IMG/VR virus record: IMGVR_UViG_3300042302_000077
Location: 1 to 29,534 of that record
From: a virus
Strand: one strand, 5' to 3'
DNA: 29,534 bases
Shown piece after piece: positions 1 through 29,534 of this stretch (position 1 is the first letter of the stretch; each line of letters opens with the position of its first letter). The position numbers and the translations under genes are program-made. The notes under the pieces are model-generated. The model searched no databases. It was not told where the DNA came from and saw only the letters and a list, made by a program, of their open reading frames with translations.

Positions 1-262
1 TGTTGTTTCGCCTGTTGAATGCGCTTGTAGTCTTTCTTGTGCCTCCTGCTCCCTTTACGCCTTGATCTTGGAACTGACCATAATCCTCCATAAAGAAACT
101 CATTGAGAACTTATCATTTGAGTAGTACACGCTATACCGAAGTGAATTGTAAAGGGTCTTGTTGAAGTTGTGCTTGCCTTTGGTGAGATTACTCCTCGCC
201 TGTTGAATGACATATTTGCCAAACTTAATAAGTACCGCAGCAATCAAGTCCTCCCGTGCCAT
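1..262 (-). CDS. Tail completion-type protein, N-terminal part (split by window ends)
   Basis: This is the first half of a gene that runs off base 1 and continues at the other end of the window (29135-29534). Translation starts at ATG 262, one base after the TAA of the preceding gene, and begins MAREDLIAAVLIKFGKYV. Joined through the 126-bp terminal overlap, the reading frame stays open and gives 172 aa. The protein is small, basic and rich in aromatic residues. It sits between a small head/tail gene and the baseplate genes, which fits a minor tail or head-tail completion protein of the HK97-gp10 kind, but I recognise no decisive motif. The last codons of this copy read F-N-R-R-N-N, whereas the copy at the other end reads F-K-R-T-N-N (see findings). 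Confidence 0.75.
   Translation of the reverse strand, partial: MAREDLIAAVLIKFGKYVIQQARSNLTKGKHNFNKTLYNSLRYSVYYSNDKFSMSFFMEDYGQFQDQGVKGAGGTRKTTSAFNRRNN
18..143. repeat. Terminal direct repeat, left copy (circular closure)
   Basis: These 126 bases are identical to 29409-29534. The outermost bases 1-8 also match their counterparts, but 9-17 differ at five positions. An exact overlap of this size at contig ends is what assemblers leave on circular or circularly permuted molecules, and it reconnects a broken gene in frame. Confidence 0.9.
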
Positions 263-263
263 T

Positions 264-731
264 TTAGCAGATGCTTATCTCGGTGTTTGCAAGCAGCACG
301 TCAAAGGTTGCAGTCCACCCTGCAAGCAGGTTCTCAAACCGCTCGCTAAAGGGAACGCAAGAAGCAGTACCATCCAACTGGTAAAGGTCGGTGTACAGAG
401 TACCCCTGCGCAATTCTGTGATGACATCGTTGATTACTGCTAGTTGGGTGTTCAGTATGTTTTGCTCGTTGCTGATGCCGTAGAACGGCTCTGCCTGCAA
501 GCGTGGATTCTCTTTGGTCTCATCTACCAAGTCCATACAAACAATGCTCACGTTCATGCGAACTATCTGTCCCTCGAATGTTGCTTGGTTGATGATAATA
601 TGCGACAAGGGGAAGATGGTCTGCTTGTTTAGGTCTATGTCAAAAATATCCCCTGTGGTTACCACGTTGACTTGGCTATTGGCTTCAAGCGTATCTTTTA
701 GTTTGGTGGTGATGTCGTAGAACTGTCTCAT
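264..731 (-). CDS. Hypothetical phage protein, 155 aa, head-tail region
   Basis: The product is a 155-aa protein starting MRQFYDITTKLKDTL. The start ATG overlaps the TGA that ends the -1 frame of the upstream chaperone gene as ATGA, so its translation is probably coupled to the frameshifted product. It contains no signal peptide, membrane segment or catalytic motif that I can see; predicted character is mixed alpha/beta with an acidic centre. Its place after terL and the tail assembly chaperone and before a gp10-like protein suggests a tail terminator or head-tail joining role by position only. I do not recognise the family. Confidence 0.75.
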   Translation of the reverse strand: MRQFYDITTKLKDTLEANSQVNVVTTGDIFDIDLNKQTIFPLSHIIINQATFEGQIVRMNVSIVCMDLVDETKENPRLQAEPFYGISNEQNILNTQLAVINDVITELRRGTLYTDLYQLDGTASCVPFSERFENLLAGWTATFDVLLANTEISIC

Positions 732-982
732 TTTATTGACTTTTTTATTAGGTCGTTTTCAACCTCTTGCTTTTGCTTTTCGAAGGTGAGGAAGTGTAGG
801 CACTCGTGGAGTTGTAGTTGTGTAATTTCTGCAAACTGCCTAATGTCTCCTTTAGCAAGTTGATAGATTGTTGCATACCATCCCCATTGCTTGGCGAATT
901 GTCCTTGCTTGGAGTATTCGTTTGATTCTTCGCCTCCAAAGAGGTCAGCATAGCTTGCAGTAACTCGTTCCCTAAATGCCAA
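728..982 (-). CDS. -1 frame extension of tail assembly chaperone (frameshift product 728..1461)
   Basis: This is an 84-codon reading frame in the -1 frame relative to the upstream gene. It has no ATG or GTG; it opens inside the nine-T run at 981-989, where a -1 slip from the 0 frame would enter it as TTG GCA TTT AGG. The fused product would be 160 + 84 = 244 aa. The frame reads like a real protein (GWYATIYQLAKGD, LHECLHFLTFEKQKQE), a pattern I recall from Bacteroidota phage proteins near terminase. Its TGA overlaps the next ATG as ATGA. This matches the gpG/gpG-T tail assembly chaperone arrangement, where the longer product recruits tube subunits to the tape measure. A weak TTG start inside the T run is an alternative to frameshifting. 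Confidence 0.65.
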   Translation of the reverse strand: MAFRERVTASYADLFGGEESNEYSKQGQFAKQWGWYATIYQLAKGDIRQFAEITQLQLHECLHFLTFEKQKQEVENDLIKKSIK

Positions 983-1461
983 AAAAAAAGCGTTGCGCCC
1001 ATAGCAACACTCATCGGGGCTTGCTTCATCTGCTCCGAGTACTTGCCTGCTCCCTCGTATGGCTCTATGAGATACCGATGCTTGACCTCGCTTGTGATAG
1101 GGCGATACAATACCGCCATCGCTTTGTGCAGGTCTTGCACGTCTTGTAGGTAGCCGTCAAGGTCAACGAACTCACCATAGGTGATATTGTCTAGTTCTGG
1201 GATGAACCCGTACTTGGTGTCCCCCATCGTGAAGGTTGGCGTGAGGCTTGGCTTCTCGTTTATCATGGCACTAATGTGCTTGCTGATATGGCTCACGTCT
1301 TTGATGCGCACATTCGGAAGATTAGCCAGAGGCACTCCGCAGAATATCTCAAGCATCTTGTGGGTCAAGAACTCCTCATCGCCCTCTAACCTCGCAAAGC
1401 GTTGGTATTGGTCAAGCGTGATCTCTGATAGGGCGGTGGGTACAATTACCTTTAGTTCCAT
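748..1461 (-). CDS. Probable tail assembly chaperone, 0-frame product, 237 aa
   Basis: The 237-aa protein starts MELKVIVPTALSEITL at an ATG preceded by a leader AAAAGGTTATTT. Residues 1-160 lie before the slippery run. From there the 0 frame goes on for 77 codons (WHLGNELLQAM, then a Ser/Thr/Lys-rich tail ending KSKRLKTT), overlapping the -1 frame over about 235 bases. Both extensions look protein-like, so the segment 748-980 may be dual coding. The call as chaperone rests on the frameshift layout and on the tail-gene context rather than on sequence homology I can verify. Distance to the tape measure is large, since four tail genes and a small ORF lie between, which is unusual for this family. 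Confidence 0.7.
   Translation of the reverse strand: MELKVIVPTALSEITLDQYQRFARLEGDEEFLTHKMLEIFCGVPLANLPNVRIKDVSHISKHISAMINEKPSLTPTFTMGDTKYGFIPELDNITYGEFVDLDGYLQDVQDLHKAMAVLYRPITSEVKHRYLIEPYEGAGKYSEQMKQAPMSVAMGATLFFWHLGNELLQAMLTSLEAKNQTNTPSKDNSPSNGDGMQQSINLLKETLGSLQKLHNYNSTSAYTSSPSKSKSKRLKTT
981..989 (-). promoter_or_regulatory. Nine-T slippery run (programmed -1 frameshift candidate)
   Basis: On the coding strand the sequence is CGC followed by nine T and GGC. In the 0 frame it is read CTT TTT TTT TGG, so a T-TTT-TTT heptamer is available for a -1 slip. The same run could also cause transcriptional slippage. A miscalled homopolymer length is possible and would alter the interpretation. Confidence 0.65.
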
Positions 1462-1468
1462 TGTATTA

Positions 1469-1480
1469 AAATAACCTTTT
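1469..1480 (-). promoter_or_regulatory. Late-type leader AAAAGGTTATTT
   Basis: The coding-strand motif lies 7 bases upstream of ATG 1461. The identical 12-mer precedes ATG 20259, and AAAGAGTTATTT precedes ATG 16939. The AAAGG part may act as a weak Shine-Dalgarno sequence. Confidence 0.5.
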
Positions 1481-1484
1481 AGTT

Positions 1485-2645
1485 TTAGCGTATGGCATAC
1501 CTGCCAAAGTTAGGTCTGCTCAACTTGTTGTAGGTCGCATAGCGCAGCGCATCTATGGCGTGGTTGAATGCATCTATCGGTTTGTTCAAGAGGTTGCCGT
1601 TCTTATCCTCTACCCATTTGTAGTTCTGAAGTTCCTTGATTAGATTGCTGCTTCGTGGGGTTACAAATAGCTTGTGCCGCTTCAGCACGTCAATACCCAC
1701 TATGACGCTATCTGCGCCCTTCTGCGTGGGTTTCACGTTCCATCCCATACGATGCAGCTCCTCAATAGATTTAGGCTCCGCAGAGTCAGCATATATCTCT
1801 GCCCTTCGGTCAAGGCCAAGTGAGGCAAGTACGTTGCTGATGTCGGGGTTGGTCATCCCTGTGCGGTAGATAAGTTCATCCACATAAAGATTGTCTCCCG
1901 ACTTGTAAACCGCCACAAGTGCGGTAGGGTCGTTGGTGTAACCAAAGTCCATCCCGTGACATAGGAGCGTGGCATCCGTTGGTATCTCTGCCTGCCCGTA
2001 TTGGAAGATGGTGGCTCTGCTCATACCACGTTCTCCTAATCCATAGATTCTCCAATAGTCATTGTCCGTATGTTGCAGCCTTTCTATCTCCTCAACAATA
2101 GAGGCATCCAAGAACGGGTTATCAAGGTAGGTGGATTGGATGTAGGTGACATCATCACGAGTCAGCAGCTTATCGTAAATCCAATGGAACGCATCAGAGG
2201 GGTTGTAGTCAACCCATATCTTGCCTGTGGTACGAATCAAGAGCTGAAAGAAATCCTCCCAAGTGAGTTCGTTTGCCTCATTGCAGAATAGGTAATCACG
2301 TCTTGCTCCCCGTTTCTTCTGCGGTTGGTCAAGGCTGATAAACTCAAAGAGGTTCCCGTTTAGCTCGTAGGTGTAGTCGCTCTTGTTATGCCGTGCCTCA
2401 TCGTAGAGACTATTGGCATTTAGGATTTCAAAGAAGTCACGATAGGCCGTCATCTTGAGAGACGGCAGAGACTTGCGGACAATGGAATACACCTTACCCC
2501 TGTCCTCCATCGCCATCACGATGAGCATCTGCAAAAGCGAGTAGGTCTTACCAGAACGACTGCCGCCTTGATTGACTACTATCCGAGTTGGGGCGGTGTA
2601 GTTCTTCTCAAAGAGTTCGCTACTCTTGATGTTTAGCTCGGACAA
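1485..2645 (-). CDS. terL: Terminase large subunit
   Basis: This is the ATPase-nuclease motor that packages DNA through the portal. The protein has 386 aa, usual for the PBSX/XtmB-like group. Visible motifs are Walker A GGSRSGKT at about 27-34, a Walker B-like YLFCNEANE at about 118-126, and C-terminal RNase H-like nuclease acidic residues in GMDFGYTNDP (D233), ADSAE (D287) and NHAIDALRYA (D365). The start is a TTG that overlaps terS by 26 bases; no better ATG lies ahead of the ATPase motif. The next gene downstream is the tail assembly chaperone rather than portal. Confidence 0.95.
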   Translation of the reverse strand: MSELNIKSSELFEKNYTAPTRIVVNQGGSRSGKTYSLLQMLIVMAMEDRGKVYSIVRKSLPSLKMTAYRDFFEILNANSLYDEARHNKSDYTYELNGNLFEFISLDQPQKKRGARRDYLFCNEANELTWEDFFQLLIRTTGKIWVDYNPSDAFHWIYDKLLTRDDVTYIQSTYLDNPFLDASIVEEIERLQHTDNDYWRIYGLGERGMSRATIFQYGQAEIPTDATLLCHGMDFGYTNDPTALVAVYKSGDNLYVDELIYRTGMTNPDISNVLASLGLDRRAEIYADSAEPKSIEELHRMGWNVKPTQKGADSVIVGIDVLKRHKLFVTPRSSNLIKELQNYKWVEDKNGNLLNKPIDAFNHAIDALRYATYNKLSRPNFGRYAIR

Positions 2646-2919
2646 TCTCTACTTTGATTTTGGTTAGCTCATCCGATACCTCGTGTGAGTTCTCCACCCT
2701 TGCGAGTTTGGGAGTCGTGTACTCTGCCATCTTGTTCAAGAGGTCAAGTGCGCCCTTCGGGTCATCAGCAGCAACTTGGGTGAGCCATAAGGTCATATTC
2801 TCAAGGTTGGCTTCAATGAGGGTTTGGAATGCCTCCCGTATTTTATTGGTGGTCTTGTTTGGTGTTCCGCTTGGCCTTCCTGTGTTGCCTGCTATGAACC
2901 TGCCTTTGTCATCTTTCAT
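2620..2919 (-). CDS. terS: Terminase small subunit
   Basis: The 99-aa protein opens MKDDKGRFIAGNTGRPSGTPNKTT, containing a G-R-P-x-G-T-P-N-K basic motif typical of DUF5681-like small terminase proteins. The rest is helical (IREAFQTLIEANLENM, ALDLLNKMAEYTTPKLARV). It lies directly upstream of terL and overlaps it by 26 bases. The role is recognition of phage DNA for packaging and loading of TerL. Identification rests on motif and position. Confidence 0.85.
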   Translation of the reverse strand: MKDDKGRFIAGNTGRPSGTPNKTTNKIREAFQTLIEANLENMTLWLTQVAADDPKGALDLLNKMAEYTTPKLARVENSHEVSDELTKIKVEIVRAKHQE

Positions 2920-2950
2920 ATCCGTTCAATTCCGTTATTTTCGGTTGTAT

Positions 2951-3211
2951 CTAAATAACCCTTTTTGATAGGTGGTGATTGTGTGTTGCTTGAAGTCGCT
3001 CCTTCCATTCTTTAATATCACCATATGCAACATGGCAATTACGGCATAGAGCCATCAGGTTTTCTATCGTATCAGCAATTTTGCTTCCACCCATCCCTCT
3101 TGACTCGATGTGGTGAATGTCTTGCGCTTGGGCTTGACATACCTCGCAAGGGATGAAGTCAGTTGTGGAGTAGCCCATCTCTTTGAGATAGACCTTCGTG
3201 TGGTTCTTCAC
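2951..3211 (-). CDS. HNH endonuclease-like protein upstream of terminase
   Basis: The 86-aa protein carries a compact HNH zinc motif: C22-x2-C25, then HH at 33-34, N51, C56-x2-C59-H60. I chose GTG 3211 because it forms a GTGA overlap with the stop of the methyltransferase gene; a TTG 15 bases further up is possible. Small HNH proteins encoded next to terminase are known to be needed for DNA packaging cleavage in several phages such as HK97, so this position suggests a packaging role rather than a mobile homing function. The leader-like AAAAAGGGTTATTT overlaps its 3' end. Confidence 0.85.
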   Translation of the reverse strand: MKNHTKVYLKEMGYSTTDFIPCEVCQAQAQDIHHIESRGMGGSKIADTIENLMALCRNCHVAYGDIKEWKERLQATHNHHLSKRVI

Positions 3212-3735
3212 CTTTGGTAAATCCAACAGTCATCAATGAACCAAGCACGGGGGAGTAGTTCATCTACCGCTTGGATTACTCCCTTCCAATTCTCGTGGTA
3301 GTCATCTCCTGCGATAAAGCCTCCCTTCTTTACTTTAGGTAGCCATAGCTTGATATCCTCCTTTACGGCCTCATAGGTATGGGTTAGGTCTATGAATACT
3401 ACGTCTAACGATTCGTTGGCAAACTTCTTTGATGCTGCTTTGGATGTTGCTTTGATTGCCTTGTACTTGCGGTCTCCCATATTCTCCACAAAGAGATTGT
3501 AGATGTTCTGTTCCGTTGCAAGTTTATGTGTGGTCGTGAGTTCGTTTGGCGAACCCTTCCAAGTGTCAACGATTGTGATTTCTTGGTATGTTGCGGTGTC
3601 GCATAGGTAGGCTGATGACTTACCGAGCCACGCCCCCAACTCTACGAACGTGCCGTCTGCGGGCATATTGGCAAGGAGGTAGTCGTATGCTGCTTGGTGG
3701 TTGAACCACCCGTCTATTTGTTTGCTCGTTTTCAT
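3208..3735 (-). CDS. Class I SAM-dependent methyltransferase (Methyltransf_24-like)
   Basis: The 175-aa protein shows the SAM-binding glycine motif FVELGAWLGKSS (about 30-41), the acidic end of strand 2 (TIVDTWKG, about 54-61), a motif IV-like DVVFIDLTHTYEAV (111-124) and GGFIAGDDYH (138-147). This fold group often methylates sugars or small molecules; there is no DNA-methylase PP[YW] or PCQ motif. ATG 3735 overlaps the stop of the glycosyltransferase gene as ATGA, so the two are translationally coupled. With two glycosyltransferases upstream, O-methylation of a transferred sugar is the likeliest job. The substrate is unknown. Confidence 0.8.
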   Translation of the reverse strand: MKTSKQIDGWFNHQAAYDYLLANMPADGTFVELGAWLGKSSAYLCDTATYQEITIVDTWKGSPNELTTTHKLATEQNIYNLFVENMGDRKYKAIKATSKAASKKFANESLDVVFIDLTHTYEAVKEDIKLWLPKVKKGGFIAGDDYHENWKGVIQAVDELLPRAWFIDDCWIYQR

Positions 3736-4259
3736 TTTAGGGCGTTGTAATAACAAAGGTACTGCTCTACGCATATAAGTGTGCCGAGCCTTGCGGCTTC
3801 ACTAGCAAAGATGCCATCGGCCTCATAGGACATTTCAAAGCGTAGGTTGGGCAGGTCGTATGGCTTGAACATATAACATGCGGTGTCTATGTTGCCGACT
3901 TGTGGTTGGTCGGTAGGGCGTAGCCTACCTATTTGCCCCCACGTTACGATTGAGCAGTCAAGGCCGTTTAGGTTGTTCCACTCCTCTATGAATTTTGGGT
4001 GCAGGATGTTGTCATCATCCAGATAGTACACCCAATCTTCTTTGGTAAAGGAATCAGCATACAAGTCAAGGAACTCATTGCGTAGGGGGTTGCCCATATC
4101 CCCCGTGCGTGTGGAGTAGTGTGTGACTGATGCGCCTGTTGCTTCCTTGTAATTGGTGGATGAATCCATCATTACAACCCAAGTTGCATAGGCAGGGATG
4201 TTTCTTCTCACCCTTACGAGGTTATGAGGGCGTGAGCAGGGAGTGACTATGTAAAGCAT
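3732..4259 (-). CDS. GT-A fold glycosyltransferase
   Basis: The 175-aa protein begins MLYIVTPCSRPHNLVRV, a nucleotide-sugar binding start seen in small GT-A enzymes, and carries a DXD-type metal motif in YYLDDDNILHP (DDDN at 81-84). The compact length and lack of membrane segments suggest a soluble enzyme. It overlaps the upstream glycosyltransferase by 13 bases and the downstream methyltransferase by 4. It would transfer a sugar from a nucleotide donor to an unknown acceptor such as a virion protein, modified phage DNA or host surface glycan. No base-hydroxymethylating enzyme was found, so a DNA acceptor is less favoured. Confidence 0.8.
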   Translation of the reverse strand: MLYIVTPCSRPHNLVRVRRNIPAYATWVVMMDSSTNYKEATGASVTHYSTRTGDMGNPLRNEFLDLYADSFTKEDWVYYLDDDNILHPKFIEEWNNLNGLDCSIVTWGQIGRLRPTDQPQVGNIDTACYMFKPYDLPNLRFEMSYEADGIFASEAARLGTLICVEQYLCYYNALK

Positions 4260-5185
4260 CGTAGTTCGTTTATCTTATCCATTGTGAAGTCCTGCACATA
4301 CTCGTATAACGATTCCGTTAGGTCAGCAACTTGGTTAGGGTTTTCTTTTAGCCTCTTGATTGCTCCTGCCCATTCGCTTGGGTGCTTGATAGCAATGCAG
4401 TTCTCTTTGGTGATATAGGGTGAATAAGGTTGCGTGTTGCTCACTATCAATGCGCACTTGCTAAACCCTGCCTCAAGCATCTTTAGGTGCGACTTGCACT
4501 TGGCAAACTCGGAAGTGCTTAACGGCACAAGGCTCACATCAAAGAACTCGTAAAGTTTATGGTAGTGTGTTGGTGGCATCGTAGGCAGCCTATGGCTTGC
4601 CTTCATAATGTCTGGGTATCCATCCACCTCCGCGACATACCCTTGATAACCTTCAAGGTTGATTGTAGATTCCCTTACGTCTAGTGCGTGGTGGTTGCCA
4701 CCAATATACCCGAAGCGCACTTCTTCGCTTGGCTCTCGCTCTACCTGCCACGTTGGTACGCTGATGGCATTGGGGATGATTCGGATGTTGGTATTATACT
4801 TCTTGACCTTTGAGGCAAGGTGCTTGTTTGTCACCCATACCTCATCTGCTGCTTTCATAGAGCGCACGATGCGCTCCCTCATCTGCTCCGAGTAAATCCC
4901 AAGCAAGGGATGCGTAGGAGGCAGCACCCACCAGTCATCATTGTCAACGATTAGCTTGATTCCCTCTTTGCGGCATAGTTTCAAGAAGTCATCAAACGGC
5001 TCTACTGGGAACACCCTTGAGGTAAAGATATGAGTAACCTTCGGCCATATTTCGGGGTCAATGTCCGTTATCTTCTCAATGAAAAAGACATCTACATCCT
5101 TGTGGCATATCAAGGGTGCAAATGTCCTGTGGTGTGATACACCCGAATTCTGTTTGTGGAACGCAAGAACGAATGGTCTAATCAT
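4247..5185 (-). CDS. GT-B fold glycosyltransferase (GT4-like)
   Basis: The 312-aa protein contains features of GT4-type enzymes: NDDWWVLPP near 82-90, RIIPNAISVP (135-144), RFGYIGGNHH (157-166) and a C-terminal acceptor/donor motif KMLEAGFSKCALIVSN (235-250). No signal peptide or membrane helix is visible. I chose ATG 5185, which overlaps the stop of the preceding basic gene by 8 bases; ATG 5209 would add eight residues. It heads a coupled three-gene cassette with a GT-A enzyme and a methyltransferase, placed between the last early genes and terminase. Confidence 0.8.
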   Translation of the reverse strand: MIRPFVLAFHKQNSGVSHHRTFAPLICHKDVDVFFIEKITDIDPEIWPKVTHIFTSRVFPVEPFDDFLKLCRKEGIKLIVDNDDWWVLPPTHPLLGIYSEQMRERIVRSMKAADEVWVTNKHLASKVKKYNTNIRIIPNAISVPTWQVEREPSEEVRFGYIGGNHHALDVRESTINLEGYQGYVAEVDGYPDIMKASHRLPTMPPTHYHKLYEFFDVSLVPLSTSEFAKCKSHLKMLEAGFSKCALIVSNTQPYSPYITKENCIAIKHPSEWAGAIKRLKENPNQVADLTESLYEYVQDFTMDKINELRCFT

Positions 5186-5351
5186 ATTGTTCTGTGTCGT
5201 TGTGTTCATCTTTAGGTCTGCGCTTCATAATTGGTGGTCTATCCTTTTCTCTTTGTTCAGCAAGACACTTCGCAGCGTAGCCTTTAGGCATTCCTTTGGT
5301 TTTACGCCTGTTGGCTTTATACCTAATTGTTGATGCCTTGCCTTTTCTCAT
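5178..5351 (-). CDS. Small basic hypothetical protein, 57 aa
   Basis: The 57-aa protein starts MRKGKASTIRYKANRRKTKG and is strongly basic in its first half and charged throughout. It overlaps the upstream gene by 29 bases and the downstream glycosyltransferase by 8, so it belongs to one polycistron. Such short Lys/Arg-rich proteins usually bind nucleic acid, but no fold is recognisable. The gene is below common length cut-offs. Support comes from the tight packing and absence of any other frame in the interval. Confidence 0.6.
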   Translation of the reverse strand: MRKGKASTIRYKANRRKTKGMPKGYAAKCLAEQREKDRPPIMKRRPKDEHNDTEQYD

Positions 5352-5463
5352 TTCGCTCTAAAAACTTCACCCACATCCGAGCAGCTACTGCCCTGCGTTG
5401 GGGTTTGAACGGGTAGGTGCTACGGAGCTGCGCCATAGCAATCCTCATAAATTGCTCTCTCAT
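5323..5463 (-). CDS. Small basic hypothetical protein, 46 aa
   Basis: This 46-aa protein (MREQFMRIAMAQLRSTYPFK...) starts with an ATGA overlap with the stop of the 73-aa gene before it. It is basic and helical in character (QRRAVAARMWVKFLERNEKR). I do not recognise it. It fills a stretch between two firm genes with no competing frame on this strand. Confidence 0.6.
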   Translation of the reverse strand: MREQFMRIAMAQLRSTYPFKPQRRAVAARMWVKFLERNEKRQGINN

Positions 5464-5681
5464 AGCGATAAGTCGTGTTCGGTTAGTAGCGAATGAAGTT
5501 TGTCTCTTGTTCCCTCGTAAGCTTTGTGAACCTCATCAGGCATTGAATCAGGAGCGTACTTGGTCAAAGCTCGCAGTTCGTTATCCATTACCCACATAGC
5601 GTACTTCCATTTAGCTCCATTGACTGCATCTTGGAACTCCTCTTGCTCATCAGGTAGGTTGTATTCAAGTGTTGCTTTCAT
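5460..5681 (-). CDS. Hypothetical phage protein, 73 aa
   Basis: The 73-aa protein opens MKATLEYNLPDEQEEFQDAV, followed by NGAKWKYAMWVMDNELRALTKY. I recall this combination, an MKA-x-LE-(F/Y)-x-LP-(D)E start with a W-x6-MD-x-LR segment, as a widespread small protein of Bacteroidota phages without assigned function. The ATG overlaps the previous stop (ATGA). The leader upstream reads TTTAACACAAAAGAGAA and resembles that of the next gene upstream, TTTAACACCAACGAGAA. Confidence 0.75.
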   Translation of the reverse strand: MKATLEYNLPDEQEEFQDAVNGAKWKYAMWVMDNELRALTKYAPDSMPDEVHKAYEGTRDKLHSLLTEHDLSL

Positions 5682-5980
5682 TTCTCTTTTGTGTTAAAGA
5701 CTGTTTTGTTTTCCTGTGGGTAGTAGGTATAACCATTCGTACTATCCTGTAGATTTTCTTGATTGGTGTTAAAGGTTTCGTTGTAGTAAGTTTCGCCCAT
5801 CCATTGCACAAGACCTTCTTCATTGTAATCCCAACCTTGTTTAACTGCATTCTCAATCTCCTCCTTGTGCATTGCTTTGGCTTGTTCAAAGCTCATCTTA
5901 ACAGCCTCAAGTAAATCACCATCGTGTTCAAAGTGTGACTTAAGGTTGTTGTAAATCCATTCAATACTGCTCTGTTTCAT
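5678..5980 (-). CDS. Hypothetical phage protein, 100 aa
   Basis: The 100-aa protein begins MKQSSIEWIYNNLKSHFEHD and carries FEQAKAMHKEEIENAVKQGWDY, a helix pattern (EQAK-x-M-x-KE-x-I-x2-A) common in small Bacteroidota phage proteins. The C-terminal third is Asn/Thr/Tyr-rich and probably unstructured. Function is unknown. It is preceded by TTTAACACCAACGAGAA directly before ATG. Confidence 0.75.
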   Translation of the reverse strand: MKQSSIEWIYNNLKSHFEHDGDLLEAVKMSFEQAKAMHKEEIENAVKQGWDYNEEGLVQWMGETYYNETFNTNQENLQDSTNGYTYYPQENKTVFNTKEK

Positions 5981-5992
5981 TTCTCGTTGGTG

Positions 5993-6763
5993 TTAAAGTG
6001 TTCCGACAATCGTGTACGAGTCTAAGTCCTCACCCAAGATGAAGAACTGCTTGTACATTTCAATAGCCTCTAAAGTTTTGCGCTCACCCTCTGCCACAAA
6101 TTCGGAGCTTACAGAATAAATACCTATGTCAAGGCTTGCCTTGTCAATAGCGATAAAGAAGAACTTATCAATCGGCACTCCGAACAATCGGGTGTAGATA
6201 AATGCCTGCACATCGTAGCCGTACTTCTTTGCAGAGTAGGGGAATGCTCGTAGGTCGGTTGTTGTTTTCAAATCAGCCAAGAATCCTTCAGCATAGATGT
6301 CAGCCTTCGCCCTAAAGGGCAGGCCGCCAATCATACCAATTTTTGGTACTTCAAACTCGCAGCCTGTGATAAGCCCAAGCACGTTCTCGTTGCGCAGGAG
6401 CGCATCAGAGATGCGTTGCGCCTCGTTGTACTCTTTGCGGGTGCATAGGTTGCGCTTGCCCTTTGCATCCTGCCACGCCTTTGCGTTCTTGCTCTGCACC
6501 TCAATCACCTCGTAGTCCGCTACCCTGTGCGGCTCAAGAGCCATCAGGTGAACGAGCCTGCCTACGGCAAACGCATCGGAGTCCTCGCTGCCGTACTTTG
6601 TGACATAGTGGTACGTCTTGGGTGAGGTGAGCAGCAGCTTGCAAGCAGAGGATGATAGGGCGTTCTTACCGAGTACCCCGTAGTAAAAGTCATCATCGTG
6701 CATCTTCTCAAGGATTGTCTCCATATCCCAAGTGCTTCCGTCAAGTAGTTCTATGATTTTCAT
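5993..6763 (-). CDS. PD-(D/E)XK exonuclease-like protein (RecE/DUF3799 type)
   Basis: The 256-aa protein has the layout of phage PD-(D/E)XK exonucleases: an early SSSACKLLLTSPKTYHY segment (37-53), AVGRLVHL with H72, FRAKADIY with D155, FLADLKTTTD with the catalytic D164-x-K166, and a YDVQAFIY helix (183-190). The likely activity is 5'-3' degradation of double-stranded ends to expose single strands for recombination or replication, acting with the SSB-like and RusA-like proteins of the same early region. A separate annealase (RecT/Beta) was not recognised. The ATG is preceded at 2 bases by the AAAACCAATC leader. Confidence 0.85.
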   Translation of the reverse strand: MKIIELLDGSTWDMETILEKMHDDDFYYGVLGKNALSSSACKLLLTSPKTYHYVTKYGSEDSDAFAVGRLVHLMALEPHRVADYEVIEVQSKNAKAWQDAKGKRNLCTRKEYNEAQRISDALLRNENVLGLITGCEFEVPKIGMIGGLPFRAKADIYAEGFLADLKTTTDLRAFPYSAKKYGYDVQAFIYTRLFGVPIDKFFFIAIDKASLDIGIYSVSSEFVAEGERKTLEAIEMYKQFFILGEDLDSYTIVGTL

Positions 6764-6765
6764 AA

Positions 6766-6775
6766 GATTGGTTTT
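6766..6775 (-). promoter_or_regulatory. Early leader AAAACCAATC
   Basis: The 10-mer on the coding strand ends 2 bases before ATG 6763. Equal copies stand before ATGs 7763, 8211, 12530, 12683 and 12848. Confidence 0.6.
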
Positions 6776-6777
6776 TA

Positions 6778-7593
6778 TTAATTAATTAAAGGTATGCATT
6801 TTTTAGCGAGTGCTGCTACGACATCCACAGTTACTGCGTTGCCTAAAGTTTCATATCTATGAGGCTTGCTAATACAAGATGTCCAATTATCGGGGAATCC
6901 TTGAAGCCTCTCGCATTCTATCTCGGTCATTATACGAATTTGGTTACTTGAACCAATGTAAGTCCCTTGACTTTTTGCTCCGTAGTATCGCTTGGTGATG
7001 GTAAGAGAGGTGTCACTTTCGCTTCTTGCTTTGTGATTATTCGCTCGACAGCGAGGGCTGATAGGGAATACCCCTCCCCAATCTGCTCCTGTGGTTGTAG
7101 AATATCCGACAAGGTATATCCGCTCTCTATTTTGGGGTAGAAACCAACTTGTATTAAGCAGTTGCCATTCAAGTCTATAACCCCCAATGTCGGTAAAGGC
7201 TTGGATAATCGCCCAAAAGTCTGCGCCATCATTTGAGGAGAATGTCCCTTTAACATTTTCCCACACAAATACACTTGGTCGGCATTCGCTAATAAGACGG
7301 ATTGCTTCGAGGACAAGAGAACTTCTTTGTCCTTCCATCCCCTTTCGGTTTCCTGCCAATGAGAAATCTTGGCAAGGACTTCCAAAAGTGATGAGGTTGA
7401 TTCTTGGAAGGTCTGCTCCTCGAACATTGGTAACTGAACCGACATAGGTTGAGGTTGGGAATTGATGTTTGTAAACTGCGATTGCGTGTTTGTCTATCTC
7501 CGAGAAGTAAGATGTTATTTCATATCCTGCTCTCTCAAAGCCTAAATGGAATCCACCTATCCCACTAAACAAATCAAGGTGGTTAATCTTCAT
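6778..7593 (-). CDS. DNA (cytosine-5) methyltransferase
   Basis: The 271-aa enzyme has the ordered C5-methyltransferase motifs: I DLFSGIGGF (7-15), IV GSPCQDFS with catalytic Cys74, VI WENVKG (111-116), VIII QNRERIYLVG (154-163), IX IECERLQGFP (225-233), X ETLGNAV (248-254). ATG 7593 overlaps the previous stop as ATGA; an in-frame start 24 bases upstream would add eight unsupported residues. No cognate restriction enzyme gene is adjacent, so it is a solitary methyltransferase, probably protecting phage DNA from host restriction. The target recognition region between motifs VIII and IX is short (about 60 aa). Confidence 0.93.
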   Translation of the reverse strand: MKINHLDLFSGIGGFHLGFERAGYEITSYFSEIDKHAIAVYKHQFPTSTYVGSVTNVRGADLPRINLITFGSPCQDFSLAGNRKGMEGQRSSLVLEAIRLISECRPSVFVWENVKGTFSSNDGADFWAIIQAFTDIGGYRLEWQLLNTSWFLPQNRERIYLVGYSTTTGADWGGVFPISPRCRANNHKARSESDTSLTITKRYYGAKSQGTYIGSSNQIRIMTEIECERLQGFPDNWTSCISKPHRYETLGNAVTVDVVAALAKKCIPLIN

Positions 7594-7763
7594 TTTTGGA
7601 ATGTTGCTTCGTACCATTCTTCAAAAGGCACACGAAGCAGGGCATCGTGGTAGGCTATACGCAGGGTAATCTTCTCAATGGTTTCTATGTCTTTGAGGAT
7701 TGATTCAGATATGTCTGCCGACTTCAACTCTCGGAGCAGTTGGGATATAGTTTGGTATTTCAT
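7590..7763 (-). CDS. Hypothetical protein, 57 aa, coupled to DNA methyltransferase
   Basis: A 57-aa protein starting MKYQTISQLLRELKSADISE, helical and charged, ending at a TGA that overlaps the methyltransferase ATG. It is preceded 3 bases upstream by the AAAACCAATC leader, which argues for real translation. No family recognised. Confidence 0.7.
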   Translation of the reverse strand: MKYQTISQLLRELKSADISESILKDIETIEKITLRIAYHDALLRVPFEEWYEATFQK

Positions 7764-7766
7764 TTT

Positions 7767-7776
7767 GATTGGTTTT
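7767..7776 (-). promoter_or_regulatory. Early leader AAAACCAATC
   Basis: The motif ends 3 bases before ATG 7763 and overlaps nothing but the 15-base gap between two genes. Confidence 0.55.
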
Positions 7777-7778
7777 AA

Positions 7779-8105
7779 TTATTCTTCTGATGCGACTTGA
7801 GTTGCCCAATTCATCCACTTAATGTAGATGTCATCGGCAAGGTTTGGTATATCCCTGTAAATGGATGTGGTAGGGTATGCGGTGGTGTTGGTATAGCCAT
7901 CCTCGTTGTATGACTCCTCTATGTATGTGATTTGCATCTCGTACTCGTAGAAGTCAGCAACGTGGGCAAAGCCAAGCCACTTGGCAAGAATCTCATCGGA
8001 GTTCTTGTCATCAGGGTTGTAGTCCTCAAGGGCATCCCAATAAGACTGCGGTAGTAGGTCGGCATCTTCGAGCCAAAACTTCAGGTCGTTGTATGTGAAT
8101 ATCAT
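7779..8105 (-). CDS. Highly acidic hypothetical protein, 108 aa (possible DNA mimic)
   Basis: By my count the 108-aa protein holds 23 Asp/Glu against 5 Lys/Arg, with many Tyr and Trp (for example SYWDALEDYNPDD, EYEMQITYIEESYNED). It starts MIFTYNDLKFWLEDAD one base after the stop of a small membrane protein gene. Strong negative charge and small size are shared by DNA-mimic anti-restriction proteins (Ocr, ArdA), and the solitary DNA methyltransferase is two genes downstream. I do not see a definite ArdA signature. The mimic idea is inference. Confidence 0.75.
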   Translation of the reverse strand: MIFTYNDLKFWLEDADLLPQSYWDALEDYNPDDKNSDEILAKWLGFAHVADFYEYEMQITYIEESYNEDGYTNTTAYPTTSIYRDIPNLADDIYIKWMNWATQVASEE

Positions 8106-8106
8106 C

Positions 8107-8211
8107 TTACAGGCTTATTAGAAATTCAACAAGGGCAAGGCTGCCAATAAGGGTAAAGATAATCGCTAATGAAGCAACTGTCTTTGCAAGGTAAACTTTG
8201 AATTGGTACAT
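8107..8211 (-). CDS. Single-span membrane peptide, 34 aa
   Basis: The 34-aa peptide begins MYQFKVYLAKTVASLAII and is almost one hydrophobic helix (TVASLAIIFTLIGSLALVEFLI) after a short basic N-terminus, so it should insert in the inner membrane. It has the AAAACCAATC leader 2 bases upstream and is packed between neighbours. Role unknown; superinfection exclusion or host membrane effects are possible. Confidence 0.6.
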   Translation of the reverse strand: MYQFKVYLAKTVASLAIIFTLIGSLALVEFLISL

Positions 8212-8213
8212 CT

Positions 8214-8223
8214 GATTGGTTTT
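8214..8223 (-). promoter_or_regulatory. Early leader AAAACCAATC
   Basis: The motif ends 2 bases before ATG 8211, immediately downstream of the 70-aa gene. Confidence 0.55.
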
Positions 8224-8229
8224 TGTTAC

Positions 8230-8442
8230 TTACTTAATTACTCCGTTCGGTAGTTTTACCATCAAAGTTATATTCGACTCGTGGCAAAGATTTTCGTAAT
8301 ACGCTGATTCCGACCGATTATCGTTGACTATCGTTTCTATTCTGTATGACTCTAAAAACTTGTCTCTTTTGTCAGCCCCATTAGGAAAGTAAGACGCTAT
8401 CATTACTTTGGGGTACATTTTCTGTTCTTCAATAGTTAGCAT
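8230..8442 (-). CDS. Hypothetical protein, 70 aa
   Basis: The 70-aa protein starts MLTIEEQKMYPKVMIASYFP. A longer reading from 8481 would run through the promoter/leader block at 8458-8486 and is unlikely, so I chose ATG 8442. Its sequence alternates short strands and charged stretches; nothing is recognised. It is the first gene after an intrinsic terminator and a promoter, so it opens a new early transcription unit (8442 downwards). Confidence 0.65.
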   Translation of the reverse strand: MLTIEEQKMYPKVMIASYFPNGADKRDKFLESYRIETIVNDNRSESAYYENLCHESNITLMVKLPNGVIK

Positions 8443-8457
8443 AGTGCGTGGTATTTG

Positions 8458-8486
8458 TGATTGGTTTTTAATTATACCCAAATATA
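8458..8486 (-). promoter_or_regulatory. Promoter-leader block (29 bp, identical to 12851-12879)
   Basis: The coding strand reads TATATTTGGGTATAATT followed by AAAAACCAATCA. TATATTTG (8479-8486) fits the Bacteroidota -7 box TAnnTTTG. No clear TTG box stands 19-21 bases upstream here, so strength is uncertain. It lies between the terminator at 8531-8554 and ATG 8442. Confidence 0.6.
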
Positions 8487-8530
8487 TAACAACTTTACTA
8501 ATTATTCACACTCCAATAAAAAATAAATAA

Positions 8531-8554
8531 AAAAAAGAGGACTACTTGCCCTCT
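8531..8554 (-). terminator. Intrinsic terminator
   Basis: On the minus strand a short stem AGAGG / CCTCT (8550-8554 with 8536-8540) with a 9-base loop is followed by a run of T. The stem is only 5 bp, but the T-rich tract continues for about 20 bases. It overlaps the stop codon of the 45-aa gene and precedes the promoter block. Confidence 0.55.
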
Positions 8555-8679
8555 CTGAATTGTGTGTAGCAAACTGCTATTGCTTGATCTTTATTTGGGT
8601 ACTCGCTTCCGATAGCCTCCAAGCAGCGTTGGATGTATTCGGATTGCTTTTCACCACTTTTGGGTTGAGGGATTGGCAT
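8542..8679 (-). CDS. Small phage protein, 45 aa (RC...C motif)
   Basis: The 45-aa protein starts MPIPQPKSGEKQSEYIQRCL and ends ...AIAVCYTQFREGK. The P-x-P-x2-(G)E-x-EYIQRC-x14-Q-x-AVC-x2-(W/Q)F layout is a well-known short phage segment often found fused to, or beside, the prohead protease. Here it stands alone in the early region after a putative nuclease gene, which it overlaps by 29 bases. Function is not known. Confidence 0.7.
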   Translation of the reverse strand: MPIPQPKSGEKQSEYIQRCLEAIGSEYPNKDQAIAVCYTQFREGK

Positions 8680-9154
8680 AGGTTAAAACTTTAAATGAAA
8701 CTAATCTTTGAATGTCTGGCAACTCAAGTCTGCTTATCACATCCTCCCTGCCTTCTCTTTGGTAGTATTTTCTTGTAGCATCTTGCTTTGTCACAAACAC
8801 AGGCTCTACAATCTGCTCACATAGCCGTGCAAGTTCTTGCGTTCTTACCATGACAAAACCACCAAGCTCTGGCATATCAAATGCGATGTACTCGGCTTTG
8901 CCGTACATCCATCCATTGTCACCTTTTACGTTCTTGAACTCAACCCAGATGGTGTTAGGGTGGTTGCCGCCTTTTACATCTACGGATGTTGTTCCATTTA
9001 GCCGTGTAACGAAGTAGTCAATGTGGTCGTAGATGTCGGTGTTGCGGTCTGACTTCTCACAAGAGTAGCCGATGGCCTCGCAAGCCTCTACAAATCTCTT
9101 TGCGGTAATGTCCCCAACTTGATTGGAGTACACCCTGCGCTCGTTACTGACCAT
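8651..9154 (-). CDS. Putative PD-(D/E)XK endonuclease-like protein, 167 aa
   Basis: The protein contains DHIDYFV, then TTSVDVKGG and IWVEFKNVKG, which resemble the D...(D/E)xK core of restriction-endonuclease-fold nucleases, followed by KAEYIAFDMPELGGFVMVRT, a strand-helix continuation seen in such enzymes. I chose ATG 9154 (MVSNERRVYSNQVGD), which overlaps the preceding stop by 11 bases; 9193 would give a 50-base overlap. The substrate is unknown. A role in recombination, host DNA breakdown or modification-dependent cutting is possible. Confidence 0.65.
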   Translation of the reverse strand: MVSNERRVYSNQVGDITAKRFVEACEAIGYSCEKSDRNTDIYDHIDYFVTRLNGTTSVDVKGGNHPNTIWVEFKNVKGDNGWMYGKAEYIAFDMPELGGFVMVRTQELARLCEQIVEPVFVTKQDATRKYYQREGREDVISRLELPDIQRLVSFKVLTYANPSTQKW

Positions 9155-9548
9155 AAGCGTTGTATAATGTCTCAAGCTCCTGCAACCTACCACGAAGGCA
9201 AGAGCCGCAGTTGGTGGGCTTTACCGAATCCTTAAAGACTCGGTTGTAGATTCTATTCACTTCCGTCTGCTCAATGGCGGTCACGGTGTTCCTGCCTCGC
9301 ATCTTGCCAACAAACTCGTATTCTTCTTTGGTCAAGCATTCGGGCTTCCTATACCTAAATAACTTGTTAAGTTTCTCTTTACGAGCATCGCAACCGCAGT
9401 CCACGCCTGTGGCTTCGCTAAACCAATCTACCGCAGCTTTGATGCCTGTGGCGGTTGTGATAGTCTCGATGGTATCACCCAAGCCGCTTTGCTTCTTTGT
9501 ACGCTTCGTAGGTGTCTTGACAGTCTTCTTGGATTCGCTCTCTTGCAT
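9144..9548 (-). CDS. Cys-rich hypothetical phage protein, 134 aa
   Basis: The 134-aa protein has a Lys/Thr-rich N-terminus, then GLGDTIETITTATGIKAAVDW, DCGCDARKEKLNKLF, ECLTKEEYEF and a C-terminal NCGSCLRGRL. Two CxC/CxxC pairs suggest a metal site. I recall the GLGDTIE..TGI..CGCDxRKExLNxLF pattern from many Bacteroidota phages, with no assigned function. Its first 74 bases overlap the end of the sigma-like gene in another frame, and there is no later ATG, so the overlap appears real. Confidence 0.75.
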   Translation of the reverse strand: MQESESKKTVKTPTKRTKKQSGLGDTIETITTATGIKAAVDWFSEATGVDCGCDARKEKLNKLFRYRKPECLTKEEYEFVGKMRGRNTVTAIEQTEVNRIYNRVFKDSVKPTNCGSCLRGRLQELETLYNAYGQ

Positions 9549-10011
9549 TTTTTAGTGTGTTGAATATGGAACGTGCTGAAATCTTGGTCTCATCCGCTAA
9601 AGTACGGATGGACATATCGGTGTTGTGGTATAGCGCAAATATCTTTTTGTCGTACCAATGCCAATCGGTTTGTGTTGACCATACCCTGTCGTAGAGTTGG
9701 ATTAGCTGCACCTCTGCATCTTCGTTGGCCTCCTCGTAGATGAACTCCTCAAGGATGTCCACATCTACAAATTCAAATCTTGCCCGTTGGCGCATCAAGG
9801 TGGCGTACATATTTCGCAGAGTAACGTACACGAAGAAGGTGTTGACCTCCGTTTCGTTGTACATTATTTTCTCTGCGTCATCAACGTATTTGTACAATCT
9901 GACGTACATCTCCTGCGTAAGCTCTTGGGCAAGGTCATCACTCGCTCCGAAACTCTTGCACATCCGAATCCAATCGGTCTGCCGCTTTGCTAATACTGCG
10001 AGGAGTCCCAA
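9475..10011 (-). CDS. Sigma-70-family-like transcription factor
   Basis: The 178-aa protein resembles small sigma factors: a region 2-like helix set (DDLAQELTQEMYVRLYKYV, then FFVYVTLRNMYATLMRQR) and a C-terminal region 4-like helix-turn-helix (MSIRTLADETKISARSIFNTLKNARERIQ). It starts at TTG 10011; no ATG exists before the conserved part. It likely redirects host RNA polymerase to phage promoters, perhaps those of late genes. The position, after the DnaA-like and helicase genes, fits a middle regulator. The family is divergent, so promoter specificity cannot be read from sequence. Confidence 0.75.
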   Translation of the reverse strand: MGLLAVLAKRQTDWIRMCKSFGASDDLAQELTQEMYVRLYKYVDDAEKIMYNETEVNTFFVYVTLRNMYATLMRQRARFEFVDVDILEEFIYEEANEDAEVQLIQLYDRVWSTQTDWHWYDKKIFALYHNTDMSIRTLADETKISARSIFNTLKNARERIQEDCQDTYEAYKEAKRLG

Positions 10012-10148
10012 GTGATTTCTACAATTACAACAAACAGAGCAAATTGAACGGTGTGCATCACAATATCCTCCTCAAGGTAATCGGTCTTTGACCAATTTGC
10101 CCCAACTACAAGCCCATAGATTGGGTAAAGCCCTACGTTAAAATTCAT
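9990..10148 (-). CDS. Small hypothetical protein, 52 aa, hydrophobic C-terminus
   Basis: The 52-aa protein starts MNFNVGLYPIYGLVVGANWS and has a hydrophobic stretch HTVQFALFVVIVEITW near its end. ATG 10148 overlaps the stop of the DnaA-like gene by 11 bases, and its own stop lies 22 bases inside the sigma-like gene. Small Bacteroidota phage proteins with a glycine/aromatic start and a VQFALF-type strand look similar; function is unknown. It fills an otherwise empty 126-base gap. Confidence 0.65.
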   Translation of the reverse strand: MNFNVGLYPIYGLVVGANWSKTDYLEEDIVMHTVQFALFVVIVEITWDSSQY

Positions 10149-10557
10149 TGAATGTCCGTTTTAGAGTTAAGTATAGTTCTTTATACTTAGATAACTCCGC
10201 TACCACCTCATTGAGTTTATTTAGTTCCTGCTCCATCGCTTCAAAGTCGGGCTTGTCAATCGTTGCCATAGGGTTTTCTTCAAGAACGCAGCAGGCTACC
10301 TTGTAGTAGTGCTGATAGTCCCCGTAGATAAGGCGGTCTTTGTGCATCCTTACGGCATAGGCTACCGAGCTATGGTCTTTGTCTATGGCCTCACCTAGTT
10401 CGTGGAGCGTGGCGTGGTTGCGGAATGCTGATACGAATGCTGCTCTCGCGGTGGATTCTTTGTGCGCTCGGCTGCCATTGTCTTGAAACCCAAGACGGGC
10501 GAAGTATTGCTCTTTAGATACTTTTAATTGGCGTAGTTCGAATGGTCTCATTAGCAT
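10138..10557 (-). CDS. DnaA domain IV-like DNA-binding protein
   Basis: The 139-aa protein carries a helix-turn-helix like the C-terminal DNA-binding domain of DnaA: TARAAFVSAFRNHATLHELG (36-55) followed by KDHSSVAYAVRMHKD (60-74), the equivalent of the DnaA RDHTTV-x-HA signature. The C-terminal 35 residues (EAMEQELNKLNEVVAELSKY) look like a coiled coil. It lacks the AAA+ ATPase part of DnaA. It may mark the phage origin and recruit the helicase encoded three genes upstream. The start could also be the ATG 6 bases downstream. Confidence 0.75.
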   Translation of the reverse strand: MLMRPFELRQLKVSKEQYFARLGFQDNGSRAHKESTARAAFVSAFRNHATLHELGEAIDKDHSSVAYAVRMHKDRLIYGDYQHYYKVACCVLEENPMATIDKPDFEAMEQELNKLNEVVAELSKYKELYLTLKRTFNEF

Positions 10558-10778
10558 TTGCAGCGTTTCGCTCTGCCCTCGTTGTAATTGGTTATTATTT
10601 TGGTTATCGGCATAGTGAAGTGCTTGTGATCTTTTAGTCTTTTGAACTTCATCTCACTCGCCCATTCCACTAAATTGTCATCTTTGTCTTGTACGATAGT
10701 GTAGTCAACCACTAGGTAGTCCACCCCATCTACTGCAAAGCATTCGTACTTCTGAAAGGGTGAGAGGATTTGCTTCAT
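10551..10778 (-). CDS. Hypothetical protein, 75 aa
   Basis: The 75-aa protein begins MKQILSPFQKYECFAVDGVD and ends GRAKRCKC. The ATG overlaps the previous stop as ATGA and its own stop overlaps the DnaA-like start. It looks like a small beta protein with a basic tail. No family recognised. Confidence 0.7.
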   Translation of the reverse strand: MKQILSPFQKYECFAVDGVDYLVVDYTIVQDKDDNLVEWASEMKFKRLKDHKHFTMPITKIITNYNEGRAKRCKC

Positions 10779-11086
10779 AGCGAGTCCTCAATAATCCCTT
10801 GCAGACGTTGTATCTCGTAAATCATTTGTTCGCTATCAACTCGCAGCTTTGAGTTAGCCAAGTACATCTCATTCATTTTGCCCTCTGTGAACTGGCGGTA
10901 GTCAATAAACTGCTGCAAGAGTAGGTCTGCGTAATGGCAAGACATAACGTGGTGCAGGATGTCATCTTGTACCTCTCTGCCTTTTGCTTTGTCTGCTGCT
11001 TGCTGCGCCAACCACATCGCAGTACCTGCAAGCATCAACTGCTTCTCCCTTATGTAAAGGTCGTGTGAGTCATCAGAAGGGTACAT
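10775..11086 (-). CDS. Hypothetical helical protein, 103 aa
   Basis: The protein starts MYPSDDSHDLYIREKQLM at ATG 11086, 14 bases before the helicase stop; ATG 11104 would overlap by 32. It is almost entirely helical (AMWLAQQAADKAKGREV; SEQMIYEIQRLQGIIEDSL). Directly downstream of the helicase gene, a helicase partner or loader is conceivable by position only. Confidence 0.7.
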   Translation of the reverse strand: MYPSDDSHDLYIREKQLMLAGTAMWLAQQAADKAKGREVQDDILHHVMSCHYADLLLQQFIDYRQFTEGKMNEMYLANSKLRVDSEQMIYEIQRLQGIIEDSL

Positions 11087-12005
11087 CGCTCGCAGGGGTT
11101 TCATCTGTTTTTATCGGCAGCAAGTTACGCCCGTTTATCACAAAGCCAACATTACCTAAAACGCTCTGCAAAACAAGCGGAGTTTCAAGGGGCGTGATGC
11201 GCCCACCAGATTCCATCTCCTTCACTTTGCGAACGTGGATGTGCGTGTATATCCAATCGGTTTCGTGAGCCGCAAAGCGGTGGATTACAATTACGCAGTC
11301 CGACCTGTTGCCCCACTTACCGCCACCTTCAATGTCTGATGTGTTTGGCGGCATCGCCATCCCTTCGTACTTGTGGCCTTTGTAGAATGTCTTACGCATT
11401 GCCTCCGTTACGGGGTGAGCGTTTACGATTGTCGTGACGTTGTTCTGATGGGCAAACACACGAAGCGCAGAGGCTACCTCGTAGTGATATTCGTGCATCC
11501 CTGTCTTGCCTAATTTCTTTTGGTCTGTTGATAGGGAGTTGTAGGGGTCTATCAAAGCACCCGTATAGTTCCATTCGTTCTTAACGGAGTTCATTATTTC
11601 AAGAAGTTCAAATGCGGTGAATAGCCTGTTGCTGTCTATGAATTGGAAGTACTCGTTAATGAAGTCAAGCTTGCGGTACATCATCCCCTCATCAATCCCT
11701 TGAATGGGTTTGCAAACTAGGAACTCAATCAACTTTCGCTTGAGGCTGGGCACTTCATTCTCTGCGGAGTATATCAGCCACTTCTTGCCGAAGTTATACG
11801 ACTGCAAAAGCATAAGGTAAAGTAGCGTGTGGGTCTTGCCCACGTTAGCGTGGCCGACCACTACGACAAACTCCCCATCTTTAAGTCGTAGGTACTGATC
11901 TACTTCATAAACACCGAGCTTGCCCGTGTCATAGTACTTGCCCTTTAAGGCTCTCTGGAGGTATGGTAACGAAGATTCGTTAGATAGGAGGTCGGGATGT
12001 ATCAT
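11073..12005 (-). CDS. DnaB-type replicative helicase / RecA-fold ATPase
   Basis: The 310-aa protein has a RecA-type ATPase core: Walker A GHANVGKT (51-58), WLIYSAENE (76-84), Walker B GALIDPYN (149-156) and TTIVNAHP later, with a C-terminal GGGKWGNRSDCVIVIHR segment typical of DnaB-like enzymes. The N-terminal primase-interacting domain of DnaB is missing. I chose ATG 12005 because the -7 promoter box (12023-12030) would overlap the alternative GTG at 12023. The extreme C-terminus reads ASDVPF, resembling the acidic tip of SSB. It probably unwinds phage DNA at the origin; no phage primase or polymerase was seen, so host enzymes would be recruited. Confidence 0.85.
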   Translation of the reverse strand: MIHPDLLSNESSLPYLQRALKGKYYDTGKLGVYEVDQYLRLKDGEFVVVVGHANVGKTHTLLYLMLLQSYNFGKKWLIYSAENEVPSLKRKLIEFLVCKPIQGIDEGMMYRKLDFINEYFQFIDSNRLFTAFELLEIMNSVKNEWNYTGALIDPYNSLSTDQKKLGKTGMHEYHYEVASALRVFAHQNNVTTIVNAHPVTEAMRKTFYKGHKYEGMAMPPNTSDIEGGGKWGNRSDCVIVIHRFAAHETDWIYTHIHVRKVKEMESGGRITPLETPLVLQSVLGNVGFVINGRNLLPIKTDETPASDVPF

Positions 12006-12022
12006 TGATTCTGATTGGTTCA

Positions 12023-12052
12023 CAAATATAGCAAAATAATTGACATAAAAAA
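12023..12052 (-). promoter_or_regulatory. Promoter for helicase unit (TATATTTG box)
   Basis: A -7 box TATATTTG at 12023-12030 is followed by GAACCAATCAGAATCA and ATG 12005. Upstream at the -33 spacing stands TTT from the terminator's T run, a partial match to TTTG. The promoter therefore overlaps the tail of the preceding terminator. Confidence 0.55.
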
Positions 12053-12069
12053 ACCCCTCCGTAGAGGGG
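12047..12069 (-). terminator. Intrinsic terminator after SSB-like gene
   Basis: The minus strand reads CCCCTC-TACG-GAGGGG followed by seven T: a perfect 6-bp G/C stem (12054-12059 with 12064-12069) with a 4-base loop. It separates the SSB-like unit from the helicase unit. Confidence 0.85.
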
Positions 12070-12098
12070 CTTCACACAACGACCTAATATAAAACCAA

Positions 12099-12530
12099 TC
12101 AGAAAGGGTCGTTGCGATTTGCAAAATGCTCGGTGTGTGATGCAGAAGCTGAACTTGCGCCTGTCATCCAAGCGTTAAAGGTCTCTGCGTTGGCAAGGAT
12201 GGTGTTGACATCGTGTTGCGCAGCACAAGCGTACTCAACCGCAGCCTTTAGAGCAACCTGTCGGATGATTGAAAGTGAGCGCTCATCGTTATTTTTAGGC
12301 GCAGATGGAGCTGATTGGTTATAGCCTCCACCACTACCAAAAGCATTGGCTCGTTGGATTTTCACAGTACCCTTTTCGTTCTTGGTGTACTCCACGTCTT
12401 CGCCTACGGCATAGGGTGGGGTCTGTGATTTGGCAAAGGCAGTACCGAAGTCTCCGTTGTCGAAGCGAACCTCAAGCTTGAATAAATCTTGCCATTGGCC
12501 TGTCGGGGTGATTGAAATAATTTTTGACAT
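12099..12530 (-). CDS. SSB-like single-strand DNA-binding protein (putative)
   Basis: The 143-aa protein starts MSKIISITPTGQWQDLFKLE; its first about 60 residues look like a small OB fold strand series (FKLEVRFDNGDFGTAF, GEDVEYTKNEKGTVKIQ). A Gly/Ser/Asn-rich linker (GSGGGYNQSAPSAPKNN) leads to a helical part and a C-terminal HFANRNDPF. That ending resembles the DDDIPF tip by which SSBs recruit partners. It lies in the replication region and is preceded by an AAAACCAATC leader. The assignment is based on layout, not on a diagnostic motif. Confidence 0.65.
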   Translation of the reverse strand: MSKIISITPTGQWQDLFKLEVRFDNGDFGTAFAKSQTPPYAVGEDVEYTKNEKGTVKIQRANAFGSGGGYNQSAPSAPKNNDERSLSIIRQVALKAAVEYACAAQHDVNTILANAETFNAWMTGASSASASHTEHFANRNDPF

Positions 12531-12534
12531 AATA

Positions 12535-12544
12535 GATTGGTTTT
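12535..12544 (-). promoter_or_regulatory. Early leader AAAACCAATC
   Basis: The motif ends 4 bases before ATG 12530 and overlaps the stop codon of the 46-aa gene. An inverted copy, AAAACCAATC on the plus strand, lies at 12091-12100 at the end of the SSB-like gene. Confidence 0.55.
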
Positions 12545-12683
12545 AGATAAATAGAATTGATTGCTGCTCCAGAACATCAATACGAGCTTGAAGCTCTTGT
12601 ATCTTGTTTTGAAGTGCTTGGATTTGTGCTTGTTGCACTTGCACCATCTCGGTGTAAACGTCTGATGAGAATGATAAAGTCAT
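12543..12683 (-). CDS. Small coiled-coil protein, 46 aa
   Basis: The 46-aa product starts MTLSFSSDVYTEMVQVQQAQ and continues as Gln-rich heptads (IQALQNKIQELQARIDVLEQQ), a clear short coiled coil. The AAAACCAATC leader lies 4 bases upstream of ATG 12683. It is co-transcribed with the SSB-like gene. A scaffold or adaptor role is possible; no homologue recognised. Confidence 0.65.
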   Translation of the reverse strand: MTLSFSSDVYTEMVQVQQAQIQALQNKIQELQARIDVLEQQSILFI

Positions 12684-12687
12684 AACT

Positions 12688-12697
12688 GATTGGTTTT
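12688..12697 (-). promoter_or_regulatory. Early leader AAAACCAATC
   Basis: The motif ends 4 bases before ATG 12683 and shares its first bases with the stop codon of the 50-aa gene. Confidence 0.55.
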
Positions 12698-12848
12698 ACA
12701 GATTGATGTTACGATTAGAAAGCGTTTGCCTAAACATTTCTTTCATATCAAGAGCGTTCTTCTTGTCGGTTCGGGTAGTAGCAGTTTCAAGTTTTGCAGA
12801 CCATGTGTTGTAAAACTCAAGTAGGCGTTCAGTAGATAAATGTTGCAT
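12696..12848 (-). CDS. Small helical protein, 50 aa
   Basis: The 50-aa product MQHLSTERLLEFYNTWSAKL... is helical and charged. It is the first gene behind the best Bacteroidota-type promoter of the window (12872-12901) and has the AAAACCAATC leader 3 bases ahead of its ATG. No family recognised. Confidence 0.65.
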   Translation of the reverse strand: MQHLSTERLLEFYNTWSAKLETATTRTDKKNALDMKEMFRQTLSNRNINL

Positions 12849-12850
12849 AA

Positions 12851-12901
12851 TGATTGGTTTTTAATTATACCCAAATATACAACTAATTATGAATTGACCA
12901 A
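12851..12901 (-). promoter_or_regulatory. Bacteroidota-type promoter plus leader
   Basis: TTG (12899-12901) and TATATTTG (12872-12879) are separated by 19 bases, matching the Bacteroidota consensus TTG-N19-21-TAnnTTTG. The 29 bases 12851-12879 are identical to 8458-8486 and include the AAAACCAATC leader. A TATAAT also lies inside the block. The promoter overlaps the 3' end of the RusA-like gene and would drive the 50-aa, 46-aa and SSB-like genes up to the terminator at 12047-12069. Confidence 0.7.
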
Positions 12902-13270
12902 CACGCCACTAAAAATAATTTCTGCCGTGTCTTTGGGAATTGTTGTATCGTGTACCAACTTTAAGGAATGCACGTATTTGCGTGAGTCATCCTTCACGCC
13001 ACCCCAAGTCTTGAATGTGTCAAGGGCAAACTTCACCGCCATTATCGCATTGTCAATATCGTATCGGTAGTTGACCTTGCAAAGGATTTGTACATCAGTT
13101 ATCTGCTCAAGATCATACTCTGCTAGTTGCAGCATCACCTCATCGCAATGCTTGGTCTTTGCCTTTGCACGGACTGTCCAATGCTTGGATGCGTAGAAGG
13201 CGTTGAGGCTTGGAACCTTGCCGACTACGACCTTGTACGTTTTCAGTTGTCGGGTATCAGATAGCCGCAT
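12887..13270 (-). CDS. RusA-like Holliday junction resolvase
   Basis: The 127-aa protein matches the RusA family in length and motif order: PSLNAFYASKHW near the N-terminus (20-31), the core YRYDIDNAIMAVKFALD (69-84) corresponding to D-x-DN-x3-K-x2-LD, and GGVKDDSRKYV (90-100) corresponding to the DD pair that binds metal. The enzyme would resolve branched intermediates during replication, recombination or packaging. It starts at ATG 13270, 28 bases inside the preceding gene. Confidence 0.85.
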   Translation of the reverse strand: MRLSDTRQLKTYKVVVGKVPSLNAFYASKHWTVRAKAKTKHCDEVMLQLAEYDLEQITDVQILCKVNYRYDIDNAIMAVKFALDTFKTWGGVKDDSRKYVHSLKLVHDTTIPKDTAEIIFSGVLVNS

Positions 13271-13500
13271 TGGATGGCGAAGTGCAGGTCTATCTTGGCA
13301 ATCTCACCCAGTAGCTCTTGTTCTTTGTACTTCGCCTGTTGGCGAGCTTGGTATGTGGCTTCGCAGTTTGACATCAGCGTAGCACACTCCTCAAGGATGA
13401 AGTCTATCTTTCTGCGTTTGGCAGGGTTAGTATAGTACTGCATATCGGCTTGTTGTTGTTTGGCTTCCTTCGCTTGTTGCGCTAATGGTTTGCTGCTCAT
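13243..13500 (-). CDS. Hypothetical helical protein, 85 aa
   Basis: The 85-aa protein starts MSSKPLAQQAKEAKQQQADM at the first ATG (a TTG 18 bases earlier is possible). It is Gln/Ala/Lys-rich and helical throughout, with two Cys in EECATLMSNCEATYQARQQ. It overlaps the DUF3310 gene by 74 bases; a later ATG at 13443 would reduce this to 17. No function recognised. Confidence 0.65.
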   Translation of the reverse strand: MSSKPLAQQAKEAKQQQADMQYYTNPAKRRKIDFILEECATLMSNCEATYQARQQAKYKEQELLGEIAKIDLHFAIQCGYLIPDN

Positions 13501-13738
13501 CTTGGCGTTCAAGTTCAAAATTTAGGTGAGCGATGGCCTTGCGGATGTCATCGCAGATAGGATTGTGAGGTTTCTTGCCTGCTCTCATTAGGTAGGTGAG
13601 GGCAGTTCCAAGATTGTAATTATCTGGTTGGAAGTCCATCACCACATCCTTCGCCTCTATCTTCAACGTCTTGCCGATGTAGTACTTTGGTGTCATTAGC
13701 CAAAGGTACATCATCCCAATAAATGTAGATGTGGTCAT
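13427..13738 (-). CDS. DUF3310-like phage protein, 103 aa
   Basis: Residues about 17-78 (TPKYYIGK..EAKDVVMDFQ..NLGTALTYLMRAGKK..CDDIRKAIAHLNFEL) match the DUF3310 pattern of phage proteins: N-x-G-x-A-x-x-YL-x-RAGKK followed by D-x-RKA-x-x-HL. These proteins are common in early phage regions and are sometimes annotated as nucleotide kinase-like, but the activity is unproven. It is the first gene downstream of the control region, and a TTGACA-type promoter lies about 20-50 bases upstream of its ATG. Confidence 0.85.
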   Translation of the reverse strand: MTTSTFIGMMYLWLMTPKYYIGKTLKIEAKDVVMDFQPDNYNLGTALTYLMRAGKKPHNPICDDIRKAIAHLNFELERQDEQQTISATSEGSQTTTSRYAVLY

Positions 13739-13758
13739 TCATTATTTAGAATCATTAC

Positions 13759-13787
13759 ATATTAGCATAAGGACTTGCGTATGTCAA
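13759..13787 (-). promoter_or_regulatory. Putative early promoter, TTGACA-N17-TAATAT
   Basis: On the minus strand TTGACA (13782-13787) and TAATAT (13759-13764) are 17 bases apart, with an A-rich stretch just upstream of the -35 box. The -35 matches the sigma-70 consensus fully and the -10 in four of six positions. The start would fall shortly before ATG 13738. This differs from the TATATTTG promoters elsewhere. Confidence 0.5.
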
Positions 13788-13843
13788 TTTTATTTTGTTT
13801 TTTATCAAAGTTGAATAGTTAACTTACTTAACTTAACTACTTA

Positions 13844-13861
13844 ATCAACTTTCAAGTTGAT
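13844..13861. repeat. Palindrome 8+2+8 (operator candidate)
   Basis: ATCAACTT-TC-AAGTTGAT is a perfect inverted repeat with a 2-base centre, about 57 bases upstream of the -35 box. Half-sites related to CAACTT/AAGTTG recur nearby. Confidence 0.6.
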
Positions 13862-13904
13862 ATTAGTTAGTATTTAGTCAACTCTTAACTTTACCAAACA
13901 ACTT

Positions 13905-13936
13905 AAAGAAAAAGAAACTAAACAAAGAAAAAGAAA
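13905..13936. repeat. Two 13-bp purine direct repeats
   Basis: AAAGAAAAAGAAA occurs at 13905-13917 and 13924-13936, giving a strand-asymmetric A/G tract that should melt or bend easily. Confidence 0.6.
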
Positions 13937-13941
13937 GAAGT

Positions 13942-13955
13942 TGCGTTGTAACGCA
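13942..13955. repeat. Palindrome 6+2+6
   Basis: TGCGTT-GT-AACGCA. It is followed 5 bases later by a second palindrome of the same geometry and different sequence. Confidence 0.55.
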
Positions 13956-13960
13956 TCCAA

Positions 13961-13974
13961 ATACCTCAAGGTAT
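13961..13974. repeat. Palindrome 6+2+6
   Basis: ATACCT-CA-AGGTAT. The 2-base centre and arm length equal those of the neighbouring palindrome, as expected for dimeric repressor sites. Confidence 0.55.
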
Positions 13975-13979
13975 AGAAC

Positions 13980-14037
13980 TATACCCTTTCGCATATAAAG
14001 TCTCTTAAAAAGCCCCTAATGTATCTTAAAGGGTATA
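13980..14037. repeat. Long-range inverted repeat, 10-bp arms
   Basis: TATACCCTTT (13980-13989) and AAAGGGTATA (14028-14037) are perfect inverted repeats 38 bases apart at the 3' end of the spanin gene. It could form a stem at the end of the late transcript. A simple T-run terminator is not present. Confidence 0.5.
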
Positions 14038-14038
14038 A

Positions 14039-14458
14039 TTACTCGGTTAGTTTATCTACCCAACGCTTCACGATGTAGCCACCCACCAAAATAAGCATAA
14101 GCAAAACTGCTGCTCCCTCAAGAGTCCATCCCCTCTGCTTCTTCTCCTTCGTTAGAATCTTGGTTTGTGTTACTCTGATCGTATCGGGCAAGCAGGTTGC
14201 CTCAACGTACACCTTTCGGTCTATGTACTGGAGCTGCAACCTTACCTTGTCTTGGTAAATTGTCGTGTCCTTGTAGAGTTCCAACGTGTCGGTTAGGTAC
14301 TTTGTCTTGGTGACAATGACCGTGTCCCGAACAACTACACTCTCTAGGACTGGTTTCACAGTAGCGCAACTGCTAACTACCGCAAGAGTCGCAGTCAGCA
14401 GGATTGTCCACATTGCAAGTCGGTTGGGGTTTAGTTTCAAGGGAGTCAAGCCATTCAT
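14039..14458 (-). CDS. Unimolecular spanin-like lipoprotein (u-spanin candidate)
   Basis: The 139-aa protein has an N-terminal lipoprotein signal (basic start, hydrophobic TILLTATLAVVSS, lipobox Cys31), a polar strand-rich middle region (about 35-105) and a C-terminal membrane helix (LEGAAVLLMLILVGGYIV, about 113-130) followed by a basic end. An outer-membrane lipid anchor plus an inner-membrane C-terminal span is the topology of u-spanins such as T1 gp11, which fuse the two membranes in the last step of lysis. Its ATG overlaps the endolysin stop as TGATG. An in-frame TTG lies one codon upstream. Confidence 0.75.
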   Translation of the reverse strand: MNGLTPLKLNPNRLAMWTILLTATLAVVSSCATVKPVLESVVVRDTVIVTKTKYLTDTLELYKDTTIYQDKVRLQLQYIDRKVYVEATCLPDTIRVTQTKILTKEKKQRGWTLEGAAVLLMLILVGGYIVKRWVDKLTE

Positions 14459-14883
14459 CAAAAGAGGAGGTATTTAGTTTTGCCATTGTGCTTTACTGCT
14501 TTTAGGATTTGTTTTCGGTTCTTGGTACTTGAGTAACTAACGTGAACCCACGATGGCGCAGTATCAGAGCCAAATTCCCAAATGAGTTGGTCGAAGTCTA
14601 AATTGTCCTTAATCCAATGGAACAAGACATCATTGCCTGCTTCGCACTTGAGGTCAGCAGCTTGTCCTTGCGTATGCTGCGAGGTCTTCGCTCCCCCTAC
14701 TTTGCTATTCACCGCAGGGCTGCGGTATGCACTCGTTACTTTCACCGCACCTAATGCGTCTCTCGTTGGTTGTAAGACGTTTTCTGCAAGCGCACGGAGG
14801 TTGGGTTCCAAGTGCTTGGGTAAAGCGTTAGGAAGCCCTGTTTTTGTAGCAGTCAGTTCTGCGAGGGTAAAGTTCTTGGTCAC
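14458..14883 (-). CDS. Endolysin, M15-type peptidase
   Basis: The 141-aa protein resembles Peptidase_M15_3 lysins: VTSAYRSPAVNSKVGG (49-64), the zinc motif SQHTQGQAADL with H70 and D77, and SWVHVSY with H114. Activity would be cleavage of peptide cross-links in peptidoglycan. There is no signal peptide, so export would depend on the holin-like proteins encoded upstream. The start is GTG 14883. A 161-bp repeat-rich gap lies ahead of it and the u-spanin directly behind. Confidence 0.9.
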   Translation of the reverse strand: MTKNFTLAELTATKTGLPNALPKHLEPNLRALAENVLQPTRDALGAVKVTSAYRSPAVNSKVGGAKTSQHTQGQAADLKCEAGNDVLFHWIKDNLDFDQLIWEFGSDTAPSWVHVSYSSTKNRKQILKAVKHNGKTKYLLF

Positions 14884-15044
14884 GTTTTTAATAGATTAAA
14901 CTGGACATTTTACACATTATGCTCATTTGAGTTTACACTTTGCATTTTTTGCATATTGCTTAATGTGCCTTTAATTGCACAATTTGTAGTCATAATGTAC
15001 ATTAAAACGTACATTAACAGGTAAAGTGCGCCTTAATGCACATT
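14884..15044. repeat. Gene-free region with GCACATTAA-family repeats
   Basis: In 161 A/T-rich bases the core ACATTA or its complement recurs many times: GTACATTAA at 14997-15005 and 15009-15017, a perfect palindrome TAATGTACATTA at 14993-15004, TTAATGTGCC, TTAATGCACATTTTAA, TTTACACATTATG. The copies occur in both orientations. No gene or clear terminator is visible. It may be a protein-binding array controlling the endolysin/spanin pair, or part of an origin. Confidence 0.55.
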
Positions 15045-15173
15045 TTAACGACCCTGTGACTTGTAGGGCTTGGCGTAGTTCTTACTCGCTTTGTTGGCAG
15101 ATGCACTCTTTGAATGCTTGCCTCGCTTCTTGCTCTTACTTATTCGTTGGCTTACCGCCTGTTGCTTTGCCAT
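15045..15173 (-). CDS. Small very basic protein, 42 aa
   Basis: The 42-aa product MAKQQAVSQRISKSKKRGKH... ends NYAKPYKSQGR and has about a dozen Lys/Arg with almost no acid residues. Short proteins ending K-P-Y-(K/R)-(G/S)-QGR are something I recall from Bacteroidota phages. It overlaps the holin-like gene by 38 bases. It may bind nucleic acid or the membrane surface; function unknown. Confidence 0.6.
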   Translation of the reverse strand: MAKQQAVSQRISKSKKRGKHSKSASANKASKNYAKPYKSQGR

Positions 15174-15339
15174 CGTCTTTAGGGTCTTTTAGGAACATCA
15201 ATGCAAACGCACCTACCATAAATGCACTCATCTCCGTGAGCGTTGCTTTCTCATAAAACACCAAAACAAAACAAAGGCCGATAATAATCAGCCCAAGTAG
15301 AGTAGTCTTCGGATTGCCGAAGATGCGCTCAATTAGCAC
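15136..15339 (-). CDS. Holin-like membrane protein, 67 aa
   Basis: The protein has two hydrophobic segments, TTLLGLIIIGLCFVLVFY and MSAFMVGAFALMFL, and a charged C-terminus (KDPKDDGKATGGKPTNK), the look of a small class II holin. I chose GTG 15339, which overlaps the preceding stop by 11 bases and has AAGGAC upstream; TTG 15387 would give a 59-base overlap. It lies just upstream of the endolysin gene, separated only by a small basic gene and a repeat region. Confidence 0.7.
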   Translation of the reverse strand: MLIERIFGNPKTTLLGLIIIGLCFVLVFYEKATLTEMSAFMVGAFALMFLKDPKDDGKATGGKPTNK

Positions 15340-15499
15340 CTTTGTCCTTCTTGTAGTCCCTTCGCCACTTCCAAAGAGTGTACGCAAGTGAGGTTACAAG
15401 TACGGCTAAACCCAACGCTTGATGGGCATAGCTTACGAGAAGTCCTGCTCCCGTTAAAGACCAAGACGTGATTACGCTATCAGCCGACTCCTTTGTCAT
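15329..15499 (-). CDS. Small membrane protein, 56 aa (second holin/antiholin candidate)
   Basis: The 56-aa product MTKESADSVITSWSLTGAGL... contains a long hydrophobic region (about 13-43, one long or two short spans) and ends WKWRRDYKKDKGAN. Together with the next gene it forms a pair of overlapping small membrane proteins, as in holin-antiholin sets. Its ATG overlaps the upstream coiled-coil gene by 20 bases. Confidence 0.65.
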   Translation of the reverse strand: MTKESADSVITSWSLTGAGLLVSYAHQALGLAVLVTSLAYTLWKWRRDYKKDKGAN

Positions 15500-15614
15500 C
15501 TTTGTTTAGGGTGTTCTCGTAGGCAGATACCAAGACCCGAACCTCATCTAATTGCATTAGTAGATTCGCCTCTTGCTGCTTCAAAGCATCCAAGCGGTTT
15601 TGTAGGTGTTCCAT
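15480..15614 (-). CDS. Small coiled-coil protein, 44 aa
   Basis: The 44-aa product MEHLQNRLDALKQQEANLLM... has regular heptads over most of its length. Its ATG follows the TAA of the previous gene directly. Short coiled-coil proteins of this kind precede holin genes in other phages; a role in lysis or tail fibre attachment cannot be decided. Confidence 0.65.
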   Translation of the reverse strand: MEHLQNRLDALKQQEANLLMQLDEVRVLVSAYENTLNKDDKGVG

Positions 15615-15866
15615 TTACTCGGCTGCTGCTTCCTCAACCACTACGGGCGTTGGAATCATTGCCCAAGCATCGTTGGCAAGGGTGCGGTAGTAGCCATTAA
15701 CTCCCAATACCTCATCGGCAGCAGGGTCGTTAACTGCAAGCACGGTGCGCCAATAAGATGAAGCGATAACGGCTCCGTCTTTGGTAACGTCAGTTGTTTT
15801 GCGAACTGCGATAGTTCCGTCTAATTTGACGTTGAATTCGCTGATGTAGATTACTTCTTCAATCAT
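15615..15866 (-). CDS. Small protein downstream of tail fibre, 83 aa
   Basis: The 83-aa protein starts MIEEVIYISEFNVKLDGTIA and has an acidic C-terminus (VVVEEAAAE). The VKLDGTIAVRKTTDVTKDGAVIASSYWRTVL strands repeat a type I recall as common at the end of Bacteroidota phage tail genes. It follows the fibre gene by 18 bases, so a fibre-associated or chaperone role is possible. Confidence 0.7.
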   Translation of the reverse strand: MIEEVIYISEFNVKLDGTIAVRKTTDVTKDGAVIASSYWRTVLAVNDPAADEVLGVNGYYRTLANDAWAMIPTPVVVEEAAAE

Positions 15867-15884
15867 TTTGTTTAGTTTTATTTA

Positions 15885-16727
15885 TTATACGGTGTAAGTT
15901 ACTGATACCATTATTGAACTTCCATTTTGAAAATCAGCATTTGTTAAGTTTGATGCTACACCCAAAATTGTAATCTCCCCCAACGCAATGTTAGTTACGC
16001 TTGTATTTAGAAAACCTTGAAATGTATTTGTAAAAGAAACATTATCTAATCTCAATAAAATAGGAACAAGTGCTTCGGCAATAGCTGCGTTTGCAAATGG
16101 TAGTCCTGTAATTGTAGCATCACCCGTAGAGCTTCCCTTGTCTGATAAAGCTAAGTATCCGCTTGCGGTAACTTGACGGCCAATCTTTGTATAGCGACCT
16201 GTGTTGTTTACATAAGTAGCACCAACAGACGCACCACCAAAAGCAATACCCATAGTCCAAGTGCCTTCTTCGTAGTCATCAAGGGCGTTGGCTGCTGCGG
16301 TATCGGAACCAAAAAGGATGCCCGTGCTTGCACGAACTTGGCCTACCACGTCTAATTTAACGGCAGGCGCAGCCGTGCCGATGCCTACATTGTCAGTCGT
16401 TCCGTTAATGAAAAACGGAGTAGTTGCATTCGTTATGTTGTTGATTGAAAGCCCTGCGGCAGCAACAAGAGTATTGTTTTGAATCTGCCAAGTAGGAACC
16501 CCCGTGCGCTCAATGCGAATATAAGGAGTAATTCCGTTAAGCGTAAGCATTGCATCAGGCATTGCCGTGCCAAGACCTACACGTGCCGTAGAGAGAGCAA
16601 GAATTGAATCATTACCCAATCCATCAGATAAGAATTTACCCGTTGCGCTTAATGGCCCGTTATCACCTACCTTAATAAGGCTATCGTATGTGTCCTGTGG
16701 GGTTGTACCCGTTAATGTTGTTCCCAT
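15885..16727 (-). CDS. Tail fibre / receptor-binding protein
   Basis: The 280-aa protein shows fibre features: repeated short beta segments of the form RVGLGTAMPDAMLTLNG and NVGIGTAAPAVKLDVVGQVRAS, followed by a C-terminal domain (LDDYEEGTWTMGIAFGG, GRYTKIGRQVTASGYL) widely found at the ends of phage fibres. The N-terminal part (TPQDTYDSLIKVGDNGPLSAT) probably attaches to the tail. It is short for a fibre and has no visible peptidase or chaperone domain. Host range would be set here. Confidence 0.8.
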   Translation of the reverse strand: MGTTLTGTTPQDTYDSLIKVGDNGPLSATGKFLSDGLGNDSILALSTARVGLGTAMPDAMLTLNGITPYIRIERTGVPTWQIQNNTLVAAAGLSINNITNATTPFFINGTTDNVGIGTAAPAVKLDVVGQVRASTGILFGSDTAAANALDDYEEGTWTMGIAFGGASVGATYVNNTGRYTKIGRQVTASGYLALSDKGSSTGDATITGLPFANAAIAEALVPILLRLDNVSFTNTFQGFLNTSVTNIALGEITILGVASNLTNADFQNGSSIMVSVTYTV

Positions 16728-16729
16728 TT

Positions 16730-16939
16730 CTAATTATTCCAAGTTGTTGACCAAGTATTCCAAATTTCTTCTATCAACTGCCAAGCACCTTGCTCGTTGT
16801 TGCCGTAAAGGTTAGTAGTAGGGTGACCATAAGACAATGGCTGAACCATACCCCAAGAGATACTATTCGTTGCTGCTGCTTGACCCCAATAGATGTCATT
16901 GTTTGCTGCTCCTTGTCCCCAATCGCCTTGAACTCCCAT
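16730..16939 (-). CDS. Trp/Gly-rich tail-region protein, 69 aa
   Basis: The 69-aa protein has imperfect repeats of W-G-Q-x-A-x2-N-x-I (GDWGQGAANNDIYWGQAAAT, then NSISWGM) and ends IEEIWNTWSTTWNN. I recall GQGxxNNxIxWG repeats from small proteins beside Bacteroidota phage tail fibres. It lies 2 bases upstream of the fibre gene and carries an AAAGAGTTATTT leader. A linker or structural peptide of the tail tip is the best guess. Confidence 0.7.
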   Translation of the reverse strand: MGVQGDWGQGAANNDIYWGQAAATNSISWGMVQPLSYGHPTTNLYGNNEQGAWQLIEEIWNTWSTTWNN

Positions 16940-16944
16940 TGTCT

Positions 16945-16956
16945 AAATAACTCTTT
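16945..16956 (-). promoter_or_regulatory. Late-type leader AAAGAGTTATTT
   Basis: It lies 5 bases before ATG 16939 and is a one-base variant of the leaders before ATGs 1461 and 20259. Confidence 0.45.
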
Positions 16957-16960
16957 AACT

Positions 16961-17398
16961 TCACAATGTTGCTACGCTTCGGAGTGTAGGTGCGTATTTT
17001 CCCCTCCACCCCGTTTTGCCTCGATTCAGACCCGTTGCCCAAGCGTGTTTGGTTTGTTCGCTTCTTGTTGCCCATTCTAAATTATCAATTTGATTATCAG
17101 CCTTTATCCCGTTCTTATGATTAACCGTTTCTTTATTATCTACGTTTGGTATAAAGGCATTTGCCACGAGGCGATGAACTAAATGATTTGACTTCTTGCC
17201 CTCCTTATTTAGTGTTATACGCAAATAACCAAAATTTGTTATCCACATAGTTACAAGCTTTGACTTGTACATATTGTGGGATGGCTGCCCAAACTTACCA
17301 AGCCGTTCAGCCCTTCTGTCTAAACTTCGAACTCGGCCTTTGTTGCTTACCTCATAAAATCCTTCGAAGCCTACGACTTCTTTCCATTCTTCTTGCAT
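16961..17398 (-). CDS. Homing endonuclease, NUMOD4-HNH type
   Basis: The 145-aa protein combines an N-terminal NUMOD4 motif (EEWKEVVGFEGFYEVSNKGRVRS, 3-25) with an HNH_3 core: HRLVANAFIP (75-84), TVNHKNGIKADNQIDNLEWAT (91-111). This is the usual architecture of free-standing phage homing endonucleases. It sits between the head-tail adaptor and tail genes, with non-coding spacing on both sides, in contrast to the ATGA-coupled neighbours, suggesting insertion as a selfish element. No intron was detected. Confidence 0.9.
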   Translation of the reverse strand: MQEEWKEVVGFEGFYEVSNKGRVRSLDRRAERLGKFGQPSHNMYKSKLVTMWITNFGYLRITLNKEGKKSNHLVHRLVANAFIPNVDNKETVNHKNGIKADNQIDNLEWATRSEQTKHAWATGLNRGKTGWRGKYAPTLRSVATL

Positions 17399-17420
17399 AC
17401 GCTTTTTTTGTTAAAGATAA

Positions 17421-17921
17421 CTACAAAACCCAACTCGAAAAGTTAGAGTCAGTATCGGGGTAAACGTCAGCGTTGTTGTTGGCGTTGTATTCGGGGAATG
17501 AGGCTTGGTTGTAGCTCATGTACGTTATGAACCTGTCGGTGTAGTACTTTGCCAAATCCCGTGCCTTGCCTACCAAATAGTCAACCTCAATCTTCTCTGC
17601 CGTTGTGCTATTCTCGGAGTTGTGCTTGAACACCCCACCATTGCCGATGGTATAAGCAGCAAAAGGCAAGTACTCCACCATCGCGTAGTGAATCAACATC
17701 GGCTGAAGGTAGTCGTTCACCAACGCCAAGTAAGGGTTGGCAAGAGTATTGGCGATGATGTCATTGCTGATCTTGTCGTACAATTTCGTTCCCGTATAGT
17801 TTTGCAGGTGTATCTCCTGCGCAATCTTGATGAACTGGATGAACTTGTCCGTGTCCACGTTACCGCCTATTGCGGTATTGCGAACCAAGTCCTCTCTTTT
17901 AATAAATAATGCCGTTGCCAT
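17421..17921 (-). CDS. Head-tail adaptor-like structural protein (DUF6712-like)
   Basis: The 166-aa protein (MATALFIKREDLVRNTAIGG...) contains the segment VDYLVGKARDLAKYYTDRFITYMSYN and FPEYN, a pattern I recall from DUF6712-type proteins encoded beside portal or capsid genes in Bacteroidota phages. The fold is expected to be a helical connector like gp6 of HK97. It lies 3 bases downstream of the portal gene. Confidence 0.75.
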   Translation of the reverse strand: MATALFIKREDLVRNTAIGGNVDTDKFIQFIKIAQEIHLQNYTGTKLYDKISNDIIANTLANPYLALVNDYLQPMLIHYAMVEYLPFAAYTIGNGGVFKHNSENSTTAEKIEVDYLVGKARDLAKYYTDRFITYMSYNQASFPEYNANNNADVYPDTDSNFSSWVL

Positions 17922-17924
17922 ATC

Positions 17925-19943
17925 TTAATTTTTATATCCTCTTGTTGGTGTTTCAATAGGGGCGATAGCAACGAGGGGGTCATTCTGCATAGGTCGGAAG
18001 CCCATACGAATGGCTTGGTTCACGTTGATAATATCCGTGCCGTTCAAAGAGCCTCCTCCGTAGATGTTGCCCTCTTTAGTTAGCTTCTTTCGGTAGATTC
18101 TACGCTCCCAACGATGATGACAATTTGCACCGCCTTTGAAAAGCCATACGCTATACGGCTCACCTTGTGCCTCTGCTCCTCCTTTTGAACTTAATGCTTC
18201 CACATCCTCCATCCGATAAACTCTTTTAGCAGAAAGTAAGGTGCGGCATAGCAAACGGCTTTCGCCCTCTGGGTCTTTTTTAGTTCCTACCGCATAGAAG
18301 TATCGCACCTTGTAACGCTCCGTATCTTGCTCACTTGCCTGCTGCGCTGCAAGGTCGGTGCGTGAATTGAGGTATGCCTCTACATCGTATTCTGCTCCCT
18401 CATCTTCAACAAGCTCTGCCGTGATTAGGTCAAAGTCCTGCATCAGCTCCTCCTCGCTTTCGCCAAGACTCTCAATGTTCAGTAGCAACTCTGCCGCAAG
18501 CTCATCACGCAAGAATGGGCGGTCATCTTTCTTTGCGAGTTTGACCTTCTTTTGCGCCTTCATCTGTGAGATGATATTTGCAGCATTGCCAGAAAATAAT
18601 CCCTTTGCCACATCGGGGTCGAACTGAAGCATCTGTACCAAGAACGTGATGGCTTGGTCAATCGTTAGAACGCCATCCTTTACGCTCTGCATAATCTGCA
18701 AAGAGCTTGCAATCTGCGCTCCGTTGTACGATGCATCCTTCTTGATTAAGTCCTCGTTGGCTTCACTCACTTGCACGGTTTCAATGTCTTCTGTTTTAAC
18801 GCCTGTTGCTTCTTCTACAACCTCTGCATCTTGTACCTCCGTTTCGGTGAACTCTAAAGGCTGAAGGGTCTTGAAGTACAAGTTGAGGCTGATGTCATTG
18901 TATGACAAGATTTGGTCTATGCCGTCAATGATAATCTGTTGCTTGGGTCTGATAACTATATTGTCAAGCAGCACCGATGCGGTCATCAGTTCATCAGCGT
19001 TATTGCCGAATCCTGTATTGTCCTTGATGCCTAAAAGCAAAGGGCTTACAATACGATGCGACACTAATATCTTCTGCGTTGATTCAGCACTCAAGAACTG
19101 ATACTGCTCGGCAGCATCCGACAACTGCACGGGGTCAACCGTAGCAGCAAGGTCTTTGTTGTCGTTGAACGCAAGAATAAACTTACCAGAGTTTGAACTA
19201 CCGCTAAACTTCGTAGCAATCTGCTGCTCTATGCTCCTGCGCTCCTCCTCACTTGGGACTCCGTTGTTGAAGTTAATCAACATGGAAGGCGCAAGGCCGT
19301 TCTGAATGTTGTTGATGTGGTAGTTGGCAATCTCCTCCTCTAGTTCTGCATAGGGTAAGCCACCTTGATAGTCAACGGGGGAGTAGTAGTAGAATCCTGC
19401 TCGGTATGGCTTGATGTAAAGTATCTCCAAACCCTCACGGCTCTTGCCAAATGCAGGGATGCGCACGGGAGTCTCTTTTCTGCTGCTCACCGCAAGCCAA
19501 TCCTTTGCGTAGTAGTAAGCCTCAATCTCGCCATCTTCGTTTGCTCTGGCTGCCCTCAACGTCTCTACTGGGATGTGCTGCACCTCTACGATGGTGTTGT
19601 GATCTTGGGAGTACACGACCTGCAAAGAGCATTGCCCCATCATGACGTAGTCAGCAACAACCTTCTGCAAGCAAGACTTGGTGAACAAGCCACGCATCGC
19701 TGCGTACTCGCTCGGCTTCTTGGCAGAGTCTGTTGCATCTAGTCCCTTACCAAAGGTCAAATCCATCAACGAGTTGAGGATAGCGTTGTTGGTGGGTGAT
19801 CCGTTGTACCTGTCAATCAGATACCCGAAATAGTCGTTGTTGTCTCCGTATTCTACGAAGTCCTTACCCTGCACCTCTTTAACAACAGGTGTGGTGTATG
19901 AACTGAAGTTCACAACGTGGACTTTAGATGATGATGTACTCAT
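17925..19943 (-). CDS. Portal protein with C-terminal Cys/His extension
   Basis: The 672-aa protein has a portal body over about residues 1-400 (for example RIVSPLLLGIKDNTGFGNNADEL and the stem/wing-like EEEIANYHINNIQNG), then a low-complexity acidic linker and a C-terminal domain with SRLLCRTLLSAKRVYRMEDV and GGANCHHRWERR (CHHRWER at 608-614). The latter resembles a segment of minor head/capsid-associated proteins in Bacteroidota phages, so the gene looks like a fusion of portal with a head-completion module. ATG 19943 overlaps the upstream gene by 20 bases; ATG 19973 is possible. It lies downstream of the capsid gene, reversing the usual order. Confidence 0.8.
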   Translation of the reverse strand: MSTSSSKVHVVNFSSYTTPVVKEVQGKDFVEYGDNNDYFGYLIDRYNGSPTNNAILNSLMDLTFGKGLDATDSAKKPSEYAAMRGLFTKSCLQKVVADYVMMGQCSLQVVYSQDHNTIVEVQHIPVETLRAARANEDGEIEAYYYAKDWLAVSSRKETPVRIPAFGKSREGLEILYIKPYRAGFYYYSPVDYQGGLPYAELEEEIANYHINNIQNGLAPSMLINFNNGVPSEEERRSIEQQIATKFSGSSNSGKFILAFNDNKDLAATVDPVQLSDAAEQYQFLSAESTQKILVSHRIVSPLLLGIKDNTGFGNNADELMTASVLLDNIVIRPKQQIIIDGIDQILSYNDISLNLYFKTLQPLEFTETEVQDAEVVEEATGVKTEDIETVQVSEANEDLIKKDASYNGAQIASSLQIMQSVKDGVLTIDQAITFLVQMLQFDPDVAKGLFSGNAANIISQMKAQKKVKLAKKDDRPFLRDELAAELLLNIESLGESEEELMQDFDLITAELVEDEGAEYDVEAYLNSRTDLAAQQASEQDTERYKVRYFYAVGTKKDPEGESRLLCRTLLSAKRVYRMEDVEALSSKGGAEAQGEPYSVWLFKGGANCHHRWERRIYRKKLTKEGNIYGGGSLNGTDIINVNQAIRMGFRPMQNDPLVAIAPIETPTRGYKN

Positions 19944-20259
19944 TGTTGTAGCTTGTTTCTTCGGTGTAAACATTTTGGTTCACCGTAAATTTGTCGAAAT
20001 CAGTTTGTGAAGTTACAAAGACTCGGTCTCTGTATATTAGATTTCCCGATGCAAATACCTTCAAGCCATAGAATCTATTGTTGACAAGGCTAAACGTGCC
20101 TGTAAGGGTCATAAAACCATTAGCAGATACTGCCGTGACCGCAGGTGTTGCGGTGGTGTTTGTTGATTCATCAATCAGCGCAATCGTAACGCTCGCAGGG
20201 AACGTGCGTGGAATGATTACTATTGCTTGTGGCGAGGCTGATACTTGAAGGATATGCAT
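19924..20259 (-). CDS. Small structural protein, 111 aa
   Basis: The 111-aa protein starts MHILQVSASPQAIVIIPRTF and is predicted all-beta (Ig-like: TVTLTGTFSLVNNRFYGLKVFASG-type strands). It begins a unit after the terminator at 20303-20322 and has the leader AAAAGGTTATTT. By position between tail tube and portal it may be a neck, decoration or minor tail protein. Family not recognised. Confidence 0.7.
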   Translation of the reverse strand: MHILQVSASPQAIVIIPRTFPASVTIALIDESTNTTATPAVTAVSANGFMTLTGTFSLVNNRFYGLKVFASGNLIYRDRVFVTSQTDFDKFTVNQNVYTEETSYNNEYIII

Positions 20260-20266
20260 CTTAAAT

Positions 20267-20278
20267 AAATAACCTTTT
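20267..20278 (-). promoter_or_regulatory. Late-type leader AAAAGGTTATTT
   Basis: It lies 7 bases before ATG 20259, the same spacing as the identical motif before ATG 1461. Confidence 0.5.
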
Positions 20279-20302
20279 ACTTTGGATTTGTTTGAAAATA
20301 GA

Positions 20303-20322
20303 AAAGGGGCTTGCGCCCCTTT
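20303..20322 (-). terminator. Intrinsic terminator after tail tube gene
   Basis: An 8-bp stem AAAGGGGC / GCCCCTTT with a 4-base loop, followed on the minus strand by TTTTC and more T-rich sequence. It separates the tube gene from the portal unit. Confidence 0.75.
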
Positions 20323-20344
20323 AACTATTCTGCCTTGCGGTAGG

Positions 20345-20893
20345 TTACGAGTTAGAACCCACTACAATCGTTTCAACTGCACCTGCAAGTCCTGCGAATG
20401 GATTGGCAACGGTAGCACCTGCGATGAAGTTAGCAGGAAGTTGCTCCTGTCCCTCCATTGTCAAGGTATAGCCCGATAGGTCACCCATAGCAGCACCAGT
20501 TACAATCGTTCCACCTGTTACTTCGGCTCCGTAGTTCAGACCCATCATAAAGGCGTTGCCGTTGTAGTCTTGAACGACCACATAAGGCCGACCATAGGCA
20601 AGCAACTTCAATTCTTTGTTGTCCTCCTTTGTCAGTTTGGTCAACGTCAAATTCAAAGTCTGCGTGAAGAAGGTTGTGCCATTCTCACGGCTTGAGTTAA
20701 AGGTTTGCTCAAAAGAGCTATTGCCTTTTACCAAGTATTGGTAAGCAGAGAAAGTACCACTAATGTTGGTAATCTCATCGTTGGTGAGGGTTACCGTACC
20801 CAAGTCACCGAAATCTACAAAGTACACGGCATAAATGCCACCTACTACGTCTTTACAGGGTACTGCCCTGCCTTTTGTTAAATCACAAGCCAT
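20345..20893 (-). CDS. Probable major tail tube protein
   Basis: The 182-aa protein (MACDLTKGRAVPCKDVVGGI...) is beta-rich with repeated Thr strands (TVTLTNDEITNISGTFSAYQYL, TTFFTQTLNLTLTKLT) and a DLSGYTLTMEGQEQLPANF segment near its end. I recall similar proteins downstream of Bacteroidota phage capsid genes. Flanking terminators on both sides suggest an independent, highly expressed gene, as expected for a tube subunit. A second capsid or decoration protein is the alternative. Confidence 0.7.
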   Translation of the reverse strand: MACDLTKGRAVPCKDVVGGIYAVYFVDFGDLGTVTLTNDEITNISGTFSAYQYLVKGNSSFEQTFNSSRENGTTFFTQTLNLTLTKLTKEDNKELKLLAYGRPYVVVQDYNGNAFMMGLNYGAEVTGGTIVTGAAMGDLSGYTLTMEGQEQLPANFIAGATVANPFAGLAGAVETIVVGSNS

Positions 20894-20916
20894 TGTTTCT
20901 TTGTTTTATTAGAATT

Positions 20917-20953
20917 AAAAAAGAGGGCGAGGACATAGCCCAAGCCCCCTCTT
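20917..20953 (-). terminator. Intrinsic terminator after capsid gene
   Basis: On the minus strand AAGAGGG (20947-20953) pairs with CCCTCTT (20921-20927) around a G/C-rich loop of 19 bases that can pair further, and is followed by T-rich sequence. It lies 19 bases behind the capsid stop codon. Confidence 0.7.
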
Positions 20954-20971
20954 GATTTACATTAACTCGGA

Positions 20972-21898
20972 TTAAGAGTAAAGGACTACGTCAGAACCGA
21001 TTCCGTACTGAACTCCTGCGAAGAAGCGAAGGATTACGCGGACATTTAAGCTTCCGTCAAGGTCGGACATGTCAAGGACACGCACTTCGTTTCTTTCATC
21101 AGCCAAACCGCAGCCGAAGAATAGGTTTGAAGATTCAGCAGCAACCATCTTGTTTGAAGGAAGACCATTTGCCATAGCAACGCGGATGCCATCAAAGAAC
21201 AAGTCTCCGTTGCCGTACCACATTGTGCCTTTGTTGTCAACACCATTTGCTCCAAGACCAGAAGTTCCGAATCCACCTAGCGCACGGACATAAGCCTTTG
21301 CGACATTCTGTGGAACGTAGATGGTCAAGTCCTCCTTGCCGTAAAGGGCAGAAGGGATTGCATCAGCAACTTTACCAAGCTCTGTGATTACGTTAGCAGC
21401 AGTCACGGTTGTAGCAGTTACGTCAATAACGTCAGAGTCAGCAGTCATCAAAGAAAGGAATCCAGAGAACTCACCTGCACTTGCAGCGTTTCCGTTCCAA
21501 ATGTTCTGCTCAATCTTCTGTGCAGTCTTTGAAGCAACGTGTGCAATCAAGAAGTCAGCAAAAGAAGCGGGGATGCTATCGTAAGCAGAGAAGCCCATCT
21601 GACCACCAATCCAAGAATCGTAGTAGTCTTTCTTGCAAAGCTGCAAGTTCACTTGGAATGCCTCAACCTCAAGAATGCGGTCGGTCAAAGTCAAGGTAGA
21701 AGTTGCATCAAAATCACAAGTGCCATCTTTTACGATGTCATTGGTGTTCACCTTCTGAAGGGTGGTGCGGTAGTTTACGTTTGGAAGAATCTCAATGAGT
21801 CCTTTGTCAAGCGTGTTAGCAGAAAGAAGTGCAGCAGAGATATACTTCTGCGCAAAAATGCCTGCATAGTTTGTGGTGATTGAAGTGGTCGTAGCCAT
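20972..21898 (-). CDS. Major capsid protein
   Basis: The 308-aa protein starts MATTTSITTNYAGIFAQKYI and has the size and pattern of HK97-fold capsid proteins of Bacteroidota phages: an N-terminal helix, IEILPNVNYRTTLQKVN, EVEAFQVNLQLCKKDYYDSWIG, a central domain with LTIYVPQNVAKAYVRALG and a C-terminal VRVILRFFAGVQYGIGSDVVLY. It is preceded by a scaffold-like gene and an A-rich leader without Shine-Dalgarno sequence, and followed by a terminator. Confidence 0.85.
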   Translation of the reverse strand: MATTTSITTNYAGIFAQKYISAALLSANTLDKGLIEILPNVNYRTTLQKVNTNDIVKDGTCDFDATSTLTLTDRILEVEAFQVNLQLCKKDYYDSWIGGQMGFSAYDSIPASFADFLIAHVASKTAQKIEQNIWNGNAASAGEFSGFLSLMTADSDVIDVTATTVTAANVITELGKVADAIPSALYGKEDLTIYVPQNVAKAYVRALGGFGTSGLGANGVDNKGTMWYGNGDLFFDGIRVAMANGLPSNKMVAAESSNLFFGCGLADERNEVRVLDMSDLDGSLNVRVILRFFAGVQYGIGSDVVLYS

Positions 21899-21910
21899 TT
21901 TTTATATTTA

Positions 21911-22489
21911 TTATTTGTTGATTCGTGCAAGGACTCGGTCAATCGTCTTTTGGGGGCGGTTTGAACTCATCTTTTGGACTTGCTTTGTTTCGGGGTTGTG
22001 CTTGATGGCTTTCGCAGCAGGTGCGGCAGATAGTTCTGCTTTAACCGCAGCCATCTCCTCCTTCTTGGCGTAACCGCCCATCTCCTCACGCATTCCTTTC
22101 ATCTCCTCACGCATCATTGCAATCTCCTCAAGAACTCTCTCAATGATTGCAACAACCGCAGGGGCTTCTTCTGCCATTGGCATATCAGCAAGTTCGGTAG
22201 CTGCTTCGGCCTCAACCTCAACTTCTACCTCCGCTTCAGCGGTGGCTTCTTTAATTTCAGCGATTACGCCTTCTTCGGTGATGACCAAAATACGGTTATC
22301 AGCAAGTAGGTGTTCGCCAATAGGAGCAGCAACTCGGTCTTCGCCACTAATGACAAACACTTCGTTACCTGCTTCAAATGATTCTGCCTCAAGAACGGCT
22401 CCGTTCTCAAGTGTCATTTGCTCGAACTTAACCTCGCGGATGGAGGACAGTTCAGCAAGGATGCGGTTAAGTATATTATTCGCTTTCAT
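21911..22489 (-). CDS. Scaffold-like capsid assembly protein
   Basis: The 192-aa protein has an N-terminal conserved part (VKFEQMTLENGAVLEAESFEAGNEVFV...RILVITEEGVIAEI), then an acidic repeat tract (AEAEVEVEVEAEA), a long coiled coil (VVAIIERVLEEIAMMREEMKGM..EEMGG) and a basic C-terminus (NRPQKTIDRVLARINK). Disordered acidic tract plus coiled coil plus basic capsid-binding tail is the layout of phage scaffolding proteins. It lies between the protease and capsid genes. Confidence 0.8.
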   Translation of the reverse strand: MKANNILNRILAELSSIREVKFEQMTLENGAVLEAESFEAGNEVFVISGEDRVAAPIGEHLLADNRILVITEEGVIAEIKEATAEAEVEVEVEAEAATELADMPMAEEAPAVVAIIERVLEEIAMMREEMKGMREEMGGYAKKEEMAAVKAELSAAPAAKAIKHNPETKQVQKMSSNRPQKTIDRVLARINK

Positions 22490-22529
22490 ATCTAACTAAT
22501 TAAAGGGGTTTTGATTATTTGTAACATTT

Positions 22530-22754
22530 TTAGAGGTCTTGCCATAGAGTATTTGTGGACTCCCATAGCGTGTTGATGGTCTGCCACTCCTCGCCTCTTA
22601 TCCTAACGCTTATGCCTTGACCTACTAACGAGCCTATCCCTTGCGCTTGCAATGAGCCATCGCAGCAGGTGGACTTGTAGGTGTTGTCTTTGCATAAGCA
22701 TCCACGATTGCCACCTCTCGGTGATGCAACGGGAAGTTTCATTGGTCTATACAT
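22530..22754 (-). CDS. Small Cys-rich phage protein, 74 aa
   Basis: The 74-aa protein contains GCLCKDNTYKSTCCDGSLQAQGIG (residues 18-41), a C-x-C-x8-CC motif I recall in small proteins beside Bacteroidota phage capsid genes, and a Trp-rich end (EEWQTINTLWESTNTLWQDL). Four cysteines could bind zinc. ATG 22754 overlaps the protease stop by 8 bases; an ATG four codons later is possible. Function unknown. Confidence 0.75.
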   Translation of the reverse strand: MYRPMKLPVASPRGGNRGCLCKDNTYKSTCCDGSLQAQGIGSLVGQGISVRIRGEEWQTINTLWESTNTLWQDL

Positions 22755-23829
22755 TCTTTAGGTCTTCTTTATGGTATAGGTATTCGCTATCTTCTGTATG
22801 CTCTGCGCCTGTCATCAGCCTGCCGTCAGCATCTTTATGGGTGAGACCTGTGTAGAGTTTGCCGTCTGCGGTGTAATGGGGTACGCCTGCCGCAAGATCA
22901 ATCTTGCCGAGTTCCTTGAGTTTGGATTCTGCCCAACGCTTACCTGCAAGACCTCCCCATAGTAGGAATGATATTGTGCCGCAGGCTTGCGTGTCATTCT
23001 CATCGTAGTATTCTTCGGCTCTTGAAAGGTAAGAGTACATCCGTGTGATGGTCTCTACGCTTACAGGCTTGCCCTGTGCTAACTGCTGCGCTCTTACTTT
23101 ACCGACAGGCGTTGCACACTTATTGCCGTTCTTCTCATTTAGTTCAATACCACGCTTGGCGTTGTTCTTCACCGCATCGGGGTAGTCAGAATACGAAGCC
23201 ATCTCGGTGCGTGTTCCCGACTTCTTACGACCATCCCTTTTTATTATAGCAACAATCTGTGCAAGCATCAACGCTGCTTCCTGCTCCTCTATCTGTGCCA
23301 TCTCTTGCTTGGCAAGGTTTAGCTTGTCCACGAAGTACCCCTCAATAGAGAAGCCTTTGACCTTTCCTGTCTTGACAAAGTTTGTCCAAATTTCGGGGTT
23401 GTTAACTTTCATAGATACCATCCAAGTGCCTACGGGTAAATCAAAGCCGTACTTCTTGCTCTTGTCATGTACGTCATCTTCTATTATCCAAGACTCTACA
23501 ACCGTGAGGCCGTTGATGCCCACCTCGTGTTCAAGCGTAGCGTTGTTCTGTTTGGACTTCTGAAAGAACATCTCGCTTGCTTTGCGGATGGTGGCTTCGC
23601 TGAAGTACACATAGAACTCCTCTTGGCCTTCGGCTCGGTAGATGGGCTTGTTGGGTACGAGTGCTGCTCCCATAAGGATGCGCTTCTCATCGCTCTGCGT
23701 AGCGAACTCCACCCTTTGTGAGTTGAGGGCTATGAAGTCCTCCTCAATAGCAGGATATTCTACAAGGGAGATGGCATCAATGCCCGTGAGCAGCATTGAT
23801 TCATCAAGTATTAGTTCAATTAGTTTCAT
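22747..23829 (-). CDS. Prohead protease, XkdF-like, with C-terminal extensions
   Basis: The 360-aa protein starts MKLIELILDESMLLTGIDAI. Residues 1-170 match XkdF-like serine proteases: catalytic candidates H101 in TLEHEVG and S161 in VKGFSIEGYF, with WIIEDDVHDKSKKYGFD between. Residues about 215-300 form a second domain (YPDAVKNNAKRGIELNEKNG...GTISFLLWGGLAGKRWAESK) often fused to phage prohead proteases. The end holds two related 13-residue units (ADGKLYTGLTHKD, ADGRLMTGAEHTED). It would cut scaffold and capsid N-termini during maturation. The ATG overlaps the tape measure stop as TAATG. Confidence 0.85.
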   Translation of the reverse strand: MKLIELILDESMLLTGIDAISLVEYPAIEEDFIALNSQRVEFATQSDEKRILMGAALVPNKPIYRAEGQEEFYVYFSEATIRKASEMFFQKSKQNNATLEHEVGINGLTVVESWIIEDDVHDKSKKYGFDLPVGTWMVSMKVNNPEIWTNFVKTGKVKGFSIEGYFVDKLNLAKQEMAQIEEQEAALMLAQIVAIIKRDGRKKSGTRTEMASYSDYPDAVKNNAKRGIELNEKNGNKCATPVGKVRAQQLAQGKPVSVETITRMYSYLSRAEEYYDENDTQACGTISFLLWGGLAGKRWAESKLKELGKIDLAAGVPHYTADGKLYTGLTHKDADGRLMTGAEHTEDSEYLYHKEDLKNV

Positions 23830-25646
23830 TATCCGAATGTTGCGGTTCTTACTCTTTGGCGTTGTAGTTGTTGTGAGGTCGTTACATCCTGCCCTACGAC
23901 ATAAGCACGGATGGGTTGGCTAAACTGACCGCCTATGCTTTGTGCAAGTTGGTTCACGCCACCCTGTCCGACTATGTTAAACTGCGGTGGTTGTGATGGC
24001 GCGGTCGGGGTAGATGTAGGTGTTGATGGCGTTGAGCCGCCTCCCGTTGGTTGTGCGCGGTTAATGTCACGAATTGATGCAACGGTTGTTGCTGCAAGTG
24101 CTGCCAACTGAATACCACGATTGATAGAACCAAAGGGTTCTGGTAGCGATGTGCTATTCTTGAAGATTCCGACTGCTGCTTGCGCTGCATCTATAAGCAC
24201 ATTTGCTGATGCTACGGCTTTGCTATTCTTGAATAATGCACCAAGCGCACCCTGTACCGCATCAATGGACTGATTAACCATTGCGGCCTTTGAGTCTTGC
24301 GCTGCCTTCTCTAATGCAGTTGTAGCATCCGTTGTCTTTTTTGTGATAGCAACAATCTCTGCTGACTGCTTCTCCTCAAGAGCAAGTCTCTGCTCTGCCG
24401 ATAGTTCATCCAACTGAAGCAAGGCGAAGTACTTATCACGAACTGCGTTTATCTCACGTTGTTGGTCGGTGAGTAGCATCTCGTATGCCTTGTCCAATGA
24501 TGCGCTCTGCTGCAAATCAAAGTCTGATAATGCCTTCTCCTGCAATGCTGCAAAGGCTTCTTCGGCCTTTATCTTCTCATCGGCTGCTGCTTTCTCCTCT
24601 GCCCTCAATCCCTTTACTTCAGTACCAAGTCTTCGCTTGCGAGCGATGCTCGCCTGCTCTAACTCCAAAACACGAGCCTCTGCCTCTGCAATGGCTACCA
24701 ACTGCTCCTCGTTTACCTCCGATATTCTTGACTGCGCCTTAAGAGCTGAAAGCCTTAGCTTTTGGTTTGCTACTTCTTTTGCCGCTACTTCTTCTTCTAA
24801 CGCTCCTGCTTTCTCTACCGCAGCGATACGTTCTTCTGTGCTTTTCGTTAGGTCATCAGCAATGAATCGTGCCTCCGCTATCTGCTTGTTGGCCTTTGCA
24901 CGTTGTACGATTAGCGCACGTTCTGCATCTTCTACGTCATTTAATAATCCTGCGACTCTTGCTCCCTCTTTGGCTGCTGCTATTGCTGACTTGCCGAGTT
25001 CACCGATTGCATTGACTGCACCTGCAACCTTGTCGGTGACGTTCTCAACTCCAAGCGCAACCTTGCCTGCTGCATCGGCTGCGGTCTTCGCTGCTGCGGA
25101 GAACTCACCCTTTAACGCAAGACTGATTGCTTTACCCAGAGCAGGAAGCAACTCAAGCAAACCTTCAACTCGGTTAAAAATGTTTTCTTTAAGGGCGTTG
25201 CCAAAGTCAATCAATGCTTGCTTCGGGTCGCTGAAGGTCTTAAATAATGCTTCTCCAAGCTTAACAAGTACATCTGTAAGTTTGCCAACGACTGCACCAA
25301 GTGCGCCCATAACAACCGCTAATGCATCACCACCACGCTCGGTGTTCTTAAAGTAAGTGACAAGAGACGTTACTGCGACTAGCAACGCACCCAAGCCAGT
25401 TGCGATGATTGCTCCTTTGAGTGTGCCAAATGCTTTTACCGCACTACCAATGCCACCCTGCAAACTCTTGAACGCAGATACTGCACCGCCTGTACGCTTG
25501 TCTAATGCCTCAAGGCCGCTACTGATAGCCTCGTTTGTCTCTTTGGCTTTGGTCTGGGTCTTGTCAGCCTCTATCCCTACGGCTTTAAGCGCAGCAATAG
25601 CGGATGTGGCATCCCCTTTAATCTCAATTATTTCAACTGCCGCCAT
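23829..25646 (-). CDS. Tail tape measure protein
   Basis: The 605-aa protein is alanine-rich and helical: an N-terminal coiled coil, hydrophobic segments around GTLKGAIIATGLGALLVAVTSL and ALAVVMGALGAVVGKL, long coiled coils in the middle (NEEQLVAIAEAEARVLELEQ) and a Pro/Thr/Gln-rich end. This is the profile of tape measure proteins; at about 1.5 angstrom per residue it predicts a tail near 90 nm. Genes downstream are head genes, genes upstream are baseplate proteins. Confidence 0.9.
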   Translation of the reverse strand: MAAVEIIEIKGDATSAIAALKAVGIEADKTQTKAKETNEAISSGLEALDKRTGGAVSAFKSLQGGIGSAVKAFGTLKGAIIATGLGALLVAVTSLVTYFKNTERGGDALAVVMGALGAVVGKLTDVLVKLGEALFKTFSDPKQALIDFGNALKENIFNRVEGLLELLPALGKAISLALKGEFSAAAKTAADAAGKVALGVENVTDKVAGAVNAIGELGKSAIAAAKEGARVAGLLNDVEDAERALIVQRAKANKQIAEARFIADDLTKSTEERIAAVEKAGALEEEVAAKEVANQKLRLSALKAQSRISEVNEEQLVAIAEAEARVLELEQASIARKRRLGTEVKGLRAEEKAAADEKIKAEEAFAALQEKALSDFDLQQSASLDKAYEMLLTDQQREINAVRDKYFALLQLDELSAEQRLALEEKQSAEIVAITKKTTDATTALEKAAQDSKAAMVNQSIDAVQGALGALFKNSKAVASANVLIDAAQAAVGIFKNSTSLPEPFGSINRGIQLAALAATTVASIRDINRAQPTGGGSTPSTPTSTPTAPSQPPQFNIVGQGGVNQLAQSIGGQFSQPIRAYVVGQDVTTSQQLQRQRVRTATFG

Positions 25647-25780
25647 TGTAGCTTAATATATTCGTTCCATCCTTCGGGTAGTTTGTTCTTGCCTTTGGCG
25701 ATTTCAACGCAATCACCTGCTCCAAGCCACTCATCCGAGTTTAGTATTTCAATTAAATAACTTAAATATCCTGTCTTCAT
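25628..25780 (-). CDS. Small hypothetical protein, 50 aa, upstream of tape measure
   Basis: The 50-aa product MKTGYLSYLIEILNSDEWLG...KLQWRQLK starts with an ATGA overlap with the baseplate gene and ends 19 bases inside the tape measure gene. It fills the only gap between two large tail genes. A pattern of this size between baseplate and tape measure suggests a tail assembly helper. No family recognised. Confidence 0.7.
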   Translation of the reverse strand: MKTGYLSYLIEILNSDEWLGAGDCVEIAKGKNKLPEGWNEYIKLQWRQLK

Positions 25781-27912
25781 ACTACGTTGAGGAGTTCAAA
25801 TGATGCTTTGCCTGTGGTCATATTTAGACTCACGTTGTTTATGACGTACTTGGTGTTGTTCCAAATGATTGCATTCTGAAGGTTCAGCGTTATGATTTTG
25901 CCGATGGGCAAGACCGCTTCTACGTTGTACACCCTTCTTGCTTTCGAGTATAGGTCGGTAATGTAGTTTGACCACTCGTTGTTGTAGAGGCTTTGGTTTA
26001 CCGATTGCAGGTGGTATGGGTCTATGTCTGCGCCAAACGTAATTGCGTGTGATGAGGCAGCACTTTGGTAGCGGTTTGACGTATTAGCATACCAAGCGAT
26101 GTTCACTTGTTCGTGAGTGCCATCTGCATTTACAAATGTTAAAGGATTTGTTTCTTCAAGGTCGTAGTTATCAAAGTAGCCATAAAACAATACGGGCGCA
26201 CCCAAGTATGGGTTGAATATACCATCCTCGTTTGCTTCGCTTGTGATGCTTTTGTACACGAGTACGTTTGTGAGAACTCCGTTTGCTTGGTCAGTAAGCC
26301 TTTCAAATAGCGGACATTCAAACGGAACCTCAATAATAAAATCATCGCCATCAAAACTAAAGGTGTTGTTCAAATCCCCAAAGCCTACGTTGTTTGTCTG
26401 TAAGTATTGAAATCCAATTATTGCTTGGGTCTCTTGGTACTTAAATTCAATCTCCCTGTAAAGGGGTGGGCGGTTCACGACATACTCCGTGATATCAAGA
26501 TAGGTCTGATAGTTTTGGTCGGTTCCTGCTGCGTACCAATCCTCCAACGGCTGAAGCAAGAAGCTCGTTGATGTAGTTGGTACAATCACCATATTGTACA
26601 TCTTCAGAATCCCTGCCAAGAAGTCCTTTACCTTTATTTCGGGCATTATGTCCGAAACCACCACGTTGAAGGAATAGCTTGCTGATAAGGTTTGGTCAAC
26701 CGAGAACTCGCTTGTAGCAGTTATAGAATCAATACCCGAATAGTCCGTGCATTGGTATGTCATTGCCGTAGGGGTCTGCGGCCTAATAAACAACTGCACC
26801 GTATCGCCTGCGGCAAAAGACAAAGCAGCCATTGTTGTAGTTACAGAAGATGCAGCGTGTGCAGGAACTAATACAGAAAAATCAAAAATCCCATTACGGA
26901 ATACAGAAAGCTCATAGTTTTCGCTTACGTCTTTCATTGTGATTTGTAAGTCGTATGGCGCATCGTCAGGAACAGTCCAAGTATCGGTTGTTAAATTGAA
27001 CTGCGAACCGCTACCCGTATTGCGATTCATATTTATTAACTGATAAGCAATGTCGTTGCCACCTGCAAATAGATACCCCTCGTAGCGATGCAGCCATAGC
27101 GACAAATCAACAAACGGAGTAGCAGACAAGAATGAACCTGTAAACGTGATGCCGTATTGGGCTGCTATTGCATTAAGAATAGATTGAACCTTGAGCGCGG
27201 GCTTTAACTCGTAGTAGCGGATTCCACGCTGACCTGCGCCCCCCGAATGATGAGCGATATTGTTTTCGTTATTAGCAGCACCACCACTACCACTCCGATA
27301 AAACCAATTCTTTACAGGGCTGCAAAGCGGATAAAACAAGCCTGTGTCATCATTGGTGGTTAGCTTATTAAATACCACAGTATCGGTGTACTCGTGGTTG
27401 AACTCTGCAAAGTCAACGTCATACAGATAGTCCTCGCCAAACAAGTCCGTAAGCGTTACCACATCCCCATAGAACGTCAAGGTGTAAGCATACGGCTCCG
27501 TGCCTTTCAACTGCACGTTCTCTACCTCTATCACGCCTGTGCGGAAGGGTAAGGAGTTTATTTCAATTCTTGCTTCTTGTCTAAACCTGCCATCAAAAGT
27601 ATTGACTACACTTGTAGTACTTGCGCCCGAATTCCAAGCCGTGTTCCAAGTATTCCAAGTGATACCTATGCTATTCCATACAGGGCTACCGCCCGTCTCG
27701 GTGGTGATTAGCGACTCCGTGATATTGGCGTTGTAGTAGTGCTGAAGTATCTCGTTATTTCTTGGGCTTGCAGGAATAGTGAATCCCTGCGTGAAGTCCG
27801 TGAACACCTTTGAAATATCCTGCACGTTCTGCACCGAGAGGTTGATGCTGATCTCCTCATCATCAAAGATGTCTAGGCGAAAGCCATTGACGTAAATATC
27901 AACCTTGTTCAT
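25777..27912 (-). CDS. Baseplate / tail tip structural protein, 711 aa
   Basis: The 711-aa protein opens MNKVDIYVNGFRLDIFDDEE and continues INLSVQNVQDISKVFTDFTQGFTIPAS, an N-terminus I recall from large tail proteins of Bacteroidota phages. The rest is beta-rich with glycine/asparagine loops. Residues near 80-100 carry a Trp-rich insertion (WNSIGITWNTWNTAWNSG). It overlaps both neighbours by 4 bases (ATGA). A role as a distal tail or tail-associated protein is likely. Confidence 0.8.
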   Translation of the reverse strand: MNKVDIYVNGFRLDIFDDEEISINLSVQNVQDISKVFTDFTQGFTIPASPRNNEILQHYYNANITESLITTETGGSPVWNSIGITWNTWNTAWNSGASTTSVVNTFDGRFRQEARIEINSLPFRTGVIEVENVQLKGTEPYAYTLTFYGDVVTLTDLFGEDYLYDVDFAEFNHEYTDTVVFNKLTTNDDTGLFYPLCSPVKNWFYRSGSGGAANNENNIAHHSGGAGQRGIRYYELKPALKVQSILNAIAAQYGITFTGSFLSATPFVDLSLWLHRYEGYLFAGGNDIAYQLINMNRNTGSGSQFNLTTDTWTVPDDAPYDLQITMKDVSENYELSVFRNGIFDFSVLVPAHAASSVTTTMAALSFAAGDTVQLFIRPQTPTAMTYQCTDYSGIDSITATSEFSVDQTLSASYSFNVVVSDIMPEIKVKDFLAGILKMYNMVIVPTTSTSFLLQPLEDWYAAGTDQNYQTYLDITEYVVNRPPLYREIEFKYQETQAIIGFQYLQTNNVGFGDLNNTFSFDGDDFIIEVPFECPLFERLTDQANGVLTNVLVYKSITSEANEDGIFNPYLGAPVLFYGYFDNYDLEETNPLTFVNADGTHEQVNIAWYANTSNRYQSAASSHAITFGADIDPYHLQSVNQSLYNNEWSNYITDLYSKARRVYNVEAVLPIGKIITLNLQNAIIWNNTKYVINNVSLNMTTGKASFELLNVV

Positions 27913-29138
27913 CGTACCAAACTGCGCTCATCAAATCCGAAGTCAAAGGACATTGTGTAATTGATAAGCTTTGTGTTCACGCTCTTTTGGTATTCTATGC
28001 TTCCACGATTCGGAACGGCACTCACCCAGTTGCTATTGGTATAGACCGCGACATACTCACTCATCAGAATGTCCTCAATAGTTTCATCGTAGTCTTGGTC
28101 AACGAACCCTGTGTTTAGAGTTAGAGTGTTGCGAGAGTTGACGTTGAAGGATTGGTACTTGCCTATCTCCAAAGACGGGGTGGTGAAGCCATCGTTGTAG
28201 ATGCTCTTTTGGTAGGAGTCTTGCGTGAAGTTACCACGCTCATCGCTGCGCTTAAAGAAGGTGATGAAGTCAGCAACGCCAAAGCGGTTGATAAACGCCA
28301 CCTGTACAGGCGTGTACTTTGCCTCACATTGAACATAGTACCTCACCGTTCCAATCGTGGTATTGGATGCATTCTTTAGAATTACATCGTAGTACTGCCC
28401 TATGCCACCATTAGGTTGCTCGCTTGGCTTTATCTCGGTAGGTAAAAAAGGATTGTTCTCAAGGTTTGCAGGGCCGACTCCTGCATAGATTACAAGGTTT
28501 TGTGAGTTGTTGGTTGCGCGTGTTGGTGGGGCGGTGCTTACGGAACTCACATAGAAATCATCAGAATCACCACTCTGCCAACTAATGATAATTTTAGCAA
28601 GACCATTATTTACGCTATTGTTAATCGCAAGGGATTCGTAGTTACCGACAAGCACCTGCCGATTGCGATTCGTGGCAAGCACGGCCTGCGTTACCGCAAC
28701 AGGGGCGATGTTATCACGGGTTGCCCATCCATCGGTAGTTAGGTATGCGTATGCGGTAGGGGATTCATCGGGGAAGGTTGCGTTGGCGGGTGCTGCTCCG
28801 TTGTTAGAGAATGTCACAGAGCCTTCGGGTACTATCCACAACGCCTCACCCTGCGGACTCTGCGTGTAGCCTATGTCATTCCATACGCTAAAGTCGTGGT
28901 AGAACTCCGAGCGCACAAGGTCGCTGATTTCAAAGTTGATGACTTGGTTTATTGAATAGTCTTTGCTCAACGAGTAGTTAAACGAACCCGATGCAGCAAG
29001 GACACCTGTGCGAATACGCAAGTTCAAGTCCATCTCCGTAAGCGTGTCAAGCGCAAGAGCGTTATTCTTTGCCGTGATAAATTGTGGGCTTCTTGCCATA
29101 GCAAGGCTGCTCGGTGTGGAAAATACAGGTGTACTCAT
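27909..29138 (-). CDS. Tail structural protein, 409 aa
   Basis: The 409-aa protein (MSTPVFSTPSSLAMARSPQF...) is beta-rich with many Asn/Ser/Thr; characteristic parts are NQVINFEISDLVRSEF, KYTPVQVAFINRFGVADFITFFK and a C-terminal NTKLINYTMSFDFGFDERSLVR. Such segments occur in Bacteroidota phage tail proteins that I recall next to the baseplate gene. The ATG overlaps the upstream stop as ATGA; an ATG 39 bases later (MARSPQF) is an alternative. Confidence 0.8.
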   Translation of the reverse strand: MSTPVFSTPSSLAMARSPQFITAKNNALALDTLTEMDLNLRIRTGVLAASGSFNYSLSKDYSINQVINFEISDLVRSEFYHDFSVWNDIGYTQSPQGEALWIVPEGSVTFSNNGAAPANATFPDESPTAYAYLTTDGWATRDNIAPVAVTQAVLATNRNRQVLVGNYESLAINNSVNNGLAKIIISWQSGDSDDFYVSSVSTAPPTRATNNSQNLVIYAGVGPANLENNPFLPTEIKPSEQPNGGIGQYYDVILKNASNTTIGTVRYYVQCEAKYTPVQVAFINRFGVADFITFFKRSDERGNFTQDSYQKSIYNDGFTTPSLEIGKYQSFNVNSRNTLTLNTGFVDQDYDETIEDILMSEYVAVYTNSNWVSAVPNRGSIEYQKSVNTKLINYTMSFDFGFDERSLVR

Positions 29139-29534
29139 TTGGTGGTTCTAAAGTCTTCTTCTGTTAGTTTGAATGCCTCTACTAATTCGGGCGGTAGTTT
29201 GGCAAAGCCGAGTTTGAATGGTGTGGTAAAGAAATTAGTGGGTCTAATACCCTGCCGATATACCGACTCACGCACCGCATAAGGATTTAGTCCTTTGCTC
29301 TCTGCCCAAGCCTTGAATGCAGATACTGGAGGCTTCTTGTCCTTGTAGGCAAATGGACTATTCGGTGCTTTCTGCCTCCATATCTTGCCCTTGTTGTTTG
29401 TTCTCTTAAATGCGCTTGTAGTCTTTCTTGTGCCTCCTGCTCCCTTTACGCCTTGATCTTGGAACTGACCATAATCCTCCATAAAGAAACTCATTGAGAA
29501 CTTATCATTTGAGTAGTACACGCTATACCGAAGT
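29135..29534 (-). CDS. Tail completion-type protein, C-terminal part (split by window ends)
   Basis: This is the second half of the gene starting at 262 and cut by base 1. The frame is open to the window edge, so a start at GTG 29521 would be an artefact of the cut. The C-terminal part is basic, with KGKIWRQKAPNSPFAYKDKK and LNPYAVRESVYRQGIRPTNFF, the latter resembling the end of HK97-gp10-like proteins (G-x2-PT-x-F). The whole protein is 172 aa and its stop overlaps the next ATG (ATGA). Confidence 0.8.
   Translation of the reverse strand, partial: LRYSVYYSNDKFSMSFFMEDYGQFQDQGVKGAGGTRKTTSAFKRTNNKGKIWRQKAPNSPFAYKDKKPPVSAFKAWAESKGLNPYAVRESVYRQGIRPTNFFTTPFKLGFAKLPPELVEAFKLTEEDFRTTK
29409..29534. 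repeat. Terminal direct repeat, right copy (circular closure)
   Basis: Exact copy of 18-143. Removing one copy leaves a 29,391-bp circle on which all genes form a continuous same-strand series. Confidence 0.9.

Follow-up and report, generated by a model that had tools for sequence, protein, structure and literature searches.

The window analysed here is the entire IMG/VR virus record IMGVR_UViG_3300042302_000077 (29,534 bp). Its two ends have 143 bp in common (positions 1-143 and 29392-29534, 96.5% identity) and are contiguous in the related contigs L024, L028 and L092; the window is thus an almost complete, circularly permuted genome that shows strain variation where its ends meet. In reading order, the gene for the terminase large subunit (TerL; 1485-2645, minus strand; Terminase_3 1.6e-25, PHROG 2) is directly followed by the gene studied here, and then by genes for proteins of 155, 172, 411 and 711-719 aa, a very short ORF and the gene for a tape-measure-like protein (PHROG 20660, 5e-10). 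Protease and capsid-like genes come after the latter, with the portal gene further on. The 155-aa gene (264-731, minus strand) is a member of the same string of tail genes and belongs to PHROG 30964, which has no known function. The order of genes between 17925 and 25646 (minus strand) is unusual in that tail genes precede head genes: the tape-measure-like gene is followed by a head protease (PHROG 34096), a virion structural protein that is likely the capsid protein (PHROG 1623) and the portal. The late gene string also includes, just upstream of the HNH and terminase genes, a methyltransferase gene (Methyltransf_24, 5e-20) accompanied by neighbouring ORFs of 175 and 320 aa (together at 3208-5209, minus strand); these two ORFs look glycosyltransferase-like by eye and are without a Pfam match.

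The gene directly downstream of TerL was called as an ORF of 237 aa on the minus strand (748-1461), which starts with the ATG at 1461 and ends with a TAA (750-748) that is immediately followed by a second TAA. Its product is predicted to have a folded N-terminal domain (approximately residues 1-181) and a largely disordered, hydrophilic tail. The 0-frame codons CTT TTT TTT TGG contain a run of nine Ts (T9; 981-989, minus strand), within which the slippery heptamer T TTT TTT (988-982) has the correct phase for a -1 shift. The coding strand of the window has no other A or T run of nine or more; its second longest is a T8 at 8536 (minus strand). After a -1 shift the sequence would be read as TTT TTT / TTG GCA TTT AGG and onwards to the TGA at 730-728, resulting in a fusion protein of 244 aa with the predicted junction ...ATLFF-LAFRER.... 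The -1 ORF is 84 codons long after the slip (728-982, minus strand) and specifies a C-terminal domain, predicted to be helical and conserved as protein in all relatives, with the motif QFAKQWGWY...LAKGD...CLxxLTFEKQK. In the window gene this ORF contains no ATG or GTG, and its sole start-like codon is a TTG that spans the end of the T run. The -1 stop overlaps the start of the next gene as ATGA (728-731, minus strand; ATG at 731-729), and the 0 frame stops 16 nt upstream of the same start. The nine-T run with its two long overlapping frames, the lack of ATG and GTG in the -1 frame and the ATGA overlap had all been pointed out in a sequence-only reading of this DNA, and our analysis confirmed each of them.

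Homologues were gathered by protein similarity, and the presence of a T run played no part in their selection. Protein searches of IMG/VR with the 0 frame and the -1 frame yielded 162 and 157 tblastn-confirmed relatives, respectively, from each of which the best 80 were used, and a profile search with the -1 domain yielded 583 relatives. Exactly T9, in the same phase, was present in 129 out of 129 distinct homologues, and the run was never 7, 8 or 10 nucleotides long. The sequence-only reading had named reads with eight or ten Ts as a finding that would argue for a single frame or a simple two-gene arrangement. These sequences extend down to 37% protein identity for contigs and to ∼30% for the cultured Nonlabens phages P12024L and P12024S. 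The Phe codons at the run were always TTT, while upstream Phe codons of the same genes were TTT in only 59% of cases. This means that the invariance of T9 reflects a constraint at the nucleotide level.

The -1 frame carried a stop 2-8 nt upstream of T9 in eight of these homologues, and 83 of the 129 lacked ATG and GTG anywhere in the -1 ORF. Conservation of the -1 frame starts at the T run, and the +1 frame was closed after two codons in all 129 sequences. The upstream stops and the missing start codons leave T9 as the only credible entry to the conserved -1 frame. The gene thus shares with the G/GT genes a conserved, correctly phased site that joins two ORFs by a -1 shift, as well as a second ORF that begins at this site and has no start of its own. 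Judged from these sequence features, a -1 frameshift at T9 is very likely to occur. It has to be weighed against two genes with independent initiation, which is how the annotators of the Nonlabens phages read the locus (genes 40 and 41), and against an error in the sequencing of the homopolymer. Both are most improbable, given that exactly T9 recurs in 129 distinct sequences including those of cultured phages, that the majority of -1 ORFs are devoid of ATG and GTG, and that -1 conservation begins at the run; the invariant T9 led us to reject them. No named phage was matched by tblastn with the -1 domain, and a single-protein search for relatives in genome contigs (prophage or host) found none. 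When the alignment was used instead, the sole matches in genome contigs were L201 and L202, both from a Winogradskyella MAG and probably binned phage.

Synonymous rates showed how the constraint is distributed over the two frames. Over codons 0-15 after the run, the -1-frame synonymous rate was reduced to 0.10-0.13 of the expected value in the near clade and to 0.21-0.30 in the far clade, and rates over the three codon positions were flat in the first 16 codons. Further on, the ratio rose to ∼0.45 and then to ∼0.5-1.1, except for a dip in the final codons ahead of the next gene. These substitution counts were obtained by parsimony on a tree, and their precision is limited by parsimony and shared ancestry. 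A depression of synonymous rates, which had been suggested as a check on dual coding, was thus found across the homologues, with ratios of 0.10-0.30 for 16 codons.

We also asked how often chance alone would leave the 0 frame open when the -1 protein is kept fixed and its codons are redrawn from neighbouring genes. The probability was 0.0002-0.034 in 12 divergent lineages and 0.29 in Nonlabens with its short overlap. Multiplied over all 13 divergent lineages, the probabilities gave ∼1e-35 for codon resampling and 1e-18 for codon permutation, and 1e-26 and 1e-12, respectively, for the part beyond codon 24; since lineages with less than 65% identity were treated as independent, and are divergent rather than strictly independent, these products serve as a guide only. 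A cleaner test is that of stops and hydropathy with control regions. Beyond codon 18, no 0-frame stops were observed against 46.5 expected from codon usage, while observed and expected counts were 216 and 226 in the upstream single-coded part, 212 and 218 in the next gene, and 453 and 442 in the upstream large ORF. The synonymous choices in this part also bias the 0-frame residues towards hydrophilic ones: the 0-frame hydropathy was -0.81 compared to an expected -0.38 (z -6.3; controls 1.4, 0.0 and -2.0), and the long 0-frame part is rich in S, L, K, N, Q and T.

Both frames are therefore under selection, to different degrees along the overlap. In the 0 frame, amino-acid constraint is strong only in the first ∼16-20 codons after the run. 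The strongly dual-coded segment comprises the first 18 codons (929-982, minus strand), where the 0 frame encodes helical sequence (LGNELLQA..) and the -1 frame encodes LAFRERV..YADLFG. In the weakly dual-coded segment that follows (751-928, minus strand), the conserved domain is encoded by the -1 frame; the 0 frame drifts in sequence but stays open and hydrophilic. A rival view is that, after the first 20 codons, only the -1 frame is of consequence, and that the long open stretch of the 0 frame is a mere by-product of -1 codons; this would fit with the return of the -1-frame synonymous rate towards normal beyond codon 32 (0.5-1.1) and with most of the 0-frame residue conservation there mirroring that of the -1 frame. 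The complete avoidance of stops, in a test where three control regions matched expectation, and the hydrophilic bias of synonymous choices make this improbable. The sequence-only reading had proposed a dual-coded segment after the run and had named conservation of just one frame among homologues as evidence against it. What holds is that both frames are open and selected, the 0 frame loosely so beyond codon 18; dual coding is not uniform, strong two-frame amino-acid constraint being confined to the first 16-18 codons.

The shift could be made by the ribosome or by RNA polymerase. In the latter case the polymerase would slip on T9 and add a U, so that a U10 transcript presents the -1 frame to a normally reading ribosome. 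T9 is a conserved run of at least nine A or T in a coding sequence, the threshold for transcriptional slippage, and nine is the length at which selection against transcriptional slippage appears in many bacteria (PMC1088944). The strict run length in all 129 sequences is in concordance with transcriptional slippage, as is the lack of a conserved RNA structure around the site. However, the two outer Ts can be explained by coding (codon 1 is GTT, CTT or ATT; codon 4 is TGG, TAY or TGC; the -1 codon is TTR for Leu), and the heptamer T TTT TTT alone is enough for ribosomal slippage. We searched for RNA structure 50-80 nt downstream of the run, where the mean z was ∼0 (-0.02 and -0.21), and upstream, where it was -0.45; RNAalifold detected no covarying helix around the slip site. 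An RNA structure as stimulator of the slip is thus not supported. Because frameshifts in phage tail-assembly genes can work without stimulators (PMC5009743), the missing structure does not choose between a ribosomal and a transcriptional slip. All in all, slippage by RNA polymerase is a possibility to be taken seriously, albeit one that we regard as doubtful.

By either route, the T9 shift would provide two proteins from one start codon: the 237-aa product of the 0 frame and a 244-aa product, made in a fraction of events, whose conserved helical domain takes the place of the unshifted tail. The N-terminal domain would then be common to both forms and the shifted domain present in the minor form. 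The two halves were folded apart rather than as one fused product. AlphaFold2 on the 0-frame family gave a pLDDT of 76, with values below 50 for residues 182-192 and 214-237, and the last long helix of the folded domain (150-181) spans the slip site at residue 160. The -1 domain was predicted, with modest confidence, to form a few helices. According to these models, the 16-20 constrained codons would be those that complete the last helix of the N-terminal domain.

Sequence searches of Pfam, NCBIfam and the PDB with the frameshift gene gave no match, and thus no known family of tail assembly chaperones. The 0-frame protein matched PHROG 32199 (unknown function) at 1e-21, as found in all members, and the only functional hint came from PHROG 166, "tail protein", which five of 22 members matched at E 0.002-0.04. 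A fold search with the 237-aa model against solved structures gave no match at E below 0.001. In other fold searches, the 0-frame model retrieved many unnamed phage proteins; it also matched Nonlabens phage P12024S (7.5e-15) and had a weak match in Flavobacterium phage 6H (1.4e-4). The -1 domain alone, a model of modest confidence, retrieved one unnamed match (6e-4).

The best analogy for the gene is the tail assembly chaperone, as the sequence-only reading had called it; the name is probable as a functional analogy, and none of the Pfam, NCBIfam, PHROG or PDB searches assigned it. In phage lambda, a 0-frame protein works with a minor fusion made by the -1 shift: the pair loads the tape measure protein and recruits the subunits of the tube (PMC5009743). 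The window gene resembles lambda G/GT in its predicted -1 shift, common N-terminus, alternative C-terminal domain and location among tail genes (PMC5009743). In lambda, however, the annotated overlap of G and T is only ∼6 codons long, and the genes for the major tail and tape measure proteins flank G/T; we found no sequence match between lambda G/GT and the window gene. Phage P2 E/E+E' likewise has a -1 shift with an annotated site and a common N-terminus, but its 0 frame ends ∼6-7 codons after the site (19685 to 19705), as compared to 76 in the window gene. The more distant protein AGN89393 of Flavobacterium phage 6H (191 aa, 10352-10927; Foldseek 1.4e-4, the record being identified by its length of 191 aa) shares the motif GEYVD...MYR and a position a few genes before the tape measure gene. 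The similarity is weak (TM-score 0.31-0.35), and the 6H 0 frame ends shortly after a T6 run that is directly followed by a -1 stop, so that the 6H slip site is either elsewhere or absent. A downstream -1 ORF is found in 6H at L204 10046-10480 (minus strand). Of the 293 aa of PHROG 25418, the 6H protein spans only 1-190; fused forms may therefore exist elsewhere.

Placement between the major tail protein and tape measure genes, usual for G/GT genes though not strictly required, does not apply here: the gene lies directly after TerL and about five genes ahead of the tape-measure-like gene. This position, together with the missing match to any tail assembly chaperone family, PDB or NCBIfam entry, would suit another virion or connector protein that is made in two forms by a real frameshift. 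Such a role appears unlikely, since G/GT genes are characterised by just such a -1 slip in a string of tail genes, with a shared N-terminal domain and an alternative helical C-terminal domain, and since the distant 6H homologue also lies a few genes before the tape measure gene and has a separate downstream -1 ORF. Most likely, the gene encodes a tail assembly factor in a group of phages that infect Flavobacteriia and are related to the Nonlabens phages P12024L/S (Inhavirus), and this factor probably acts as a tail assembly chaperone.

The feature that sets the gene apart is the length of its 0-frame extension. After the run, this extension measures 54-89 codons in all metagenomic relatives and 24 codons in Nonlabens, whereas G/GT 0 frames typically, if not by definition, end a few codons after the slip. 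An extension far longer than in known systems had been proposed from the window, and it is seen across the metagenomic relatives when compared with the ∼6 codons of lambda and P2. In all cases in which the -1 stop is adjacent to, or overlapped by, the next start codon, the 0 frame ends 4-82 nt ahead of this codon. In Nonlabens, the next gene begins 130 nt beyond the -1 stop, and the 0 frame stops 297 nt before it. We propose that the extension has two parts. The first ∼16-20 codons, under strong selection, would finish the last helix of the N-terminal domain, and the next 36-70 codons would form a hydrophilic, overprinted tail selected mainly for openness and solubility. Ribosomes that do not shift, presumably the majority, would continue translation as far as the next start codon. 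By reading through the long 0 frame they might keep the downstream tail gene translationally coupled, and the hydrophilic bias may render the extra tail harmless. Coupling to unshifted translation is suggested by one phylogenetic contrast, that between Nonlabens and all other relatives, and a direct function of the 0-frame tail is an alternative to it. That the overprinted tail of 54-89 codons on the unshifted product is selected for its translation throughout the lineage, either as a functional hydrophilic C-terminus or for coupling to the next tail gene, seems to us somewhat favoured by the data; the two products would be nearly equal in size and carry alternative C-termini over a dual-coded segment.

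Taken as a whole, we give a probability of roughly 70% to a programmed -1 frameshift at T9 in a tail gene of the lambda G/GT type, with an overprinted 0-frame tail that ends near the next start. While a -1 frameshift is a known device of phages, a long second tail on the unshifted product that selection keeps free of stops is unusual. An abundant and largely uncultured phage lineage would hereby join those with frameshifted tail genes, and the unshifted frame could itself be a long selected reading frame, which was unexpected from lambda and P2. Two questions become testable. One is whether the overlap avoids stops for the sake of the protein tail or of coupling to the next gene; the other is whether slippage on T9 is ribosomal or transcriptional in these phages of Bacteroidota.

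The Nonlabens (Persicivirga) phages P12024L and P12024S (Inhavirus) contain a true homologue of the window gene in their genes 40-41, which share 30% identity with it and lie directly after TerL. Like the window gene, this homologue has T9 in the same phase, with a -1 frame that is open for 80 codons; unlike the window gene, its 0 frame ends 24 codons after the run and the next gene is 130 nt away. Genes 40 and 41 were annotated as two hypothetical proteins, the frameshift not being recognised, and are very probably one frameshifted gene, which corrects the annotation of two cultured phages. This gene is located at 12001-12695 of contig L137 (23946-24640 of JQ823123), and the same is seen in JQ823122. 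Finally, another overlap of reading frames was noticed elsewhere in the window, where a 171-aa ORF (6930-7445, minus strand) shares the strand of the cytosine methylase gene (6778-7617) and is fully contained in it in another frame.
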